DNA from: Streptomyces sp. NBC_00448
GTDB lineage: Bacteria > Actinomycetota > Actinomycetes > Streptomycetales > Streptomycetaceae
DNA length: 64,000 nucleotides
Assembly (NCBI RefSeq): GCF_036014115.1
Contig: NZ_CP107913.1
Span: 5,131,001-5,195,000 of the forward strand
Reading direction: 5' to 3'
Shown: in pieces, positions 1 to 64,000 of the stretch
Layout of the letters: each line of letters begins with the position of its first letter
How positions within the stretch are numbered: position 1 is the stretch's first letter
The notes under the pieces: generated by a model
Told to the model about the DNA's origin: nothing
The model's database searches: none
The model's input: only the letters and a program-made list of their open reading frames with translations
Translations under genes and position numbers: made by a program

Positions 1-375
1 GGAGAGGTACTCGCGGCGCTCGGCCAGGGGCAGCGGATGGCCGCCGGTGATGAGGCTGACCTTCGGGGCGATCATCACGCCGTTCCCGATACGGATGCCT
101 CCCTTGTCCATGAAGGTGCATCCCTGGTTGACGAAGACGTTCTCCCCGAACGTCGTGTTCAGCCCGTACTCGGTGAAGAACGGTGGGTAGATCGTCACCG
201 ATTCCGGCAGCGGGCCACCGAACACAACGGAAAGTAGTGCCGTGCGACCTTCGCCGTCGCTGAACGGAAGCACGTTCAGTCGAGACGTCGCATCGGTCAC
301 CTCCACGATCCGCTCCACGTGACGCGCGAACTCAGGCGTACGGACATACATGACCTGCTCTGTGCGGGTTGACAT
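1..375 (-). CDS. Sugar O-acetyltransferase (maltose/NodL type), C-terminus cut by window edge
   Basis: Left-handed beta-helix acetyltransferase that would move an acetyl group from acetyl-CoA to a sugar or similar acceptor in the cytoplasm. The 125 visible codons show the family's hexapeptide core: a Tyr-Pro-Pro-Phe-rich entry strand (about residues 62-70), then Asn-Xaa-Xaa-Cys-Xaa-Phe-Xaa-Asp, Ile-Arg-Ile-Gly-Asn and a Thr-Gly-Gly-His-Pro near residue 113, where this family keeps its catalytic His. The ATG at 373-375 gives a normal N-terminus; the gene runs off position 1, so about one third is missing. It is divergent from the LysR gene at 467 across 91 bp that hold a perfect palindrome, so it may be that regulator's target. 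The acceptor sugar cannot be told. Confidence 0.85.
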   Translation of the reverse strand, partial: MSTRTEQVMYVRTPEFARHVERIVEVTDATSRLNVLPFSDGEGRTALLSVVFGGPLPESVTIYPPFFTEYGLNTTFGENVFVNQGCTFMDKGGIRIGNGVMIAPKVSLITGGHPLPLAERREYLS

Positions 376-432
376 GCGCTGATCCCATCACCGCGCGGAA
401 CGCTCGATCAAACAACTCCGCACCACACCAGA

Positions 433-449
433 CACAACCTTTGGTTGTG
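433..449. promoter_or_regulatory. Palindromic operator candidate in the acetyltransferase/lysR divergent promoter
   Basis: A perfect inverted repeat, CACAACC then TTT then GGTTGTG, lies 17 bp upstream of the chosen lysR start and 57 bp upstream of the acetyltransferase start. LysR-type proteins often bind an interrupted palindrome between divergent genes and repress their own gene. Binding by the neighbouring regulator is inferred. Confidence 0.5.
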
Positions 450-466
450 GAAGTAGGGTGGGAGGC

Positions 467-1396
467 GTGGACGTTGAAGCGCTGCGGACGTTCGTGGCCG
501 TCGCTGAGACCGGCCAGTTCCAGGCTGCGGCCGATGAGCTGGGGATCAGTCAGCAGGCGGTCTCCAAGCGGATCGCGGCCCTGGAGAGGCACACCGAGGT
601 CCCGCTCCTGGTGCGGACCTCCCGAGGCTCGCGGCTGAGCCTGGACGGGCAGGTCTTCCTGCCGCACGCCAAGAAGGTCCTGGTGGCCATCGAGCAGGCC
701 GAGCAGGCCGTGCGCCCCGGAAGCCGTCCCTTGCGCGTCGATGTCCTCAATCGGCGCATCTCCCCGGCCCGGGCCGTCTACCGGTTCTACCGCTCCCACC
801 CCGAGACCGACCTGGACGCGGTCACGCTGAGCGACGAGAACGCCGCCCAGGCCGCCCACGCGGTGCTCGAAGGGACCATCGACGCGTCCTTCCGTGCCCT
901 GCCGGCAGACCAGGTCCCGGCCGGGATCAGCGCCGAACGGCTCCTGGACACACCCCTGGAGCTCCTGGTCGGCCCCGGCCACCCGCTGGCTGACGCGCCC
1001 TGGGTCAGTCCTGCGGACCTGGCCGGCCACCGCATCTGGATTCCCGGGATCAGGCTCGGCACGGAGTGGGCGGCGTTCTACCAGGCGATGTCCGAGACCT
1101 TCGGCCTGAGTATCGACGCGCTCGGCCCCCACTTCGGTGACGAGGCCCTGATGGACGCGCTCGCCGCCCCGGCCTCGCCGGCCACCCTCGTCGGCAGCGG
1201 GGACCGGTACCTGTGGCCCCAGAACCACGACCTACGGCGCATCCCGTTGCACGACCCGACCCCGGTCTACCCGCACGTGCTGCTGTTCCGCAGCGGAGAC
1301 CGGCACCCTGTGCTGAGCGCGCTACGCGACCATCTGCGCACCGCGGGCCCGCGAACCCCGCACGACGTGTGGGCGCCGGACTGGATGGACCGCTGA
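467..1396 (+). CDS. LysR-family transcriptional regulator
   Basis: About 309 residues, the usual LysR length. The N-terminal winged HTH is clear (Ala-Ala-Asp-Glu-Leu-Gly-Ile-Ser-Gln-Gln-Ala-Val-Ser-Lys around residues 18-34), followed by the linker helix and a periplasmic-binding-protein-like effector domain (about 85-290) with a Leu-Leu-Val-Gly-Pro-Gly-His-Pro-Leu stretch typical of the family. I chose GTG at 467 because it begins Met-Asp-Val-Glu-Ala-Leu-Arg-Thr-Phe, the standard LysR opening; GTG at 458 would add three residues. The gene is divergent from the acetyltransferase, so it probably controls that gene and itself. The effector is unknown. Confidence 0.9.
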   Translation: MDVEALRTFVAVAETGQFQAAADELGISQQAVSKRIAALERHTEVPLLVRTSRGSRLSLDGQVFLPHAKKVLVAIEQAEQAVRPGSRPLRVDVLNRRISPARAVYRFYRSHPETDLDAVTLSDENAAQAAHAVLEGTIDASFRALPADQVPAGISAERLLDTPLELLVGPGHPLADAPWVSPADLAGHRIWIPGIRLGTEWAAFYQAMSETFGLSIDALGPHFGDEALMDALAAPASPATLVGSGDRYLWPQNHDLRRIPLHDPTPVYPHVLLFRSGDRHPVLSALRDHLRTAGPRTPHDVWAPDWMDR

Positions 1397-1605
1397 CCTG
1401 ACGACCGAATCAACAGACACGTGAGGGTCGGCGGTCGCTGCGGAGTGTGCGCAGGGCACGGGGTCGGTGCCGGCCTGGCGGCGCGCCCGGACGGTGCCGC
1501 GTGGCCGCGGCGACCAGGTCGCCGCGTTCGGGTTCGGGCCGGTTCAGGGCCCGCGCGCGCCGTCATCCGCGGTGGTGGAGCGTCCCGTCACCGTCGCGGT
1601 ACTAG

Positions 1606-1626
1606 GGTCTGTATGGAGTTGTGATC
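1606..1626. repeat. IS left inverted repeat
   Basis: Starts GGTCTGTATGG and ends GTTGTGATC. It pairs with 2650-2670 on the other strand with three mismatches, and lies directly after the CTAG at 1602-1605. Confidence 0.9.
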
Positions 1627-2155
1627 AAGACTGTGATCCGAGGTGTCGGATCCAGAGCAGGCCGGCGCATAATTCGAGTCCGGCCTGGTAGCTTCCAGGC
1701 TTTTTGTCGTAGCGGACGGCGAGGCCGCGCCAGTCCTTGATCTTGTTGATGGTGCGTTCGACGCTGTTGCGGAGCTTGTACAGCTCCTTGTCGTAGGTGA
1801 CGGGCCGTCCGCCACGTGAGCCGCGCTTCTTGCGGTGGGCGGCCTGGTCCTTCTTCTCGGGGATGACCGCTTTGATCCCGCGTTTGCGCAGGTGAGCACG
1901 GTTCTTGCGGGAGGAGTACGCCTTGTCGCCGGCGACTGCGCCGGGCCGGGTGCGGGGTCGGCCGACCGGGCCGGGGACGCGGATCTTGTCCAGGACGGGG
2001 ATGAACTGCGGACTGTCTCCCGCCTGACCTGCGGTGATCTTGAGCGAGAGGGGCAGGCACTGCGGAACGCAGGACAGGTGCGTCTTCGTGGTCAGTCCGC
2101 CGCGGGAACGCCCCAGGTCAGCGGCAGCGAGCCGGACTCTGCGGCGACGCCTCAC
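1625..2155 (-). CDS. IS5-family transposase, catalytic C-terminal part (OrfB)
   Basis: Holds the family signature Gly-Arg-Ser-Arg-Gly-Gly-Leu-Thr-Thr-Lys, the second catalytic Asp in Gly-Asp-Lys-Ala-Tyr-Ser, and the Arg-x3-Glu-x6-Lys signature (Arg-Asn-Ser-Val-Glu...Lys) with the third catalytic Glu. The frame stays open upstream of the GTG at 2155 to at least position 2218, so it is probably made as a -1 fusion with OrfA rather than from its own start. No stop or deletion breaks the catalytic triad. Confidence 0.88.
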   Translation of the reverse strand: MRRRRRVRLAAADLGRSRGGLTTKTHLSCVPQCLPLSLKITAGQAGDSPQFIPVLDKIRVPGPVGRPRTRPGAVAGDKAYSSRKNRAHLRKRGIKAVIPEKKDQAAHRKKRGSRGGRPVTYDKELYKLRNSVERTINKIKDWRGLAVRYDKKPGSYQAGLELCAGLLWIRHLGSQS

Positions 2156-2181
2156 GCGCCGTCGTTCCTCCCGCTCCAGAC

Positions 2182-2598
2182 CTATCTGCCCGTCTTGTTC
2201 CCCGCTGGCTCCCCTTTTTCAGCGGCGGCCTTCTCCAATGCGTCCAGAGTCCCGGGCTCCATGATCATCCCGGCGGCATCATGATGGGCCCTCGCCGTGG
2301 TCGAGTCCACGCTGACCAGCGACAAGTCCACCAGGCCCCGCCTCGCCGCCTCGGCGATCGCACCCTGGAACACCGCAGTGAACACCCCGGCATCCCGCCA
2401 CTGCCGAAACCGGCCGTACACGGTGGACCAGTGCCCGAACCGCTCGGGCAACTCCCGCCATTTCGCCCCGTTCCGAAACCGCCACACGACGCCCTCGAAG
2501 TGCGCCCGCAGGTTCTCCGGATACGGACCGTACTCACCGACCGGCAGAAACGGGGAGACGAACTCCCACTCGGCATCCGAAAGTTGAGGTCGAGACAC
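2182..2598 (-). CDS. IS5-family transposase, N-terminal part (OrfA)
   Basis: 138 residues. It opens with the DUF4096-type DNA-binding region (Leu-Ser-Asp-Ala-Glu-Trp-Glu-Phe, then Trp-Arg-Phe-Arg-Asn-Gly-Ala-Lys-Trp-Arg near residue 40) typical of IS5 transposases. It also holds the first catalytic acidic residue in Ser-Val-Asp-Ser-Thr-Thr-Ala-Arg-Ala-His-His near residue 97. It ends at a TAG after an Asn-Lys-Thr-Gly-Arg tail. The second half lies in the -1 frame, so a full enzyme needs a ribosomal shift in the overlap. Confidence 0.9.
   Translation of the reverse strand: MSRPQLSDAEWEFVSPFLPVGEYGPYPENLRAHFEGVVWRFRNGAKWRELPERFGHWSTVYGRFRQWRDAGVFTAVFQGAIAEAARRGLVDLSLVSVDSTTARAHHDAAGMIMEPGTLDALEKAAAEKGEPAGNKTGR
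2211..2220 (-). promoter_or_regulatory. Candidate -1 frameshift site of the transposase
   Basis: On the coding strand this is GAAAAAGGGG, the only A/G homopolymer run in the region where the OrfA frame (GAA AAA GGG) and the -1 OrfB frame are both open. IS5 relatives with split transposases use programmed -1 shifting on A-rich runs. The run is not a textbook X-XXY-YYZ heptamer in the OrfA frame, so transcript slippage is also possible. Confidence 0.5.
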
Positions 2599-2649
2599 CC
2601 TACCGTTCTACCCCAAGGAGCCCGGCCCTCCCAGGCCGGGACCCCACGA

Positions 2650-2670
2650 GATCACAACTCCACACACGCC
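2650..2670. repeat. IS right inverted repeat
   Basis: Complement of the left end with three mismatches. It abuts the second CTAG at 2671-2674, which is both the target duplication and the stop of the neighbouring regulator gene. Confidence 0.9.
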
Positions 2671-3312
2671 CTAGATCAGCCCCAGATCGCGGGCCCGCGC
2701 ACCCGCCTGGAAACGGGAGTCCGCCCCCAGCGCGGACATCAGCTCCGCGACCCGGCGCCGATACGTGCGCACCCCGAGGCCCAGCACCCGGGCCGCCGTC
2801 TCGTCCTTGCAGCCGGAGGCGAGCAGTTCGAGCACCCGCGGCGCCATCTCGCGCAGCTCCGCGTGCTGCACGTCGTAGACCGCGAGATCGGTCGCCGACC
2901 GCCAGGCCGCCTCGAACAGCGAGGTGACGTTCTGGACCAGCGTCGGCTCGGAGACCACGCTGTAGCTGCGCCGTCCCGCGCCCAGATCGCCCGCGAGGAT
3001 GGCGAACCGCTGGTCGATGATGATCGTCTCGTTGATGGTGTCCGCCGTGATGCGGACCTGCGCGTCCGGAGAAGCCGCCACGGCCCGCAGATGCCGGGCC
3101 ATCGGCGGGCTCATCAGCGCGCTCGGCTGGTACAGCTTGCGCAACCGGGGATGCGTATCGGGCAGCCGGCCGGGAAACTCCTGACCGAGGGCCCAGGTGT
3201 TGAGGTCGCGCGCCGCGCACCACAGCTCACCGGCCGTGGCGAACAGGTGGTGCGTGCGGGCGAAAACCTCCGCCTCGCCGCGCAGTACGCGCACGCCGCT
3301 CTCCACGCTCAT
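2671..3312 (-). CDS. LuxR-type HTH regulator
   Basis: 213 residues. The C-terminus (about 150-205) is a LuxR/FixJ HTH: Val-Leu-Glu-Leu-Leu-Ala-Ser-Gly-Cys-Lys-Asp-Glu-Thr-Ala-Ala-Arg-Val-Leu-Gly-Leu followed by Arg-Thr-Tyr-Arg-Arg-Arg-Val. The N-terminal 140 residues form a PLD-like/GAF-like sensor region common in actinobacterial orphan LuxR proteins; no receiver Asp pattern is seen, so it is not a classical response regulator. ATG at 3312 chosen. The gene is divergent from the aldo/keto reductase at 3408 and may control it. Its last codon abuts the IS: the TAG stop is part of the duplicated CTAG, so the product is intact but the native terminator has been pushed 1.1 kb away. Confidence 0.85.
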   Translation of the reverse strand: MSVESGVRVLRGEAEVFARTHHLFATAGELWCAARDLNTWALGQEFPGRLPDTHPRLRKLYQPSALMSPPMARHLRAVAASPDAQVRITADTINETIIIDQRFAILAGDLGAGRRSYSVVSEPTLVQNVTSLFEAAWRSATDLAVYDVQHAELREMAPRVLELLASGCKDETAARVLGLGVRTYRRRVAELMSALGADSRFQAGARARDLGLI

Positions 3313-3407
3313 GGCCCCAGTGTTCCCCGACCGCCCCCGACTCGCCAGGGGAGGCAGGAAGTTGCCATTCCCGGCAGCGCGGGACCTCCCGGGCAAGACT
3401 TCATCCC

Positions 3408-4304
3408 ATGACAACGACCAACGCCGGCGCCGCCGGCACCTGGACGCTCGGCGACCGCACCGTCCACCGACTCGGCCTCGGCGCCATGCGCCTGATGAGC
3501 AAGGCCGACGGCAGCCCCAGCGACCGCGCGCAGGCCATCGAGGTGTTGCGGCAGGCGGTCGAACTGGGCGTCAACCACATCGACACCGCCGCCTTCTACT
3601 TCGCCGGACCGCGCTCCGCCAACGAGCTGATCAACACCGCTCTCGCCCCCTACCCGGACGACCTGGTCATCACCACCAAGGTCGGTCCCGGCCGCGACCC
3701 GTCCGGTGCCTTCCTCGGGGCCCACACCAAGGAGGAGCTGCGCGGCCAGGTCGAGGAGAACATCCGCCAACTCGGCCTGGACCGCCTTGAGGTGGTCAAC
3801 CTCCGCATCGGCGTCGGCCTGGAGCGCGGTGAGGGCTCCCTCAAGGAGCGCTTCGAGGCGCTGGCCGAACTGCGGGAGGAGGGCCTCATCCGGCACCTGG
3901 GCATCTCCAACATCGGCCTCGAACACCTGGAGGAGGCGCTGGCGATCGCCCCGGTGGTGTGCGTGCAGAACCAGTACGGGCTCGCCACCCGCCGCGAGGA
4001 CGACGCGATCCAGCAGGCCTGCGCCGAGCGGGGCATCGCCTTCGTGCCGTTCTTCTCCGTGGGCGGCGCCCCCGGCGGTGCCGCGCCCTCCGCCTCGGGC
4101 TCCGCGACGGAGGCGGACCGGGCCCTCGCCGACGTCGCCGAGCGCCACGGCGCCTCCCCCTCCCAGATCCGCCTCGCCTGGACCCTCCACAAGGGCCCCA
4201 ACGTGCTGGCCATCCCCGGAACCGGCGACCCGGCGCACCTGAGGGAGAACGTGGCAGCCGCCGGCCTGCGCCTGTCGGAGGAGGACCTGGCCCGGCTCGG
4301 CTAG
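3408..4304 (+). CDS. Aldo/keto reductase
   Basis: 298 residues, cytoplasmic NADPH-dependent oxidoreductase with a TIM-barrel fold. Asp59, Tyr64 and Lys91 of the catalytic tetrad are visible (His-Ile-Asp-Thr, Ala-Phe-Tyr-Phe, Thr-Thr-Lys). The usual His strand reads Val-Val-Asn-Leu-Arg near 133, so His is replaced; I recall this variant in other actinobacterial members. The NADP-binding end Ile-Pro-Gly-Thr-Gly lies near 272. The ATG at 3408 is 95 bp from the divergent LuxR-type gene. Its stop codon shares a CTAG with the convergent gene at 4301. The substrate is unknown. Confidence 0.9.
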   Translation: MTTTNAGAAGTWTLGDRTVHRLGLGAMRLMSKADGSPSDRAQAIEVLRQAVELGVNHIDTAAFYFAGPRSANELINTALAPYPDDLVITTKVGPGRDPSGAFLGAHTKEELRGQVEENIRQLGLDRLEVVNLRIGVGLERGEGSLKERFEALAELREEGLIRHLGISNIGLEHLEEALAIAPVVCVQNQYGLATRREDDAIQQACAERGIAFVPFFSVGGAPGGAAPSASGSATEADRALADVAERHGASPSQIRLAWTLHKGPNVLAIPGTGDPAHLRENVAAAGLRLSEEDLARLG

Positions 4305-5236
4305 TCGGATGGCCCGGTGAGCAGCGTCGCCAGATGGGCGGCGAATGCGGTGATCCGGTCCAGCTCCGGACCACCGCGGGCGATCCGGAACCCGTGCCGC
4401 AGGCTCCAGAACGTGGCCTGGACGGCGTGCAACTGCGCCCAGCGCGCGACGCGTTCACGATCGAGTTCGGCGGCCTCGGCGAAGACGTCGAGCGAGCGGT
4501 GGACGGCCTTGCGGAGGTCGTCCGCCTCGATCAGCCGCAGGGCGAGCGCCTTGAGCAGCGTGCCGCCGTCGTAACCGCGGTCTCCCGCGTACCCCTTGGG
4601 ATCGACGGCCAGCCAGGGCTCGCGGTCCGCGCGCAGGATGTTGCCGGGGTGCAGGTCGCCGTGAATGAGGGTGTCCGGCTGGTCGCGGCCCAACTCGCGG
4701 ACGGTCGCGACGGTGGCGGCCACCACGTGGGGAGGCAGCAGGTGCGCGAACTCCGCAGCTTCCTGGTGGAGTTCCCGCTCCCAGGTGTCGGCTTGCCCGC
4801 GCAGCCGGGGCAGTTCGGGCGGTGCGGGCACGGCCAGTCGCAGGCTGAGCCGACCCGCGACCGTCACCACCTCGTCGACGTCCTCGATCTCCGCGAGGGT
4901 CGAGGTACGGGCCCGCTCCAGCAGCATCGCGAAGCGCTCGTCGTCGCGCTCGTGCAGCAGGACGGCGCCGTGCCCGCGCCATGTCGCGAACGCGTCGGGC
5001 TCGTGGACGTTGCCGGGGTGCGGGAAGGACACCTTCAGCACCGCGGGCTCGCCGTGGTGCCGGCGTACCGGGGCGATCAGGCCGACGCCGCCGTGCAGGA
5101 GCGGGCCGTCCGGTGCGCACGCCCAGCGCTCCAGCAGGTCGTCCACGATCGCGGGCAGCTCGGCGAGCCAGGCCGATCCCCGGGCGCCCTCGCGGGCGAC
5201 GGTGCTCTGCGTGAATTCCTCCGGTATCGCGGTCAT
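4301..5236 (-). CDS. Aminoglycoside/hydroxyurea-type phosphotransferase
   Basis: 311 residues of the APH_6_hur-type kinase family, which includes streptomycin 6-phosphotransferases. The catalytic loop His-Gly-Asp-Leu-His-Pro-Gly-Asn is at 192-199 and the metal-binding Asp-Pro-Lys-Gly at 212. An N-lobe Lys (Ala-Val-Leu-Lys-Val-Ser near 68) fits ATP binding. It is not in an antibiotic cluster, so its real substrate may be a small metabolite. It shares an overlapping stop with the reductase at 4304, and its start is 9 bp from the stop of the MerR gene at 5246, so the two are probably co-transcribed. Confidence 0.85.
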   Translation of the reverse strand: MTAIPEEFTQSTVAREGARGSAWLAELPAIVDDLLERWACAPDGPLLHGGVGLIAPVRRHHGEPAVLKVSFPHPGNVHEPDAFATWRGHGAVLLHERDDERFAMLLERARTSTLAEIEDVDEVVTVAGRLSLRLAVPAPPELPRLRGQADTWERELHQEAAEFAHLLPPHVVAATVATVRELGRDQPDTLIHGDLHPGNILRADREPWLAVDPKGYAGDRGYDGGTLLKALALRLIEADDLRKAVHRSLDVFAEAAELDRERVARWAQLHAVQATFWSLRHGFRIARGGPELDRITAFAAHLATLLTGPSD

Positions 5237-5245
5237 TCGGGCACC

Positions 5246-5674
5246 CTATGCGGTGGTCCGGGTGCGGGGAGCCGTGACGGCGTCGGTGGTGGCCTCGTCG
5301 GTGGTGGCCTCCGCGGCGGGGGCGAGGACCGCGGTGAGGTAGTCCGTGATGGCGTCGCGGTTGCGCGTGAGGGTGGCGATGCGGGCGGTCATCCGGTCGC
5401 GTTCGGTCTGGAGGGTGGAGACGATCTCCGGGGTGGCGTCCGGGATGTGGATGACGGACGGCTTGGTGAGGCACGGCAGCAACTGCTTGATGATGCGGGT
5501 GGGCAGACCCGCGTCCAGGAGCCCGCGGATGTGCAGAATGGTGTCCACGAGGGCTTCGGGGTAGTCGCGGTAGCCGTTGGCGCAGCGCGGCACGTGGATC
5601 AGGTCCTGCTCCTCGTAGTAGCGCAGCAGGCGGCGCGGGGTGTCGGTGCGGGCGGAGAGTGCGCCGATGCGCAT
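5246..5674 (-). CDS. MerR-family regulator
   Basis: 142 residues. The winged HTH at 1-70 begins Met-Arg-Ile-Gly-Ala-Leu-Ser-Ala-Arg-Thr and holds the Leu-Leu-Arg-Tyr-Tyr-Glu-Glu-Gln motif that marks MerR proteins. A coiled-coil dimerisation helix follows (about 80-125), and the Thr/Ala-rich tail looks disordered. No metal-binding Cys pattern is seen in the C-terminus, so a drug or other organic effector is likelier than a metal. It is divergent from the MFS exporter at 5750, with a MerR-like dyad between them, suggesting a drug-responsive regulator/efflux pair. Confidence 0.9.
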   Translation of the reverse strand: MRIGALSARTDTPRRLLRYYEEQDLIHVPRCANGYRDYPEALVDTILHIRGLLDAGLPTRIIKQLLPCLTKPSVIHIPDATPEIVSTLQTERDRMTARIATLTRNRDAITDYLTAVLAPAAEATTDEATTDAVTAPRTRTTA

Positions 5675-5709
5675 GTGGGGTGCCTCACAGGGTCGGGGGA
5701 CGGGCCGGG

Positions 5710-5734
5710 TTGACCTTCACACTGATGTGAGGGT
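5710..5734 (+). promoter_or_regulatory. MerR-type promoter: -35 box overlapping a 22-bp dyad
   Basis: TTGACC at 5710-5715 overlaps an inverted repeat at 5713-5734 (arms ACCTTCACA and TGTGAGGGT, 8 of 9 pairs, 4-bp centre). MerR activators bind dyads placed between the -35 and -10 boxes of their target. The -10 box is not clear; CATAAC at 5740-5745 would place transcription at or near the MFS ATG, giving a leaderless message. Confidence 0.6.
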
Positions 5735-5749
5735 TTGACCATAACCGGC

Positions 5750-7012
5750 ATGACCACGCGAACGCGTTCCGCGCTCCCCCTGTCCGCGCTGCTGTCGCTG
5801 GCGACGGCCGTCTTCATCACCTGCCTCACCGAGATCCTTCCGGCCGGGCTGCTGCCCGCGATGTCGCGCGACCTCGGGGTCGGCGAGTCCGCGATGGGCC
5901 AGTCGGTGACGGTCTTCGCGATCGGTACGGCCGTCACCGCGATCCCGCTCACCGCGGCGACCGCGGGGTGGCCGCGCAAACGGCTGCTGCTCGTGTCGAT
6001 GGCCGGGTTCTGCGTCGCGAACACGGTGACCGCGCTGTCCGGGGACTACCCGCTGACGATGGTGGCGCGGTTCGTCGCCGGGGTGGCGGCCGGGCTCGCG
6101 TGGGCGCTGCTCGCCGGGTACGCGCGGCGGCTGGCCCCCGCGGGGCTGGAGGGGCGGGCGATCGCCGTCGCGATGTCCGGGATTCCGGTCGCGCTGTCGA
6201 TCGGGGTGCCCGTGGGGACGTATCTGGGGAAGGCGGCGGACTGGCGGATCGCGTTCCTGGTGATGTCGGGGCTCACGGTGCTGCTGCTCGGGTGGATCAC
6301 GGTGGCGGTGCCGGAACGGCCGGGCGCGGAAGCGGGGTTGAGCGGGGACGGGGGTAGGCGGGGGGTCGCCCGGGAGGAGGGTGCGGGCCGGGAGAAGGGT
6401 GCGGCCGCCCCTCTGCTCGGGGCACTCCGCGTGCCCGGGGTTGTCCCGGTCCTCTTCGTCACCTCCGCGTACGTGCTCGCGCACACCATCCTCTACACGT
6501 ACATCTCGACCTTCCTCGACCGCGTCGGGCTCGGCGGGCGTACCGACCTGGTGCTGCTCGCCTTCGGGGTCGCGTCGCTGCTGAGCGTCTGGACGGTGGG
6601 CGCGCGCATCCACCGCGCGCTGCGCGCGCTGACCCTCGGCGGCGTGCTGCTCATCGGTACGGCCGCCTTCCTCCTGGGAGTCGGTGCGCACCAGCCCGTG
6701 CTCGTCTACGTCGCCGCGGTGCTGTGGGGGCTGGGGTGGGGCGGGGCGCCGTCTCTGCTGCAGACCGCCGTCGGCGAGGCGGGCGGCGAACACGCCGACG
6801 CCGCCCAGGTCCTCCTCGTCACCCTCTGGAACGTGGCGACGGCCGCCGGCGGTCTCGTCGGCGGCCTCCTCCTCGACCTCCTCGGCACCCACGCCCTCCC
6901 CTGGACCGTCCTCGTCCTCCTCGCCCCCGCCTTCGCGGCCACCTTCGCCGCCCGCACCCACGGGTTCCCCGCGGCCCTGGGCGCGAGCCGAGAGGTGGCG
7001 CCGCAAGGGTGA
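5750..7012 (+). CDS. MFS drug/metabolite exporter (DHA1 type)
   Basis: 420 residues with twelve predicted membrane helices and a basic/acidic cytoplasmic loop in the middle (about 200-235). Helices 1-5 match the AraJ/Cmx-like branch of DHA1 exporters (Phe-Ile-Thr-Cys-Leu-Thr-Glu-Ile-Leu-Pro-Ala-Gly-Leu-Leu near residue 18, Gly-Ile-Pro-Val-Ala-Leu-Ser-Ile-Gly-Val-Pro in helix 5). An in-frame TTG at 5735 exists, but the ATG at 5750 gives a normal N-terminus. No good ribosome site precedes it, in keeping with a leaderless transcript. It probably exports a toxic compound under the divergent MerR regulator. Confidence 0.85.
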   Translation: MTTRTRSALPLSALLSLATAVFITCLTEILPAGLLPAMSRDLGVGESAMGQSVTVFAIGTAVTAIPLTAATAGWPRKRLLLVSMAGFCVANTVTALSGDYPLTMVARFVAGVAAGLAWALLAGYARRLAPAGLEGRAIAVAMSGIPVALSIGVPVGTYLGKAADWRIAFLVMSGLTVLLLGWITVAVPERPGAEAGLSGDGGRRGVAREEGAGREKGAAAPLLGALRVPGVVPVLFVTSAYVLAHTILYTYISTFLDRVGLGGRTDLVLLAFGVASLLSVWTVGARIHRALRALTLGGVLLIGTAAFLLGVGAHQPVLVYVAAVLWGLGWGGAPSLLQTAVGEAGGEHADAAQVLLVTLWNVATAAGGLVGGLLLDLLGTHALPWTVLVLLAPAFAATFAARTHGFPAALGASREVAPQG

Positions 7013-7057
7013 ACGTCACTTCCACGCAGCCTCGTTGACCGTCAGCGGCACGGTGGC

Positions 7058-7213
7058 TCAGCGGCGCTTGATCACCTCTTCCGGGTGGCCGGGGCGCCAG
7101 AGCCGGATGACCAGGAGCTGTTCCTCCTGGTCGACGAAGGTGAGCACGGCCTCGGTGAGGTCGAGCCGAAAGGCGTGGAAGTCGCCGGGCGGCTCGGCCC
7201 CGCTCCGTGCCAT
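7058..7213 (-). pseudogene. PPOX-family C-terminal remnant
   Basis: A 51-residue frame on the minus strand reads Phe-His-Ala-Phe-Arg-Leu-Asp-Leu-Thr-Glu-Ala-Val-Leu-Thr and then Leu-Leu-Val-Ile-Arg-Leu-Trp-Arg-Pro-Gly. It resembles the C-terminal strands of pyridoxamine 5'-phosphate oxidase-like flavoproteins. A TAA lies in frame upstream of the ATG at 7213, and no FMN-binding N-terminal half is present. It is most likely what is left after the larger gene was replaced by the start of the gene at 7224. A short real gene cannot be excluded. Confidence 0.4.
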
Positions 7214-7223
7214 GTGCGGCACG

Positions 7224-7787
7224 ATGGCCGTCGTGAACCCTTACGAGAGGCTGCTTGGGGACCTGGACCAGGCGGGCCTGTGGCGGGAACTCCCTGCCGA
7301 CGAGAGCATCGCGGCCGTGCGGCGACTCAAGTCCGGTACGGGCGCGGTGTGGTGGAGCGGAGGTGGGTGGGCGGCCGACGGTGAGGACCTCGCCGACGGT
7401 GAGGTCGAGGACTGGCTGCGCGGCATGGCGCGGCCGCTGGCCGACTGCGGGGTCGTGCTGGACGTCACGACCTCCTCGGGTCCGTGGGACGACGTCCCGG
7501 CGCCCGGCTACACGGTGACGGTGAACGGCAATCCGCTCACCCTCTACTCCACCGACGCGGCAGATCCGCACCTTCCGGTGAGCGGCGACCCGTGGATGGA
7601 CTGCACCCTCATGCCCGCCGCCGAGCTGAACCGGCTGCTGGACGGGGCCGGAAGCGACCGCCGGATCGCGCTGTTCTGGCCCGGCGGCAACGACGGGTTC
7701 GCGGTGCTCGGCCCCGCGGACGTGCTGCGCCGGGCGGGTGCGGTGACCACGGCGTCCCGTGGTGAGGTCGCTTTCGTCATCCCGTGA
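7224..7787 (+). CDS. Conserved hypothetical protein
   Basis: 187 residues, soluble, no signal peptide or membrane segment. I do not recognise the family. It is acidic and alternates helix-like and strand-like stretches; the middle (Gly-Tyr-Thr-Val-Thr-Val-Asn-Gly near 96) looks beta-rich. The ATG at 7224 is used; GTG at 7233, beginning Met-Asn-Pro-Tyr-Glu-Arg-Leu-Leu, is a reasonable alternative. It stands alone between the PPOX remnant and the tRNA-like fold. Confidence 0.6.
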   Translation: MAVVNPYERLLGDLDQAGLWRELPADESIAAVRRLKSGTGAVWWSGGGWAADGEDLADGEVEDWLRGMARPLADCGVVLDVTTSSGPWDDVPAPGYTVTVNGNPLTLYSTDAADPHLPVSGDPWMDCTLMPAAELNRLLDGAGSDRRIALFWPGGNDGFAVLGPADVLRRAGAVTTASRGEVAFVIP

Positions 7788-7919
7788 GCCTCGCGATCCC
7801 GTGAGTCTCGCACCCGCCACCGGCGGCCCGGTCGTGTGTCGGTCGGCCCGGGAGGAGCGTCGGCCCTCGGATATTCGGGTGCGGTGCGGGGGTTGGGTTC
7901 CTAGCATCATCGGAGGGAC

Positions 7920-7993
7920 GGGGCTCGTAGCGCAGCGGTTGTCGCGCCTCCACTGCGTGTGGGAGGACGCCGGTTCGAATCCGGCCGGCTCCG
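7920..7993 (+). tRNA. tRNA-like cloverleaf, identity unclear
   Basis: The T arm is perfect (GCCGG, loop TTCGAAT, CCGGC at 7969-7985). A TAGCGC D arm with a GCGC return follows the acceptor strand, and an anticodon-like hairpin (CTCC/GGAG) encloses CTGCGTGT. The acceptor helix is imperfect: a G-T and a T-G wobble and a C-C mismatch. The anticodon stem carries an extra base, so no anticodon can be assigned safely. Outside the core, 7912-7920 and 7990-8001 continue to pair, lengthening the acceptor helix. No CCA is encoded, which is common in Streptomyces. It could be a degenerate or atypical tRNA. Confidence 0.4.
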
Positions 7994-8022
7994 TCCCCTC
8001 CGTCCTTCGGGCGCGGGACGGG

Positions 8023-8961
8023 TCAGGTGCGGGACAGGGTCAGGAGGAAGCGGGTCTCCGGGCCGTGGCGGCCGGCGCAGAACCTGAGGGCCGCGTCAAG
8101 GACGCCGAGGGCGCGGCACCAGCGCAGCACGCGGGCGGGGGACATCCCGGGCACGAGTGCGGCCAGCGTGTCGATGCGTCGTTCCAGGTCCGCGTGGTCG
8201 GTGACCGCGTCGAGTACCCAGTCCACGGCGTCGAAGTCGGGGTCGCCCCAGGCGGGGCGCGGGTCGATCGCCACCAGAGCCGGTGCCGATGCCTGGCCGG
8301 GGCCCGCGACCGTATCCGCGCCCGGGCCGGACAGCACGTTGGCCGGGTTGAGGTCACCGTGGACGAGCCCGAGCGGGCCGTCGACGGCCAGTTCCAGAGC
8401 CGCGGCCCGGGCGCGGTCGAGCACGCCCGCGTCGAACGGTTCGCCCACGCCGGCCGCGGCCAACCTGCGGAGGGTCAGGTCGAAGACGAAGTCGACCCGA
8501 TGCGTCAGCGGCCGTAGCGCGGAGTGGGGGACGGGCGCGACGGCGGGGACCCGCAGGTCCCGGAGGAGCGGGCCGATGTCGGCGAGCCGCCACCCGAGCC
8601 GCTTCACCTGCACCCCTGGTCGTACGTCGCCCAACAGCAGCGCGCCTACGGCGAGTTCCTCCGCGAGCAGCGGTACGACCGACGGCCTGCCGGCCCAGGC
8701 GCGCAGCGCCGCCGCCTCCTCGCGGGCGATCGCGGACTCCGGGGTGAGCTTCAGCCACACCGAGGCGCCGGTGTCGCGCCGCACGCAGCGGAAGACCCGC
8801 GAGGTGCCGCCGCCGCCCGCCGCGACCGGCTCCAGGTTCCAGCGGGCGGTGAGTTCACCGACGAGGGACGGCAACGCGTCGAGCCAGCCGACGACTTCAG
8901 GTCCGAACCTGACGACGAGTCGGTCCCGCACCGCGGGTGGGACGCTGACGAGTTCGCCCAC
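8023..8961 (-). CDS. APH-type small-molecule phosphotransferase
   Basis: 312 residues, the second APH-like kinase in the window. Catalytic loop His-Gly-Asp-Leu-Asn-Pro-Ala-Asn at 201-208, followed by Ala-Ile-Asp-Pro-Arg-Pro-Ala-Trp-Gly-Asp-Pro-Asp-Phe-Asp (about 226-239), which supplies the metal-binding Asp. The N-lobe Lys is in Val-Trp-Leu-Lys-Leu-Thr near 71. GTG start at 8961, only 3 bp after the stop of the TetR gene, so the two form an operon and the regulator probably controls it. It shares domain type but little close sequence with the kinase at 4301. Confidence 0.85.
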   Translation of the reverse strand: MGELVSVPPAVRDRLVVRFGPEVVGWLDALPSLVGELTARWNLEPVAAGGGGTSRVFRCVRRDTGASVWLKLTPESAIAREEAAALRAWAGRPSVVPLLAEELAVGALLLGDVRPGVQVKRLGWRLADIGPLLRDLRVPAVAPVPHSALRPLTHRVDFVFDLTLRRLAAAGVGEPFDAGVLDRARAAALELAVDGPLGLVHGDLNPANVLSGPGADTVAGPGQASAPALVAIDPRPAWGDPDFDAVDWVLDAVTDHADLERRIDTLAALVPGMSPARVLRWCRALGVLDAALRFCAGRHGPETRFLLTLSRT

Positions 8962-8964
8962 CCG

Positions 8965-9537
8965 TCAGCCGGCCGCGGTGAGGGACTTGAACTCGGCGAG
9001 CGACTCGTGGATGACGTCGGCGAGTTCGCGCGGCTGGTCCGCCTCGTCGACCCAGCGCTCGAAGGCGACCCGGAAGACGGCGGTGCCCGCTTCGGCGGCG
9101 AGGCTCGCGGCCGGCTCGGTCACGCCACGGCCCCGCAGGGTCCGCGTGAGAGCCGACGAGAGCGCGGCGAGCTTGACGAGTTCGCGCTCCTGGAGGTCGG
9201 TGTGCGCGGAGACGAGGGCCTGGCGCCGGCGGGCGTGCCGGTGGGCGCCCCGGAAGATCTGGTCGGCGGCGGCGTCGAGGCCGGCGGCGATCGCGTCGAT
9301 CGGTGCGGTGCCCTCGGGCGTGCCCGCGACGGCGCCGACGATGAGGTCCTGGAGGGCCGCCGAGCCGGCGAAGAGCACCTCGCGCTTGTCGGCGTAGTGC
9401 CGGAAGAAGGTCCGCTCGGTCAGCCCGGCCCGGTTGGCGATCTCCGCCACGGTGGTCTGCTCGTATCCGCGCTCGTCGAACAGTTCCAGCGCTGCCTTGC
9501 CGAGGCGCCCGCGCGCGTCCGGCTCCCATCTGCCCAT
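8965..9537 (-). CDS. TetR-family regulator
   Basis: 190 residues. TetR HTH at about 25-50: Thr-Val-Ala-Glu-Ile-Ala-Asn-Arg-Ala-Gly-Leu-Thr-Glu-Arg-Thr-Phe-Phe-Arg-His-Tyr. The C-terminal domain is helical and of ordinary length. It is first in an operon with the kinase at 8023 (3-bp gap). ATG at 9537 lies 148 bp from the divergent SpoIIE phosphatase. I see no obvious operator palindrome in that gap. Confidence 0.9.
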   Translation of the reverse strand: MGRWEPDARGRLGKAALELFDERGYEQTTVAEIANRAGLTERTFFRHYADKREVLFAGSAALQDLIVGAVAGTPEGTAPIDAIAAGLDAAADQIFRGAHRHARRRQALVSAHTDLQERELVKLAALSSALTRTLRGRGVTEPAASLAAEAGTAVFRVAFERWVDEADQPRELADVIHESLAEFKSLTAAG

Positions 9538-9685
9538 GCCCCGATCGTACGCGACCCCGGCATGCGATGGCAGGCGCTGACATCGCCATCGATCCGCGGT
9601 CCGAGTGTTCTTTCCCCGCGTGCATACGTCGCCCCCTCTTCTCCGGCCAAGGGGTATCCCGGACATAAAGGGGTAGTGGGAGGAA

Positions 9686-10870
9686 ATGGACAACCGGCGC
9701 CTGTCGGTGGACCGCCTCCTGGAGCAGCCATCGGGCCGTAGCAGGCTGGTGGTGCTCCCGTTTGTGCTCATCGCGGTGATCGCCACGGTTGACCTGCTGC
9801 TCCCACAGGACGTCCATCTCGGCCCGCTGCTGGTGATCGCGCCCGCCCTCACCGCGTCCCTCGCCGGGCCGAGGCTCACCGCCGTGGCCGGGGCGCTCGC
9901 GGTGGCGGCGCAGACGTTGATCGGGGTGTTCGAGGGCGGTCTCGGCACGGCCAACCACGTGGCGGAGATCATCGCGCTGACCGGCCTGTCGCTCTTGGTC
10001 GTCCTGGTGTGCGTCGCACGCGACAGACGCAACCGCGAGCTGGGCCGCGCACGTTCGGTCGCCGAGACCACACAGCGGGTGCTGCTTCGCCCGCCGCCCC
10101 GCCGGGTCGGACCGCAGCAGGTGGCCTGGCTGTATCTGTCCGCCGAGGACGAGACGCAGATCGGCGGCGACCTCTTCGCCACGGCCCGCGCCGCCCACCC
10201 CGCCACCCGCGTGATCATCGGCGACGTCCGGGGCCACGGCCTGGCGTCCATCGGTGAGGCGTCGATGGTGCTGGGCGCGTTCCGCGAGGCCGCCCACCGG
10301 CACGCCGGGCTGCCCGACCTCGTGGCCGCCGTGGAAGACAGCGTCAGCCGGAACCTGGAGGAGGTCGCGGACGTCGAGGAGGACATCGGCGAGCACTTCG
10401 TCACCGCGCTCCTGCTGGACCTGCCCGACGACGGCTCGCGGGCGCAGATGATCAACTGCGGGCATCCGCCGCCCCTGCTCATCCACGACCGCCAGGTCAC
10501 CGCGCTGTACGCCCACCGGATCTCGCCCCCGCTCGGCGTCACCGCCCCGCACCCCGCCGCGGTCCTGCGCACCGAGCAGTTCGCCTTCGAGCCGGGCGAC
10601 TTCCTCGTGCTGTACACCGACGGGTTCATCGAGGCGCGCTCACCGGCCGGCGAGTTCTACCCGCTCGCCGAGCGCGTCGCCGACCTGCCCGCCACCGACC
10701 CGGACGTACTCCTGGAGCTCATCCACCACGACCTGCTGCGGCACACCGGAGGGCAGCCCGCGGACGACGCCGCGCTGCTGATCCTCCAGCGGACGGCCAC
10801 GCAGCAGGAGCCAGGGCGGCACGCGGACCGGTGGCCCGGCACGGACCCTGGTCACCGGCGCGCGGCCTGA
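9686..10870 (+). CDS. Membrane-anchored PP2C/SpoIIE-type serine phosphatase
   Basis: 394 residues. Three or four hydrophobic segments fill residues 20-110. A short coiled region and a SpoIIE-type PP2C domain (about 130-372) follow, with the metal-binding motifs Ile-Gly-Gly-Asp-Leu-Phe and Ile-Ile-Gly-Asp-Val-Arg-Gly-His-Gly, Cys-Gly-His-Pro-Pro-Pro, and Leu-Tyr-Thr-Asp-Gly-Phe-Ile-Glu-Ala-Arg. Such proteins dephosphorylate anti-sigma antagonists in actinobacterial stress signalling. A strong ribosome site (GGGAGGAA) precedes the ATG. No partner anti-sigma gene is next to it. Confidence 0.88.
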   Translation: MDNRRLSVDRLLEQPSGRSRLVVLPFVLIAVIATVDLLLPQDVHLGPLLVIAPALTASLAGPRLTAVAGALAVAAQTLIGVFEGGLGTANHVAEIIALTGLSLLVVLVCVARDRRNRELGRARSVAETTQRVLLRPPPRRVGPQQVAWLYLSAEDETQIGGDLFATARAAHPATRVIIGDVRGHGLASIGEASMVLGAFREAAHRHAGLPDLVAAVEDSVSRNLEEVADVEEDIGEHFVTALLLDLPDDGSRAQMINCGHPPPLLIHDRQVTALYAHRISPPLGVTAPHPAAVLRTEQFAFEPGDFLVLYTDGFIEARSPAGEFYPLAERVADLPATDPDVLLELIHHDLLRHTGGQPADDAALLILQRTATQQEPGRHADRWPGTDPGHRRAA

Positions 10871-11025
10871 CACGGGCCCTCTCCCCGTCGCACGGCCCGA
10901 CGGACGCGCCGCCCGAACGCTCGTTGAACGTCTGGCGAACAGCGCGAACCGTGTACAACGCTCACTCCGTCACCAGGGTCACAGGGGTGTCATACACGTC
11001 TGCGCCACTCCGCGAGGACCCACTC

Positions 11026-11913
11026 ATGAACCTTCGTCGCACCCTGTCGGCCGCTGCCACGGCCACCGCGATCGTCCCGGCCGTGCTGCTGGGCGCCACC
11101 GCCGTGGCACACGCCGATCCCGGGCCGGCCGGCTCGACCACGGCCCCCTCGACGCCCTCGACCCCGCCGACGGCCGACACCTCCACCCCGGCCTCCTCGG
11201 TCCCCACCACGTCGCCGTCGTCGTCGCCCACGGCCACGCCGACCGACGCGGGGACGCCGCCGCCGTGCAGCAGCGGGCCCTCCAGCACCATCCGCTTCCA
11301 GCTGAAGGGGCTGCCGTCCAGCATCGTGGCGGGCGGCGGCTGGTCCACGTTCACGCTGAACGTGGCCGGCGCCACCGACAAGGCGCTCGGCGCGGTCGAG
11401 GCGTCGGTCACGGCCGACAACGGCGAGGACAGCTACAACGCGGACCTCTACAAGCACGCGTACCTGGAGTACTGGGACGCCGGAAACGGCAAGTGGCTGA
11501 GCCTGAAGGACGAGGGCAAGGACGACATCCGCGAGACCGGCCTCATCTACGGCTACACCACGCTGAAGACCGCCCACGCGTCGGCCGACCTGAAGTTCCG
11601 GATCAGGGTCGACGCCAAGGCCACCCCCGGCCCCAGCTACGCCGTCGGCGGCGGCACCTACGTCGACACCACGAAGAACTGCACCCGGGGCAGCACCACC
11701 GACGCCACCTTCGACGTGCTCGCGCCCGGCTCGAAGGCCGGCGGCAGCGGTACGCCGGCCCCCTCGACGGCTCCTGACGGCGGGACCCTCGCGGAGACGG
11801 GTTCGTCCTCGGCGACGCGGTTGATCGCGGGCATCGGCGGCGCGGCGGTGCTGGTCGGCGCGGGGGCGATCGGTGTCGTACGGCTGCGCAGGAAGGGTTC
11901 CGCGGCGGTCTGA
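11026..11913 (+). CDS. LAETG-anchored surface protein
   Basis: 295 residues. Sec signal peptide at 1-32 (Asn-Leu-Arg-Arg, hydrophobic core, Val-Ala-His-Ala cleavage region), a Ser/Thr/Pro-rich linker to about residue 80, then a beta-rich domain (about 85-230). The C-terminus is a sortase signal: Leu-Ala-Glu-Thr-Gly at 255-259, a hydrophobic helix and Arg-Leu-Arg-Arg-Lys. The LAxTG form is the one used by class E sortases of streptomycetes, so it should be linked to peptidoglycan. Two Cys (near 84 and 223) may form a disulfide. ATG at 11026 gives the signal peptide; upstream in-frame codons lack one. No sortase gene is nearby. Confidence 0.88.
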   Translation: MNLRRTLSAAATATAIVPAVLLGATAVAHADPGPAGSTTAPSTPSTPPTADTSTPASSVPTTSPSSSPTATPTDAGTPPPCSSGPSSTIRFQLKGLPSSIVAGGGWSTFTLNVAGATDKALGAVEASVTADNGEDSYNADLYKHAYLEYWDAGNGKWLSLKDEGKDDIRETGLIYGYTTLKTAHASADLKFRIRVDAKATPGPSYAVGGGTYVDTTKNCTRGSTTDATFDVLAPGSKAGGSGTPAPSTAPDGGTLAETGSSSATRLIAGIGGAAVLVGAGAIGVVRLRRKGSAAV

Positions 11914-11985
11914 GCCGCGGAACGGACCGGCGGACCTGCGGACCGGCGTACGGGGTGACCGCCCGGGCCTGCCCGGGCGGTCGAG

Positions 11986-12942
11986 TCACCCCGCGGCGGC
12001 GCCGTGCCGGTCGCGGAAGGTGCGCCGGTACGTGTCCGGAGGCACGCCGAGCGCGCGGTGGAAGTGCCTGCGCAAGGTCGCCGCGGTGCCCATGCCGGTG
12101 CGCGTCGCGATCAACTCGACGCTGTCGTCCGTCGTTTCGAGCAGTTCCCGGGCGCGCTGGATGCGCTGGGTGTGCAGCCAGCGCAGCGGGGTGAGGCCGG
12201 TGGCGGCCGTGAAGCGGCGGGTGAGGTTGCGGGTGCTCATGTTCGCCCGGCGGGCCAGGTCGGGCACGGTCAGCGGTTCGTCGAGCCGTTCGAGCGCCCA
12301 GTGCTGGAGGCCGGCGAGCGCGGGGGCGGTGTCGGGGGCGGCCGGCGCGGTGGCGTACTGGGCCTGGCCGCCGGCCCGGTGCGGGGGGACGACCAGGCGG
12401 CGGGCCAGCGCGTTGGCGACGGCCGCGCCGTGGTCGAGGGCCACGATGTGCAGGCACAGGTCCATCCCGGCCGCCTTCCCGGCCGAGGTCAGCACGGTCG
12501 TCTCGTCCGTGTAGAGGACGTCCGGGTCCACCTGGACGCGGGGGTAGCGGGCCGCGAGCGCCGCCGCGTGCTCCCAGTGCGTGGTGGCGCGGCGGCCGTC
12601 CAGCACTCCGGCGGCCGCCAGCACGAACGCGCCCGTGCACAGCGACACGAGCCGGGCGCCGCGGTCGTGGGCGGCGCGCACGGCCGCGACCAGGTCGGGC
12701 GGGGGAGCGGTGTCGATGTCGGCGCAGGCCGCCACGACCACGGTGTCCGCGGTGGCGAGCGCGTCGAGGCCGTACGGGGTGTCGACCCGCAGCCAGCCGC
12801 CGAGCGGGGAGCGGCGCGGGCCGCAGACGCGGAAGTCGTACCACGTGGCGGTCAGTTCGCGGTCGACGCCGAACACCTCGCAGGCCGCGGCGGCCTCGAA
12901 CAGCATCGCTCCGTCGTAGAGCGCCAGCGCCACGGATGTCAT
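11986..12942 (-). CDS. GlxA-type AraC regulator with DJ-1/PfpI domain
   Basis: 318 residues. The N-terminal DJ-1/PfpI-like domain (about 1-170) keeps Cys102 in Val-Ser-Leu-Cys-Thr-Gly-Ala-Phe-Val-Leu-Ala and a His in Ala-Thr-Thr-His-Trp, as in GlxA regulators. The C-terminal AraC domain (about 218-312) has both HTHs, including Asp-Leu-Ala-Arg-Arg-Ala-Asn-Met-Ser-Thr-Arg-Asn-Leu-Thr-Arg-Arg-Phe. It is divergent from the oxidoreductase at 13014 (71-bp gap), which it probably controls. Confidence 0.92.
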   Translation of the reverse strand: MTSVALALYDGAMLFEAAAACEVFGVDRELTATWYDFRVCGPRRSPLGGWLRVDTPYGLDALATADTVVVAACADIDTAPPPDLVAAVRAAHDRGARLVSLCTGAFVLAAAGVLDGRRATTHWEHAAALAARYPRVQVDPDVLYTDETTVLTSAGKAAGMDLCLHIVALDHGAAVANALARRLVVPPHRAGGQAQYATAPAAPDTAPALAGLQHWALERLDEPLTVPDLARRANMSTRNLTRRFTAATGLTPLRWLHTQRIQRARELLETTDDSVELIATRTGMGTAATLRRHFHRALGVPPDTYRRTFRDRHGAAAG

Positions 12943-13013
12943 GTCCGAAAGTGTACGCAGCTCGTCGTTTCGGCCACTCGTGCGGGGAGCCCACGACGCC
13001 GACCCTTGTCCGT

Positions 13014-14204
13014 ATGAACACACCGCAGGGATACGACGGGCATGGGCGCGACGAGTACGGGCGCGAGGGGCAAGGGCGGCGCGATGAGTACGGGCGGGAC
13101 GCGTACGGGCGCGACGGGAGCGACGGGCGATACGGGCGGCAGGCGCACCGCGGGGCCATCGCCGTCTTCGGCGCCTACGGGCACACCGGCGTCTTCGTCG
13201 TCCGCGAGTTGCGGCGGCGCGGCTGGACGCCGATTCTCGCGGGGCGCGACCGGGACAAGCTGAACGCTGTCGCCCGGGGGCAGGGGGGAGCGCAGGACGG
13301 GTCCGGCGCCGAGGTGCGGGTCGCGTCCATCGCCGAACCGGCCTCCCTGGCAGGCGCGTTGGAAGGTGCGGTCGCGGTCGTCAACTGCGCGGGACCGTTC
13401 GCCGCCACCGCGCTGCCGCTCGTCGACGCCGCGCTCCGCGCCGGGATTCCCTACCTGGACGTCGCCGCCGAACAGGCGGTCACCCTGGAGACGTTCGAGC
13501 GGCGGGCGGACCGGGCGCGCGAGGCGGGGGTGGCGGTGGTGCCGTCGATGGCGTTCTACGGCGGCCTCGGCGACCTGCTGGCGAGCGCGGCGATGGGGGA
13601 CTGGACGGACGCGGACGACCTCACCCTCGCGATCTCGCTGGACAGTTGGCGGCCGACGCGGGGCACCCGCGAGACGGTGCGGAGCAACGCCGGCCGGCAC
13701 CTGGTCTTCACCGGCAACCGGCTCGTCCAGCCCACCGGGCCTGCCGCCGGAGGCAGTTGGGAGTTCCCGGCGCCGCTCGGCCTCCAGGACGTGACCGAAC
13801 TGTCCACCGCCGACCAGGTCACCATCTCCCGCCATCTGCGGGTGCCGGAGATCCGCGTGCACATGAACCAGGCGCCGCTGCGGGACCTGAGCGACCCCAC
13901 CACCCCGCCGCCCGCGCCCGCGGACCCCGACGGCCGCTCGGCGCAGACCTTCCTCGTGGACGTCGTCGCCCGAAGGGACGGTGTCCACCGCCGCGCGACC
14001 GCGTCCGGCCGCGACATCTACGCGATCACCGCGCCCCTGGTCGTGGAAGCGGCCGAACGCCTCCTCGACGGCCGCGTCCAGGGCCCCACCGCAGGCGTGC
14101 TCGCCCCCGGCGCCCTCTTCGACGCCCCCGACTTCCTGCGCGCCCTCTCCCCGTGCGACCTGACCTTCACCACCCCCGACCACCTTGCTGTGCAGGGCAG
14201 TTGA
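13014..14204 (+). CDS. Saccharopine dehydrogenase-like NAD(P)-binding oxidoreductase
   Basis: 396 residues. After an unusual N-terminal tail (1-46) comes a Rossmann start Ile-Ala-Val-Phe-Gly-Ala-Tyr-Gly-His-Thr-Gly (about 49-59), then Ala-Gly-Arg-Asp, and Asn-Cys-Ala-Gly-Pro-Phe near 124, as in saccharopine dehydrogenase/trans-acting enoyl reductase-like proteins. The reaction is not known; members act on small acyl or amino substrates. The tail is a run of Gly-Arg-Asp-Glu-Tyr-Gly-type repeats not found in ordinary family members. A downstream start just before the Rossmann fold is possible, but ATG at 13014 is the only ATG with the right spacing to the promoter region. Confidence 0.8.
   Translation: MNTPQGYDGHGRDEYGREGQGRRDEYGRDAYGRDGSDGRYGRQAHRGAIAVFGAYGHTGVFVVRELRRRGWTPILAGRDRDKLNAVARGQGGAQDGSGAEVRVASIAEPASLAGALEGAVAVVNCAGPFAATALPLVDAALRAGIPYLDVAAEQAVTLETFERRADRAREAGVAVVPSMAFYGGLGDLLASAAMGDWTDADDLTLAISLDSWRPTRGTRETVRSNAGRHLVFTGNRLVQPTGPAAGGSWEFPAPLGLQDVTELSTADQVTISRHLRVPEIRVHMNQAPLRDLSDPTTPPPAPADPDGRSAQTFLVDVVARRDGVHRRATASGRDIYAITAPLVVEAAERLLDGRVQGPTAGVLAPGALFDAPDFLRALSPCDLTFTTPDHLAVQGS
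13047..13140 (+). repeat. Degenerate short tandem repeat inside the oxidoreductase N-terminus
   Basis: Five to six copies of a GAGTACGGGCGcGA-like unit with 12-21 bp period encode Tyr-Gly-Arg-(Asp/Glu) repeats at residues 12-45. Such runs arise by slippage and can vary in length between strains. Confidence 0.75.
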
Positions 14205-14227
14205 CCGGCGTGCCGCGCCGCCCGCGG

Positions 14228-14680
14228 CTACTCCGCCGGCGCCGCCTTCTTGGCCGCGGCGCTCTTCTTGGAGCCGGCGGTCTTTTGGGCCGGGGTGGTC
14301 TTCTTGGCGGACGCGGCCGGTGCGGCCGGGGCCGCAGGTGCGGCCGTTGCCGGCGGCGGGACCTTGGCGGTGACCTGGCCCCGGGTCCACATCGCGACCA
14401 GGACGGAGGCGAGGCTCATCACCGTCGACTGCTGGTCGGGGGTCCAGTGCAGGCCGAAGCCGATCGCGAGCGACATCCCCGCCTGCAACAGCCCGAGCAC
14501 CGCCGCGTTGACACCGTCATGAACGCTGAGCGCGACCAGCAGACCGACGACCGCGGCGGCGAACGCGTTCACCACCGCCTGCTGCTTGTCGCTGAGGTCC
14601 AGCCCGAACGCCGTGCTCAGCTTGATCACCACCGCCAGGAGCGACAGCCACAGCGCGGGCTCTCTCCCGAGGATTTTCAT
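14228..14680 (-). CDS. Holin-like small membrane protein with Ala/Lys-rich tail
   Basis: 150 residues. Three hydrophobic helices in residues 8-100, then a cytoplasmic tail (105-150) of Ala, Pro and Lys resembling histone-H1-like tails. Residues 15-50 and 64-96 look like two copies of one unit: Phe-Gly-Leu-Asp-Leu-Ser-Asp-Lys-Gln-Gln-Ala-Val-Val and Phe-Gly-Leu-His-Trp-Thr-Pro-Asp-Gln-Gln-Ser-Thr-Val. I recall similar proteins from actinophages and streptomycete chromosomes, where they are called holin-like without proof. The Lys/Ala tail might bind DNA or cell-wall polymers. No lysin gene is adjacent. Confidence 0.6.
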   Translation of the reverse strand: MKILGREPALWLSLLAVVIKLSTAFGLDLSDKQQAVVNAFAAAVVGLLVALSVHDGVNAAVLGLLQAGMSLAIGFGLHWTPDQQSTVMSLASVLVAMWTRGQVTAKVPPPATAAPAAPAAPAASAKKTTPAQKTAGSKKSAAAKKAAPAE

Positions 14681-14798
14681 GTGCCGCTCCGTTCCCAGGA
14701 GTTGGAGTACACCCCGACCGCACAAGTCCGGGCCGCGTCCTCATACCCCTGAGCACGGCGACTGATGCCTGTTCACTTCCACCCGCTCACCCGATCGG

Positions 14799-15299
14799 TC
14801 AACTTGCCGTCTTGGGGTCGTGACTGGTGCCCACGCAGTCGGAATCGACGCTGATGAACATCGAGGTCTTGTCGTTGTTCACCCCGACCCCGACCCACCA
14901 GCTCGAGTTCTTTTCGGTGCCACCGACCCGCGCCGTCTTCGGGTCCGGCAGGTCGAGGTCGTAACCCTGCTTGACGAAGTGCGCCTTGGCAGCGGCCATG
15001 ACGGCTTCGGACCGGTCCTGCGGGACCTCCAGCTTCAGCGTGTAGGCGTACTCGAAGCGGTGTACCCCGGGCGTCTCGGTAGGGCACTTGCCCCAGTCGG
15101 CGCGGTCGACAGACGTGCGCGCAGAACCGATCACCGGGTGAATCGCGTCGAGCGTCTGCCGGGTGAGGGTGTGCGCCTTCTTCTCCACCGACGCGGGCGT
15201 GGCCTTGCCGTGATTCATGATGCCGCAGCCTGTGGTCGCCGTTATGGCCAGGAAGGCGATGGCAGCGGCGCTGTTCGTGGTTCGTCTGGTCCTGCTCAT
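14799..15299 (-). CDS. Secreted lipoprotein, distant relative of the two at 38.1 and 41.1 kb
   Basis: 166 residues with an Arg-rich start and a lipobox ending at Cys25 (Thr-Ala-Thr-Thr-Gly-Cys). The mature part has a Trp-Gly-Lys-Cys (near 71), a Lys-Gln-Gly-Tyr-Asp-Leu-Asp (near 110) and a C-terminal Ser-Asp-Cys. The same order of Cys, Gly-Tyr-x-Val-Asp and Thr-Asp-Cys occurs in the lipoproteins at 38115 and 41053, so I place it in one family. ATG at 15299 sits behind GGGGGA; a start at 15311 would add four residues. The function is unknown; an immunity or chaperone role for exported proteins is one idea. Confidence 0.7.
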   Translation of the reverse strand: MSRTRRTTNSAAAIAFLAITATTGCGIMNHGKATPASVEKKAHTLTRQTLDAIHPVIGSARTSVDRADWGKCPTETPGVHRFEYAYTLKLEVPQDRSEAVMAAAKAHFVKQGYDLDLPDPKTARVGGTEKNSSWWVGVGVNNDKTSMFISVDSDCVGTSHDPKTAS

Positions 15300-15403
15300 G
15301 TCCCCCATCACCCGAACACGTCAAGTGTCAGTGTGCCGAAGCCAGTTCCGCTCTCTGCCAGCGCGATGACATCGATGCTGGCACGCGGGCGGAGGACGCG
15401 ACA

Positions 15404-15424
15404 GGGCGCCCCCGTACGGCGCCC
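15404..15424 (-). terminator. Hairpin after the PAS-GAF-SpoIIE gene
   Basis: GGGCGCC and GGCGCCC pair across a 7-base loop, 21 bp past the stop at 15445. No T-run follows, as is usual in streptomycetes. Confidence 0.5.
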
Positions 15425-15444
15425 AGGGGAGGGCCGGTTCGCCG

Positions 15445-17586
15445 TCAGACGCGGGTTTCGAAGAGGTCGAACCAGATGGATTTGCCGTCGCCGCGGGGCT
15501 CGACGCCCCAGGCGTCGGCGAGTTCCTCGATGAGGAAGAGGCCGCGGCCGGAGGAGGCGAGTTCGCCGGGGGAGCGGGGGTGGGGCATGTCGTCGGAGCG
15601 GTCGGCGACCTCGACGCGCAGGCGGCGGGTGCCGGGCATGCCGATCACCTCGGCGATGAGCACCGCGTCGTCGTCGGTGTGCACCAGGACGTTGGTGATC
15701 AGCTCGGAGACGAGGAGGACCGCGGACTCGAACTGGTCGGGGGATGTCCAGTCGTGCAGCAGGGAGCGGATGTCCTCGCGGGCGGAGCGGATCTGCCCGG
15801 GGTCGGACTGCGAGACGGTGAGGACGGTGCGCCGTATCGGCACCGCGCAGGTCGGCCCGTCGGGGTCGCGGCGCAGCAGCAGCAGCGCGATGTCGTCCTC
15901 GCGGCGGTCGGCGAGCGGCCCGGTGGTGTGGTGGGAGGCGGGGCCGTGCACCGCGCGCACCATGGAGTCGGCGAGCTGCTCCAGATCCTCCGCGGGCCCG
16001 GCCTCGAAGACCTCGCGCAACCGCAGCCACCCGGTGTCCAGGTCGTGCCCGCCGGTCTCGATCAGCCCGTCGGTGCACATCAACAGCACTTCACCGGGTT
16101 CCAGGACGAGCCGGGTGGTGGGGTAGTCCGTGTCGGGCTCCACGCCCAGCGGCAGGCCGCCCGCGGTGCGCCGCATGATCGTGGTGCCGTCGCCGAGCCG
16201 GATCGCGGGCTCGGGGTGCCCGGCGCGGGCCACCTCCACGGTGCCGTCGGACGGGTCCACCTCCAGGTAGAGGCAGGTGGCGAAGCGGACGTCGGGGGCG
16301 CCGCCGGGCTCCTCGGGCGAGGCGTCGGCGCCCAGGCCGGCCAGAAAGCGCGACGTCCGGGAGAGCACCGCGTCGGGACTGTGGCCCTCGGCGGCATAGG
16401 CGCGCAGCGCGATCCTGATCTGGCCCATGATCCCGGCGGCCCGCACGTCATGGCCCTGGACGTCGCCGATGACCAGGGCGGTACGGCCCGACGGCAGGTC
16501 GATCACGTCGTACCAGTCGCCGCCGACCTGGAGGCCGCCACCGGTCGGGACGTAGCGCGCGGCGAGCGCCATCCCGTCGATCTCGGGCTCGCGGGCGGGC
16601 AGCATGGTGCGCTGGAGGCCGTCGGACAGGGCTCGCTCGGACTCGTGCAGGTGGGCGCGGGACAGCGCCTGGGCGAGCATGCGGGCCACCGTGGTGAGCA
16701 CCGACCGCTCGTCGGGGGTGAAGTCGACCCGCTCACGAAAGGCGGCCATCCAGGCGCCGATGGTGGACCCGGCGACGGTCAGCGGGAGGTACGCCCACGA
16801 GGAGCGGCCGTAGGGCTTGATGAGCGGCCAGCTCATCGGATACCGCTCTTCGTACGACTCGGGGCTGGGCAGGTAGACCGCCTGGCCGGTGCGTACCGCC
16901 GTGACCGCGGGATAGTCCGTGGTCAGCGGCATGTCGACCAGAAAAGGGTCGCCGAGTTCCTGTCCATGGTGACCGATCAGCGACAGCCGGTCACCATTGA
17001 TGCCGAAGACGGCCAGCCCGTCGGGGGAGAAGCCGGGCATGGACAAGGTGGCGGCGACCCGCAGCACCTCGGAGGTGGAGTCGGCCTCGGCGAGCGCCCG
17101 CCCGGCGTCCAGCAGGAACGCCTCGCGGGCCCGCCGCCAGTCGCCGCGGGCCTCGTGGTTGCGGGCCAGGCCGGACAGGCCCGCGCTGTGGCCCAGGCCG
17201 TGGCCATGTCCCTGCCGGCCGGCGCGCCCCTGGCCGTCGTACGGCGCGGAGGGCTCGCGGATCTCGTGCAGGCTGCCGCTGAGCAGCGGACCCTGCGGCC
17301 GCAGCCGGGCCCGGACGGTGCGCTCCACCTGGCCGTTCTCGCCGACCACCCGCAGGAGCGCCTCGGCCACGGTGCCCTCGGCGGCGGCGAGCGACACCGC
17401 GCCGGCGAGTGCGACGTAGTCCGCGGGGTGCAGCCGGGCGCGCACCTCCGACGATCGGCGGGTGGCGGCGCCGCCGGACAGTCCGAGCAGGCGCGCCGCG
17501 CGACCGTCGACCGCCACGGTGCCGGTCGATTCGTCCCACTGCCACAGGCCGTAGCCCGCGGCGGCGAGGACGTCCTCTGTGCGCAT
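15445..17586 (-). CDS. PAS-GAF-SpoIIE phosphatase-HATPase signalling protein
   Basis: 713 residues. A PAS-like domain (about 5-105) comes first, with Trp-Gln-Trp-Asp-Glu near 15, then a Gly/His-rich spacer and a GAF domain (about 160-310). A SpoIIE/PP2C domain (about 330-560) has Val-Gly-Gly-Asp-Trp-Tyr-Asp-Val, Val-Ile-Gly-Asp-Val-Gln-Gly-His-Asp and Met-Cys-Thr-Asp-Gly-Leu-Ile-Glu. A C-terminal HATPase_c anti-sigma kinase-like domain (about 590-713) has Glu-Leu-Ile-Thr-Asn-Val-Leu-Val-His and Gly-Arg-Gly-Leu-Phe-Leu-Ile. It joins a sensor, a phosphatase and an RsbW-like kinase in one chain, a combination frequent in streptomycetes. Divergent from aspS. Confidence 0.93.
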   Translation of the reverse strand: MRTEDVLAAAGYGLWQWDESTGTVAVDGRAARLLGLSGGAATRRSSEVRARLHPADYVALAGAVSLAAAEGTVAEALLRVVGENGQVERTVRARLRPQGPLLSGSLHEIREPSAPYDGQGRAGRQGHGHGLGHSAGLSGLARNHEARGDWRRAREAFLLDAGRALAEADSTSEVLRVAATLSMPGFSPDGLAVFGINGDRLSLIGHHGQELGDPFLVDMPLTTDYPAVTAVRTGQAVYLPSPESYEERYPMSWPLIKPYGRSSWAYLPLTVAGSTIGAWMAAFRERVDFTPDERSVLTTVARMLAQALSRAHLHESERALSDGLQRTMLPAREPEIDGMALAARYVPTGGGLQVGGDWYDVIDLPSGRTALVIGDVQGHDVRAAGIMGQIRIALRAYAAEGHSPDAVLSRTSRFLAGLGADASPEEPGGAPDVRFATCLYLEVDPSDGTVEVARAGHPEPAIRLGDGTTIMRRTAGGLPLGVEPDTDYPTTRLVLEPGEVLLMCTDGLIETGGHDLDTGWLRLREVFEAGPAEDLEQLADSMVRAVHGPASHHTTGPLADRREDDIALLLLRRDPDGPTCAVPIRRTVLTVSQSDPGQIRSAREDIRSLLHDWTSPDQFESAVLLVSELITNVLVHTDDDAVLIAEVIGMPGTRRLRVEVADRSDDMPHPRSPGELASSGRGLFLIEELADAWGVEPRGDGKSIWFDLFETRV

Positions 17587-17745
17587 TTTCCTAGTTTATG
17601 GTGCTCCGGAAGGTATGGGCGAATAGATCCCTGTGGAGGGTGGGGGGAGGGGCGCCGGTAGGCTGAGCCCCACCGATTTCCCGACACCACACCACCGACA
17701 CACCTCCGACGACTTCTGTCACATCCCACGCCTAGGACGAAGCTG

Positions 17746-19512
17746 ATGCACCGGTACCGGTCCCACACCTGCGGCGAGCTGCGCGCCACCGACGTCGACA
17801 CCGACGTCCGCCTGTCCGGCTGGCTGCACAATCGCCGCGATCTGGGCGGCATCCTCTTCGTGGACCTGCGCGACCACTACGGCTTCACGCAACTCGTGGT
17901 GCACCCCGGCTCCCCGGTCTACGACCAGCTCAGCGGCCAGTCCAAGGAGTCCGTGCTGCGGGTGGACGGCCGCGTGCTCGCCCGCTCCGCGGAGAACGTC
18001 AACCCGGAGCTGCCCACCGGAGAGATCGAGGTCGAGGTCACCTCGCTGGAGGTGCTGGGCGCCGCCGACCCGCTGCCGTTCCCGGTCTTCCCCGAGGACA
18101 ACGCCAACGAGGAGATGCGGCTGACCAACCGCTTCCTCGACCTGCGCCGCCAGCGCATGCACCGCAACCTCATGCTGCGCACCCAGGTGATCTCCTTCCT
18201 GCGCCGCGAGATGACCGCGCTCGGCTTCAACGAGATGGCCACACCGATCCTGTCGGCCACCTCGCCCGAGGGCGCCCGCGACTTCCTGGTGCCCTCCCGG
18301 GTGCACGCCGGCAGGTTCTACGCGCTGCCGCAGGCGCCGCAGCAGTTCAAGCAGCTGCTGATGATCTCCGGCTTCGACCGCTACTTCCAGATCGCGCCCT
18401 GCTTCCGCGACGAGGACTCCCGGGCGGACCGCTCGCCGGGCGAGTTCTACCAGCTCGACGTCGAGATGAGCTTCGTGGAGCAGGAGGACGTGTTCGGCGT
18501 CATCGAGAAGGTGATGACCGACCTGTTCACCGAGCTGGGTGGCGGCCGCACCGTCACCTCGCCCTTCCCGCGCATCCCGTTCCGCGAGTCGATGCTCAAG
18601 TACGGCAACGACAAGCCCGACCTGCGCACCTCGCTCGAACTCGTCGACGTCTCCGGGATCTTCGCGGGCTCCTCCTTCAAGGCGTTCGCCGGCAAGCACG
18701 TCCGCGCGCTGGCCGTGCCCGACACCGCGGACCAGCCGCGGAAGTTCTTCGACTCGCTCGGCGAGTACGCCGTCTCGCTCGGCGCGCAGGGCCTGGCCTG
18801 GGTGCGGGTCGGCGAGGAGAACAAACTCACCGGGCCGATCGCGAAGTTCCTCACCGAGGACGACACCACCGCGCTGCTGGCCGCGGTCGGCGCCAAGGCG
18901 GGCACCGCGATCTTCTTCGGGGCCGGGGAGTTCGACGAGGTCTCGAAGATCATGGGCCCGGTGCGGGTCGAAGCGGCCCGGCGGGCCGGGCAGTTCGACG
19001 AGAACGTCTTCCGCTTCTGCTGGATCGTGGACTTCCCGATGTTCGAGCGGAACGAGGACACCGGCGCGATCGAGTTCTCGCACAACCCGTTCTCCATGCC
19101 GCAGGGCGGCCTCGAAGCGCTGCGCACGAAGGACCCGCTGGACATCCTCGCCTGGCAGTACGACATCGTGTGCAACGGCATCGAGCTGTCCTCCGGTGCG
19201 ATCCGGAACCACGAACCCGACGTGATGTACGCGGCGTTCGAGATCGCCGGGTACACGCGGGAGACGGTGGAGGCCGAGTTCGGCGGGATGCTGCGGGCGT
19301 TCCACTTCGGCGCGCCCCCGCACGGTGGGATCGCGCCCGGCGTCGACCGGATGGTCATGCTGCTGGCGGACGAGCCGAACATCCGGGAGACCATCGCGTT
19401 CCCGCTCAACCAGAACGCCCAGGACCTCCTCATGGGTGCCCCCTCGGAGGTGCCCGACACCCGGCTGCGCGAGCTGCACCTCCAGCTGCGCAAGCCCGCG
19501 CAGAAGAACTAG
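17746..19512 (+). CDS. aspS: Aspartyl-tRNA synthetase
   Basis: 588 residues, the length of bacterial AspRS. N-terminal OB-fold anticodon domain (about 1-105, [11 protein letters not shown] start), class II catalytic domain with Arg-Phe-Leu-Asp-Leu-Arg-Arg, Phe-Arg-Asp-Glu-Asp (motif 2) and Gly-Val-Asp-Arg-Met (motif 3), and the bacterial GAD insertion (about 280-415). It charges tRNA-Asp, and possibly tRNA-Asn where the organism uses GatCAB. Convergent with metG; the two share the hairpin at 19528-19582. Confidence 0.98.
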
Positions 19513-19527
19513 CGCGCAGGCCGTACG

Positions 19528-19582
19528 CACAGCACCGAGCCCGCCCGGCTGCCCTCAGGCGCCGGGCGGGCTCGGTGCTGTG
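19528..19582. terminator. Bidirectional terminator between aspS and metG
   Basis: A perfect 22-bp stem (19528-19549 with 19561-19582, starting CACAGCACCGAGCC) and an 11-base loop. Pairing continues outward after a 2-base bulge. The GC-rich symmetric stem suits termination of both converging genes. Confidence 0.9.
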
Positions 19583-19610
19583 TGCGTCGTGCCGGCCGGC
19601 CGCCGAGCGG

Positions 19611-21353
<1,743 letters not shown>

Positions 21354-21500
21354 TGCAGGCTGCTCCCAATTCGTTGCGCGGAGTGAGTAATTCGTCTACG
21401 GACCGTCAATAGCGTATCTGACCCGAACAGGTGGTAACCGACCGTGGATAAGTCGGTACCGCAACCCGGAAGTTCAGCCCCGAAGATCACCGCGCGTGAC

Positions 21501-21530
21501 TGCACATGCACATGCACGTGCACATGCACG
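21501..21530 (+). promoter_or_regulatory. TGCACATG/TGCACGTG repeat cluster before the DUF397 gene
   Basis: Four 6-8 bp TGCACR(T) units follow one another, including the palindrome TGCACGTGCA at 21513-21522. The same palindrome lies between the HATPase and XRE genes at 22564, so both are candidate binding sites of the XRE protein at 22678. Confidence 0.6.
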
Positions 21531-21589
21531 CGACTTGGCTACGAGTTATGATTCGAGTACCAGACGAGGCACAGGTGTAGGAGTCGCTG

Positions 21590-21826
21590 ATGCGCCGGAC
21601 GCACAACGGAATGGCTGCGGAGGATCTCTCGGAAGCGGTCTGGCAGAAGAGTCGGCACAGCAATGCCAATGGCACCTGCATGGAGTTCGCCGCCCTGCCG
21701 GACGGCGAGGTCGCGGTGCGCAATTCGCGGTTCCCTGACGGGCCCGCGCTGATTTACACCCGAGCCGAGATCGAATCGATGATCATCGGTGTGAAGGCCG
21801 GCGAGTTCGACCATCTCATGCCCTAG
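21590..21826 (+). CDS. DUF397 protein of a WhiJ-type locus
   Basis: 78 residues. It has the DUF397 pattern: Val-Trp-Gln-Lys-Ser-Arg-His-Ser near 18, a Cys-Met-Glu-Phe-Ala (near 31), Val-Ala-Val-Arg-Asn-Ser-Arg (near 42) and Gly-Glu-Phe-Asp at the end. DUF397 proteins pair with XRE regulators of the WhiJ/DUF5753 type and modulate them, with roles in streptomycete development. Here the regulator is 0.85 kb away. AGGAG lies five bases before the ATG at 21590; a start at Met8 is possible. Confidence 0.88.
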   Translation: MRRTHNGMAAEDLSEAVWQKSRHSNANGTCMEFAALPDGEVAVRNSRFPDGPALIYTRAEIESMIIGVKAGEFDHLMP

Positions 21827-21899
21827 CGGACGGACGTCCGACCTGGTAACTGCCTCGATCTCCGCTTCGATCTTCACGTCCGACCGACCGTCCGACCCG

Positions 21900-21990
21900 C
21901 CCGTCCGGTAGCCGGCGTCGGTTTTCCGATGCCGGTCTCCCGGCGCGGGTTCCCCGGCTTCCCGGTCGTCCGGTTTCCCGGCCGTCCGCG
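21900..21990. repeat. Cluster of TTCCCGG/CGTCCGG short repeats
   Basis: Several 7-10 bp pieces (TTTCCCGG, TTCCCGG, CGTCCGG) recur between the DUF397 gene and the HATPase gene, which converge here. The role may be termination; no clear single hairpin dominates. Confidence 0.4.
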
Positions 21991-22019
21991 TCGCTGTCCC
22001 CGTCCCCGCGGGTGGGAAG

Positions 22020-22496
22020 TCAGAGCGCACCGCCGGGCGCGAGGAAAAGCGCCCAGACCACCTTTCCGGCCCCGCTCAGCGGGTGCCAGCCCCAGTTCTC
22101 GCTGAAGGACTCCACCAGGTGCAGTCCGCGGCCGGTCTCGGCGACGTAGTCGGCGTCCTTAGCGATCGGCGCGACCCCGCTGGGGTCGCGCACCGCACAC
22201 ACCACGCGTGACGTCCAGCGCACCAGGCTCAGTTGGACCGGTCTGCCGGGCGTGCCGATCGGCACCGCGTACCGCAGCGCGTTGGTGACCAGCTCGGAGG
22301 CGACCAGTTCCATGGCATCGCGCAGCAGCGGCAGATCCCAGCGCTGAAGGGTGGCACGGGTGAACCCGCGCGCCTCGCGCACCGACGCGGGAGCAGCCGC
22401 CAGTCCGCACGTGGCCCCGTTGCCGGCGGCGAGTCGCTCTGGCGCGAGTACGCCTTGCCATAACGGTTCCAGCACGGCTGCTGCCTCTGCCCTCAT
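22020..22496 (-). CDS. RsbW-like ATP-binding anti-sigma kinase of the WhiJ-type locus
   Basis: 158 residues of HATPase_c fold: N box Glu-Leu-Val-Thr-Asn-Ala-Leu-Arg-Tyr-Ala near 79, then Asp-Pro-Ser-Gly and Glu-Thr-Gly-Arg-Gly-Leu-His-Leu-Val near 129. Such RsbW/SpoIIAB-like proteins bind sigma factors or regulators and phosphorylate antagonists. I prefer ATG at 22496, preceded by GGGGG. The frame is open further up to 22574, where a longer form would begin inside the operator repeats. It is divergent from the XRE gene and convergent with the DUF397 gene. Confidence 0.8.
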   Translation of the reverse strand: MRAEAAAVLEPLWQGVLAPERLAAGNGATCGLAAAPASVREARGFTRATLQRWDLPLLRDAMELVASELVTNALRYAVPIGTPGRPVQLSLVRWTSRVVCAVRDPSGVAPIAKDADYVAETGRGLHLVESFSENWGWHPLSGAGKVVWALFLAPGGAL

Positions 22497-22563
22497 GCGA
22501 GCCCCCGAGGTATCTGCACGGTCACCATGCTCATGGATCAGCACCCCACCATGCAAGGGCGTC

Positions 22564-22597
22564 TGCACGTGCATCTGCAAGGAATTGATGCACGTGA
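22564..22597. promoter_or_regulatory. Two TGCACGTG sites between the HATPase and XRE genes
   Basis: TGCACGTGCAT at 22564-22574 and ATGCACGTGA at 22588-22597, 24 bp apart centre to centre. They match the repeats before the DUF397 gene, suggesting that one regulator controls all three transcription units. Confidence 0.6.
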
Positions 22598-22677
22598 CGA
22601 TGGAGAGTGACTGTATGGGTACTGCGCGCAGCGCATAAGTGGCAGACTGCTGATGAGCTAAGGGCGGAGCGTGACCT

Positions 22678-23544
22678 ATGAGCGCAGGGCAGCCGGGAGG
22701 CGGGTCCATCGTGCGACGAATGCTGCTCGGAGCGCAGTTGCGGCGGCTGCGGGAGTCCCAGGGCATCAGCAGGGAGGACGCGGGCTACTCGATCCGTGCC
22801 TCCGAGTCGAAGATCAGCCGCATGGAACTGGGGCGGGTCAGCTTCAAGGAACGCGATGTCGCGGACCTGCTGACCATGTACGGAGTGACGGAGGAGGCCG
22901 AGCGGTTGGCGATGCTGGGACTGGTCCGGGAGGCCAACGCGGCCGGCTGGTGGCACGGGTACGGCGAGGTGATGCCGACCTGGTTCCAGACGTACGTCGG
23001 GCTGGAGGAGTCGGCGGCGCTGATCCGTACCTTCGAGGTGCAGTTCGTGCACGGCCTGCTGCAGACCGAGGACTACATAAGGGCCGTGATCCGGCTCGGA
23101 CACCCCGGCGCGGCCGACTCCTGGGTGGAAAGACGAGTCGGCCTACGCCTGGAGCGGCAGAAGCTCCTCGTCTCCGAGCGGGCACCCCACTTCGTATCGG
23201 TGATGGACGAGGGCGCCCTGCGCCGCGCGTTCGGCGGACCGAAGGTCATGCGGGATCAGGTCGGCCACCTCCTCGAAGCGGCCGAGGCGTCCAACGTCGA
23301 CGTACGTATCCTGCCGTTCGCGACCGGCGGCCACGCGGCGGGCGGCGGTGCCTTCACGCTGCTGAGCTTCCCCGAGTCCGATCTGCCCGACCTGGTCTAC
23401 CTGGAGCAGCTGACCGGCGCGCTCTACGTCGACAAGCACGACGAGGTGGTCGAGTACACCAAGGCGATGGACGCGCTGGACCGGATCGCCCTGGACCCGG
23501 CCCGGTCGGTGGACTGGCTGCGCGCCCTCCAGCGCGAACTGTGA
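22678..23544 (+). CDS. XRE-family regulator with DUF5753 domain (WhiJ type)
   Basis: 288 residues. The N-terminal HTH (about 15-75) has Leu-Arg-Arg-Leu-Arg-Glu-Ser-Gln-Gly-Ile-Ser-Arg-Glu-Asp-Ala-Gly and Ser-Glu-Ser-Lys-Ile-Ser-Arg-Met-Glu. The DUF5753 effector domain (about 100-285) includes Tyr-Val-Gly-Leu-Glu near 102 and Leu-Pro-Phe-Ala near 206. These regulators work with DUF397 and HATPase partners, which are all present here. GGAG lies nine bases before the ATG at 22678. It probably binds the TGCACGTG sites in its own promoter and in that of the DUF397 gene. Confidence 0.92.
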   Translation: MSAGQPGGGSIVRRMLLGAQLRRLRESQGISREDAGYSIRASESKISRMELGRVSFKERDVADLLTMYGVTEEAERLAMLGLVREANAAGWWHGYGEVMPTWFQTYVGLEESAALIRTFEVQFVHGLLQTEDYIRAVIRLGHPGAADSWVERRVGLRLERQKLLVSERAPHFVSVMDEGALRRAFGGPKVMRDQVGHLLEAAEASNVDVRILPFATGGHAAGGGAFTLLSFPESDLPDLVYLEQLTGALYVDKHDEVVEYTKAMDALDRIALDPARSVDWLRALQREL

Positions 23545-23547
23545 GGC

Positions 23548-23569
23548 GCGGGGCCGGTTCCGGCCCCGC
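23548..23569 (+). terminator. Hairpin after the XRE gene
   Basis: GCGGGGCCGG and CCGGCCCCGC form a 10-bp stem around two bases, starting 3 bp past the stop. Confidence 0.6.
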
Positions 23570-23781
23570 CCCGCCGGTGCTCCGCGCGCCTGAAAGACAA
23601 CGGTAAGGATCGCGCTTCCGCGGTCCCCTTCCTTCGAAGTCCCCGGCAACTACAGTGGCTTGCCGGGTGCCGGCCCGATCCCCGATGGGCGATGTGACCT
23701 GCGTCATATATCCGCTCAGGGAGAGCTGGTAGAAGTTGGGGCTTCGTGTGTCGCGAAGGCCGCCGGACCGAAGGTGTGGGG

Positions 23782-25239
23782 ATGGGCGTTCGTGGGCGTA
23801 AGCCCAAGCGGAGCCGCAAGCGCTGGATCATCGCGATCGCGGTCTCCTTCGTCCTGCTGGTCGTCGGCGGCGCCGGGGCGATCTACTTCAAGCTGAACGC
23901 CAACATCTCGACCTTCGACTCCGCCGGCCTCAGCAAGGACCGCCCGGAGGCCGAGCAGGCCGACGCCAACGGGCACAAGGCGGAGAACGTCCTGCTGATC
24001 GGCTCCGACACCCGCTCGGGCGACAACGCCAAACTGGGCGGCAAGGGCACCTCCGGCGACATCGGCCGCTCGGACACCACGATCCTGTTGCACGTCTACC
24101 CCGACCACAAGCACGCGGTGGGCATCTCCATCCCGCGCGACTCGCTGGTGGACGTCCCGCCCTGCCTGCTGCCGGACGGCAAGTGGTCGGCGGAGCAGCC
24201 GAGCGCGATGTTCAACTCGGCCTTCTCCGTGGGCGACACCGCCAAGGGCAACCCGGCCTGCACGCAGAACACCGTGGAGAAGCTCTCCGGGATGCGTGTG
24301 GACCACACCATCGTGGTCGACTTCGAGGGCTTCGCCGCCATGACCTCGGCCGTGCACGGCGTCGACGTCTGCGTGCCCAACGACATCTACTCCGGGGACA
24401 TGAACCCCAACCTCGGGTACAAGGGCAAGCTCGTCCTGCACAAGGGCATGCAGAACCTGTCCGGGCAGGACGCGCTGGACTACGTACGGATGCGGCACGG
24501 CATCGGCGACGGTTCCGACGTCGGCCGGATGCTGCGCCAGCAGGCCTTCCTGTCCGCCCTGATAGCCAAGGTCAAGGGCGAGGGCATGAACCCCACCACG
24601 CTGCTGCCGCTGGCCAACGCGGCGACCAAGTCGCTCACCGTGGACCCGGGGCTCGGCACCGCGGCGAAGCTGATGGCCTTCGGGCTGTCGCTGAAGAACG
24701 TCGACCTGGACAACATCCAGTTCATCACCGCGCCCTGGAAGTACGCCGGGGCGCGGATAGACCTCGTCCACCCGGACGTGGACGACCTGTTCGCGGAACT
24801 GCGGGCCAACCGCACGCTGAACGGGACGAACGCCTCCGGCCAGGTCACCCCGAAGGCCACCCCGGCGCCGACGGTCGACGGCTCCGGCATCGCCGTCGCC
24901 GTCTACAACGGCACGACCACGGACGGGCTGGGCGGCAAGGCGTCGGACAAGCTGACGAAGTCCGGGTTCACCGTCACCGGCACGTCGACCGCGCGGACCC
25001 AGGACCACGCGACGACCGTCATCGAGTACGGCTCCGCGCAGGCCGATCAGGCCCAGTCGCTCAAGAAGCTCTTCCCGGGGTCCCAACTGGAGCCGCTGAG
25101 CATCAGCGGGATCAATCTGGTGGTCGGCGCGGACTACGCGAAGTCCGCGGGCTCCACGCCCAAGCAGCTCTCCAAGTCCGTCACCGACTCCGCCCGCAGC
25201 GCCTCCAGCAACCCCTGCGACAAGCTCTCCTACGGGTGA
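23782..25239 (+). CDS. LytR-CpsA-Psr (LCP) cell-wall ligase
   Basis: 485 residues. A basic N-terminus, one membrane helix (about 14-36), an LCP domain (about 80-250) with Leu-Leu-Ile-Gly-Ser-Asp-Thr-Arg, Arg-Ser-Asp-Thr and Ile-Pro-Arg-Asp-Ser, and a LytR_C domain near 365-455. LCP enzymes attach polymers such as teichoic acids or arabinogalactan-like glycans to peptidoglycan, outside the membrane. ATG at 23782 follows GTGTGGGG. Convergent with the PPOX gene at 25267. Confidence 0.93.
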   Translation: MGVRGRKPKRSRKRWIIAIAVSFVLLVVGGAGAIYFKLNANISTFDSAGLSKDRPEAEQADANGHKAENVLLIGSDTRSGDNAKLGGKGTSGDIGRSDTTILLHVYPDHKHAVGISIPRDSLVDVPPCLLPDGKWSAEQPSAMFNSAFSVGDTAKGNPACTQNTVEKLSGMRVDHTIVVDFEGFAAMTSAVHGVDVCVPNDIYSGDMNPNLGYKGKLVLHKGMQNLSGQDALDYVRMRHGIGDGSDVGRMLRQQAFLSALIAKVKGEGMNPTTLLPLANAATKSLTVDPGLGTAAKLMAFGLSLKNVDLDNIQFITAPWKYAGARIDLVHPDVDDLFAELRANRTLNGTNASGQVTPKATPAPTVDGSGIAVAVYNGTTTDGLGGKASDKLTKSGFTVTGTSTARTQDHATTVIEYGSAQADQAQSLKKLFPGSQLEPLSISGINLVVGADYAKSAGSTPKQLSKSVTDSARSASSNPCDKLSYG

Positions 25240-25266
25240 GCGGTCCGCCCGGGCTTGCCGGGCCCG

Positions 25267-25707
25267 TCAATCCGACACGTTCGCCTCGGCCGTGAGTCGG
25301 TCGATGCGGGCCCTGACGAGGTACTCGCCGGGTACGGCGTTGCGCGCGCCGAACTCCGCGGCGCGCTCCACACCCATGTAGCGCGCACCGATCCGGGTGC
25401 CCCAGTCCTGGAGGGCCACCGGGTCGTCCAGCAACTCCGCGGTGCACTCGAAGAGCACGAAGGAGTAGGGCGGCTCCTGGTCGTCCACGCAGAGGGCGAA
25501 GTGCGGGTCGCGCCGGAGCGCGCGGCCCTTGAGGGTGTCCTGCCCGGTCATGAAGACCACGCGGACGTCGGCGGGGTCCGCGTCGTCCAGGACGAACCAG
25601 ACAGGGGTGACGTGCGGCCGCCCGTTCTTGCGCTGGACGGCGATCTTTCCGGTGCGAGTGCCGGTCGTGGCGAACTCGCGCCACTCCGCCTCGGTCATGT
25701 GCGCCAT
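25267..25707 (-). CDS. PPOX-class F420/flavin-dependent oxidoreductase
   Basis: 146 residues, single split-barrel domain: Thr-Gly-Lys-Ile-Ala-Val-Gln, His-Val-Thr-Pro-Val-Trp-Phe-Val near 37 and Arg-Ala-Leu-Arg-Arg-Asp-Pro near 67, as in actinobacterial F420-dependent PPOX enzymes. The substrate is unknown. Met4 is an alternative start. Confidence 0.88.
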   Translation of the reverse strand: MAHMTEAEWREFATTGTRTGKIAVQRKNGRPHVTPVWFVLDDADPADVRVVFMTGQDTLKGRALRRDPHFALCVDDQEPPYSFVLFECTAELLDDPVALQDWGTRIGARYMGVERAAEFGARNAVPGEYLVRARIDRLTAEANVSD

Positions 25708-25794
25708 GGCGAAAGGTTAGTGCCGCACCACCGTGCGTGACGCGCGGCGCGGCGGCGCGCGTACGCCACCGGTCCGTGCGCGGTCGGCGCGCGG

Positions 25795-26025
25795 TCAGCC
25801 CACCGCCTTCGCGGGCGAGGCGCCCCGCACCTCCAGGCCGTCGAGCAGTTCGGCGGTGGCCGCGGCGACGGCGGCCACGGCCGCGTCGAAGACCTCCTGG
25901 TTGTGCGCGGCGGGCGCGCGGAACCCGGAGACCTTCCGGACGTACTGGAGCGCGGCGGCGCGGATGTCCTCGTCGTGCACCTCGGGGACCATCGGCGGAC
26001 GCAGGGTCTTGATGCTTCTGCACAT
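25795..26025 (-). CDS. DUF2277 protein
   Basis: 76 residues starting Met-Cys-Arg-Ser-Ile-Lys-Thr-Leu-Arg, with Ala-Ala-Ala-Leu-Gln-Tyr-Val-Arg-Lys-Val-Ser-Gly near 29: the DUF2277 pattern, a small helical family of unknown role. It is upstream of and divergent from the chitosanase gene, 213 bp apart. Confidence 0.85.
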   Translation of the reverse strand: MCRSIKTLRPPMVPEVHDEDIRAAALQYVRKVSGFRAPAAHNQEVFDAAVAAVAAATAELLDGLEVRGASPAKAVG

Positions 26026-26141
26026 GCCTCCAGTGTGCCGCGCGGGTCCGACATGGGGCGCGGGTGGCAGATGGGGAGCGTGCGAATCGATCCGGTCCGC
26101 CCCCTTGGCGGGCGGCCTCAGTGGTGCTTCAATGCTGCGCA

Positions 26142-26164
26142 TAGTTAGGAACCTTTCCTAACTA
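26142..26164 (+). promoter_or_regulatory. Chitosanase operator (CsnR-like palindrome)
   Basis: Inverted repeat with 10-bp arms (TAGTTAGGAA and TTCCTAACTA) around CCT, 75 bp before the chitosanase start. Streptomycete GH46 chitosanase genes are controlled by the ROK-family repressor CsnR through a conserved palindrome; that this is such a site is inferred. Confidence 0.7.
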
Positions 26165-26238
26165 ATGGTAAGTCCCAGCACAGCAACCGCAGTTGGCCGC
26201 TGCCCGGAACCGGGTCGTGGCCGGAAACGGAGACGCAC

Positions 26239-27093
26239 GTGCACACCTCCCCCCACCGCGCCGGCGCCCCGCGCCGCACCCTGACCCGGCGCACCGCGCT
26301 GGCCGCCGCCGCGGCCGTGCTCGCCGCGGGCACCGCGACCCTGTCGATGGCCGGCACCGCCGGCGCCTCGACCGCCACCGGCCTCGACGACCCGCACAAG
26401 AAGGAGATGGCGATGGAGCTGGTCTCCTCCGCCGAGAACTCCTCGCTGGACTGGAAGGCGCAGTACAAGTACATCGAGGACATCGGCGACGGCCGCGGCT
26501 ACACGGCCGGCATCATCGGCTTCTGTTCCGGCACCGGCGACATGCTCGAACTCGTCCAGCACTACACGGACATGGAGCCGGGCAACCCGCTGGCGAAGTA
26601 CCTGCCCGCCCTGGAGGCGGACAACGGCTCCGACTCGCACTCCGGCCTCGGCTCGGCGTTCGTCAGCGCGTGGAAGACCGCCGCGAAGGACACCGTCTTC
26701 CAGCAGGCGCAGGACGACGAGCGCGACGACGTGTACTTCAACCCGGCGGTGGACCAGGCCAAGTCGGACGGGCTGGGCACGCTGGGCCAGTTCATCTACT
26801 ACGACGCCATGGTCATGCACGGCCCCGGCGACGACCCGGTGAGCTTCGGCGGCATCCGCAAGACCGCGATGAAGAAGGCGAAGACGCCCGCGCAGGGCGG
26901 CGACGAGACGAAGTACCTCAACGCCTACCTCGACGCGCGCAAGGCCGCGATGCTCACCGAGGCCGCGCACGACGACACCAGCCGGGTGGACACCGAGCAG
27001 CGGGTGTTCCTCAACGACGGCAACCTCAACCTCGACCCGCCGCTGCACTGGAAGACCTACGGGGACTCGTACGAGATCCTCACCCTGCCGTAG
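26239..27093 (+). CDS. csn: GH46 chitosanase, exported
   Basis: 284 residues. Twin-Arg signal (Thr-Arg-Arg-Thr-Ala-Leu, about 16-21) and an Ala-rich core with cleavage near 43 (Ala-Gly-Ala-Ser). The catalytic pair is Glu66 (Ser-Ala-Glu-Asn-Ser-Ser-Leu) and Asp84 (Asp-Ile-Gly-Asp-Gly-Arg-Gly-Tyr), 18 residues apart, as in the well-studied Streptomyces enzyme. It cuts chitosan in the medium. Relatives are exported by Tat. Regulated by the palindrome at 26142. Confidence 0.95.
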   Translation: MHTSPHRAGAPRRTLTRRTALAAAAAVLAAGTATLSMAGTAGASTATGLDDPHKKEMAMELVSSAENSSLDWKAQYKYIEDIGDGRGYTAGIIGFCSGTGDMLELVQHYTDMEPGNPLAKYLPALEADNGSDSHSGLGSAFVSAWKTAAKDTVFQQAQDDERDDVYFNPAVDQAKSDGLGTLGQFIYYDAMVMHGPGDDPVSFGGIRKTAMKKAKTPAQGGDETKYLNAYLDARKAAMLTEAAHDDTSRVDTEQRVFLNDGNLNLDPPLHWKTYGDSYEILTLP

Positions 27094-27116
27094 GGCCTGC
27101 CGGTCCCGGTACGCTC

Positions 27117-27147
27117 GCGGGCGTAGAGATCCGATCTCTACGCCCGC
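27117..27147 (+). terminator. Perfect hairpin between csn and the RbsD/FucU gene
   Basis: A 14-bp stem (GCGGGCGTAGAGAT and its complement) and a 3-base loop. It lies 24 bp past the csn stop and 23 bp before the next start, so it may also act as an operator or leader hairpin of the downstream gene. Confidence 0.75.
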
Positions 27148-27169
27148 CTGCGCGTTCAAGGAGCCGTCC

Positions 27170-27589
27170 ATGCTGCGATACCAGCTCACCCACCCGACGA
27201 TTCTCGCCGCGCTCGCGTCAGCGGGCCACGGCTCGCGGGTACTGATCAGCGACGGCCACTACCCGCACACCACGGGCGCCCACCCGGCCGCCCAGCGGGT
27301 CTACCTCAACCTCACCCCGGACCGGATGCTGGTCACGGAGGTGCTGGCCGCGCTGGTGGACGCGGCGCCGTTCGAGGCCGCCACGGTGATGACCCCGCCG
27401 CCCGAGCAGCCCGAACCCCCGGTCTTCGCCGAATTCCGTTCCTCGCTGCCGGAGTTGACCCTCGACGGGCTCGACCGGCACGCCTTCTACGACGCCGCCC
27501 GCGGCGCCGACACCGCGCTGGTGATCGCCACCGGCGACCGGCGCACGTACGCGAACCTGCTGCTCACGCTCGGCGTGCGCGCGGACTGA
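27170..27589 (+). CDS. RbsD/FucU sugar mutarotase
   Basis: 139 residues. The active-site His20 is in Gly-His-Gly-Ser-Arg-Val-Leu-Ile-Ser-Asp-Gly-His-Tyr-Pro. Catalyses sugar ring-form conversion (ribopyranase or fucose mutarotase). No sugar operon is next to it, so the substrate is open. The ATG follows AAGGAG. Confidence 0.9.
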   Translation: MLRYQLTHPTILAALASAGHGSRVLISDGHYPHTTGAHPAAQRVYLNLTPDRMLVTEVLAALVDAAPFEAATVMTPPPEQPEPPVFAEFRSSLPELTLDGLDRHAFYDAARGADTALVIATGDRRTYANLLLTLGVRAD

Positions 27590-27673
27590 CCGGCACCCGC
27601 CCGCGGCCCTAAGCTGTAACCGTCAAAGGGCAGCGGGTGCCGGACGGCACCGGGCGGATGGGGGCGCGGCGCG

Positions 27674-28039
27674 ATGGATGCCTGGGTGTGGTGGGTGATC
27701 GCCATCTTCGGCCTCGGAGGGGTCAAGTCGGTGAACGACACGGTGCGCACCGCGTTGCGCACCCGCCACAAGCGGCAGATGGAACGGATGAAGGCCGAGC
27801 AGGCCGAGCGGCGCGAACTCGCCGCGGCCGGGCGCGCGCCGGAGCCGGTGTGCGGCTGCACCCACCACCTCGCCAAGCACGACAAGCAGGGCAAGTGCCA
27901 CGAGGCGGTGGAGGTCCCGACCGCGTGGGACGCCGACCGCAAGCCCACCCAGTACGAAGCCGGCACCTGCAACTGCCAGCAGTACGTCGGCCCGCAGCCG
28001 CTCGGGCAGATCTACGCCGAGGAGATCGCGGACCTGTAG
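27674..28039 (+). CDS. Small membrane-anchored Cys/His-rich protein
   Basis: 121 residues. One membrane helix at 3-19, a charged helix to about 50, then a probable metal site: Cys60, Cys62, His64, His65, His69, Cys75, His76, Cys99, Cys101. The order Cys-x-Cys, His-His, Cys-His and Cys-x-Cys suggests one or two zinc ions. I have seen close relatives only in streptomycetes and know no function. No operon partner is evident: the nearest genes are 84 bp before and 91 bp after (opposite strand). Confidence 0.8.
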   Translation: MDAWVWWVIAIFGLGGVKSVNDTVRTALRTRHKRQMERMKAEQAERRELAAAGRAPEPVCGCTHHLAKHDKQGKCHEAVEVPTAWDADRKPTQYEAGTCNCQQYVGPQPLGQIYAEEIADL

Positions 28040-28130
28040 CCGTGCCCGGGAAGGGAGTTGTCCGCGGGGCCGCGGTTTTGGCCGTGCCCCCGGCCACACC
28101 GGTCGCACCTTCCGTGTCGGCCGCCCGGCC

Positions 28131-29723
28131 TCACCGGGACGGCGGCAGGTAGGCGCGGAAGGCGCGGGCACCGTGCGGGGTGGGCAGCGGCACCGACCGC
28201 CAGTCGCGGGCGAAGGCGGGCGGGCGCCCGCCGCCGGTGACCAGGTAGGCGACCGGCCGCTGATGGGTCTGCGCCAGCAGCCCTGCCGCGTCGATGCTCA
28301 CGTCGGGGCCGCTCAACTGCCGTGACGAGCAACCGGCGTAGAAGGCGATCGGCACCGCCGAGACACCGCTGACGGTGCAGGGCGCGCGGACGCCGTGGGC
28401 GTGCAGCCCGTCGGCGACGGCGCGGTACTCCTGGCTGGTGCGGTGGTTGTTGCGGGTGGCGATGTGCAGGATGCCGCCCTGGATGGCGAGGTGGCCGCAC
28501 AGCCCGACGGCGACCAGCGCGGTGGCCACCGGGCGCAGCCGCAACTTCCTTGGCACGCCCGGGCGTTCTCCCGGCGCCTCGCCCGGGCGCCGGACCTGGT
28601 CCGCCTCGGTCCGGCTGTCGGGGCGCGTGATCAGCCACCACAGGCACTCCGAGACCGGCAGCGCCAGCAGCGCGTACGTCGGCAGCAGGAAGCGCGGGGC
28701 CGCGTACGAGATCGTGAAGAGGTACGGCACGGCCATCGCGAGCCCGGTCAGCGCGGCGATCCACACCGCCGAGCGCCGTACCCGGGGCGCCACGGCGGCG
28801 CCGCCCGCGGCCAGGAACGGCAGCACGAACCACCACACCGACGCGTCCTTGTGCCGCCACGGCACGTTGCAGGGGCGGCACAGCGCGCGGCCGCTGAGCG
28901 AGCGGATCTGGTCGTCGATCGCCAGGTGCAGGCCCATCCCGCCCTCGACCGCGCTGGAGCTGTGCAGCCGCTCGGTCACGCCGCCGTAGCGGACGTACGC
29001 CTCGATCACCCACTCCGCGCAGCCGAGCACCACGCCCGCGACCAGGACCGCGAACAGCGCCGGGCGCCGCCAGCGCGGCACCGCCAGCGCCACGACGGCC
29101 AGCGGCAGCGCCAGCCAGCCCGCGTCCGGCGGGCGCATCAGCCCCACCACGGTGATGCCCGCGGCGAGCCCGACCAGCGCGGCGCGGTTGCGGGGATCGC
29201 GGGTGGCCCGTACGAAGCAGCCCACGGCGGCGAGCGCGCCGAAGGTGCTCCACATGTTCGGCATCACCTGCGGCCCGTAGAACAGGGTGATCCACAGTCC
29301 GGCGAACAGGGCGCCGGCCAGCGCGAGTACGCGTTCGGGCAGCACTCCGCGCCATGCGCGCAGCGCGACGTAGAGCCCGATGCCGGACAGTGCCGCCATC
29401 CACAGCCGCAGCGCGACCGGGGAGTCGGTGAACTGCGCGACCGGCGCGGCCAGGAAGGAGATCCCGCGGGCCCGCGGGGCGCTGAAGGTGGCCGCCGGGA
29501 TGTGGCCGCTGACCTGGCTGGTGTAGACCGTCTCGTCCCAGCCGAGCCCCGAACCCGGCAGCACCAGGATCAGTTGCGCCGCGACGAACACCGTGCACAC
29601 GGCCGCGATCCACAGCCCCCACCGCCGCGCGGGCGCCCCTGCCGCCGCTCCCGCCGAGGATGCGGCGGCCCTCCCGGGTGCCGACGACGGGCCTCGGCGT
29701 GCAGCGCTCAGCGGTTCGGGCAT
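28131..29723 (-). CDS. GT-C-fold integral membrane glycosyltransferase-like protein
   Basis: 530 residues with about ten membrane helices (from residue 35) and a C-terminal soluble domain (about 420-530). The first outer loop holds Gly-Trp-Asp-Glu-Thr-Val-Tyr at 61-67. The acidic pair matches the metal/lipid-phosphate site of ArnT/PMT-type (GT-C) transferases. It probably moves a sugar from a polyprenyl-phosphate donor on the outer face. Its ATG (29723) is 195 bp past the histidine kinase stop, so it is separately transcribed. Confidence 0.8.
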   Translation of the reverse strand: MPEPLSAARRGPSSAPGRAAASSAGAAAGAPARRWGLWIAAVCTVFVAAQLILVLPGSGLGWDETVYTSQVSGHIPAATFSAPRARGISFLAAPVAQFTDSPVALRLWMAALSGIGLYVALRAWRGVLPERVLALAGALFAGLWITLFYGPQVMPNMWSTFGALAAVGCFVRATRDPRNRAALVGLAAGITVVGLMRPPDAGWLALPLAVVALAVPRWRRPALFAVLVAGVVLGCAEWVIEAYVRYGGVTERLHSSSAVEGGMGLHLAIDDQIRSLSGRALCRPCNVPWRHKDASVWWFVLPFLAAGGAAVAPRVRRSAVWIAALTGLAMAVPYLFTISYAAPRFLLPTYALLALPVSECLWWLITRPDSRTEADQVRRPGEAPGERPGVPRKLRLRPVATALVAVGLCGHLAIQGGILHIATRNNHRTSQEYRAVADGLHAHGVRAPCTVSGVSAVPIAFYAGCSSRQLSGPDVSIDAAGLLAQTHQRPVAYLVTGGGRPPAFARDWRSVPLPTPHGARAFRAYLPPSR

Positions 29724-29918
29724 CGGCGACCTTCCAGCCTCGGGCGTGGCGCGGTCCCCCCGGATTCGCGAGCGTAGACGTACGAAACGCCGAAACCGCA
29801 GTTGAACGCGCGTGTGCACCTAAAGAGCGGCTATCCGGACGGATGGTTGCCTCCTGATACCCATCCGTAACCCGCGCACCACGGAGCGGAGTCCGGGCCC
29901 GCCGGCGAGGCGTCCAGG

Positions 29919-31667
29919 TCAGCGCGCGGACGGCAGGCGGATGCGGAAGGTGGCGCCGTCGCCGGGCTCGGTGTCCAGTTCGACGGTGCCGTGGTGGGCG
30001 GTGACGAGCGCGGAGGCGATGGCGAGGCCGAGGCCCGCGCCGCCGCCGGTGGCGCGGGAGCGGGAGGCGTCGACCCGGTAGAAGCGCTCGAAGACGCGCG
30101 CGGCCTGATCAGGGGTGAGGCCCGGCCCGCGGTCGGCGACTTCGAGGATTCCGTGCCCGCCGGAGGTGCCGACGCCTATCCGTACCGGGGTGCCGGGCGG
30201 TGTGTGGGCGACGGCGTTGCCGACGAGGTTGGCGACGACCTGGCGCAGCCGCGCCTCGTCGCCGAGCACCGGTGCCGGTCCTGGCGGGGTGCCGGTGCCG
30301 CCGGGCCCGGTGAGGGTGACCGGTCGGGTCGGGTCGAGGGCGGTGGTGTCGTGCAGGGCGTCCACCGCGAGGGTGCGCAGGTCCATCGGCGCGAGCTGGA
30401 CCGGCCGCTGCTCGTCCATCCGCACCAGCGTGAGCAGGTCCTCCACCAGGCCGCCGAGGCGTACGGCCTCGCTCTCGATCCGGGCCATCGTCCGCTTCAC
30501 GTCGGCGTCGTCGGCGAGCGCGCCCATCCGGTACAGCTCGGCGAAGCCGCGGATACCGGCCAGCGGGGTGCGCAGTTCGTGGCTGGCGTCGGCGACGAAC
30601 CGCCGCATCTGCTGTTCGGACTCGGCGCGGGCGGCGAACGCGGACTCTATCTGCGCGAGCATGCCGTTGAGCGCGGACGACAGCCGGCCGACCTCGGTGC
30701 CCGGCGACGCCTCCGGCATGCGGTGCGACAGCGGGCGGCCCGCGGCGATCTCGGCCGCGGTCGCCTCGATCCGGCGCAGCGGCCGCAGCCCGGCGCGGAC
30801 GGCGAACCAGCCCGCGACGCCGAGCAGCGCCACCACGACGCCGCCGATCAGCAGGAACGCGGTGCTGAGGTGGCTGGTGGTGGAGGAGACGTCGTCCAGG
30901 GAGGAGGCCACCACGACCCCGGCGGGCAGATCGGCGGTGGGCGTGCCGGCGCGGTCGAGGGCCTCGTCGGTGCCGGTGCCGACCGGCATGATCAGCACCC
31001 GCCAGCTGCCGCCGCCGTGGTCGCTGCGTACGTCGAAGGGGTGGCCGAAGCGGGAACGCAGCCGGGTCGCGTCCATCGTGGGCCACAGTGGCTGCGGGTC
31101 GTTCGCGGCGACCGGCATCCGGAACTGCTCGGCCACGTGGCCGTCGGCGGCGGCGAAGGCGACGACGAACTGGCTGGGCAGCCAGGGGCGGGCCCCGCCG
31201 GGGCTGTTCACGGTGTTCGCGGCGGCCGGGCCCGAAGCGTTGCCGCTCCCGCCGGTCGTGCCGTTCGCGCCGTGCGTGCTCATGGAGCCGCCGTGGCCGG
31301 TTCCGGGGGCCAGGTAGCGCGGCGGCGGGACGCCCTCCGTGCCGAGCCGGCGGGCGAGCGGCTGGCCGTACCGCTGGAGCTGCTGGTCCACCCGCTGCAC
31401 CAACTGCCCGCGCACCGAGCCGAGGACCACCGTGTCGCTGACCGCCAGGCCCAGCAGCACCAGCACCAGGGCGAGCAGCACCAGCCGGGAGCGCAGCGAC
31501 ACCGCCGACCACTGGAAGCCGGCCGGCCACCGCCTGATCCGGCGCAGCGCCGCGCCGGGGCCTGAGCGTCCGGCCGGTCCGGACGCGCCGGGTCGTATGC
31601 CGGGCGGGTCGGTCCGTATGCCGGGCGGGTCGGGCGGGCCCGCTGGTCGCGGCGGCGGGAACCCCAT
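29919..31667 (-). CDS. Sensor histidine kinase of the MacAB-type efflux operon
   Basis: 582 residues. Pro-rich cytoplasmic tail (1-50), first membrane helix (about 60-82), extracytoplasmic domain (to about 265), second helix, HAMP (about 290-345), HisKA with the phosphorylated His near 364 (Ala-Ser-His-Glu-Leu-Arg-Thr-Pro), then HATPase_c with N, G1 (Ala-Asp-Arg-Gly-Pro-Gly-Leu) and G2 (Gly-Ala-Gly-Leu-Gly-Leu-Ala) boxes. ATG at 31667, 14 bp after the stop of its response regulator. Phosphorylates the regulator encoded just upstream. Confidence 0.95.
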   Translation of the reverse strand: MGFPPPRPAGPPDPPGIRTDPPGIRPGASGPAGRSGPGAALRRIRRWPAGFQWSAVSLRSRLVLLALVLVLLGLAVSDTVVLGSVRGQLVQRVDQQLQRYGQPLARRLGTEGVPPPRYLAPGTGHGGSMSTHGANGTTGGSGNASGPAAANTVNSPGGARPWLPSQFVVAFAAADGHVAEQFRMPVAANDPQPLWPTMDATRLRSRFGHPFDVRSDHGGGSWRVLIMPVGTGTDEALDRAGTPTADLPAGVVVASSLDDVSSTTSHLSTAFLLIGGVVVALLGVAGWFAVRAGLRPLRRIEATAAEIAAGRPLSHRMPEASPGTEVGRLSSALNGMLAQIESAFAARAESEQQMRRFVADASHELRTPLAGIRGFAELYRMGALADDADVKRTMARIESEAVRLGGLVEDLLTLVRMDEQRPVQLAPMDLRTLAVDALHDTTALDPTRPVTLTGPGGTGTPPGPAPVLGDEARLRQVVANLVGNAVAHTPPGTPVRIGVGTSGGHGILEVADRGPGLTPDQAARVFERFYRVDASRSRATGGGAGLGLAIASALVTAHHGTVELDTEPGDGATFRIRLPSAR

Positions 31668-31681
31668 GGCCGCGCCGCCGT

Positions 31682-32422
31682 TCAGCCCTGGCCCGGCGCG
31701 GGACGGCGCAGCACGTAGCCGACCCCCCGCACCGTGTGGATCAGCTTCGGGCCGCCGCCCGCCACCGCGTCCACCTTGCGCCGCACGTACGAGATGTACG
31801 ACTCGACGATGCTCAGGTCGCCGCCGAAGTCGTACGCCCACACGTGGTCGAGGATCTGCAGCTTGGAGACCACCCGGTCGGCGTTGGCCATCAGGTAGGC
31901 GAGCAGCTTGAACTCGGTGGGGGACAGGGAGATCTGGCGGCCGGCCCGCAGCACCTGGTGGCCGACCGGGTCGAGCTCCAGGTCGCCTGCGACCAGCCGC
32001 CCGTCGTCGGTGGGGCCGCCGGTGCGGCGCAGGATCGCCCTGATCCGGGCGATCAGCTCCTCCAGGCTGAACGGCTTGGTGACGTAGTCGTCGCCGCCCG
32101 CGGTGAGGCCGCTGATCTTGTCGTCGACGCCGTCCTTCGCGGTGAGGAAGAGCACCGGCAGCCGGTCGGGCCCGCCGCCCGCCCGCGGGTGCGGCCCGCT
32201 CTCCTCGCGCAGCCGCTTGACGACGGTGAAGCCGTTCATGTCCGGCAGCATCACGTCGAGGACCACCAGGTCGGGCCGTTCGCGGGCGACGGCGGCCAGC
32301 GCGTCGGCGCCGGTGGCAGCGGAGACCACCTTGAAGCCGACGAACCGCAGGGACGCGGAGAGCAGTTCCCTGATGTTCGGTTCGTCGTCCACGACCAGCA
32401 GGCTGGCTTCGGGTGTCTCCAT
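31682..32422 (-). CDS. OmpR-family response regulator
   Basis: 246 residues. Receiver domain with Asp-Asp at 12-13, phosphorylated Asp56 (Val-Val-Leu-Asp-Val-Met-Leu-Pro) and Lys116 (Tyr-Val-Thr-Lys-Pro-Phe). The C-terminal winged helix (about 140-242) has Leu-Ser-Pro-Thr-Glu-Phe-Lys-Leu-Leu and Arg-Gly-Val-Gly-Tyr-Val-Leu-Arg. Followed 14 bp later by its kinase. An insertion of Gly/Pro/Arg-rich residues (about 78-90) between beta strands is slightly unusual. Probably binds the 11-bp direct repeats at 36995-37023. Confidence 0.95.
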   Translation of the reverse strand: METPEASLLVVDDEPNIRELLSASLRFVGFKVVSAATGADALAAVARERPDLVVLDVMLPDMNGFTVVKRLREESGPHPRAGGGPDRLPVLFLTAKDGVDDKISGLTAGGDDYVTKPFSLEELIARIRAILRRTGGPTDDGRLVAGDLELDPVGHQVLRAGRQISLSPTEFKLLAYLMANADRVVSKLQILDHVWAYDFGGDLSIVESYISYVRRKVDAVAGGGPKLIHTVRGVGYVLRRPAPGQG

Positions 32423-32491
32423 GAGGACTCCTCCTCCCGGCCCGGTGGGATACGACCGCACCGTACGTGCCGATGCTGTGAGCCGAGTGTG

Positions 32492-33382
32492 TCAGTTGCC
32501 GGTGCCCCCGGCGCCGCCGGTGCCGCCCGCGGTGCTCCCGCCGCCGAAGCCCCCGAACCCGCCGAACCCGCCGGCGGTGCCGCCGCCCTCGGTGACGGTG
32601 GTCGCGGTCACGTTGCCGTCGGCGCCCTTGGTGCCGAGGACGGTGACGCTCTGGCCGGCCTTGAGGTCGGAGACCTTGCCGGACTTGGACTCGGTGACCT
32701 TGGTGGAGCCGCCGGTGGTGACCTTGACGATGTTGCCCTGGGCGTCGGTGACGTAGAGGGTCTTGCCGTCGACGAGCTTGACCGTGCCGACCGTCACGCC
32801 GTTCGCGGCGGTGCCGCCGCCCGCGGTCGTGCCGGTGCCCGCGGTGCCGCCGAAGCGGCCGCCCGCGCCGCCGGTCCGGCCGGTGCCCGCGGTGCCGCCG
32901 GTCGGCCCGCTCGGGAAGCCGGACCGCCCGGCCGTGGTGCTGCCGTTCAGATGGTGCTTCTCGACGAGGGCGCCGCCGGAGAACGCCGCCGCGGCCACCA
33001 CGCACGCGGACAGCACCAGGGTCAGCCACGGCAGCTTGCGGCGCGGCGGGGCGGTCAGCTCGGCGGAGATGTCGCGGGCGTCCGGCGGCTCGGCGAGGAT
33101 GTCCTCGGGGTGCTCGCCGGGACGCTCGATGTCGTATCCGCCCTCGGGGTACGTGCCTTCGGGGTACGTGCCCTTGGGGCCCGCGCCGTTCGCCGGGTAC
33201 CCGGCCCCGCCGCGGGGGTCGGGCACGGTGCCGCCCGGACCGCCCGCGCGGCTCGGACCACCGGGGCCGCCGGCGCCGGCCGGGGTCTGCGAACTCCCGG
33301 TCTGCCGCGGCCCTTCCATGATCTCGATCCCGCCTGCGGCCTCGGCGTCTGCCTTGACAAGCTCGGTGCGGCGTCGCGCCAT
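32492..33382 (-). CDS. Membrane-anchored DUF5666-like protein
   Basis: 296 residues. A disordered Gly/Pro-rich cytoplasmic part (1-110) has repeated Gly-Thr-Tyr-Pro-Glu units, followed by one membrane helix (about 118-140), a Gly/Thr-rich stretch and a DUF5666-like beta domain (about 195-262: Gly-Thr-Val-Lys-Leu-Val-Asp-Gly-Lys-Thr-Leu-Tyr-Val). The end is a run of Gly-Gly-Phe-Gly. ATG at 33382 follows AGGAAGAGGGG. A longer form could start at 33433, overlapping the permease stop as TGATG. Lies in the efflux operon between permease and regulator; may sense or guard the export pathway outside the membrane. Confidence 0.82.
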   Translation of the reverse strand: MARRRTELVKADAEAAGGIEIMEGPRQTGSSQTPAGAGGPGGPSRAGGPGGTVPDPRGGAGYPANGAGPKGTYPEGTYPEGGYDIERPGEHPEDILAEPPDARDISAELTAPPRRKLPWLTLVLSACVVAAAAFSGGALVEKHHLNGSTTAGRSGFPSGPTGGTAGTGRTGGAGGRFGGTAGTGTTAGGGTAANGVTVGTVKLVDGKTLYVTDAQGNIVKVTTGGSTKVTESKSGKVSDLKAGQSVTVLGTKGADGNVTATTVTEGGGTAGGFGGFGGFGGGSTAGGTGGAGGTGN

Positions 33383-33432
33383 CTCGGCCCCTCTTCCTGA
33401 TCCCGTGTTCCGCTTGTGTCTCTTGGTGAACA

Positions 33433-34650
33433 TCACTCGTGCCGCAGGGCCTCGATGGGCCGCAGGCCCGCCGCCCGGTTGGCCGGGTAGCTGCCGAAGA
33501 AGAGCCCGATGGCCACCGCGATGGCGAACGCGCCCCACACCGACGCGGGGATGACCGCCGGTTTGATGCCGACGATGGTGAACCGCGAGCCGATCAGCCC
33601 GCCGACCACCCCGAGCCCGCCGCCGATCAGCGACAGCAGCGTGGACTCGGCGAGGAACTGCCCGAGGATGACGCCCTTGGGCGCGCCGATCGCCTTGCGG
33701 ATGCCGATCTCCCGGGTCCGCTCGGTGACCGTGACCAGCATGATGTTGGTGATGCCGATCCCGCCGACCAGCAGCGAGATCGCCGCGACCGCGCCGAGCA
33801 GCACCGTGAAGGTCTTGTTGGTGTCGGACTGGGTGCTCAGCAGCGACGCCTGGTTGCTCACCCGGAAGTCGAGCGCGTTCGGGTCGCTGATGCCGTGCGT
33901 GCCCATCAGGATCGTGGTGATCTCGTTCTGCGCGGGCGTGGTCGCGCCGGCGGACTTCGCCTCGACCAGGATCTGGCTGACCGGCCCGAAGCCGGTGAAG
34001 GCGTTCTGCACGGTCGGCAGCGGCGCGATCACCGTGTCGTCCGGGTCCTGGAAGCCGGTGCCGCCCTTGGTGGCCAGCTCCCCGACGACCGTGAACGGAG
34101 TGCCGCCGATCACCAGCTTCTTGCCGATCGGGGAGACGGTGCCGAACAGGTCGGTCGCGGTGGTGGAGCCGATCACGGCGACCTTGCGGGAGTTGAGCAC
34201 GTCGTCGGCGCTGAAGTAGTCGCCCTTGTCGACCTTGCTGTTGGAGGTCTGGAAGTAGGCCGGGTACGTGCCCACGACCTGCCCGACGGTGTGCGAGGTG
34301 CCGTTGTAGACCGCGGACTGCGAGGTGGTGACCTCGGGCGCGACGGACTCGATGTCGGGCGCGTCGGCGGGGTTGGCGAGCGCGCGGGCGTCGTCCACGG
34401 TGAGCGGCTTGGTGCTGGTCGCGGACGACGAGCCCGACGCGCTGAAGCCGCCGCCGGAGGAGACGGTGAGCGAGTTGGTGCCCAGCTTCTCGATGGAGTC
34501 CTTGACCGACTGTGAGGAGCCGTTGCCGACCGCGAGCAGGATGATGACGGCGGCCACGCCGATCAGCACGCCGAGCATGGTCAGCGCGGAGCGCACCTTG
34601 TTCGCGGCGAGCCCGCCGACGGCGAACCGCAGGATCTCGAACGGGTTCAC
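33433..34650 (-). CDS. MacB-type ABC transporter permease
   Basis: 405 residues. Four membrane helices (about 18-42, 278-305, 330-358, 368-392) with a large outer MacB_PCD domain in between and the FtsX domain last. Ends with the family's Arg-Pro-Ile-Glu-Ala-Leu-Arg-His-Glu. Start overlaps the ATPase stop (ATGA). With the ATPase and adaptor it forms a MacAB-like mechanotransmission exporter; in Gram-positives the cargo is often a peptide or lipid-like drug. Confidence 0.93.
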   Translation of the reverse strand: MNPFEILRFAVGGLAANKVRSALTMLGVLIGVAAVIILLAVGNGSSQSVKDSIEKLGTNSLTVSSGGGFSASGSSSATSTKPLTVDDARALANPADAPDIESVAPEVTTSQSAVYNGTSHTVGQVVGTYPAYFQTSNSKVDKGDYFSADDVLNSRKVAVIGSTTATDLFGTVSPIGKKLVIGGTPFTVVGELATKGGTGFQDPDDTVIAPLPTVQNAFTGFGPVSQILVEAKSAGATTPAQNEITTILMGTHGISDPNALDFRVSNQASLLSTQSDTNKTFTVLLGAVAAISLLVGGIGITNIMLVTVTERTREIGIRKAIGAPKGVILGQFLAESTLLSLIGGGLGVVGGLIGSRFTIVGIKPAVIPASVWGAFAIAVAIGLFFGSYPANRAAGLRPIEALRHE

Positions 34651-35576
34651 CGGGCCGCACCCCCGCTCATGGCGTGCGGGGCGTGGGAGGCGAACTCCGC
34701 CGGGTCGCGCAGCGCGGGCGGCGGCCCGTCCACCGCGGCCTGCCGTACGTCCTCCACGACCTGCCCGTCCACCAGCCGGATCACGCGCTTGGCGTGCCGG
34801 GCCACTTCGTCCTCGTGGGTGATCAGTACGACGGTGCGCCCGGACGCGTTGAGCCGGTCGATGATGGCGAGCACATCCTCGGTGCTGTGGCTGTCCAGGT
34901 TGCCGGTCGGCTCGTCGGCGAGCAGCATCGCCGGCGCCGTGACCAGGGCGCGGGCCACCGCGACGCGCTGCTGCTGGCCGCCGGACAGTTCGTTGGGCCG
35001 GTGGTCGACGCGGTCGGCGAGGCCGACCAGGGAGAGCGCGGCCAGCGCCCGGCGGCGCCGCTCGGCGGCCTTCACGCCGGCGTAGGCGAGCGGGAGTTCG
35101 ACCTGGGCGAGCGCCGGGGTGCGCGGCACCAGGTTGAACGACTGGAAGACGAAGCCGATCTTGCGGTTGCGGACCAGGGAGAGCTGGTGCTCGTCCAGGC
35201 CGCCGACGTCGATGCCGTCCAGCAGGTAGCGGCCGGCGGTCGGCACGTCGAGGCAGCCGAGGATGTTCATCAGGGTGGACTTGCCGGAGCCGGAACTGCC
35301 CATCACCGCGACCATGTCGCCCTGTTCGACCAGCAGGTCCACGCCGGGGGAGTCACCGGTGAGCGGGTCGGCGGGGCCGCCGAGCGCGCGGACGGCGGCG
35401 TCGCCGTGGCCGTACGTCTTGAGCAGGGAGCGCACCTCGATGACCGGGGCCGGGCCCCAGGGGCCGCCGTCGGCCATCTCGGCGGCCGCCTCGTCATCCG
35501 CCGTGCGGCGCAGCCGGTGCAGCCCGGACGCCGCTCCGGCCAGGCCGCCGAGCCGCTTGCCCAGGGCCTGCCTCAT
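34647..35576 (-). CDS. ABC transporter ATPase (MacB/LolD type)
   Basis: 309 residues. Walker A Gly-Ser-Ser-Gly-Ser-Gly-Lys-Ser-Thr at 93-101, Q-loop Phe-Gln-Ser-Phe-Asn near 144, signature Leu-Ser-Gly-Gly-Gln-Gln-Gln-Arg at 197-204, Walker B ending Leu-Leu-Ala-Asp-Glu-Pro at 218-223, His-switch Ile-Thr-His-Glu. The N-terminal 40 residues and an insertion (about 68-80) lengthen it beyond a plain LolD. Overlaps the adaptor stop and the permease start by four bases each (ATGA), so the three are translationally coupled. Confidence 0.95.
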   Translation of the reverse strand: MRQALGKRLGGLAGAASGLHRLRRTADDEAAAEMADGGPWGPAPVIEVRSLLKTYGHGDAAVRALGGPADPLTGDSPGVDLLVEQGDMVAVMGSSGSGKSTLMNILGCLDVPTAGRYLLDGIDVGGLDEHQLSLVRNRKIGFVFQSFNLVPRTPALAQVELPLAYAGVKAAERRRRALAALSLVGLADRVDHRPNELSGGQQQRVAVARALVTAPAMLLADEPTGNLDSHSTEDVLAIIDRLNASGRTVVLITHEDEVARHAKRVIRLVDGQVVEDVRQAAVDGPPPALRDPAEFASHAPHAMSGGAAR

Positions 35577-36970
35577 CCGCGGCCACCTCCGCCGGCGGTG
35601 CCGCCGGTGCGGAAGCCGCCGCCGGCGCCGCCCGCGGCGCCGAGCCGGTTGGCGCCGCCGCCGATGCCGCCGGGGAACGCACCGCTCGGGAAGCCGCCGT
35701 TGCCGGAGGAGGCGACCTGCGGGATCTGCACCTGCTGGCCCTCCTTCAGGCCGCTGGTGATCTGGTCGGCCGAGTCGCCCTCGACGCCCACGGTCACCGG
35801 GGTGCGGGTGGTGGAGCCGTCGGAGTTGACCACCAGGACCGTACGGTTGGTGCCGGTGCCGGAGACCGCGGCGGTCGGCACGCTCAGCGCGTCGGCCGCC
35901 TGGCCGGTGGTCACCTGGATGCTGGCGCTCAGGCCGGTGCGCAGGTTCGAGGTGTCACTGGTGATGCTCAGCGTGGCGGCGTACTGCACCGCGCTGCCGC
36001 TGGAGCCCGACCCGCCGGAGCTGGAACTGCTGCTGACCGGCAGCGAACTGATCGACAGCACCTTGGCGTCGAGCACGGTGCCGGACTCGGCGTTCAGCGT
36101 GACGGTCGCGGCCTGGCCGGCCTTGATCTTCAGCGAGTCGGCCTCGGAGAAGTCCGCCTTCACCTGCATGCCCGAGGGGTTGGTGAGGACCACGAACCCG
36201 GTCGGGGTGGAACCGGAGGAACTGGAGGAGGAGCCCGACGACGAACTGCCGCTGGAACCCGACCCCGACGAGCCCGAGCCCGAACTCGTACCGCTGCCGG
36301 AGGTGCCGCTGACCGTGTCGCCCTTCACGCCGTCCACCGAGGCCACGGTGCCGCTGACGGCGGCCTTCAGCACGCAGCCGTCCACCGCGCGCTGCGCGGC
36401 GTCCACGGCGTTCTGCGCCTCAGTCAACTGGGCCTGTGCGGAGGCGAGTTGGGCCGGGTCGACGGTCGGGGTGGGGGTCGGGGTGACGACCGTCTCGCGG
36501 CTGCTGCCGGAGTTGGAGCCGGAGCCGGACGAGCCGGAGCCGGAGTCCGTGCCGGAGGAGGCGGGGGTCTCGCCGGCCTCGACCTTCGTCAGGTTCGCCT
36601 CGGCCGCGGTCAGGGACGCCTCGTCCTGCTGGAGCGTCTCCTTCGCGGCGGTCGGGTCGACCTTCGCCAGCACCTGGTCCTTCTTCACCTTGTCGCCCGG
36701 CTTGACGTCGACCTCGGTGAGGGTGCCGCCGGTGGTGAAGTTCAGCCCCGCGTCGCTCGGGGAGGAGAGCGTGCCGGAGCCGGATACGGTGGCCGACACC
36801 GTGGCCGTGGTCACGGTCGCGGTCCGTGCGCCGCCCGAGCTCGCGGACTTGCCGCTGTCGTCGTGCACCGCCGCGTAGGCGCCGCCGGCGCCCGCGAGGA
36901 CCACCACGCCGAGCACCGAGTTGATCAGGACGGCCCTGCGCCGCCGTGGGAGCACCTTCATGGCGCGCAT
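35573..36970 (-). CDS. MacA/HlyD-type adaptor protein of the exporter
   Basis: 465 residues. One N-terminal membrane helix (about 12-34), a biotinyl-lipoyl barrel half near 60-95 (Gly-Gly-Thr-Leu-Thr-Glu-Val-Asp-Val-Lys-Pro-Gly-Asp), coiled-coil arms (about 100-200) and a beta-barrel and membrane-proximal domain (about 240-420). It contains very long Gly/Ser runs (about 130-150, 218-255 and 310-325) that interrupt the domains; the tail is Gly-rich. ATG at 36970 has GGAG eight bases upstream; 36988 and 36961 are alternatives. First gene of the six-gene operon. Confidence 0.88.
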   Translation of the reverse strand: MRAMKVLPRRRRAVLINSVLGVVVLAGAGGAYAAVHDDSGKSASSGGARTATVTTATVSATVSGSGTLSSPSDAGLNFTTGGTLTEVDVKPGDKVKKDQVLAKVDPTAAKETLQQDEASLTAAEANLTKVEAGETPASSGTDSGSGSSGSGSNSGSSRETVVTPTPTPTVDPAQLASAQAQLTEAQNAVDAAQRAVDGCVLKAAVSGTVASVDGVKGDTVSGTSGSGTSSGSGSSGSGSSGSSSSGSSSSSSGSTPTGFVVLTNPSGMQVKADFSEADSLKIKAGQAATVTLNAESGTVLDAKVLSISSLPVSSSSSSGGSGSSGSAVQYAATLSITSDTSNLRTGLSASIQVTTGQAADALSVPTAAVSGTGTNRTVLVVNSDGSTTRTPVTVGVEGDSADQITSGLKEGQQVQIPQVASSGNGGFPSGAFPGGIGGGANRLGAAGGAGGGFRTGGTAGGGGRG

Positions 36971-36994
36971 CTTGGACTCCGACGCCATTGAAGG

Positions 36995-37023
36995 CCTGGG
37001 AGCAGCCTGGGAGTTTGCTGGGA
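36995..37023 (-). promoter_or_regulatory. Three CTGGGA direct repeats with 11-bp period before the efflux operon
   Basis: CCTGGGA at 36995 and 37006 and GCTGGGA at 37017 are each 11 bp apart. OmpR-type regulators bind direct repeats of about one helical turn, so this is a candidate site of the operon's own regulator. It lies 25-53 bp upstream of the adaptor start, in the 361-bp gap shared with the divergent lipoprotein gene. The rest of that gap shows no gene I can support. Confidence 0.55.
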
Positions 37024-37331
37024 ACCTGGCCCGCCGTGCGGCCGCCGCGGGCGCCTCCGAAACGGACTTCCGCCGCTCAACCGGGCGAAAAGGCCGCCCC
37101 CGGAAGCCCGTTGCGACGGGGCGCTCCCCGGGAACTCACAGCTCGATCCCCGACAGTCCCCACCTGTATGCGGTTCAGTTCCACCGTCGCTCGCGTGTCC
37201 CCGCGTCCCGTGCGTGCGCGCGGGCGGCCCCAAGTACGGCTGACAGCCATACGGCAACGTGCCGCGGCACCTCGCCACCGGACGCCGATCCGGTGGTGCG
37301 GTGTCCGGCTTTCCCCGAGGAGACCACGGTC

Positions 37332-38000
37332 ATGAACTGGACCACCAGCCGGCCGCCCGAGGCGCGCATCGCGGTGCGGGCCGGGGCGTTCGTCGCCGTA
37401 CTCGCCTCGGGCGCGCTCGCGCTCACCGCGTGCTCCTCCGGCGGTTCCTCCTCCTCGGACGCGAAGTCCTCCGCGTCCGCCTCCGCGTCCGTGGCCGCCT
37501 CGGGCGGCGGGGGCGGGCAGGACATGGAGGCGTACCGGCAGTGCCTGTCGCAGCACGGTGTCAACCTGCCCACCTTCAAACGCCCTTCGGGCGGTGCGCG
37601 GCCCAGCGGCCGTCCCAGCGGTGCGCCGAGCGGCCGTTCCAGCGGCGGGTACCGGGGCGGCTTCGGCGGGATCGGCGGGGCCTCGCCCGACGCGGCCACC
37701 CAGAAGGCGCTCAAGGCGTGCGCCTCCAAGCAGCCGAAGTTCCCGGGCGGCGGCCCCGGCGGCGCCAACGGCGGGGCCGATGCCAGCGCGATCCAGGCGT
37801 TCACCGGTTGCCTCAAGGACCACGGCGTCACCCTCCCCACCCCCTCGCCCGACGCGAGCGCCTCCGCAGGCAACGGCCGCGGCGGCTACGGCGGCTTCGG
37901 CGCCATCCGCAACCTCAACACCGCCGACCCGAAAACCGCCAAGGCCTACGCCACCTGCAAGCCCCTCCTCCCCCAACGCCCCACCTCCACCCCCTCCTAG
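37332..38000 (+). CDS. Lipoprotein with duplicated Cys-x3-His-Gly-Val motif
   Basis: 222 residues. Lipobox Leu-Thr-Ala-Cys at 31-34, Ser/Ala-rich linker, then two copies of one unit: Tyr-Arg-Gln-Cys-Leu-Ser-Gln-His-Gly-Val-Asn-Leu-Pro (near 69) with Ala-Cys-Ala-Ser-Lys, and Phe-Thr-Gly-Cys-Leu-Lys-Asp-His-Gly-Val-Thr-Leu-Pro (near 155) with Thr-Cys-Lys. Each unit could form one disulfide. The region between is Gly/Ser/Arg-rich. It is divergent from the efflux operon with a likely shared control region, so it may report on or protect against the same stress. The ATG follows CGAGGAGA. Confidence 0.85.
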   Translation: MNWTTSRPPEARIAVRAGAFVAVLASGALALTACSSGGSSSSDAKSSASASASVAASGGGGGQDMEAYRQCLSQHGVNLPTFKRPSGGARPSGRPSGAPSGRSSGGYRGGFGGIGGASPDAATQKALKACASKQPKFPGGGPGGANGGADASAIQAFTGCLKDHGVTLPTPSPDASASAGNGRGGYGGFGAIRNLNTADPKTAKAYATCKPLLPQRPTSTPS

Positions 38001-38114
38001 ACCCCACCTGGCTCGACTCCACCAAGACCCCCTCCCGCCCCGGCTCACCGTGCGGTAGTTTCCGAACGCACCGCCGTCCGAGGCCGTGCGGTCATGCCAC
38101 ACATGGGGGTCCAT

Positions 38115-38660
38115 ATGTCCGGGATCGGGCGACGCGGGCACCTGCCGCGCGGCGCCGTGCGGCTCTCCGCTTGCGCGGCGGGTGCGGTGGTGCTCGCGCT
38201 GGCGGTGTCGGGGTGCTCCAGTTCGCCGTCGGGCCCGAAGGCGAAGGACTCGGCGGTGAAGATGGCCGCGGACGCGCGGTGGGTGGCGGCGAAGGAACGC
38301 CGGTACGGCAAACCCACGACCCCGTTCACTGTCACCCAGGACGGCACCAAGGCCGTGTCCTGCGGGCACGACAAGGCCAGCTACTCCTTCGCCGGGCACC
38401 AGACGTTCACCATCGGCCCGGTGGACACCTATCTGAACGTCACCACGAGCAGCAGTGCCGGGCTGTTGGCGAATCGGGGATACATCGTCGACATCGGCAC
38501 GAAGACGGACAACGGCGACTATGACAGCCACATGTCCAAACCGCTGGTGAACAAGAAGACTCGCATCCACCTCACTGTCACGGCCACCGCCTCGAGCGAT
38601 CACGCCTCCACCGAAGTGTGGGCCGTCACCGCGCACACGGACTGCCTGCGCACCGGTTGA
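38115..38660 (+). CDS. Lipoprotein A, paralogue of the one at 41053
   Basis: 181 residues. Lipobox Ala-Val-Ser-Gly-Cys, then Ser-Ser-Ser-Pro-Ser-Gly-Pro-Lys-Ala-Lys-Asp-Ser-Ala. Conserved blocks shared with the paralogue: Phe-Thr-Val-Thr-Gln-Asp-Gly-Thr-Lys-Ala-Val-Ser-Cys-Gly-His, Ala-Ser-Tyr-Ser-Phe-Ala-Gly-His-Gln, Arg-Gly-Tyr-x-Val-Asp, Leu-Val-Asn-Lys-Lys-Thr and the end Thr-Ala-His-Thr-Asp-Cys-Leu-Arg. Two mature Cys probably form a disulfide. Convergent with the 660-residue protein at 38702. An upstream Met at 38094 would lengthen the signal peptide. Confidence 0.82.
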   Translation: MSGIGRRGHLPRGAVRLSACAAGAVVLALAVSGCSSSPSGPKAKDSAVKMAADARWVAAKERRYGKPTTPFTVTQDGTKAVSCGHDKASYSFAGHQTFTIGPVDTYLNVTTSSSAGLLANRGYIVDIGTKTDNGDYDSHMSKPLVNKKTRIHLTVTATASSDHASTEVWAVTAHTDCLRTG

Positions 38661-38697
38661 GTCGGGCCGCGGTCACCGACCTCCGCGGCCCGACTCA
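38658..38697. terminator. Bidirectional terminator between lipoprotein A and the large protein
   Basis: A perfect 15-bp stem (TGAGTCGGGCCGCGG and complement) with a 10-base loop. The stem begins with lipoprotein A's own TGA and ends five bases before the other gene's stop. Confidence 0.85.
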
Positions 38698-38701
38698 GCT
38701 G

Positions 38702-40684
38702 CTACACGTCGCCGTCCACTTCATGAGCGTATTCGTCAGCCTCCGCGCTGTTCATCATACTGCTGGTCAGCGATTGCTTCTGCTCCAGCGAGTCCGGATG
38801 AGCGGCGTCGCCCTGCTGTTCGTTGACCCAGTCGTCGAAATCGTCGAGTTGGTTGTTCTTGGCCAGTTCTTCGAAGGGCTTGAGTTTGCCGTCGGGGCCC
38901 TTGAGATCGGCGGGCAGAGGTGTGGTGGTCTTCCAGCCACCCTCCAGCAGGGTGGACGTCATGGTGTAGTGCGTGTGCATGATCCGCTCGTAGTTCCCGT
39001 CCTCGAGCTGCTCGGTACGCGGTTCGCCCTGGTCGACGTAGGCCGCGCCGCCGTACTCCTTGAGGCTGAACATGCCGACTCGCCAGGCAAGCGTGGCCCC
39101 GTAACCGAGTTCGGGCTCACCGGCAACTTCCGAGCCGAGGACGATGAAGCGCTTCAGGGCCTCGCGGTTCGCCTCGTCGGAGGCGTCCATGCCGCCGCGG
39201 ACGTGCTTCTCGGCGTCGTACTGCTGGCGTCCGATATTGCCGAACGCCTGGGAAGCGAGGTCGTAGGCGTTCGGGTCCTGCTTGCCGCTGTTGACGGCGG
39301 TCGCGTCTATGCGCGCGGCCTTGACCAGGATGTCGTGCTGGAGGTTCCCCATCACTTCGTCGTACGGTGCGCTGTAGGAGTCGTCACCCGCGAACGTCTT
39401 GAGGAACTTGTACGTGTCCTGGCCGTTGAGCAGGAAGGACGGGTTGGTGCCCACCACTGGCTTGAAACCAGCGGGGACACCGAGCATCGAGTCCTTGACG
39501 TCGTGGCTCATACCGCTGCCGCTGGAGATCAACTCCTGCGGGTAGGAAGCCGCCAGGCGTCCCAGGTCCTGCTTCGCCCAGCCGTCGAAGTTCTTGTCGA
39601 TCTCACCGGCGTTGTTGCCGGCGGCGAGCATCGCGCAGTAGGCGAAGGTGCTCTGGTAGTCGTCGTGCTTCTCGGGGTCCGCGTGCCAGTTGCCGTTCGC
39701 GTCGGTGTGGCCGGTGACACCGGAGCCGGCGTCGATGACCTTGCCGAGGTTGGTCTGGACGTCGGAGTCCCACTTGGCGTACTTGAACAGGCCGTCGAGG
39801 TGGCCCTGCAGGTCGGGGTTCTTCGGGTCGCCCATCTGCGCGATGGCGGTGAAGGACGCGGGGCCGTTGCGGCCGAGGGCGCCGAGTGCCATGGCCACGG
39901 TGTCCTGCGGAAGCCCGAGCTGCTGCGCATCGGTCATGGTGCCGCGGAAGTCCTGGTCGGGGTCCTTGGCGAGCTGGTCGAGGACGGAGGCACGGCTGGC
40001 GTCGGCGAGGAACTTCGAGTCGAAGTCGCCGTACTGCATCATCGCCATCCGGTCCCAGCCCGCCGGGTAGTCACCCTTGGGCACGGGGGAGGTGTACAGC
40101 TTCTCGACCTTGTCGAACCCGGGGGCCGGGTACGGCGCGCGGCTCGCGGCGCCGAGCGCCTTGCTGTAGATCTCCAAGTCCTTGGGGGCGGTGCCGCTAC
40201 CGGTGGCGGCCATCATGCTGGGCAGGCTCACCGCGAGGTTCGGCGGTTTGAGGGCGGCGTAGAAGGCGGAGCAGTAGTCCGGGTCGTCCTCGTGGTCCTT
40301 GAGCTGCTCGGCGATGGCGTGGTACTGCTTGCCGCCCTCACCGTCCAGCTTCTTGATGTCGGCGAGCTGCTTCGCGAGGGACTGCGCCTCTTTCTTCGCC
40401 GCCGCGCTGCTGATCACCGGTTCGGGTACCTGCACGACGTGCTTCATGTCGCCGCCGTGCTCCATCCCGACGGCCAAGCTGTAGCGCCGCTTGAGGCCGG
40501 GCACCTGGTCGTCCATCCATGAAGCGATGCCGTTGAGACTGTTGAGCGGGCTGCCGTCGAGGCCGTGCTGGTAGAAGCGGAACCAGTACCGGCTGTAGGC
40601 GTCGTGCAGGCTTTCCTTGTCGGCGCTGAACGACGAGATCATGCCCTTGAGCGCCTGAGGATCTATCCCCGAGAACTCCGTCAT
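38702..40684 (-). CDS. Large secretion-type protein with WXG100-like N-terminus
   Basis: 660 residues, no signal peptide. The N-terminal 75 residues form a helical hairpin with Ile-Ala-Ser-Trp-Met-Asp-Asp near 52 and a later Arg-Arg-Tyr, like WXG100/ESX-type substrates. The remainder is mostly helical without Cys-rich or repeat motifs; I do not recognise a catalytic domain. Several Asp-rich loops (Asp-Ala-Asn-Gly-Asn near 335) could bind metal. It may be a type VII substrate or effector. No EccC, EccB, EccD or MycP gene lies in the window. Convergent with lipoprotein A. The ATG follows GGGGGCAAGG. Confidence 0.75.
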   Translation of the reverse strand: MTEFSGIDPQALKGMISSFSADKESLHDAYSRYWFRFYQHGLDGSPLNSLNGIASWMDDQVPGLKRRYSLAVGMEHGGDMKHVVQVPEPVISSAAAKKEAQSLAKQLADIKKLDGEGGKQYHAIAEQLKDHEDDPDYCSAFYAALKPPNLAVSLPSMMAATGSGTAPKDLEIYSKALGAASRAPYPAPGFDKVEKLYTSPVPKGDYPAGWDRMAMMQYGDFDSKFLADASRASVLDQLAKDPDQDFRGTMTDAQQLGLPQDTVAMALGALGRNGPASFTAIAQMGDPKNPDLQGHLDGLFKYAKWDSDVQTNLGKVIDAGSGVTGHTDANGNWHADPEKHDDYQSTFAYCAMLAAGNNAGEIDKNFDGWAKQDLGRLAASYPQELISSGSGMSHDVKDSMLGVPAGFKPVVGTNPSFLLNGQDTYKFLKTFAGDDSYSAPYDEVMGNLQHDILVKAARIDATAVNSGKQDPNAYDLASQAFGNIGRQQYDAEKHVRGGMDASDEANREALKRFIVLGSEVAGEPELGYGATLAWRVGMFSLKEYGGAAYVDQGEPRTEQLEDGNYERIMHTHYTMTSTLLEGGWKTTTPLPADLKGPDGKLKPFEELAKNNQLDDFDDWVNEQQGDAAHPDSLEQKQSLTSSMMNSAEADEYAHEVDGDV

Positions 40685-41052
40685 CTGCCTTGCCCCCTGG
40701 GCTCCTTGCGAATGCGGTGCGCGCGTGGCGGGCGGGTGCGGGCGGTCGACTTCGCCGGTTCTTCGATCACGCATCGCTACCGCTTGGTCACATCGGTACA
40801 GTATCCGCCTGGTGCCGCGCGTGCCGCATGGGGCACGTGGGTCTGTTCGCGGGCGAGGAGTACGCAACGCTCCCGGGTGCGAGGAACTGGTCGATGGAGT
40901 GGGGCAATTGTGCGACGCATCCCGGGTGTGGTCCCGCGCGCAATTGCACGTTGTGGTCCTGCCCCACGACCTCCATGACCGTGCACGCGTGAGGGCCCTC
41001 GTCGTTCGCGGCACATACGGTGCCGGTCATGCCATGGATAAGGGGAGGTCGT
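40685..41052. promoter_or_regulatory. Divergent promoter region, large protein and lipoprotein B
   Basis: 368 bp with no gene I can support. Two GCAATTG motifs at 40904 and 40940 (36 bp apart) and two CCCGGGTG motifs (about 40873 and 40921) make paired repeats that a regulator could use. The end before lipoprotein B shares GGTCATGCCA with the region before lipoprotein A, showing the paralogues were copied with part of their leaders. Confidence 0.4.
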
Positions 41053-41598
41053 ATGCCGGTGCGCGCACGATCGGTTCGGACATCGCGCCACGGCGAGTGG
41101 ACGCTGACCTGCGCGGTCGGTGCGGTGGTGCTCACGCTGGCGGTGTCGGGGTGCTCCAGTTCACCGTCGGGGCCGAAGGCGAAGGACTCGGCGGCGAAAA
41201 TGTCGACGGACGCGCGGTGGGTGGCGGCGAAGGTGCGGGCGGGCTTCAAGCCGCTGGGCGTGTTCACGGTGACCCAGGACGGGACGAAGGCGGTGTCCTG
41301 CGGGCACGGCAAGGCGAGTTACTCCTTCGCCGGGCACCAGAGCTTCCGTATCTCCTCCGGCGGCAACTATCTGGACTTCACCACGGTCTTCGGTTCGTCG
41401 AAGCTGCACGATGAACGGGGCTACGACGTCGATCCCGACGCGACCCGGCAGGACGACGAGTACACCAGCTACGACACGCCCCTGGTGAACAAGAAGACCG
41501 GCATCCACCTCACGCTCAGGGCGACCGCCTCCGGTGAACACGCCACCACCGAGCTGTGGACCGTCACCGCCCACACGGACTGCCTGCGCGCCGGCTGA
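41053..41598 (+). CDS. Lipoprotein B, paralogue of the one at 38115
   Basis: 181 residues, the same length as lipoprotein A, and similar throughout, including the lipobox, the Gly-Thr-Lys-Ala-Val-Ser-Cys-Gly-His block and the Thr-Asp-Cys-Leu-Arg end. The signal peptide differs more than the mature part. Convergent with the WXG100-like gene at 41620 (21-bp gap), repeating the arrangement of lipoprotein A. ATG at 41053 follows GGGGAGG. Confidence 0.82.
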   Translation: MPVRARSVRTSRHGEWTLTCAVGAVVLTLAVSGCSSSPSGPKAKDSAAKMSTDARWVAAKVRAGFKPLGVFTVTQDGTKAVSCGHGKASYSFAGHQSFRISSGGNYLDFTTVFGSSKLHDERGYDVDPDATRQDDEYTSYDTPLVNKKTGIHLTLRATASGEHATTELWTVTAHTDCLRAG

Positions 41599-41619
41599 AC
41601 CGGGCCGGGGGCAGGACGC

Positions 41620-41937
41620 TCAGATGTATCGGCTCTGGTCCATGTGCCACTGCTTGGCCTCGGCCTGAGTGACCTCGGCCGGGGTTCTGGCGATCTCCGC
41701 GTCGATGATCGGCAGGAGCTTGTCGACCAGGGTCTTCACCTGGGACCGCTGGTGCGTCACGTGTTGTTCCCAGGTGCTCGCGGCCTTGCCGGTCCACACC
41801 TTCCTTCCGCCCATGTCGCCGGCGGTGCTCTTCAGCGCCTCGCGGTAGGTCTCGACGTCGCCCGCGAGATCGCTACGCAGGCTCTTCAGCTCGGTAAGGG
41901 CCGGGTTGGCCACTTTCGGCTGGCTCGAATCACCCAT
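41620..41937 (-). CDS. WXG100-like small protein
   Basis: 105 residues, all helical, with a central Val-Trp-Thr-Gly-Lys-Ala-Ala (near 47) as the Trp-x-Gly turn. Typical WXG100/ESX size. Such proteins are type VII substrates or chaperones for larger ones. The likely partner is the protein at 38702, which also has a WXG-like start. A secretion-tail Tyr-x3-Asp/Glu is not clear in the C-terminus. Confidence 0.78.
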   Translation of the reverse strand: MGDSSQPKVANPALTELKSLRSDLAGDVETYREALKSTAGDMGGRKVWTGKAASTWEQHVTHQRSQVKTLVDKLLPIIDAEIARTPAEVTQAEAKQWHMDQSRYI

Positions 41938-42052
41938 CGTCTCCCCCTGTTTCGTTCCTGCCGACACCGTATCCACTGCGACGCGGCGGGCGCAGCCCCG
42001 AGTTGGGTGGGGCAACTCGGGGGCGCGCGGCGGGGATTGGCGGGGGGTGGGG

Positions 42053-43063
42053 TTACCAGGCGAAGGATTCCGGGGCGGGGCCGGGGCTCGGGAAGATGGT
42101 GTCGAGTTCGGCGAGGAATTCCGGAGTGAGGGTCAACTCGGCGGCGCGGAGGGCGGATTCGAGGTGGTGCGGGGTGCGCGGGCCGACGATGGGGCCGGTG
42201 ACGCCGGGCCGGGTGAGCAGCCAGGCGAGGGCGACCTCGCCGGGCTCGACCGCGTGCTTGTCGCAGAGCGCTTCGTACGCCTCGACCTGTGCGCGGACCG
42301 CCGGGTTCGCCAGGCCCGCGCCGGAGCGGCCGACGGAGGTACGGGACCCGCCGCCCTCGCGCTCCTTGCGCAGCGCCCCGCCCAACAGCCCCTGGTGCAG
42401 GGGTGACCAGGGGATGACGCCGAGCCCGTACGCCTGCGCCGCGGGGATCACGTCGGTCTCGGCGCTCCGCTCGAAGAGGTTGTAGAGGCACTGCTCGCTG
42501 ACCAGGCCGAGCGAACTGCGCCTGGCCGCTGCTTCGTTGGCCTGGGCGATGTGCCAGCCGGCGAAGTTGCTGGACCCGGCGTAGAGGATCTTGCCCTGCC
42601 GCACCAGGACGTCGATCGCCTGCCAGATCTCCTCCCACGGTGTCGCGCGGTCCACGTGGTGGAACTGGTAGACGTCGATGTGGTCGGTACGCAGCCGCCT
42701 GAGGCTCGCCTCCACCGCGCGGCGGATGCCCAGCGCGGAGAGCCGGTCGTGGTTGGGCCACGCCCGGTCGAACAGCGTCGAGCCGTCGTTCGTGTCGTTC
42801 AGGTAGACCTTCGTGGCCAGCACGACCTTGTCCCGGCGGCCACCGCCCCGGGCGAGCCAGCTCCCGATGATCTCCTCGGTGTAGCCCTTGTTCTCGTCCA
42901 CCCCGTAGACGTTCGCGGTGTCGAAGAAGTTCACCCCCGCGTCGAGGGCCGCGTCCATCAGCGCATGGCTTCCCTCTTCCGTCACTTCCTCGCCGAAGTT
43001 CATGGTTCCGAGTACGACCCGGCTCACTCTGAGCCCCGTCCGACCGAGCTGCACGTATTCCAT
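42053..43063 (-). CDS. Aldo/keto reductase (second)
   Basis: 336 residues. Asp49, Tyr54, Lys85 and His near 121 form the tetrad (Phe-Phe-Asp-Thr-Ala, Asn-Val-Tyr-Gly, Ala-Thr-Lys-Val, Gln-Phe-His-His), and the NADP site Ile-Val-Gly-Pro-Arg is near 296. Resembles the YajO/AKR-like group that accepts many carbonyls. Single gene, ATG at 43063. Confidence 0.93.
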   Translation of the reverse strand: MEYVQLGRTGLRVSRVVLGTMNFGEEVTEEGSHALMDAALDAGVNFFDTANVYGVDENKGYTEEIIGSWLARGGGRRDKVVLATKVYLNDTNDGSTLFDRAWPNHDRLSALGIRRAVEASLRRLRTDHIDVYQFHHVDRATPWEEIWQAIDVLVRQGKILYAGSSNFAGWHIAQANEAAARRSSLGLVSEQCLYNLFERSAETDVIPAAQAYGLGVIPWSPLHQGLLGGALRKEREGGGSRTSVGRSGAGLANPAVRAQVEAYEALCDKHAVEPGEVALAWLLTRPGVTGPIVGPRTPHHLESALRAAELTLTPEFLAELDTIFPSPGPAPESFAW

Positions 43064-43202
43064 GGCGCCAGCGAACACCTTGAAGCGCACTCGATGGCAA
43101 GCCCCCACGTACGGGACGGGCGTACGGGCACGGGTTCGGCGTACGGGTTCGGCCCGGCGCCGGCCGACGAGGGCCGGTGCCGGGCCGAGCCGGAGCGACG
43201 GG

Positions 43203-43730
43203 TCAGGTGCGGTCGTTGTGACGGGCCCACACGAGGGCGGCGGCCGCCGCCGCGGACAGGGTCGCCGCCGCGACCGCGGGGGCGTACGAGCGGACAGCGG
43301 ACACGGCGGTCGCGGCGGACGCGGATACGGACCTGGACGCCGGTCCGGACGCCGATCCAGCGGCCGATCCAGCGGCCGATCCGGCGGCGGGGGAGGCCGC
43401 GGCCTCGGCGTCCGGCGCGGATACGGGCGCGGCCGGGACCTCCGCACGGTGGGAGCCGGACCCCGCGGAGAGCTCCGCCGCGCCGTCGGGTCCGCCCGTC
43501 GAGCCCCCGGGCAGCCGGGACTTGACGCTGGTCGCCGCCTGAGCGGCCCTCGTCCGGGTCCGGTCCTCCGCCGCGCGCAGCCGGCCCGCGGTGTCCCGCG
43601 CCTTCGCCTTCGCCCGGGACGTGACGTCCACCTTGGCGGCGAGTTCCTCGACGGTCTGGCCCAGCGCCTCGCGGGTCTCGGCGATCTGCCGTTCGAGTTC
43701 GGCGAGGTGGGGGTCGGTACGGGGCGTCAT
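43203..43730 (-). CDS. DUF3618 protein
   Basis: 175 residues. N-terminal DUF3618 helix with Leu-Glu-Arg-Gln-Ile-Ala-Glu-Thr-Arg-Glu near 11 and Leu-Ala-Ala-Lys-Val-Asp near 30, an Ala/Ser/Pro-rich linker, and one C-terminal membrane helix (about 148-166). Overlaps the next gene's stop by four bases (ATGA), so translation is coupled. These pairs are common in streptomycetes and thought to be envelope-stress proteins. Confidence 0.88.
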   Translation of the reverse strand: MTPRTDPHLAELERQIAETREALGQTVEELAAKVDVTSRAKAKARDTAGRLRAAEDRTRTRAAQAATSVKSRLPGGSTGGPDGAAELSAGSGSHRAEVPAAPVSAPDAEAAASPAAGSAAGSAAGSASGPASRSVSASAATAVSAVRSYAPAVAAATLSAAAAAALVWARHNDRT

Positions 43731-44128
43731 CGCTTGGCCCTCTCCTTCAGGATCACCAGGTCCTGGTGAACGCTGTCCACGGTCTCCCCCGGCACGGGTG
43801 GTACCGCCCGCTTCACCTCACCGCGGCCGATGAGCGCCGCGATCCCGGCGATGAGCAGCAGCCCGCCCGCCACGATCAGCGCGGACGCCCACAGCGTCAG
43901 CGGCATCGCGATCGCGGCGATCGCGGCGGTGATCAGGGCGGCGAGGGCGAAGAACGCCATCAGCCCGGCCGCGCCGAACAGCCCGCCGCCGATCCCGGCC
44001 CGCTTGCCCTTCTGCGTCAGTTCGGCCTGCGCCAGCTTCAGTTCCTGTCTGACCAGGTCGGAAAGCTGCTCGGTGCCCTCCTTGACCAGTGTGCCCACCG
44101 ACCTGGCGGACCCGTTCGCATGCGCCAC
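43727..44128 (-). CDS. Phage-holin-family (DUF1469-like) membrane protein
   Basis: 133 residues. Leu-Val-Lys-Glu-Gly-Thr-Glu-Gln-Leu-Ser-Asp-Leu-Val-Arg-Gln-Glu near 16, then two membrane helices with a Lys-Arg before the first and a short outer loop. GTG at 44128 has GGAGG eight bases upstream; GTG at 44137 is also in frame. It precedes the DUF3618 gene with ATGA overlap. Confidence 0.85.
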   Translation of the reverse strand: MAHANGSARSVGTLVKEGTEQLSDLVRQELKLAQAELTQKGKRAGIGGGLFGAAGLMAFFALAALITAAIAAIAMPLTLWASALIVAGGLLLIAGIAALIGRGEVKRAVPPVPGETVDSVHQDLVILKERAKR

Positions 44129-44244
44129 GACCTTCACCTCCGGCTCCAGGGAGTTGTCCTGCCCGGGTTGCCCGTATTCGCGAACGGAAACATGCGAGCG
44201 GATCGAACCCGCGAACCCGCGAACCCGCGAACCGCCCGGGCGCC

Positions 44245-44835
44245 CTACCCCCGAGGCGGCACGGCGGCCCGCACCAGTGCCCGCGCCAGCTCCGCACTCC
44301 CCGCCAGCGTGTCGACCCCGAGCGTGTCGACCGCGAGCGGCTGCGTAGCCAGCACACCCTCGTGCAGCACGAGCAGCCGCGTGGCAAGGGTGTCGGGCTC
44401 CGCGCACCCGGCCTCCGCGGCGAGGTCCCTGAACAGGTCCAGCAGCCAGAGCTTCTGCTCCGCGGCGACCCGGTGCGCGGGATGCGCGGGGTCCGGAAGC
44501 TCGGCGAGCGCGTTGACGAACGCGCAGCCGCGGCGGTTGGTCCCGCTCCAGGTCCGCAGCGCGTCGAAGGGCGCGGTGACGGCCCGGACCGGATCGTCGC
44601 AGGCGTCGACGGCGGCGACGACCAGCGACCGCCAGCGCCGGTCGCGTTCCGCGAGGTAGGCCGCCACGAGGTGGTCCTTGGAGCCGAACCGGTTGTACAG
44701 GGTCCGCTTGGTCACGCCCGAGCGCTCGGCGATCAGGTCCACGCCGACCGCCGTGATCCCGCGGTCGTAGAACAGCTCCTCGGCCGCCGCCACGATCCGG
44801 CGGCCGGCCGGTGTCATGGGCCGCGTCTCCGGCAT
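44245..44835 (-). CDS. TetR-family regulator
   Basis: 196 residues. HTH at about 28-50: Val-Asp-Leu-Ile-Ala-Glu-Arg-Ser-Gly-Val-Thr-Lys-Arg-Thr-Leu-Tyr-Asn-Arg-Phe. Divergent from the oxidoreductase at 44924 over 88 bp that hold two copies of one operator, so it most likely represses both genes. C-terminal tail has two Val-Asp-Thr-Leu units. Confidence 0.92.
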   Translation of the reverse strand: MPETRPMTPAGRRIVAAAEELFYDRGITAVGVDLIAERSGVTKRTLYNRFGSKDHLVAAYLAERDRRWRSLVVAAVDACDDPVRAVTAPFDALRTWSGTNRRGCAFVNALAELPDPAHPAHRVAAEQKLWLLDLFRDLAAEAGCAEPDTLATRLLVLHEGVLATQPLAVDTLGVDTLAGSAELARALVRAAVPPRG

Positions 44836-44851
44836 CGGGCGCTCCTTCACT

Positions 44852-44907
44852 GATCGGTATACCTGAGCGGTGTACCGTGGGTCGAAGTTCACAGATCAGT
44901 ATATCTG
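44852..44907. promoter_or_regulatory. Duplicated TetR operator
   Basis: GATCGGTATACCTG at 44852-44865 and GATCAGTATATCTG at 44894-44907, same orientation, 42 bp between starts, or four helical turns. Both are near-palindromic around GTATA. The second overlaps the region just before the oxidoreductase gene, the first the TetR gene. Confidence 0.8.
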
Positions 44908-44923
44908 CGAGGAGGTTCAGGCG

Positions 44924-45973
44924 ATGGGTGTTCCCGAGCGCATGCGCGCGGTGCGGATCGCACGGCACGGAGGGCCGGAGGTCCTCGAACCGGTGGAGGT
45001 GGCCGTGCCCGCCCCGAAGGCCGGGGAGGCGCTGGTCCGGGTCGGCGCGGTCGCGCTGAACAACACCGACCTGTGGACCCGGGAGGGTGCCTACGGCCGC
45101 CCGGGAGACCCGAAGGCGACGGCGGGCTGGCGCGGCCCGATCGACTTCCCGCGCATCCAGGGCGCCGACGTGGCCGGCCGGGTCGTGGCGGTCGGCGCCG
45201 GCGCGGACGAGCGCCTGATCGGCCGCCGGGTGGTCGTCGACCCGGCGATCTACGACGGTGACGGCCCGGGCGCGAACCCGGTGGGCCTGATGGGCAGCGA
45301 GCGCGACGGCGGGTACGCCGAGTACGTGACCGCGCCGGCCGAGCGGGTGCACGACATGACGGAGTCCCCGCTCACGGACGACCAGCTCGCGACGCTGCCG
45401 ACCGCCTACGGCACGGCGCTGGGCATGATCGAACGGGGCCGGCTGGGCGCGGGCGGGACCGCCCTCGTCTCGGGGGCCTCCGGCGGTGTCGGCCTCGCGC
45501 TGGTGCAGCTCGCCCGGGCGCGCGGCGCGCGGGTGCTCGCCGTCAGCAGCGGACCCAAGATCGACGCGGTACGCGCGGCGGGCGCCCACGAGGTCGTCGA
45601 CCGCGCACGGGACGTCGCCGGGCAGGTCCGTGCCGCCGCCCCGGAGGGCGTCGATGTCGCACTCGACGTCGTCGCCGGTGAACTGGTGGGCGAGGGACTG
45701 CCGTTGCTGCGCGAGGGCGGCCGGTGGGTGGTGGCCGGCGCGCTCGGCGGGTACGACGTGACCTTCGACGTGCGCCGTCTCTACCTGCACAACGTGCAGC
45801 TGATCGGCTCCTCGATGCACACGCCCGCGCACTTCGGGCTCCTGATGGACCTGGCCCGGCGGGCCGCGATCCGGCCCGTCGTCGCGGCGACGTTCCCGCT
45901 GGACCAGGCGGCTCGGGCCCAGGAGGAACTGGCCCGCAGGGGGCACGTGGGGAAGATCGTGCTGCACCCGTAG
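44924..45973 (+). CDS. Zinc-free medium-chain alcohol dehydrogenase-like quinone oxidoreductase
   Basis: 349 residues. GroES-like domain (about 1-140) with Leu-Asn-Asn-Thr-Asp near 46, then an NADPH-binding fold with Gly-Ala-Ser-Gly-Gly-Val-Gly near 185. The Cys/His zinc ligands of true ADHs are not visible, so it belongs with the quinone oxidoreductases. GAGGAGG precedes the ATG. Under the divergent TetR gene, likely induced by an electrophile or quinone. Confidence 0.88.
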   Translation: MGVPERMRAVRIARHGGPEVLEPVEVAVPAPKAGEALVRVGAVALNNTDLWTREGAYGRPGDPKATAGWRGPIDFPRIQGADVAGRVVAVGAGADERLIGRRVVVDPAIYDGDGPGANPVGLMGSERDGGYAEYVTAPAERVHDMTESPLTDDQLATLPTAYGTALGMIERGRLGAGGTALVSGASGGVGLALVQLARARGARVLAVSSGPKIDAVRAAGAHEVVDRARDVAGQVRAAAPEGVDVALDVVAGELVGEGLPLLREGGRWVVAGALGGYDVTFDVRRLYLHNVQLIGSSMHTPAHFGLLMDLARRAAIRPVVAATFPLDQAARAQEELARRGHVGKIVLHP

Positions 45974-46105
45974 GGGCCCGGACCGGGCGCCCACGTCGCG
46001 GAAGGTGAAAATCGTTACCAGGTATGGTGTTGCGCGATTCCGGGCGTACGCTCATCTGTGGGGGGCGAATCGGGACAAACCGATGGTGTAGATCGAGGTG
46101 GGCAT

Positions 46106-46414
46106 ATGGCGCTGTACAGCTCTGAGGCGACCCATCGAAGGGCCCTTGTGCTGAGTGAGGTCGCCGAGGACGGGGCGAGCGGGCTCTCCCGCGTCCTGCG
46201 GCGGGCCTCCTCCGGGGACGAGGACGCGGCGGCGATCACCGTATCCGCCCTCGTCCGCTCGGTCCGACCGCTCACCGCGCTCGACGCGCACGAATTCCTG
46301 CGACGCGCACACATCCGTGAGACCGACCTCGCCGGTGACATCAGCCCCGGCCAGCGGGTCGCGCTGGTGTCCGTGGTCGACCGTTTCTCCCATCTGCATC
46401 CGCCGCGCTTGTAA
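46106..46414 (+). CDS. sIHF-like small DNA-binding protein (divergent)
   Basis: 102 residues. Aligned by eye, it follows actinobacterial integration host factor: Met-Ala-Leu start, a Gly-Ala-Ser block, a Val-Ser-Ala-Leu-Val-Arg-Ser helix (sIHF: Val-Ser-Ala-Leu-Leu-Glu-Ser), and Ile-Arg-Glu-Thr near 70. The helix-two-turn-helix loop that reads Pro-Gly-Val-Gly-Lys in sIHF is Pro-Leu-Thr-Ala-Leu here, so DNA binding may be changed. The 3' part overlaps the azoreductase gene on the other strand by 74 bp. The ATG follows GAGGTGGGC. It could be a specialised nucleoid protein. Confidence 0.6.
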   Translation: MALYSSEATHRRALVLSEVAEDGASGLSRVLRRASSGDEDAAAITVSALVRSVRPLTALDAHEFLRRAHIRETDLAGDISPGQRVALVSVVDRFSHLHPPRL

Positions 46415-47216
46415 GCGGCGCTCCTCCACCGGGGGAGGCCTCACCGGCACCTGTGCCCGCACCGGTCCGGGTGCGGTCGGCGTCGCCGTCCACGTCATCG
46501 GTGGCGCACGCGACCACCGCCGCGCGGGCCGCGGCCAGCGAGGCGGCGGCCTGCGCGCGGTGCCCGGCCAGGTGCGGCACGAGGTCCGCGAGCGTCGACT
46601 CGGCGCTGATCACCCGGACGTTCGCGTCGACCACCCCCTGCTTGCCGAAGTACGCCCGCAGGTAAGGCGTCTGGAAGTCGTACGCGGCGCGGGGCGTGCC
46701 CGGCCGGTAGCTGCCGCCACGGGTGGCGACCACCACGACCCGCGTGGCGGCGAGCAGCGGCGCCCGGGTGCCCGGGGCGGTGAAGGCACCGGGGAAGCTC
46801 ACCCGGTCGATCCACGCCTTGAGCAGCGCGGACACCGTGTAGTTGTACATCGGCGCGCCGATCAGCACGGTGTCGGCCGCCAGCACCTCGTCGATCAGCG
46901 GCCGGGTCAGCGCCCATGCGCGCCGCTCGGCCGGGTCCCCGATCAGCGCGGCCACGCCGTCCGGCGGGCAGAACCCGTGCCGCTCCACCCGCCGGCCGAG
47001 CGCGCAGTAGGCGCTGTCCAGCGGTGGCACCGGGTCGGCGGCGAGATCGCGGTACCGGTACGTGTACTGGAGGCCGGCCGCGTCGTGCCGCGCCCGCCAG
47101 GTCCGCGCGAACAGGGCGGTCAGCCGCCTGCCGACCGAGCCGTCGGAGCCGTCGGCACCGGAGTCCAGGTGCAGCAAGGACGCCCTCACGTCTTCCGTCA
47201 CTACGTCTCCCGTCAC
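46341..47216 (-). CDS. FMN-dependent NADH-azoreductase-like flavoprotein
   Basis: 291 residues. Flavodoxin-like fold with Ala-Pro-Met-Tyr-Asn-Tyr-Thr near 116 and Ala-Thr-Arg-Gly-Gly-Ser-Tyr near 158, the FMN-binding motifs of AzoR. Reduces quinones or azo compounds with NAD(P)H. After about residue 235 there is an Asp/Gly/Thr/Ala/Pro-rich tail not needed for the fold, whose codons overlap the sIHF-like gene. GTG start at 47216, only 28 bp from the sigma factor. Confidence 0.87.
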   Translation of the reverse strand: MTGDVVTEDVRASLLHLDSGADGSDGSVGRRLTALFARTWRARHDAAGLQYTYRYRDLAADPVPPLDSAYCALGRRVERHGFCPPDGVAALIGDPAERRAWALTRPLIDEVLAADTVLIGAPMYNYTVSALLKAWIDRVSFPGAFTAPGTRAPLLAATRVVVVATRGGSYRPGTPRAAYDFQTPYLRAYFGKQGVVDANVRVISAESTLADLVPHLAGHRAQAAASLAAARAAVVACATDDVDGDADRTRTGAGTGAGEASPGGGAPLTSAADADGRNGRPRTPARPAGRG

Positions 47217-47244
47217 TTTCGCCGTGTCGTCTTCGTCAGGAGCA

Positions 47245-48342
47245 GTGACGGATCAGGGCGCGGAAAGGGGACCGGTGACCGAGTACGACGGCGAGCGGGT
47301 GGAGCGGGGCGAGCGGGTGGCGGCAGCGGAGCAGGGTGAACCGGCGGAACCGGCCGGGCGCACGGAACCTGCCGGGCCCGCGGAACCTGCCGGGCCCGCG
47401 GACCCGGAGGAACTGGCGGAGCGGTTCGAGGCGCGCCGCCCCCTCCTGCACGCCGTCGCCCACCGGATGCTCGGCTCCGCGGGCGAGGCCGAGGACGCCG
47501 TGCAGGAGACATGGCTGCGCCTGGGCCGTACCGACGTCGCCGACGTGGCGAACCTGTCCGGCTGGCTGCGTACGGTGGTGACCCGGATCTGCCTCGACAT
47601 GCTGCGTGCCCGTGGCTCGCGGCGCGAGGACCTGACCGAGCAGCACGCCTTCGACGAGGTCCCGGGCCCCGCGCGTGGCGCCGGCAGCGGCCGGCCGGAG
47701 GACGAGGCGGTGCTCGCGGACGCCGTGAGCGGCGCGCTCCTCGTGGTGCTGGACACCCTGGACCCGGACGAGCGGATCACGTTCGTGCTGCACGACGTGT
47801 TCGCCGTGCCCTTCGAGCAGATCGCGCCCCTGGTGGCGCGTACGCCCGGCACCACCAAGAAACTGGCCAGCCGTGCGCGCCGCAAGGTGCGCGGCACCCC
47901 TGCCGTCCCGGCGGAGGAACTCGCCCGCCGGCGCCGGGTCGTCACCGCGTTCCTGTCGGCCATGCGGGCCGGTGACCTCGCCGCGATCCTCGCCGTGCTC
48001 GCCCCCGACGTGGTGCGCCGCACCGATCCGATCGCGCTCGCACCCGGGGCGGCGGCGGTGGTACGCGGGGCGCGGGCCGTCGCCGAGGGCACCGCCCTCC
48101 TCGCCCACCGGGCGCGGTACGCCGAGCCGGCCCTGGTCGACGGCGCGGTGGGGATCGTGGTGGCCCCGCACGGCCGGCTGCTGCTCGCCCTGACCGTCGC
48201 CTTCGCGGACGACGGCCTGATCGCCGGGTACGAGGTGATCGCCGACCCGGACCGGCTGCGCCGGCTGGACCTGGCGGTTCTCGATCTGGCCGTGCTCGAC
48301 CCGGTGGGGCTCGACGGGGGCGAGCCGGGCGACCCCTGGTGA
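47245..48342 (+). CDS. ECF41-like sigma factor with SnoaL-type C-terminus
   Basis: 365 residues. After an acidic/Pro-rich start (1-55) come sigma region 2 (Ala-Val-Ala-His-Arg-Met-Leu-Gly-Ser near 71 and Ala-Glu-Asp-Ala-Val-Gln-Glu-Thr-Trp near 84) and region 4 (Gln-Ile-Ala-Pro-Leu-Val-Ala-Arg-Thr near 191), then a NTF2/SnoaL-like domain (about 230-350), as in ECF41/SigJ. The extension regulates such sigma factors. The DGGGK motif I recall from ECF41 is not visible here. GTG at 47245 has AGGAG only three bases upstream; GTG at 47275 is the alternative. Divergent from the azoreductase. Confidence 0.87.
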   Translation: MTDQGAERGPVTEYDGERVERGERVAAAEQGEPAEPAGRTEPAGPAEPAGPADPEELAERFEARRPLLHAVAHRMLGSAGEAEDAVQETWLRLGRTDVADVANLSGWLRTVVTRICLDMLRARGSRREDLTEQHAFDEVPGPARGAGSGRPEDEAVLADAVSGALLVVLDTLDPDERITFVLHDVFAVPFEQIAPLVARTPGTTKKLASRARRKVRGTPAVPAEELARRRRVVTAFLSAMRAGDLAAILAVLAPDVVRRTDPIALAPGAAAVVRGARAVAEGTALLAHRARYAEPALVDGAVGIVVAPHGRLLLALTVAFADDGLIAGYEVIADPDRLRRLDLAVLDLAVLDPVGLDGGEPGDPW

Positions 48343-48378
48343 CCGGTCGCGAACGGCCAGGCTCGTAGGCTCGGGGGC

Positions 48379-49362
48379 ATGGAACAGCGCGTATTGGGCC
48401 GGACCGGCCGGGAAGTGTCCGTGGTGGGGCTGGGGACGTGGCAGCTGGGGGCCGACTGGGGGGAGGTGCGGGAGGAGGACGCGGTGGCGGTGCTGGACGC
48501 GGCCGTGGCGTCCGGGGTGACCTTCTTCGACACCGCGGACGTCTACGGCGACGGGCGCAGCGAGCAGCTCATCGGGCGCTACCTGAAGGCGCACCCCGAG
48601 CTGGACGTGTTCGTCGCCACGAAGATGGGGCGCCGCGCCGACCAGCTCCCGGAGAACTACAACCTCGACAACTTCCGTGCGTGGAACGACCGTTCGCGCG
48701 CGAACCTCGGGGTGGACACCCTCGACCTGGTGCAGCTGCACTGCCCGCCGACCGCCGTCTACTCCACCGACGCGGTCTTCGACGCGCTGGACACGCTCGT
48801 CGCCGAGAAGCGTGTCGCGAACTACGCGGTCAGCGTGGAGACCTGCGCCGAGGCGCTCGCGGCCATCGCCCGGCCGGGCGTGGCGAGCGTGCAGATCATC
48901 CTCAACGCGTTCCGGCTCAAGCCGCTGGAGGAGGTGCTGCCGGCCGCGGCCGAGGCGGGGGTCGGCATCATCGCCCGGGTGCCGCTGGCGTCCGGGCTGC
49001 TCAGCGGCAAGTACACCCGCGAGACGGTGTTCGCGGCGAACGACCACCGCACGTACAACCGGCACGGTGAGGCGTTCGACCAGGGTGAGACGTTCTCCGG
49101 GGTCGACTTCGCGACCGGGCTCCAGGCGGCGGCGGAGTTCGCCGAGCTGGCGCCCGAGGGCGCCACACCCGCGCAGACCGCGTTGCGGTGGGTCGTCCAG
49201 CAGCCCGGGGTGACCTCGGTCATCCCGGGAGCGCGGTCGGTGGAACAGGCCCGGGCGAACGCGGCGGCTGCGGAGTTGCCGGAGTTGCCGGAGGAAGTGG
49301 TGGGCGGGGTGAGGGAGTTGTACGAGCGGAGGGTACGGCACCAGGTCCACGGGCGTTGGTGA
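48379..49362 (+). CDS. Aldo/keto reductase (third)
   Basis: 327 residues. Asp52, Tyr57, Lys83 and His near 122 form the tetrad (Phe-Phe-Asp-Thr-Ala-Asp-Val-Tyr-Gly, Ala-Thr-Lys-Met, Gln-Leu-His-Cys). Ends Val-Ile-Pro-Gly-Ala-Arg-Ser, the NADP-binding end, then a helix. Its stop codon is inside the first 113-bp inverted repeat. Possible operon with the sigma factor (36-bp gap). Confidence 0.92.
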   Translation: MEQRVLGRTGREVSVVGLGTWQLGADWGEVREEDAVAVLDAAVASGVTFFDTADVYGDGRSEQLIGRYLKAHPELDVFVATKMGRRADQLPENYNLDNFRAWNDRSRANLGVDTLDLVQLHCPPTAVYSTDAVFDALDTLVAEKRVANYAVSVETCAEALAAIARPGVASVQIILNAFRLKPLEEVLPAAAEAGVGIIARVPLASGLLSGKYTRETVFAANDHRTYNRHGEAFDQGETFSGVDFATGLQAAAEFAELAPEGATPAQTALRWVVQQPGVTSVIPGARSVEQARANAAAAELPELPEEVVGGVRELYERRVRHQVHGRW

Positions 49363-49472
49363 GCGGACCCTCCGGGGTGGGTGGTGCTGTCGGTTCCGGG
49401 ACCACCTGCCGGTGGGGGGCTTGTCGCGCCGTTCTCCCCCAGAGCTTCGCCTGGGAGGCGCCCCCACGCGCC
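49360..49472 (+). repeat. 113-bp inverted repeat, copy 1, overlapping the reductase stop
   Basis: Nearly identical (about five differences) to the complement of 51000-51112. It begins with the TGA of the gene at 48379-49362 and contains GGACCACCTGCCGG and a CTCCCCCAG...CTGGGAGG hairpin. Members of this streptomycete repeat family are found after genes and may serve as terminators. Confidence 0.92.
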
Positions 49473-49599
49473 CTGGGTATGCGACGGCCCTTCCGTGAAA
49501 AGAAGCTGCTTCCCTTGCGGTTTGTGGGCTGGTTTGGGGTTCGGGCATGGGGTGCCCGGGGTTGCCTGATGCGGTGGTGGGGGCACTACGGTCGGGTGG

Positions 49600-50049
49600 G
49601 TGACGACGTTTACCGAGAGTCAGCCTGAGTTTCCGGGGGCCGCGGGCCCGTATGCCACCACGGAGGCGGAGCCGCGGGGGGTGGGTCGGGTGCGGATGGA
49701 GTACGCGCCGGTGCATGACGGGGACCCCGATCCGGGGGAGGTCGTGTGGACGTGGGTCCCGTATGAGGAGCGGGACGGGCGGGGGAAGGACCGGCCGGTG
49801 CTGGTGGTGGCGCGGGAGGAGGGCGGCACGTTGCTCGCGGTGCAGCTCACCAGCAAGCGGCATGACGGCGGGGACTGGCTCGCGCTCGGGGCGGGGCCGT
49901 GGGACCGGGAGGGGCGCGACTCGTGGGTCGTGCTCGACCGCGTGCTGAGGCTGTACGAGAAGGGGATGCGGCGGGAGGCGTGCGCACTGGACCGCGGACG
50001 GTTCAACCTGGTCGCCAACCGGCTCCGCGAGCTTTACGGGTGGGCCTGA
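49600..50049 (+). CDS. PemK/MazF-family toxin-like protein without antitoxin
   Basis: 149 residues. A 45-residue N-terminal tail, then the PemK/MazF fold: Gly-Glu-Val-Val-Trp-Thr-Trp-Val-Pro-Tyr (near 46), Lys-Asp-Arg-Pro-Val-Leu-Val-Val (near 63), Ala-Val-Gln-Leu-Thr-Ser-Lys (near 79), and Asp-Ser-Trp-Val-Val-Leu-Asp. The family contains RNA endonucleases. No antitoxin gene lies next to it; many chromosomal streptomycete members are solitary and may be non-toxic. GTG at 49600 is the start. Confidence 0.8.
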   Translation: MTTFTESQPEFPGAAGPYATTEAEPRGVGRVRMEYAPVHDGDPDPGEVVWTWVPYEERDGRGKDRPVLVVAREEGGTLLAVQLTSKRHDGGDWLALGAGPWDREGRDSWVVLDRVLRLYEKGMRREACALDRGRFNLVANRLRELYGWA

Positions 50050-50052
50050 CCC

Positions 50053-50090
50053 CCAGGTGTCCCGGTGCCGTCGGCGCCGGGACCACCTGG
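50053..50090. terminator. Hairpin between the PemK-like gene and the acidic protein gene
   Basis: Stem CCAGGTG, TCCCGG with CCGGGA, CACCTGG and one bulged C. Starts 3 bp past the first stop and ends 8 bp before the other, so it probably serves both. Confidence 0.75.
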
Positions 50091-50098
50091 CGGTGGCG

Positions 50099-50827
50099 TC
50101 AGGACTTCTGAGCGGGCTCCGCCTCGTCCGAGGTCTCGTCCTCCGAGGCGTCGGGCTCCGCCTCGTCCTTGGCGGCGTCCTCGTCCGTGGACGTGGCCTC
50201 CGTGTCGGCGTCCTCGGCCGACTCCGGGGCGGTCTCCTCGGCTTCTTCCGGCTCTTCCTCGGCCTCGAAGTAGGTGTCGAGGACCGTGTCGAGCCGGCTG
50301 GTCCACTCCTTGAGCAGGCCCCGCGAGGTCGCCTCGACCTGCGCGTCGTACCACCGGCGCTCAGGCGTGTACACGGTCACCGAGAAGCGCCGCCCGAACC
50401 GCGGAGTGTCGATCTCCACCGCGGCGATCTCGTCCCAGGTGAACTCCGCTTCCTCCTCGTCAAGGCGGAAACGCACCCCCACCCGGTCCGCGACGATCGC
50501 ACCGCGCCGGTCCGAGACCTCGAACACGGGGCCGTCGTCGTCGCCGTCCCCCGCGTCCTCGTCCTTCTCCGCGGCTTCTGTGTCCTCCGCCTCGGCGTCG
50601 TCCTCCGCCTCGACCTCAGCGTCCGCCTCGGGCTCCACCTCCGGCTCAGCCGTCGGTTCCGCCTTCGGTTCCGCTTTCGGCTCCTCGGGAGCCTCCGCCT
50701 GCTCCGGTACGGCGTCGGCCGTCCCGTCCGCGTCGGAGCGCGGCGGGGTCAGGCCGGGCACGTACGCCGGGTCGAGGCCGGCGGCGGGCACGGACGGGGT
50801 GATCGAACCTATGCGCTGCTGCTCCAC
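50099..50827 (-). CDS. Acidic protein with central PH-like domain
   Basis: 242 residues. Two very acidic, Ala/Glu/Asp/Pro-rich arms (about 35-105 and 190-242, with a repeated Glu-Pro-Lys-Ala unit near 53) enclose a folded domain of about 85 residues with Phe-Thr-Trp-Asp-Glu-Ile-Ala-Ala-Val-Glu-Ile and Val-Tyr-Thr-Pro-Glu-Arg-Arg-Trp. It resembles PH-like domains of Gram-positive envelope proteins, but I know no function. GTG at 50827 is used; a longer form from further upstream is possible. Confidence 0.7.
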   Translation of the reverse strand: MEQQRIGSITPSVPAAGLDPAYVPGLTPPRSDADGTADAVPEQAEAPEEPKAEPKAEPTAEPEVEPEADAEVEAEDDAEAEDTEAAEKDEDAGDGDDDGPVFEVSDRRGAIVADRVGVRFRLDEEEAEFTWDEIAAVEIDTPRFGRRFSVTVYTPERRWYDAQVEATSRGLLKEWTSRLDTVLDTYFEAEEEPEEAEETAPESAEDADTEATSTDEDAAKDEAEPDASEDETSDEAEPAQKS

Positions 50828-50999
50828 GGCAAGCAGTATGGCCGATGAAGCTGTGTCGGCAATCGCCGAACCACATAACAACATGGCAGCCCTTGCGTTT
50901 ATGCCGTTCCGCGGTCCGAATTGCCCCAAAGGTCGACTATTGCCGTATAGCCAACCACCCCACAGAACCCCATCCACGAAGTACCCGAGTAAATCCAGG

Positions 51000-51112
51000 G
51001 GCGCGTGGGGGCACCTCCCAGGCGAAGCTCTGGGGGAGAACTGCGCGACAAGCCCCCCACCGGCAGGTGGTCCCTCAACCGACAGCACCACCCACCCCGG
51101 AGGGTCCGCTCA
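51000..51112 (-). repeat. 113-bp inverted repeat, copy 2, overlapping the VWA gene stop
   Basis: Complement of 49360-49472 with about five changes. Its last three bases are the stop codon of the gene at 51110-52561, so each copy starts at a TGA of a gene read into it. Confidence 0.92.
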
Positions 51113-52561
51113 CCGAATGATCCGCGCTGCCCTCGCCGACTTCAGCCACGTCGGGAACTCCGCCATGAGCAGGTCGTACAGCTCGCCGTCGTCCCGTTGG
51201 CGGGGGTCGCGGCCGGCCGCGAAGAACCCCGCGTTGTCGATCGTGCGCCCCTTGAGCGTGTCGAGCCCTTGGAGGAACTTCAGGCCGCGCGGGCTGCCGA
51301 AGCCGACGAACTGCCAGAAGATCGGCAGCGTGGAGCACTCCTGGAGCAGCCGCTTGGTGGCGCCGCGGTCGAAGGGCTCGCCGTCGGTCTGGAAGACCAC
51401 GTACGCCGGGTCGGTGGCGCCGCACCGCTGGTAGTGGTCGATCACCGCGCGCATCGCGGGGGAGTAACAGGTGCCGCCCCAGGGCAGTTTGCGCTGGAGC
51501 GCCTCGACCCGGCCGGTGTGGTTGTCCAGCGAGATCTCGGAGACGAGGTTGACCTGGCTGCCGAACACCACCACGGGCACCACACCGTCGTCGTCGAGGT
51601 TCGCGGACAACCCGAGGACCTGCTCGGCGAGGTGCTGCATGGTGCCGCTGCGGTAGTACGACTTCATGCTCGCTGAGTGGTCGAGGACGAGGTAGACCGC
51701 GGCGCGCTGACCGGTGATGCCCTGCTTCTGGAGGGAGATCCCGGCCTGCTTGTAGAGGTTGACCAGCGCGGGCGCGGCCTGCTCGACCTTCTCCAGGCTG
51801 ATCGCGGGCGCCAGCGCGGGAGGGGGCGCCGACGCTCGCACGGGCACGGGCATGGGCGCAGGCATCGGCGGGGGAGCGGTCGGCGGAGCCGCGGGCGGCG
51901 GCGGTACGGGCGGCGCCCACGCGGGCGGCGGCGGCCCGAACCCCTGTGCGGGTGACGGCATTTGGAGGGTGGGCGGCGCGAGCACGGCGTCGGGCACCGT
52001 GGGCGGCGACGGTGCGGGCTCCACGGCGGCCACCGGGGCGGGCGAGGGGGCCGCGGCGGGTTCGTCGTCCACCGACACCCCGAAGTCCCGGGCCAGCCCG
52101 GCGAGTCCGTCGGCGTATCCCTGCCCGACCGCCCGCACCTTCCACCCGCCCGCCCGGCGGTAGAACTCGGCGAGTACCACGACGGTCTCGCCGAGCCGGC
52201 ACGGTGGTGGCTCGAAAGTGACCAGCCGGTCGCCCGAGGTGACGCCGAGGCGCAGACCGCTGCCGCTGTCGAAGACCGTGCCGGGCTCGTCGGCATCGAC
52301 GCTGACCACGACCGCGACCGTGTGCACGGCGGCCGGCACGAGGGCCAGTTCGACGCCGATGGCCTGCCCCTGCACGGTGACGCCGTCCTGCGCCGGGTGG
52401 TTGTAGAAGACCAGGTCCGTGTCGCCGCGCACCTTGCGGTCCTCGGCGAGCAGCACCGCCGAGACGTCGACGGCGGTGCCGGTCGCGGTGACCTCGGCGC
52501 GGGCCGGGCCGCCGTCGAGGGCCGTGTTGCCGCCCGGTGTGAGTGCGATGGCGCCGGCCAT
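51110..52561 (-). CDS. TerD-domain protein with C-terminal VWA domain
   Basis: 483 residues. TerD domain (about 1-165, beginning Met-Ala-Gly-Ala-Ile-Ala-Leu-Thr-Pro-Gly-Gly-Asn) as in tellurite-resistance/stress proteins, a Pro/Ala-rich linker (about 170-270), and a von Willebrand A domain (about 285-470) with a MIDAS Asp-His-Ser-Ala-Ser (near 312). TerD/VWA proteins bind Ca2+ and act in envelope stress. Other ter genes are not adjacent. Confidence 0.9.
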   Translation of the reverse strand: MAGAIALTPGGNTALDGGPARAEVTATGTAVDVSAVLLAEDRKVRGDTDLVFYNHPAQDGVTVQGQAIGVELALVPAAVHTVAVVVSVDADEPGTVFDSGSGLRLGVTSGDRLVTFEPPPCRLGETVVVLAEFYRRAGGWKVRAVGQGYADGLAGLARDFGVSVDDEPAAAPSPAPVAAVEPAPSPPTVPDAVLAPPTLQMPSPAQGFGPPPPAWAPPVPPPPAAPPTAPPPMPAPMPVPVRASAPPPALAPAISLEKVEQAAPALVNLYKQAGISLQKQGITGQRAAVYLVLDHSASMKSYYRSGTMQHLAEQVLGLSANLDDDGVVPVVVFGSQVNLVSEISLDNHTGRVEALQRKLPWGGTCYSPAMRAVIDHYQRCGATDPAYVVFQTDGEPFDRGATKRLLQECSTLPIFWQFVGFGSPRGLKFLQGLDTLKGRTIDNAGFFAAGRDPRQRDDGELYDLLMAEFPTWLKSARAARIIR

Positions 52562-52659
52562 GGCCTGCCTCCCCCTGCTGCGTGGTCTGGAGTGTCCCAT
52601 TCTTGTCGCACCGGGCGCCGGACGGACCGTTGAGACGCGGATTATGTGATGATCGCGCG

Positions 52660-53343
52660 ATGTGGACGACAGTGACCTCGCGGAGACCGCGGCGCGCGCG
52701 GACGGCGGTGGTGGCGCTGGCGGTGGCCGGAGCCGCGGTGGTGGCGGCCGGCTGCGGGACACAGAGCGGCAGCGGCGCGTCGATGCCGGCGCCGGAGGGC
52801 ACGGACGACTTCAGGGTGCACGCCGACACCCTCCCGCCAGGCACCTCCGGCGGTACCGGCGTCCCGTCGTACGGTGTGCCGCCGACCGGCGGGCCCGGTG
52901 CCACCACCTCGGCACCCCCCAGCGGCCCCTGTCCCGCCTCGGGCCTGCGGGTGGGCGTCGAAGCGACGGACGCGGCGACGGGGCTGCGCCAGACCACGGT
53001 CACCCTCACCAACTGCGGCGCCAAGTCCCTTGCCGTCAGCGGCTATCCGAAGCTGCGGCTGCTGGACGACCACGGCCGTACGGTGGAGGTCCGGGTGCAC
53101 CACGGCGACGACATCGTCGACAGCGTCACCGACCCCGGGCCGGCCACGACGACCCTGCGCCCCGGCCGGCAGGTCATCGCGATCCTGGCCTGGCGGAACA
53201 CCTACACCGAGTCGAACGAACCCCCCGCGCTCGCCACCACCCTGGAGTTCACCGTCGCGGGCGCCGAGCAGCGCGTCCCGCTCAACGTCGACCTCGGCAA
53301 CACCGGCAAGCTCGACGTCACCGCCTGGTACGTCCACAAGTGA
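52660..53343 (+). CDS. DUF4232 lipoprotein
   Basis: 227 residues. Lipobox Val-Val-Ala-Ala-Gly-Cys, Gly/Ser/Thr/Pro linker (about 35-85), then DUF4232: Thr-Val-Thr-Leu-Thr-Asn-Cys-Gly near 114, Tyr-Pro-Lys-Leu-Arg-Leu-Leu-Asp and Ala-Ile-Leu-Ala-Trp-Arg-Asn near 173. A common streptomycete surface family of unknown role. Convergent with glpK. Confidence 0.9.
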   Translation: MWTTVTSRRPRRARTAVVALAVAGAAVVAAGCGTQSGSGASMPAPEGTDDFRVHADTLPPGTSGGTGVPSYGVPPTGGPGATTSAPPSGPCPASGLRVGVEATDAATGLRQTTVTLTNCGAKSLAVSGYPKLRLLDDHGRTVEVRVHHGDDIVDSVTDPGPATTTLRPGRQVIAILAWRNTYTESNEPPALATTLEFTVAGAEQRVPLNVDLGNTGKLDVTAWYVHK

Positions 53344-53360
53344 CCCGCCGCGCACGGCGA

Positions 53361-53391
53361 AGGCGGCCCTGACCCTCGGTCGGGACCGCCT
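53361..53391. terminator. Terminator between the DUF4232 gene and glpK
   Basis: AGGCGGCCCTGACC pairs with GGTCGGGACCGCCT (12 of 14) around CTC. Confidence 0.7.
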
Positions 53392-53427
53392 CGGCGCCGG
53401 GACGCCCGCTGCTCGCGCGGGTGTCGG

Positions 53428-54945
<1,518 letters not shown>

Positions 54946-55049
54946 GGCTAGCTGCCTCTCCTGGATCTGCTGGAGCTCCTGGGTCAACGAACATGTGGGG
55001 CAGCCGAGTCGCCTCGGCTGCCCGGGCTCACGTGCGTGGGATCGGCCCC

Positions 55050-55115
55050 GCGGGACCGGTCCTGCGGGATCAGCCCTGCGGGACCGGTCCTACGGGGTCA
55101 GCTCTGCGGGATCGG
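55050..55115. repeat. 14-bp tandem repeat array between glpF and glpK, reaching into glpF
   Basis: Units GCGGGACCGGTCCT, GCGGGATCAGCCCT, GCGGGACCGGTCCT, ACGGGGTCAGCTCT and part of a fifth. Every second unit holds the palindrome GGACCGGTCC, giving a 28-bp higher-order unit. The array covers the glpF stop at 55098. Confidence 0.85.
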
Positions 55116-55943
55116 GGTGCGGCCCTCGGGCTCCGGCGCCGCGCCCGGCAGGAAGCGGCCGACGAAGAGCTTGTAGGCGACGCCACCGACGAGGCCGCCG
55201 ATGAGCGGGCCGACGATCGGCACCCAGAAGTAGAGGTTGCCCCACTCGTCCCGCCACGCGTGGCGGTAGCCGGTGATGTAGCTCGCCAGCCGGGGCCCGA
55301 AGTCACGGGCCGGGTTGATCGCGTATCCCGCGTCCGTACCGAACGCCATGCCGATCGCGACGACCACCAGGCCGATGATGAACGGGGCCATGTTCGCGCC
55401 GGGCGGGTTGTTGAGCAGGTCGGTGAGGGCCAGGATCAGGATCAGCAGGATCGCGGTGCCGATCACCTGGTCGCGGAACGCGCCCCACTCGTGCACGCCG
55501 GCGGCGGGGTTACCGTTGCCCGGCAGGGTGGAGAAGATGAACTGGGTCTTGATGGTGTGGCCGGGGTCGGCCCGCGCGAGTACTTCGGTGTAGTTCCAGC
55601 GCACCAGCAGCGCGGCGCAGAACGCGCCGAGGACCTGGGCCGCCATGTACGGCGCGACCTTCCTCCAGGGGAATCCCTTGAAGGTCGCGAGGGTCAGCGT
55701 CACGGCCGGGTTGAGGTGGGCCCCGCTGAGCCGGGCCGCCAGGTAGACGCCCAGCGTCACGCCGAGTCCCCAGGCCCAGGAGATGCTGTCGTGATTTCCC
55801 AGACCGCCCGGGGGCGTGGTCAGGGCTCCACCGGCGACGACCTGGGCGACCACGCCGATGCCGAAGAGGAGAAGGATCAGGGTGCCGGCGAACTCCGCGG
55901 ACAACTCGCCGATCAGCCCTGAGCCGCGTGAACGTGGCGCCAT
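55098..55943 (-). CDS. glpF: Glycerol uptake facilitator (aquaglyceroporin)
   Basis: 281 residues, six membrane helices and two half-helices. Asn-Pro-Ala boxes Leu-Asn-Pro-Ala-Val-Thr (near 77) and Ile-Asn-Pro-Ala-Arg-Asp (near 217) include the Asp that distinguishes glycerol channels from water channels. N-terminal basic segment; short C-terminal tail ending in the repeat array. In an operon with glpK. Confidence 0.96.
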   Translation of the reverse strand: MAPRSRGSGLIGELSAEFAGTLILLLFGIGVVAQVVAGGALTTPPGGLGNHDSISWAWGLGVTLGVYLAARLSGAHLNPAVTLTLATFKGFPWRKVAPYMAAQVLGAFCAALLVRWNYTEVLARADPGHTIKTQFIFSTLPGNGNPAAGVHEWGAFRDQVIGTAILLILILALTDLLNNPPGANMAPFIIGLVVVAIGMAFGTDAGYAINPARDFGPRLASYITGYRHAWRDEWGNLYFWVPIVGPLIGGLVGGVAYKLFVGRFLPGAAPEPEGRTPIPQS

Positions 55944-56137
55944 GTCAGCCTGCTTCCCGCCGGTCGTACCGGACCGGCTCTGGCTCGTATTCGCATTTCT
56001 GCTCCTACTCAAGGAAGCACGGTGCAAAGGGGCTGGCGCGTATGGATGGGCCGTTCAGGGGAGCGCGCCGCGCCGGGCTGCGGGAAGGGGGTTCGGCGTT
56101 GTAGAGGTGGCCCCGCGGCGGTCCTGGTGAGGCGGTC

Positions 56138-56794
56138 CTAGTGCGGGGGCGGGGGAAGGGTGCTGGGGCTGGGCGGGGGTTCGGGCCAGACGAGGAGGAC
56201 GGGGCAGGGGGCGTGGTCGACGATGAAGCGGCTGTGCGGGCCGAGGCTGTGGGGGCCGAGGCGGGTGTGGTCGCCGTCGCGGGCGAGGACGAGGAGGGCG
56301 GCGTCCTCCGCTTCGGCGACGATCTCGCGTTCGACCCGGCCGGTGCGCTGGAGGGTGGTGCAGGGGCGGCCCAGGCGGGCGGCGGCTTCGGCGAGGAGTG
56401 CCTGGCCGGCGGAGGTGGCCTGTTCGGACAGTACGAGGCCGGGGTCGCGGGCCGGGCGGCCGCGGCCGAGCAGTCCGGCGAACGCGCCGTGGGCGGCGCC
56501 GGCCACCTCCGGTTCCGGCACGTGCACCAACACGATGTCGGCGCTGTCGGACGCGTGGGTGCGGACCGCGTCCACGCAGGCCGGCCAGGTGCCCTCGACG
56601 ATCCAGGCGACCACGGTCTCGGCGCCGCCGGCCCGGTGGGCGTGGCCCGGCTCCGGAGGTTCGTACGGTTCGTACGGGTCGGACGGCTGGTGGTGCTCGT
56701 GCGGCCGGCCGGGTCCGCCGGGGCCGCCTGGCCCGTCCGGTCCGCCCGGGCCCCGGGGACCCGGCCGATGCGGGGGCGGCGGGGGCGTTGGCAT
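56138..56794 (-). CDS. Universal stress protein-like
   Basis: 218 residues. Disordered Gly/Pro/His-rich N-terminus (1-60), then a Usp fold (about 62-205) with an ATP motif Gly-x2-Gly-x9-Gly-Ser pattern (Leu-Gly-Pro-His-Ser-Leu-Gly near 182) and Ala-Pro-Cys-Pro-Val-Leu-Leu-Val. Encoded 5 bp after the transporter at 56800, so probably co-transcribed. May sense nucleotide or membrane stress to tune it. Confidence 0.8.
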   Translation of the reverse strand: MPTPPPPPHRPGPRGPGGPDGPGGPGGPGRPHEHHQPSDPYEPYEPPEPGHAHRAGGAETVVAWIVEGTWPACVDAVRTHASDSADIVLVHVPEPEVAGAAHGAFAGLLGRGRPARDPGLVLSEQATSAGQALLAEAAARLGRPCTTLQRTGRVEREIVAEAEDAALLVLARDGDHTRLGPHSLGPHSRFIVDHAPCPVLLVWPEPPPSPSTLPPPPH

Positions 56795-56799
56795 GGGGG

Positions 56800-58056
56800 T
56801 CACCCTCCGATCACGGTCAACGAGAGCCACAGTGCCACCACGGCGACCAGCAGCGAGGCAGGCACGGCGATCGCGCCGAGGCGGGTGAACTCGCCGAGGT
56901 CCACCTCGGCTTCGTGGGCCCGCACGATACGCCGCCACAGCAGGGTGGCGAGAGACCCCGCGTAGGTGAGGTTGGGACCGATGTTGACGCCGAGCAGGAC
57001 GGCGAGCACCGCGCCCGCGCCGTGCGGCGCGGTCAGCGGGAGGAGGACGAGGACCGCGGGGAGGTTGTTGATCAGGTTCGCCAGCACCGCGGCCAGTGCG
57101 GCGAGCGCGAGCAGCGCGGGCAGTCCGGTGCCGCCGGGTACCGCGTGGCCGAGCGCCGAGCCGAGCCCGTGGTCGACCAGCGCGCGTACCACGATGCCGA
57201 GCGCGAGCACGAAGGCGAGGAAGGGGACGGCGGCGGACCGGACCAGGGCGCCGGGGGTGGTGCGGCGCCGGACCAGGGCGCGTACGGCGAGCACCGCGGC
57301 GCCGGCGAAGGCCGCCCACACCGGGTTGACGCCGAGCAGCGAGGCGACCACGAAACCGGCGAGCGTGCAGCCGACCGTGGCGAGGGCGAACCGGGGCAGC
57401 GGGGGCCGGTCGGCGGACTGCTGCGGGTGCGCGCCGGCGGCCAGGTCGGTGCCGAAGAACCGCCGCAGCACCACGTACTCCACGCCGATCGCGGCCAGCC
57501 ACGGCAGCGCCATCAGCGCGGCGAACCGGGTGAAGCTCAGCCCGCTGGCGGCCAGGGCGAGCAGGTTGGTGAGGTTGGAGACCGGCAGCAGCAGGGACGC
57601 GGTGTTGGACAGGTGCGTGCAGGCGTAGACGTGCGGTTTGGGGCGGGCGCCCAGCCGGGCGGCCGTCGCGAAGACCACCGGAGTGAGCAGCACGATGGTC
57701 GCGTCCAGGCTGAGCACCGCGGTGATCACCGAGGCGAGCACGAAGACCTGCCCGAGCAGGCGGTAGGGGCTGCCGCCGGCCGCGCTCGCCATCCAGCCGC
57801 CGCACGCGGTGAACAGCCCTTCCTCGTCGCAGAGTTGGGCCAGCACCAGGACCGCGGCGAGGAACCCGATCACCGGGCCGAGCTGCTGCGCCTCGGCCCG
57901 CGCGTGGTCCAGGGAGATCGCCCCGGTGCCGATCAGCACGGCGGCGGCCGGCACCGCGACGGCCGCCTCGGGCAGGCCCCACGGGCGCACCACCGCGCAG
58001 CCCAGCACGAGGACGAGCAGGACGGCGCTGAGCGTTTCGGCGGCGGCGCTGTTCAT
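56800..58056 (-). CDS. SLC13/ArsB-like ion transporter
   Basis: 418 residues, about eleven helices. Two halves each have an Asn-rich hairpin motif (Ser-Asn-Leu-Thr-Asn-Leu near 161 and Asn-Ile-Gly-Pro-Asn-Leu-Thr near 369), a mark of the ArsB/NhaD/SLC13 superfamily. Substrate could be arsenite, Na+/H+ or a dicarboxylate. Upstream of the universal stress protein gene. Confidence 0.85.
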   Translation of the reverse strand: MNSAAAETLSAVLLVLVLGCAVVRPWGLPEAAVAVPAAAVLIGTGAISLDHARAEAQQLGPVIGFLAAVLVLAQLCDEEGLFTACGGWMASAAGGSPYRLLGQVFVLASVITAVLSLDATIVLLTPVVFATAARLGARPKPHVYACTHLSNTASLLLPVSNLTNLLALAASGLSFTRFAALMALPWLAAIGVEYVVLRRFFGTDLAAGAHPQQSADRPPLPRFALATVGCTLAGFVVASLLGVNPVWAAFAGAAVLAVRALVRRRTTPGALVRSAAVPFLAFVLALGIVVRALVDHGLGSALGHAVPGGTGLPALLALAALAAVLANLINNLPAVLVLLPLTAPHGAGAVLAVLLGVNIGPNLTYAGSLATLLWRRIVRAHEAEVDLGEFTRLGAIAVPASLLVAVVALWLSLTVIGG

Positions 58057-58652
58057 CGGGCGGCGTTCATACGGAGGCGTTCATGGGGTGAGGTGCGGCC
58101 TTCCTGTCGCCGGGGAGCACGGCGGTCGTCGGTGGTCGGGGAGGGTGTGGCGGTCGTACGGGTGGTACGGGTCCGGCGCCGGTGGGGGACCGGGCGGACC
58201 CGACTGCCAGTGTGAGGGGTGCCGGCCGCGACAGGCGGATACGCCGGCCGTATGCCGCGCGTGCCGTGGTGCACGGGTGCCGTGTGCCGGGCGGAAATGG
58301 TGCACGCGTGCCGTGGTGCGGTGCGGGCGAGGCGCCGTACGGTCGAGGTGGTCGGCGGTCCGCGTGAACGGGGGAGCCCGCGTACGGGGGAGGGGACCGC
58401 CGGCCGGTCGCGCGGGCTCGCCGGGGGAGGGGGATCGCCGACCGTCCGCACCGCCTCGTGGGTATCGCGCCCGGGGCGGTGCGCGTGCGTGCGCTCTTCT
58501 TGGACGAGGTGCGTGCGGCTTAGGGTGGAGGTTGACGACCCGCCGCGCGGGGCCGTTGTCGTCGGCGGGTGGGGACGGTCGTCCGGGGGGCCGGACCCGG
58601 TGCCGGCTTGCGGTCGTGTGCGGTTCGCCCTCCACCGACCCCGGGAACCCGC
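58057..58652. other. 596-bp intergenic region before the PucR gene
   Basis: Divergent gap. It contains three GTTCAT motifs in the first 40 bp (GGCG(GC)GTTCAT-like, just upstream of the transporter start) and two copies of GCGTGCCGTGGTGC at about 58259 and 58305. No open frame has a family match or ribosome site. A promoter for the PucR gene is expected near its end; I see no clear hexamers. Confidence 0.5.
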
Positions 58653-60602
58653 GTGCTCACTCTCCACGACCTCGTCGCCGTGCCCGATTTCGGGTTGACC
58701 CTTGTCTCCGGCGACGGCGGTGCCGAGGTGGAGCAGGTGCTGGTTCCGGCCGACCCGGACGCGGAGTGGGGCGGCACGCCGATGGAGCGGGCGCTCGTGG
58801 TCGCCGACCCCGGCCGGATCGGCCGCCCCGACCGGCTGGCGCGGGCTCTCGCGGAGGGCGGTGCGGCCGGGCTGGTGCTCGCGGGCACCGACGCCGGCAC
58901 CGGCCGCGACCCCGTCACTGACCCCGGTACCGCGGGCCCGCTGGCCGAGCCGCCGGTGGCGACTGTCCGGACTGCCGTCGCGGCGGCCGTCGCCTCGGCT
59001 GTCACGGCCGCCGGAGTGCCGGTGCTGGCCGGCCCGCACCCGGTCGCCGCCTGGCGTGAACTGGCCCCGCGCGTCTCGGCGTTGGGCGCCGGCGCGGTAC
59101 GGCGCGGGCACGCCCGGCTGGCCGGCCTGCTGGACCGGCTGCCGGTGCCCGGTGCCGACGAGCGCTCGACCGTAAGGAAGTTGGCCGGCTACCTCGCCGA
59201 GGCGCTCGACGCGCGGGTCCTGGTGCACGCCGACGGGGAGGTGCTCGCCGCCGTGCCCGCGAGCGCCGCCGCGCTCGCCCCGCTGCTCGGCACGCCTCCA
59301 GGCAGCCCGCAGCCCACCGCGGCAGGCGACTTCGCGCAGACCGTCATGCTCGCCCCGGCCGGCGACGCGATGCTCGTGGTCGCCACCGCGGAGCCCGCGC
59401 CCGACCGGGTCCTGGTCGCGTACACCGCCAAGGCGCTCCGGCTGGCCGTCGCGGGGCTGCGCGAGCGGCGCGTGAACGGGGCGGTCGGCGACGCGCTGCG
59501 CGGGGTGCGGCTGTCCGCGTTCCAACTCTTCATGACCGGGCACGCCGTGGCCGCACAGCGCGTCGTGGCGGGTATCGAGGGCTCGTTGATGGACAGCGAC
59601 ACCGCGCGGGTGTTCATCCTCGACTGCGCCCGGGCGGCCCGCGACACGGTGCTCGCCGAGGCCGAACACACCCTCGCCGAGCGGGCGTTGGCCATCCGCT
59701 GCCCCGCCTACCGGCGGCACCTGATCTTCCTCGCGCCGCACCGCACCAGCGCCCGGGCGGAGGAGGGCCTGCACCGGCTGATGGACACCTTCGCCGACGC
59801 CCGCGTGCTGCTCGGCGGCAGCCTCGCCCACCCGCTGGACGCCGTCCCCGACGCCTACGGCGAGGCGCTGGACTGCCTGACCCGGGCCGGCCGCAACCCC
59901 GACCGGATCGCCATGGCCACCCGCAGCACCGGCATCGTCGACGTGCTCGCCCCCGAGGCCGCGCTCGCCTGGGCCACCCACCTGCTGCGGCCGGTGCTGG
60001 CGATGCCGCGCGGCGGCGGGCAGATCCTCGAAACCACCGCGATGGCCGTCGAGTTCGAGATGTCGGCGACCGCGCGGGTGATCGGGGTGCACCGCAACAC
60101 CGTCACCCGCCGGGTCCGGCAGGTGTTCGACGCGGTCGGGCTCGACCAGGACGCCATCCTCGACCGGGTGGTGCTGTCGCTGGCCGCGCAGATCGTGGCG
60201 CGGTACGGCAGCGCCGACCGCGGCGGGCGCGACGCGGACGCGGGCACCGTACCCGACCTGCACACCCTGCTCTCCGACCCCGCGCTGCGGGCCTGGGCGG
60301 AGAAGGCGCTGCGGCCGCTCGCCGACGATCGCCGCGACCTGCTGCGCACCGTACGGGAGTGGGTGCGGCACGGCTGCCGGTACGAGCCGGCCGCGGCGTC
60401 GCTGGGGATCGCGGCGAAGACGGTGCGGTCGCGGATCAGGGCGGCCGAGCCGCTGCTGGAGCGGGACCTGATCGGGGAGTTGCCGCTGGTGCCCGGCGAG
60501 AGCGAGCACCGGTTGGCCAGCGTCCGGCCGCTTGCGGTGGCCCTCTACGCCACCACCGGGCCGGGCGTACCCCGGCCGCCCCTCCCCGGCGGGCGGGCCT
60601 GA
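58653..60602 (+). CDS. PucR-type regulator with two C-terminal HTH
   Basis: 649 residues. PucR-type N-terminal ligand-binding domain (about 1-130, Leu-Thr-Leu-His-Asp-Leu-Val start), a central GGDEF-like/PucR region, and a PucR HTH (about 483-510, Ala-Arg-Val-Ile-Gly-Val-His-Arg-Asn-Thr-Val-Thr-Arg-Arg-Val). A second HTH-like segment lies near 590 (Ala-Ala-Ala-Ser-Leu-Gly-Ile-Ala-Ala-Lys-Thr-Val-Arg-Ser-Arg). GTG at 58653. The last residues are encoded in the tandem repeat at 60576. Likely controls a catabolic operon elsewhere. Confidence 0.88.
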   Translation: MLTLHDLVAVPDFGLTLVSGDGGAEVEQVLVPADPDAEWGGTPMERALVVADPGRIGRPDRLARALAEGGAAGLVLAGTDAGTGRDPVTDPGTAGPLAEPPVATVRTAVAAAVASAVTAAGVPVLAGPHPVAAWRELAPRVSALGAGAVRRGHARLAGLLDRLPVPGADERSTVRKLAGYLAEALDARVLVHADGEVLAAVPASAAALAPLLGTPPGSPQPTAAGDFAQTVMLAPAGDAMLVVATAEPAPDRVLVAYTAKALRLAVAGLRERRVNGAVGDALRGVRLSAFQLFMTGHAVAAQRVVAGIEGSLMDSDTARVFILDCARAARDTVLAEAEHTLAERALAIRCPAYRRHLIFLAPHRTSARAEEGLHRLMDTFADARVLLGGSLAHPLDAVPDAYGEALDCLTRAGRNPDRIAMATRSTGIVDVLAPEAALAWATHLLRPVLAMPRGGGQILETTAMAVEFEMSATARVIGVHRNTVTRRVRQVFDAVGLDQDAILDRVVLSLAAQIVARYGSADRGGRDADAGTVPDLHTLLSDPALRAWAEKALRPLADDRRDLLRTVREWVRHGCRYEPAAASLGIAAKTVRSRIRAAEPLLERDLIGELPLVPGESEHRLASVRPLAVALYATTGPGVPRPPLPGGRA

Positions 60603-60694
60603 GCGGCGGGCGGGTCTGAGTGGTGGCCGCCCCTCCCCGGCGGACGGGCCTGAGCCGCGGACGGGTCTGAGTGGTGGACGGGCCTGAGCCGCGG
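60576..60694 (+). repeat. 51-bp tandem duplication containing the PucR stop codon
   Basis: 60576-60626 and 60627-60677 differ at three positions, and a 17-bp part unit follows to 60694. The TGA at 60600 is in the first copy. The unit starts CCGCCCCTCCCC and carries GGCCTGAGC. A 51-bp unit (17 codons) keeps frame. Confidence 0.92.
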
Positions 60695-60852
60695 CGCCGC
60701 CGGATCGGAGCTTCGGCAGGGCACTCCGGCATGGCATGGATAGGTAAATTCCGCCGCCCGGCTGCCGTCCCGTCGACCGGGTGCGGCACACTGTGCTCCT
60801 TGACACCGAGACCGTCGCAGGGGCGGGCACTCCAGGGGGAAGGCGAACCACC

Positions 60853-61158
60853 ATGATCATTTGGGGTACCAGAAGTTACATCTACCAGCTGGCGATGATC
60901 ACGCTGCTCTGCGGGCGGTGCGGCAACCCGTCCGCCCACGCGCTGCGCCGGCGGGTCATGAAGTTCACCCTGTTCTTCATCCCGCTGTTCCCGATCAGCT
61001 CCAAGTACTCCACGCAGTGCACCTTCTGCGGTGCGCAGACGGCGGTGCCGAAGGAGCAGGCCGAGCAGCTCCAGGCGCAGATCGCCGCGTCGCCGCAGCC
61101 GGCGCCGCCCGCCGGCCAGCCGGTGCCGCCGCAGGGCGCGAACCCGTACCAGAGCTGA
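60853..61158 (+). CDS. Zinc-ribbon membrane-associated protein
   Basis: 101 residues. Cys20, Cys23, Cys56 and Cys59 (Leu-Leu-Cys-Gly-Arg-Cys and Gln-Cys-Thr-Phe-Cys) form a zinc ribbon (zinc_ribbon_15 type) with a hydrophobic run between (Leu-Phe-Phe-Ile-Pro-Leu-Phe-Pro). Gln/Pro/Ala-rich tail. Common in streptomycetes; function unknown. Confidence 0.87.
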   Translation: MIIWGTRSYIYQLAMITLLCGRCGNPSAHALRRRVMKFTLFFIPLFPISSKYSTQCTFCGAQTAVPKEQAEQLQAQIAASPQPAPPAGQPVPPQGANPYQS

Positions 61159-61186
61159 AGCGCCCGGCGTACGGGCCGACGTCGTT

Positions 61187-61226
61187 CGCCCCGGGGCCAC
61201 GGACTCCTCGTCCGGGACCCGGGGCG
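61187..61226 (+). terminator. Terminator after the zinc-ribbon gene
   Basis: CGCCCCGGG pairs with CCCGGGGCG and GGAC with GTCC, with small bulges and a five-base loop. It is followed by a GGACCG-rich run (61240-61290) with no other feature. Confidence 0.65.
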
Positions 61227-61380
61227 CTGGTGTGTCCGGGGCGGGACGGGACCGAGCGGACCGGACCGGACGGGACTGGACCGGACCGATGAGTTCCGCG
61301 GGTCCGGGTGGTCTGCCCTGGGTCAGACATCGGACCGTGCCGTGCGGAGTGCGGTCGCGGAACCAACGAGGGAGTCACCC

Positions 61381-61980
61381 ATGACGGACGACGCAGTGCG
61401 GAAGGTGGACCTGGGGCCGGCCGCGGCCCGGGTCGCGGCGCTCGCCGAGGGCATCGGCGACGAGCGGCTCGCCGCGCCGACGCCCTGTCCCGACACCGCG
61501 GTACGCAACCTCCTCGGCCACGTCATCGGCCTCAGCCAGGGGTTTGGCGCCGCGGGCCGCAAGGAGCTGGGCGCCGCGACCTCGACGCCGCCGTTCACCT
61601 CCGTTCCAGACATCGACGACGAAGGCGCCTGGCGGGCGGAGTTGCCCGCGGCGCTGGACGAACTGGCCGCCGCCTGGCGGGAGCCGGCCGCCTGGACCGA
61701 GATGACCCAGGTGGGCGGCGTGACCCTCCCCGCCGCCCAGGCCGGCGTGGTCGCGCTCAACGAACTGGTCGTCCACGGATGGGATCTGGCCCGCGCGACC
61801 GGCCAGGACTACCAGCCCACCCCCGAAGAGCTCGCCACCTGCCGCGACTTCCTCGCCCCCTCCGCCGCCGACCGCCCCGCCGGCGGCCCCTTCGGCCCCG
61901 CCCTCCCCTTCCCCCCGACCGCCCCCCTCCTCGACCAACTCATCGCCCTCAGCGGCCGCTCCCCTTCCTGGCGCCCCTGA
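61381..61980 (+). CDS. TIGR03086-family metal-binding protein
   Basis: 199 residues of the DinB/mycothiol-dependent maleylpyruvate isomerase-like fold: Thr-Pro-Cys-Pro-Asp-Thr-Ala-Val (near 34), Leu-Leu-Gly-His-Val-Ile-Gly (near 44) and Glu-Leu-Val-Val-His-Gly-Trp-Asp-Leu-Ala (near 127). The two His are metal ligands. Probably a mycothiol- or metal-dependent enzyme; substrate unknown. Confidence 0.88.
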   Translation: MTDDAVRKVDLGPAAARVAALAEGIGDERLAAPTPCPDTAVRNLLGHVIGLSQGFGAAGRKELGAATSTPPFTSVPDIDDEGAWRAELPAALDELAAAWREPAAWTEMTQVGGVTLPAAQAGVVALNELVVHGWDLARATGQDYQPTPEELATCRDFLAPSAADRPAGGPFGPALPFPPTAPLLDQLIALSGRSPSWRP

Positions 61981-62009
61981 CCACCCCACCCTCCGGGCCG
62001 CAGCCCGCG

Positions 62010-62310
62010 CGACGGGTTGCGGTGTCACCGCCGGGTGCCGCTCCGAGGGGCGCGAGGAACTGCGCGACCAGCCTGCGCGGCGGCGCGCTGTGACCCGGGT
62101 CCCCAGCCTGCGTGGCGGGGTGGTGTGTCACCGGCGGGTGCTGTGCGGGGGCGCGGGGAACTGCGCGCTCAGCCCGCGCGGTGGCGCGCTGTGGCCCGGG
62201 GCCTGAGCCCGTGCGGCGGCGCGGTGAGCCACCGGCAGGTGCCCTGCGGGGGACCGCGCGCTCGGGTCGTGCGGCGGGGGGCGTGGCACGGGGTGAGGAC
62301 CGCGGGGTGG
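62010..62310. repeat. About three degenerate 102-bp tandem repeats, in a 484-bp gap
   Basis: GTGTCACCG at 62022 and 62126 and a weaker copy near 62224, with GGGGCGCGxGGAACTGCGCG between, give a period near 102 bp. AACTGCGCGAC also occurs in the 113-bp inverted repeats, so these belong to one streptomycete repeat family. The remainder, to 62464, contains only the penicillin-binding protein's leader. Confidence 0.75.
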
Positions 62311-62464
62311 CGGGGCGTCGGCAACACGTGGGTGTCGGACTGGTGCGGGGTTTGTTACAGAGCTGTGGAGATCGGGACCCCTGCGGAGGTGGGCACCCGA
62401 CATAGGGTCGAAGCCGTGTTCGGGGCGCGGGGGACGTCCCTGTCCAGGGGCGTCGAGGGGGGAC

Positions 62465-64000
62465 ATGTTCGCGCGGCGAAGCGGTGAGCAACGGAGGCTG
62501 CGGCCGAGGCAGTTAGCCGTGCGGACGCTGCGGACGGCACGTTCGGCGGCGGCCCGGCTGCCGAAGCCGCACCGCGGCACCGGGAAGACCGAGGCACCCG
62601 AGGCGCCCGCGAGCCCCGAGGCACCCTCGGACCGTACCGGCGCCGTCGGGGGCGGAAAGCGGTGGTGGGCGCCGTTACGGCGGCTCCGCCCGCTGCGCCC
62701 GCGGTACCCGCGGCCGAACCGCACCGGCTGGCGCCGGTGGGTCCCCTCGCTGCGCCAGACCCTGCTGCTGTGCACCTGGAGCGTGCTCGCCCTGATCGCG
62801 CTGGTCGGCTGGGCCTATGAGCGCACCGCGATCCCCACCGACCTGAACGCCTACGCGACCCAGCAGGACAACGTCTACTACTGGGCCGACGGTACCGAGA
62901 TGGCCCGGGTCGGCCCGGTCGACCGGCAGGCGATGCCGCTGGACCGTATACCGACCGCCGTGCAGTCCGCGGTGCTCGCCGCCGAGAACGCGTCGTTCTA
63001 CTCCGACCACGGCGTCTCCCCCAGGGGCATCACCCGGGCGGTGGCGAACATGGCCACCGGCGGCCAGACGCAGGGCGGTTCCACGATCACCCAGCAGTAC
63101 GTCAAGAACGTGTACCTCGACCAGGACCAGACGATCTCCCGCAAGATCTCCGAGATCTTCATCGCGATCAAGCTCGACCGCAAGATGAGCAAGAAGCAGA
63201 TCCTCGACGGCTACCTCAACACGAGCTGGTTCGGCCGCGGCGCCTACGGGGTGCAGCGCGCCGCGAAGGCGTACTACGGCGAGGACGTCTCCCAACTCAA
63301 CCCGAGCCAGGCCGCGTTCCTCGCCGCGCTGCTCAAGGGCGCCGGCCAGTTCGACCCGTCGGTGAGCGCCGCCAACCACCACCGCGCGGTGGCGCGCTGG
63401 AACTGGGTGCTGGACCGGATGGTGAAGACCGGCAAGCTGTCGGCGGCGCAGCGGGCCACGTACACGAAGTTCCCCGAGCCGATCGCGCCGCCGAAGCCGG
63501 CCGGGCTGAGCGGGCAGACCGGCTACCTCGTGGACACCGCACGCGCCTACGTCTCCGCGCACAGCGGCATCTCCGACCAGCGGTTCGACCTCGGCGGCTA
63601 CCAGATCTACACCACCTTCCAGAAGCCGAAGGTGGACGCGCTGGCCGCCGCCGTCAAGCAGCAGACCGCGCGGCTGCGCCCGAAGGACCGCCCCGCCGAT
63701 CGCGATGTGCGGGTCGGCGCCGCCTCGGTCGCGACCGACGGCCGCATCCTCGCGCTCTACGGCGGCCCCGACTACGTCAAGCAGGGTTTCGACGACGCCG
63801 ACATCGCGATCGTGCCGGCCGGCACCACCTACGCGCCGTTCGTGTACGCGGCGGCCCTGCGCGACGGCGTGGTCCGCACCCGGGACGCGCCGCGGGCCCG
63901 GGTCGACCCGCAGTCCCGCTACGACGGCGACGACAAGGTGCCGATACAGACGCCCGAGGGCCCGTACTGGAGCCGGGACGGCAAGGTCGTCAAGACCGCC
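62465..64000 (+). CDS. Class A penicillin-binding protein, C-terminus cut by window edge
   Basis: 512 visible codons. A basic, Pro-rich cytoplasmic tail (1-95), one membrane helix (about 98-118), a GT51 glycosyltransferase domain (about 135-310) with the catalytic Glu in Ala-Ala-Glu-Asn-Ala-Ser-Phe-Tyr near 173 and Gly-Gly-Ser-Thr-Ile-Thr-Gln-Gln near 203, then the start of the transpeptidase domain. Where this family has Gly-Ser-Thr-x-Lys-Pro-Phe, the sequence reads Gly-Thr-Thr-Tyr-Ala-Pro-Phe near 452-458, so the catalytic Ser and Lys are both missing. It may be a transglycosylase-only protein. The ATG follows GAGGGGGGAC. Confidence 0.93.
   Translation, partial: MFARRSGEQRRLRPRQLAVRTLRTARSAAARLPKPHRGTGKTEAPEAPASPEAPSDRTGAVGGGKRWWAPLRRLRPLRPRYPRPNRTGWRRWVPSLRQTLLLCTWSVLALIALVGWAYERTAIPTDLNAYATQQDNVYYWADGTEMARVGPVDRQAMPLDRIPTAVQSAVLAAENASFYSDHGVSPRGITRAVANMATGGQTQGGSTITQQYVKNVYLDQDQTISRKISEIFIAIKLDRKMSKKQILDGYLNTSWFGRGAYGVQRAAKAYYGEDVSQLNPSQAAFLAALLKGAGQFDPSVSAANHHRAVARWNWVLDRMVKTGKLSAAQRATYTKFPEPIAPPKPAGLSGQTGYLVDTARAYVSAHSGISDQRFDLGGYQIYTTFQKPKVDALAAAVKQQTARLRPKDRPADRDVRVGAASVATDGRILALYGGPDYVKQGFDDADIAIVPAGTTYAPFVYAAALRDGVVRTRDAPRARVDPQSRYDGDDKVPIQTPEGPYWSRDGKVVKTA

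Follow-up and report, generated by a model that had tools for sequence, protein, structure and literature searches.

The three direct repeats ahead of a six-gene export and two-component operon are most likely the operator of the operon's own PhoP-like response regulator, which, from this array and from a second one facing the other way, would activate both the pump operon and a divergent lipoprotein gene. All coordinates below refer to the window, i.e. the whole stretch of 64,000 nucleotides that was analysed.

The operon and its upstream repeats

The operon and the array ahead of it comprise the following features:

36996..37023, minus strand: putative operon-side operator, three TCCCAG units (37018-37023, 37007-37012 and 36996-37001) with a period of 11 bp, recognized by sequence and kept in homologous operons
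35573..36961, minus strand: MacA-like/RND-type periplasmic adaptor (membrane fusion protein), with 36961 as the revised start; TIGR01730 and HlyD_3 matches
34647..35576, minus strand: MacB-type ABC ATPase; ABC_tran E 3e-29, best NCBIfam match MacB
33433..34650, minus strand: MacB permease; MacB_PCD 4e-45, FtsX 2e-17
32492..33433, minus strand: DUF5666-like protein with one transmembrane segment; weak Pfam match, hydropathy
31700..32422, minus strand: OmpR/PhoB-family response regulator, similar to Mycobacterium tuberculosis PhoP; both arrays are presumably bound by it
29919..31667, minus strand: membrane histidine kinase (HAMP-HisKA-HATPase) with two transmembrane segments

The sequence-only reading from which this analysis started had pointed to CTGGGA units at 11-bp spacing between 36980 and 37030, placed before a six-gene operon. 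There are three such units at exactly that spacing, and they do lie directly upstream of the operon, but the array belongs to the minus strand, where the units are TCCCAG on the operon's coding strand: from 37023 down to 36996 the sequence is TCCCAG CAAAC TCCCAG GCTGC TCCCAG, i.e. TCCCAG-N5-TCCCAG-N5-TCCCAG. The characteristic feature of a PhoP-type operator, TCACAG-like tandem units with a strict 11-bp period, is thus present. The same reading had described an operon that couples export, sensing and an outer DUF5666 protein. The six genes are real, but as the host is a Gram-positive actinobacterium, none of the products is an “outer” protein. The features of MacAB-type ABC export are all present, namely a permease with MacB_PCD and FtsX domains, an ABC ATPase and an HlyD/RND adaptor, the latter with 112 bits against TIGR01730 (cutoff 95). 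The DUF5666 match, in contrast, stays below the cutoff (E 7e-4, 20.3 bits versus a gathering score of 27), and the single transmembrane segment of this protein is predicted at about residue 139; a literature search on DUF5666 and on this operon, within the library that was covered, returned nothing informative.

TCCCAG occurs 28 times in the 64-kb window, counting both strands, and at this frequency chance alone would produce only about 2e-4 exact triples in the 9.65-Mb, single-contig Streptomycetaceae genome, in which merely two other exact TCCCAG pairs at 11-bp spacing exist. A relaxed pattern, which was designed to include both arrays and matches both of them without mismatches, found nothing else with fewer than three mismatches in this genome; the weaker matches that were inspected lie under long open frames, and the genome-wide regulon search by pattern gave no additional sites above background.

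The array is conserved with the operon

The closest named relatives of the host genome belong to Actinacidiphila. Fifteen homologous loci were fetched via the permease protein and hence independently of the repeats, and in all nine complete Actinacidiphila/Streptomyces loci the array is found at the same place with 11-bp spacing, with TCTCAG as third unit in L025. Non-conserved spacing had been named in advance as an outcome that would speak against an OmpR-type site; the 11-bp period is kept in homologous operons, and the reading withstands this check. The Streptacidiphilus loci have degenerate versions of the array, and Kitasatospora L032 and Nonomuraea L035 are without its strict form. A clear array in L032 is oriented the opposite way.

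With one mismatch allowed, the pattern CCCAGNNAACTCCCAGNNNNCTNNCAGRG matched in 44 of 395 family genomes, while its reversed control matched in none of the 395, and most of the inspected matches sit ahead of this operon. Loci that are fetched by a pattern contain the array by construction, and the independent evidence therefore consists of the features outside the pattern. At larger distance, a permease relative (E<=1e-100) was detected in 23 of 246 sampled genomes of the class, covering 19 of 104 genera, and its neighbours are mostly the same gene set in varied order. In several distant actinobacterial families, TCnCAG units with an 11-bp period again lie upstream of the adaptor: three TCCCAG in L116, ACCCAG/TCCCAG/TCACAG in L122, TCACAG/GCACAG in L126, and TCTCAG-type units in L132 and L134.

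Within the genus of the host, 26 genomes have both the array and the regulator (E<=1e-100) and 6 have neither, with 3 exceptions (Fisher p ~1e-4); one of these is G039, whose array is only 4.7 kb away from the end of its contig. The genus member G100 has the regulator but gave no match to the pattern, and conversely no regulator was detected in G055, where the operon array is present. As far as the Streptomyces-like genus g9 was sampled, operon array and regulator occur in one and the same set of five genomes. A cis element linked to its regulator gene would co-occur with it in any case, and we regard this result as supporting but not decisive.

Promoter geometry and the start of the adaptor

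36969..36974, minus strand: predicted -10 CAAGAT, 21 nt past the last repeat and 7 nt ahead of ATG 36961

In all 41 distinct intergenic sequences of the family, the third unit is followed, at a distance of exactly 21 nt, by a hexamer whose second base is A and whose sixth base is T. In most of them it reads CAGGAT (CAAGAT in this genome), and the adaptor ATG follows 6-9 nt downstream; no other offset between array and start codon came near this score in the 41 sequences. By eye, the distant loci L126 and L132 likewise show a -10-like hexamer after 21 nt and a start codon 6-7 nt further on, the 21 nt in L126 being measured from the second-last unit.

This geometry bears on where the adaptor begins. 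Mechanical ORF calling chose ATG 36988, which is unlikely to be the start because it is not conserved: relatives are without that ATG or its frame, and many of them have AAAGG. The conserved start is ATG 36961 (MKVLPRRRRAV), and judged from this alignment, the adaptor probably starts there. As the mechanical frame begins upstream of the conserved start, one could argue that the repeats are a by-product of the coding frame of a longer adaptor N-terminus, or that they arose by chance. Given the chance expectation calculated above, and as relatives lose the ATG and the frame while the array is kept, this explanation is refuted by conservation and hardly deserves credence.

In S. coelicolor, promoters have a TANNNT -10 element, and 21% of the mRNAs are leaderless (PMC4895711). 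Together with these data, the fixed -10 geometry predicts a leaderless transcript from ATG 36961, and the layout of the sequence agrees with an activator site that covers the -35 region of such a promoter. Counted from the start so predicted, the array occupies about -40 to -62, and the -35 hexamer is non-consensus. Could the regulator bind the arrays but repress its own operon until a signal releases it? OmpR-family regulators are capable of repression, and M. tuberculosis PhoP autoregulates via sites downstream of its start (PMC3413638). Here, however, the array covers neither the -10 nor +1, its spacing to the -10 is invariant, and a non-consensus -35 is what is expected for an activated promoter, so that autorepression appears quite improbable and activation remains the reading that we prefer.

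A second array in front of a divergent lipoprotein gene

On the other side of the same region, the following features were found:

37024..37124, no strand: 101-bp spacer between the arrays; lengths in 11-bp steps by lineage, A/T clusters with about 10-bp period
37125..37152, plus strand: putative lipoprotein-side operator, TCCCCG-N5-TCACAG-N5-TCCCCG, period 11 bp
37174..37179, plus strand: conserved TTCAGT, candidate -10, 21 nt past the lipoprotein-side array
37332..38000, plus strand: divergent lipoprotein with four conserved Cys and CLxxHGVxLP twice, by sequence comparison

The lipoprotein-side array (TCCCCG GGAAC TCACAG CTCGA TCCCCG on the plus strand) had been missed in the first reading of the DNA, as had the constant 21-nt step to the -10, the predicted leaderless start and the stepped spacing of the arrays, and is conserved in relatives; in L074 (genus g16) it is near-perfect, TCCCAG GAAAC TCCCAG GTCGT TCCCAG. 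A TTnnnT hexamer is present at the position of the candidate -10 in 36 of 38 sequences, but TTCAGT is without the A at position 2, which is a point against the explanation proposed here. The lipoprotein itself, recognized from the start by its duplicated Cys motif, indeed has, besides the lipobox Cys, four more Cys that are invariant and belong to a CLxxHGVxLP pattern occurring twice. It matched no family in Pfam and NCBIfam, and its predicted structure is of low confidence (mean pLDDT 60, pTM 0.33). In almost every relative that was inspected, the gene is found together with the operon, and this is also so in distant families, there at altered positions. Further small lipoprotein genes are found nearby: the paralogous genes 38094-38660 and 41020-41598, both on the plus strand and with the stretch CSSSPSGPKAKDSA in common, flank a large minus-strand gene adjoining the operon. 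The former gene is without a Pfam match and was found, among the examined relatives, only in A. yanglinensis (L021/L062).

The regulator and its likely binding mode

The regulator consists of Response_reg and Trans_reg_C domains, and its best solved relatives are the structures of M. tuberculosis PhoP (phmmer 2.4e-79, residues 3-239). On TCACAGC-N4-TCACAGC, this protein binds as a head-to-tail dimer with strict spacing (PDB 5ED4, PMC4832192), repeats of three or four units are bound more tightly, and the bases are read by N212, V213, E215, S216, Y217 and Y220 (PMC4832192). In our regulator, the corresponding residues are S, I, E, S, Y and Y, five of the six being identical or conservative. In M. 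tuberculosis, the base at the third position of the repeat is an A that is contacted via water only (PMC4832192), which fits the variability of this base (C here). A simple covariation of residue 212 with the third base was considered and is unsupported, as the base is C here, A in M. tuberculosis and T elsewhere. With its 11-bp spacing conserved and its regulator being of the mycobacterial PhoP type, the array looks like the OmpR-type site for the operon's own regulator that had been suspected initially.

The principal alternative is that another OmpR-family regulator, i.e. a PhoP-like paralogue or the phosphate PhoP, binds the arrays. The paralogues in the same genome reach at most 59% identity, a value found for two of them; they could compete for the site or own it, and one of the two has an 11-bp pair of its own, which argues for similar site preferences within the subfamily. 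Against this stands that the array travels with operon and regulator into scattered Streptomyces-like genomes and is present with the operon in distant families, that the paralogues have different recognition helices, with another residue at one of the positions that read the bases (S216 to L), and that the only two strong sites of the genome flank the promoter region of this operon. We therefore consider an alien regulator unlikely and retain the operon's own regulator as the probable binder. CutR was also rejected as regulator, as the CutR site is TAWATAAA and not this repeat (PMC12802291).

The pair just mentioned, TCTCAG/TCACAG (TCTCAGAGTTTTCACAG), lies about 180 nt upstream of the PhoP-like paralogue in L137 of the same genome and suggests a similar autoregulation there. 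A point against the preferred reading comes from the Kitasatospora-like genomes: in genus g14, a regulator with 75-79% identity is widespread, but the strict operon-side array is missing.

Spacing between the two arrays

Measured from one facing end to the other, the separation of the arrays differs by lineage and clusters at 68, 79-80, 89-91, 101-102 and 112-113 bp, with 93 and 98 as outliers; the distance in Kitasatospora L032 is 81 and was omitted from the later counts. As the register is set independently by the -10 on either side, slipping from one repeat unit to the next does not explain these steps. In a tree built from the first 140 residues of the adaptor, the length classes require at least 6 changes, and if 6 of 8 length changes are taken as in phase (within 1 of a multiple of 11), the post hoc p is ~0.007. 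The spacers contain A/T clusters with a period of about 10 bp (mean power 0.69 versus 0.20 +/- 0.03 in shuffles); by column permutation, the periodicity has p<=0.0002 in the 79- and the 101-bp classes and 0.026 in the 90-bp class, and many single spacers surpass all but a few percent of length-matched background windows. Both the 11-bp steps and the A/T periodicity were found by looking and were not predicted beforehand.

The periodicity would agree with an intrinsic curvature of the DNA that separates phased arrays, and the A/T clusters could alternatively be the site of another protein. It is conceivable, albeit rather doubtful, that the arrays are held in register across A/T pre-bent DNA such that the bound regulators join into a single bridged or wrapped nucleoprotein switch.

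Proposed mechanism and further targets

On the basis of the above, the following course of events is the most likely. The kinase would phosphorylate the PhoP-like regulator, three molecules of which could then occupy the three TCCCAG units head-to-tail, one per 11 bp and all on the same face of the DNA. The last of them would lie over the -35 region and recruit RNA polymerase to the -10, 21 nt downstream, and the leaderless mRNA would begin at or beside ATG 36961. We infer that the same regulator could also bind the weaker, oppositely facing array at 37125-37152 and thereby activate the divergent four-Cys lipoprotein gene. Pump, sensor and lipoprotein would in this way constitute one self-amplifying envelope-response unit with positive feedback. 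In Gram-positive bacteria, MacB-type systems serve in the defence against peptides or antibiotics and in functions of the envelope (PMC5985334), and by analogy, our first guess for signal or substrate would be envelope-active peptides or lipoprotein/cell-wall stress.

A further array was found in G017 (L082:8158-8186, plus strand), TCCCAG GAAAC TCCCAG CTTTC TCCCGG, followed after 21 nt by CATAGT. It precedes a gene away from the operon whose translation resembles, as we read it, a GT39-type membrane glycosyltransferase, and the regulator of this genome is encoded on another contig, together with the arrays of its own operon. The glycosyltransferase-like gene is therefore a candidate trans target of the same regulator. 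Triple 11-bp arrays with AAAAGTCCCAG occur in L076, L077 and L078, and similarly in L085, where the operon is not adjacent. They have the form GTCCCAGAAAA-GTCCCAG...TCCCAG, in L078 with an arginine-deiminase-like frame downstream, and are probably sites of another regulator.

Relation to known systems and significance

Tandem 11-bp units over the -35 region are the activation layout of the OmpR/PhoB type, as in the boxes of E. coli PhoB and of the Streptomyces phosphate PhoP. The layout is shared by the arrays described here, but the gene context differs and so does the hexamer, which is GTTCACC-like in case of the Streptomyces phosphate PhoP. Much closer are the boxes of M. tuberculosis PhoP: the regulators belong to the same subfamily (E 2e-79) and have nearly the same recognition helix, the period is 11 bp, triple repeats are allowed, and the hexamer TCACAG is near-identical to the TCCCAG/TCACAG found here. 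The differences are that the regulator gene lies within a MacAB-type operon with an adjoining four-Cys lipoprotein, that there are two inverted triple arrays with 11-bp-stepped spacing, and that the third base on the operon side is C. PhoP-type direct-repeat operators are thus known, whereas the paired arrays with their 11-bp-stepped arrangement are unexpected. As for the pump, the Gram-positive systems YknXYZ and SpMacAB (reviewed in PMC5985334) likewise combine adaptor, ATPase and MacB permease without an outer membrane, but here a DUF5666-like protein and a PhoP-type two-component system are encoded in the same operon, and the four-Cys lipoprotein is divergent.

A PhoP-type regulator, best studied in mycobacterial virulence, is hereby tied to a MacAB-type export module with a four-Cys lipoprotein that recurs across actinobacteria, and the outcome is a testable operator together with a putative second target gene. 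The 11-bp-stepped spacing, if functional, would offer a natural series for testing the cross-talk of divergent OmpR-family promoters.

Follow-up and report, generated by a model that had tools for sequence, protein, structure and literature searches.

The window, by which we mean the whole 64,000-nucleotide stretch of DNA analyzed here, ends inside a gene for a class A penicillin-binding protein (PBP) whose transpeptidase domain has lost its catalytic motifs, which raises the question of what such a protein does if it no longer cross-links peptidoglycan. The open reading frame lies on the + strand at 62465-64000 and is still open at the window end. In the genome sequence beyond, a single contig of 9.65 Mb, the gene ends 0.7 kb past the window and encodes a full protein of 746 aa, residues 1-512 of which lie inside the window. 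The protein fits the definition of the class A PBP sequence family, with a GT51 domain followed by a transpeptidase domain in one membrane-anchored chain. The membrane anchor helix at residues 96-120 (62750-62824) was delimited by eye as a hydrophobic run and is a helix in the AF2 model. The GT51 (Transgly) domain at residues 143-319 (62891-63421) matches PF00912 with 197.3 bits against a cut-off of 27, and carries both Glu174 in ENASF (62984-62986), which we take to be the glycosyltransferase (GT) catalytic residue, and Glu230 in EIFIA (63152-63154), presumably the second GT glutamate. The transpeptidase domain, recognized by Pfam (residues 425-673) and by fold match, starts at 63737 and runs past the window end at 64000; its match to PF00905 scores 39.5 bits against a cut-off of 22.1, and the two scanned paralogues reach 89.3 and 130 bits.

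Loss of the transpeptidase motifs

Formation of the PBP acyl-enzyme with stem peptide or penicillin depends on the serine and lysine of the SxxK motif. An earlier note, made from the window alone, had claimed that GTTYAPF replaces this Ser-x-x-Lys box in a protein with an intact-looking GT domain, and had proposed a transglycosylase-only class A protein that may serve as a scaffold. The replacement is found at 63821-63841, where alignment to paralogues and orthologues sets GTTYAPF against GSxxKPF, with Thr for Ser454 and Ala for Lys457: the window PBP reads VPAGTTYAPFVYAA, and two aligned paralogues read VGSTFKPYVLAA and PGSTFKPVIFTA. The remainder of the domain, which had been correctly placed outside the window, is degenerate too. 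Compared with three other GT51 proteins of the genome, the window PBP has all three catalytic motifs broken, with GTTYAP for GSTFKP (TTYA at SxxK), GVN for SLN, SVN or SIN (SxN, residues 531-533) and LPG for KTG (residues 656-658). The protein thus has neither the serine and lysine of SxxK nor the SxN and KTG motifs of a functional penicillin-binding PBP, and a by-eye scan of the full transpeptidase domain revealed no correctly placed S-x-x-K, only a misplaced SAKK near residue 700. Misalignment of the SxxK box can be ruled out on the same grounds, as the paralogues align cleanly. A sequencing error or frameshift is ruled out because a further 20 genomes of the genus show the gene in the same state. 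As the earlier note had suggested, the GT domain is intact, with both glutamates and the conserved GT motifs in place. Taken together with the orthologues, all of which lack the SxxK lysine, the full sequence and the absence of a correctly placed SxxK strongly support a putative transglycosylase-only class A protein.

The family was sampled in two steps. The genus set comprised 35 genomes, 20 of which, besides that of the window, hold an orthologue (54-87% identity), and a scan of named genomes contributed the best 80 of 141 relatives. The scan patterns, QQDNVYY and WADGTEM, precede the GT catalytic residues and hence do not select for the state of the transpeptidase. Nine of the 20 orthologues are identical to loci from the named genomes, mostly of Actinacidiphila, so that the genus is probably Actinacidiphila or close to it. 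With these nine loci counted once, the first set contains 92 rows, that is, 91 distinct homologues and the window. A second, order-wide sample provided 13 further copies, none repeating the first set, for a total of 105 distinct sequences, window included, from Actinacidiphila, Streptomyces, Kitasatospora and relatives (still with the best 80 of 141). A fourteenth match in the order sample (L216) has intact motifs, groups with paralogue family B (see below) in the tree, and was left out of the counts.

The SxxK lysine is missing from all 105 sequences, a result well outside chance that also bears out the earlier reading of the box. The serine is present in 40, SxN in 88 and KTG in 38, and both GT glutamates are kept in all 105; 16 of the 105 sequences have lost all three motifs. 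Within the first set (n = 92), the lysine position holds T in 60 sequences, A in 25, G in four, M in two, S in one and K in none, and the serine position T in 61, S in 30 and P in one. SxN is retained in 79 of these 92 and KTG in 36, one draft-contig homologue (L037) being unreadable at KTG, and Glu174 with Glu230, GGSTITQQ and RK are each found in 92/92. The order sample (n = 13) has the lysine in 0/13, the serine in 10/13, SxN in 9/13, KTG in 2/13 and both GT glutamates in 13/13, with Q and L also among its lysine replacements. A candidate rule, that SxN is lost only where KTG has already been lost, held in 13/13 cases among the first 92 sequences and was broken in the order sample by L205, which combines GVN with KTG. 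Four genomes carry two copies of this PBP (L059/L071, L061/L094, L067/L103 and L206/L217), and the SxxK lysine is absent from all eight. In one genome without a full copy, a 201-residue open frame (G010:C368:268710-269243) is 56% identical to PBP residues 26-205 and is possibly the remnant of a truncated or broken PBP. Phage relatives of the PBP (five listed of 49 records) all fall below 60% identity.

Ancestry and retention of the dead domain

The genome of the window has four GT51 matches, the three others being class A PBPs whose motifs are intact. Across the 21 genomes that carry the dead PBP, paralogue family B reads GSTFKP in 20 and GSTWKP in one, with S-x-N and KTG in 21/21, and paralogue family C reads GSTFKP, SVN and KTG in 21/21 each. 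Since B and C retain their motifs in the same genomes, the loss is specific to the dead-PBP lineage. In a maximum-likelihood tree the 92 dead PBPs form one clade (SH-aLRT 100) with B as its sister and C outside, the tree having been inferred by a quick method with midpoint rooting and containing unresolved forks among its 92 tips. Fitch counting over these tips gives a single loss of the lysine, 12 changes at KTG and six at SxN, and assigns the ancestor T at both the serine and the lysine position with SxN and KTG retained; the ancestral serine position is unsure, because that tree leaves out the 13 later copies, of which 10 have Ser. Two sequences from records titled Streptosporangium nondiastaticum (L090) and Saccharothrix sp. 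ST-888 (L119) nest among Streptomyces and Kitasatospora, which suggests mislabelled genomes or transfer.

A pseudogene can be ruled out, as a single open frame of at least 647 residues is found in 91/91 distinct homologues. The best alignment runs 3-35 residues beyond the stop at the C-terminus in 20 of the 91, in-frame TGA codons were flagged in some matches of the 35-genome genus scan, and L037 is the sole homologue of the 91 that is broken inside the transpeptidase domain. As far as its sequences can tell, the dead PBP is an old, conserved Streptomycetaceae lineage and not a decaying gene. Mean pairwise identity of the transpeptidase domain in 20 dead-family members is 0.70, between the 0.63 of B and the 0.76 of C; dN/dS was used only qualitatively because dS appears unreliable at this G+C content. 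Of 51 transpeptidase positions invariant in both B and C, the 20 dead-family members keep 27 invariant, and the remaining 24 include S454, K457, S531, N533, K656 and T657. Eight further positions are conserved in the family and differ in B and C (G441, F442, Y461, R473, T496, E498, Y501 and R504), four of them in or beside the family signature TPEGPYW (63950-63970). This signature is present in 104 of the 105 sequences (91/92, the exception reading TPVGPYW, and 13/13) and in 0/42 B and C sequences.

The AF2 model of the PBP, built from a 71-sequence alignment, has a pLDDT of 84.8 and a pTM of 0.73. Its predicted transpeptidase part matches Mycobacterium tuberculosis PonA1 with Z 41.5 (2.1 Å over 335 residues), and the whole model matches Acinetobacter baumannii PBP1a with Z 41.9 (3.9 Å over 483 residues). 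Such a shared predicted fold does not show activity. The retained fold, the family-specific residues and the co-inherited neighbor described below would fit a structural or partner-binding role of the dead domain, in keeping with the scaffold that had been proposed.

The CE4-fold neighbor gene

On the opposite strand, with its gene end 0.7 kb past the window, lies a gene for a 439-residue secreted-looking protein, here called P0005. It has no Pfam or NCBIfam match, Pfam remaining empty even at E 10, and a PDB sequence search returned antibody fragments and nanobodies only. Its AF2 model (pLDDT 79.1, with residues 1-68 under 50) resembles insect chitin deacetylase (Foldseek E 1.7e-11; VIA Z 21.1 for 5z34 and 5zns), M. 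smegmatis 3rxz (Z 20.9) and Helicobacter pylori HP0310 (3qbu, Z 20.3), and thus has a predicted NodB fold. All 89 rows keep D121, H203 and H207, which were tentatively matched, by motif order, to the Asp-His-His metal triad of CE4 enzymes. P0005 is like the CE4/NodB deacetylases in fold (Z 20-21), and its invariant Asp, His and His follow the order of that triad, but it differs from them in its lack of a Pfam or NCBIfam match and in the tandem Asp of motif 1: it reads FSWDG, with Trp in place of the first Asp of TFDD, the catalytic base in the CE4 motif roles given in the available parts of the literature (PMC4505593, PMC10967932). FSWDG, placed by motif order, is found in 28/28 linked and 9/9 unlinked family members. 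P0005 may deacetylate by means of another base, or may itself be a pseudoenzyme, the second of the pair; two CE4-fold proteins lacked deacetylase activity on the substrates tried, according to the accessible text of PMC4505593. The wider CE4-fold family occurs in 35/35 genomes of the genus set (e.g. L188-L196, G000:C1:5741836-5743023), and nine unlinked members share the FSWDG and HFNGH motifs.

At 98 of 100 loci (89 of the 91 distinct loci), a relative of P0005 is found no more than 2.1 kb from the PBP, in a sample that includes the best 80 of 141 relatives. The 89 pairs are convergent in 73 cases, divergent in 14 and, in two (L059, L061), have the partner upstream on the same strand at 2.0 kb. 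Convergent gaps are below 150 bp in 67 of the 73, the largest being 1.3 and 1.5 kb (L105, L110). No CE4-like gene was found within the available flanks of L111 or of L067, which ends at its contig end, nor within 1.5 kb of L217, the second PBP copy in its genome. Among the 12 pairs of the order sample, 11 are co-directional, with gaps of 39-216 bp, and one is convergent. Gene calling over about 4 kb on both sides of 67 named loci recovered the PBP in 66, the partner in 62 and the next neighbor family in 17.

Presence of the two genes was also compared across genomes. In the genus set a close P0005 orthologue (at least 598 bits) is present in 21/21 genomes with the PBP versus 0/14 without, the 14 holding only distant P0005-family members of at most 517 bits; among these 14, one genome (G016) is 71% complete and another (G010) has the possible broken PBP and no close P0005. 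In a second genus of the family, presumably Streptomyces and represented by 25 genomes, P0005 (at least 579 bits) is found in 12/12 genomes with the PBP versus 0/13 without, PBP presence having been set at E of at most 1e-172 with L216 set aside, a level that a very diverged member could escape. Presence and absence hence agree in 60/60 genomes (21 + 14 and 12 + 13), although close genomes are not independent, so these co-occurrence counts overstate the evidence and the Fisher values ignore relatedness. Neither protein was found at these levels in 15 sampled genomes outside the family. The association of a CE4-fold gene with the dead PBP is new here.

Beyond the partner at one locus (L005:7200-9308, - strand) lies a 702-residue ORF that was named by eye as a secreted serine-carboxyl (S53-like) peptidase; it occurs at 3/100 loci, the flanks of many loci being too short to reveal it. 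Elsewhere in the genome of the window, a transpeptidase domain (-) and a canonical polysaccharide deacetylase domain (+) lie no more than about 250 bp apart (L220/L012, G000:C1:6638352-6639936), which makes a second neighborhood of a PBP and a deacetylase, and this transpeptidase is putatively of class B type, given the absence of a GT51 match there.

Proposed function and alternative readings

We consider it probable that the window PBP is a glycan polymerase with a single activity, which neither cross-links strands nor is acylated by penicillin, and which retains a folded dead domain and a co-inherited CE4-like partner. Its membrane-anchored GT51 domain would polymerize lipid II into glycan strands. 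The C-terminal domain would keep the penicillin-binding fold and form no acyl-enzyme, because SxxK has always lost its lysine and mostly its serine, with SxN and KTG eroding as well. Other enzymes would cross-link the strands, and the genome of the window, with seven YkuD-domain matches and 11 transpeptidase-domain stretches in all, encodes YkuD proteins, other transpeptidases and the three intact class A PBPs that could do so. The dead domain would present a folded surface carrying TPEGPYW, probably binding a partner or the nascent strand, and the CE4-fold protein would take part in the same process, the simplest case being that it acts on the strands of the polymerase. What the analysis shows is the loss of sequence motifs, the conserved GT residues, the predicted folds, and the co-occurrence and adjacency of the two genes; from these we infer the GT activity, the absence of penicillin binding, the cross-linking by partners and the role of the CE4-like protein. 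Given that Ser is kept in 40/105 sequences and KTG in 38/105, some members might bind beta-lactams without acylation. A bolder version, which we regard as doubtful, is that of a dedicated glycan-strand module making uncross-linked, peptidoglycan-like strands that are deacetylated or capped by the CE4-fold partner, yielding a linear or loosely attached hyphal glycan that is separate from the load-bearing sacculus and continues to be made when beta-lactams block transpeptidation.

Much of the evidence also bears on what else the transpeptidase half could be. That it still catalyzes by way of Thr454 or a different residue, the general base being displaced, seems very improbable: SxN (88/105), KTG (38/105) and Ser (40/105) persist in part of the family, and the available text of a 2016 survey by Ogawara credits class A PBPs of Streptomyces that lack SxxK with the ability to "function as PBPs" (PMC6273383), but the lysine is lost in 105/105 with a freely variable replacement, the window has all three motifs broken, and the family-specific transpeptidase positions include no Ser or Cys, their only hydroxyls being T496 and two Tyr. 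It is unlikely, in our estimate, that the domain is a functionless remnant decaying under relaxed selection and tolerated for its useful GT half. The repeated erosion of KTG and SxN (12 and six Fitch changes) and the 24-28 transpeptidase positions conserved in paralogues and not in the dead family speak for such decay; against it stand the open frame of at least 647 residues in all 91 distinct homologues, with only L037 breaking inside the domain, a transpeptidase identity that falls between the values of the intact paralogues, and a nearly invariant TPEGPYW. A fold and a family-specific motif retained without catalysis could also befit a sensor with non-covalent binding of muropeptides or beta-lactams and control over the GT domain or the CE4-like partner, yet the motifs of the ligand pocket vary (SxN in 88/105, KTG in 38/105), and we hold this to be quite unlikely.

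For the neighbor gene, the alternative is that it adjoins the PBP by inherited gene order alone, with no shared function. Most pairs are convergent and hence have no common promoter, and the B paralogue is often found some 0.2 Mb away from the locus; however, the other flanking genes change (next best 17/67), the pair takes convergent, divergent and co-directional (39-216 bp gaps) arrangements, its chromosomal position differs widely between G031 and G028, both single-contig genomes, and the two genes agree in presence and absence in 60/60 genomes. We therefore judge inherited order alone to be fairly unlikely.

The reading of a single-activity polymerase sets the window PBP beside several known systems. 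Bifunctional class A PBPs (PonA1, Escherichia coli PBP1b, A. baumannii PBP1a) have the GT51 and transpeptidase fold in common with it (Z about 40), but it does not retain their SxxK, SxN and KTG. Monofunctional glycosyltransferases of the MtgA/SgtA type, which are expected only to polymerize glycan, have no transpeptidase domain; the window PBP would be like them in glycan-only polymerization and differs in keeping a full-length dead transpeptidase domain, and it has sequence relatives with solved structures among them. A possible analogue is E. coli PBP1b S510A, a transpeptidase-dead form that, in the accessible part of PMC5089857, still polymerizes and is the sole glycosyltransferase needed when the L,D-transpeptidase YcbB cross-links; like the window PBP as proposed here, it is a GT-active, transpeptidase-dead class A PBP feeding another cross-linker, but it is an engineered point mutant, whereas the window PBP belongs to a natural lineage.

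SxxK-less class A PBPs of Streptomyces have been known since Ogawara 2016, to which the clade with a CE4-fold partner adds. The available parts of that paper report that 13 of 100 class A PBPs from Streptomyces lack SxxK (e.g. SAV_4423 and STRVI_3845, the latter with relatives from S. iranensis, S. hygroscopicus and S. bingchenggensis), with SxN and KTG mostly conserved in such proteins (PMC6273383). They resemble the family described here in genus range, class A architecture and the missing SxxK; their locus tags are unmatched to the loci analyzed here, and two of the species named, S. iranensis and S. hygroscopicus, also gave dead-PBP loci (L104, L073). In the same parts, the proteins are divided into three groups and a lone sequence, with no mention of an SxxK-less clade, a partner or a mechanism (PMC6273383). 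The term SxxK is absent from the accessible portion of a 2022 review on the PBPs of actinobacteria that produce beta-lactams (PMC9146315), and the titles and abstract beginnings listed from the open-licence literature pointed to no work describing a naturally transpeptidase-dead class A clade or a PBP/CE4-like pair. The lineage would represent a natural, old and still diversifying experiment that separates glycan polymerization from cross-linking. Its members have lost SxxK, SxN and KTG to different degrees within a single predicted fold, which opens the question of a non-catalytic role for the class A transpeptidase domain. The co-inherited CE4-fold gene would offer a genetic handle on the fate of the strand. 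Beta-lactam producers belong to the same family, in which the PBP is a candidate for a polymerase insensitive to penicillin.

Upstream of the PBP gene, the intergenic region at 61995-62256 contains a direct repeat of about 101 nt in two to three copies that includes GGGGCGCGRGGAACTGCGCG, a 17-base part of which gave two matches versus 0.01 expected.
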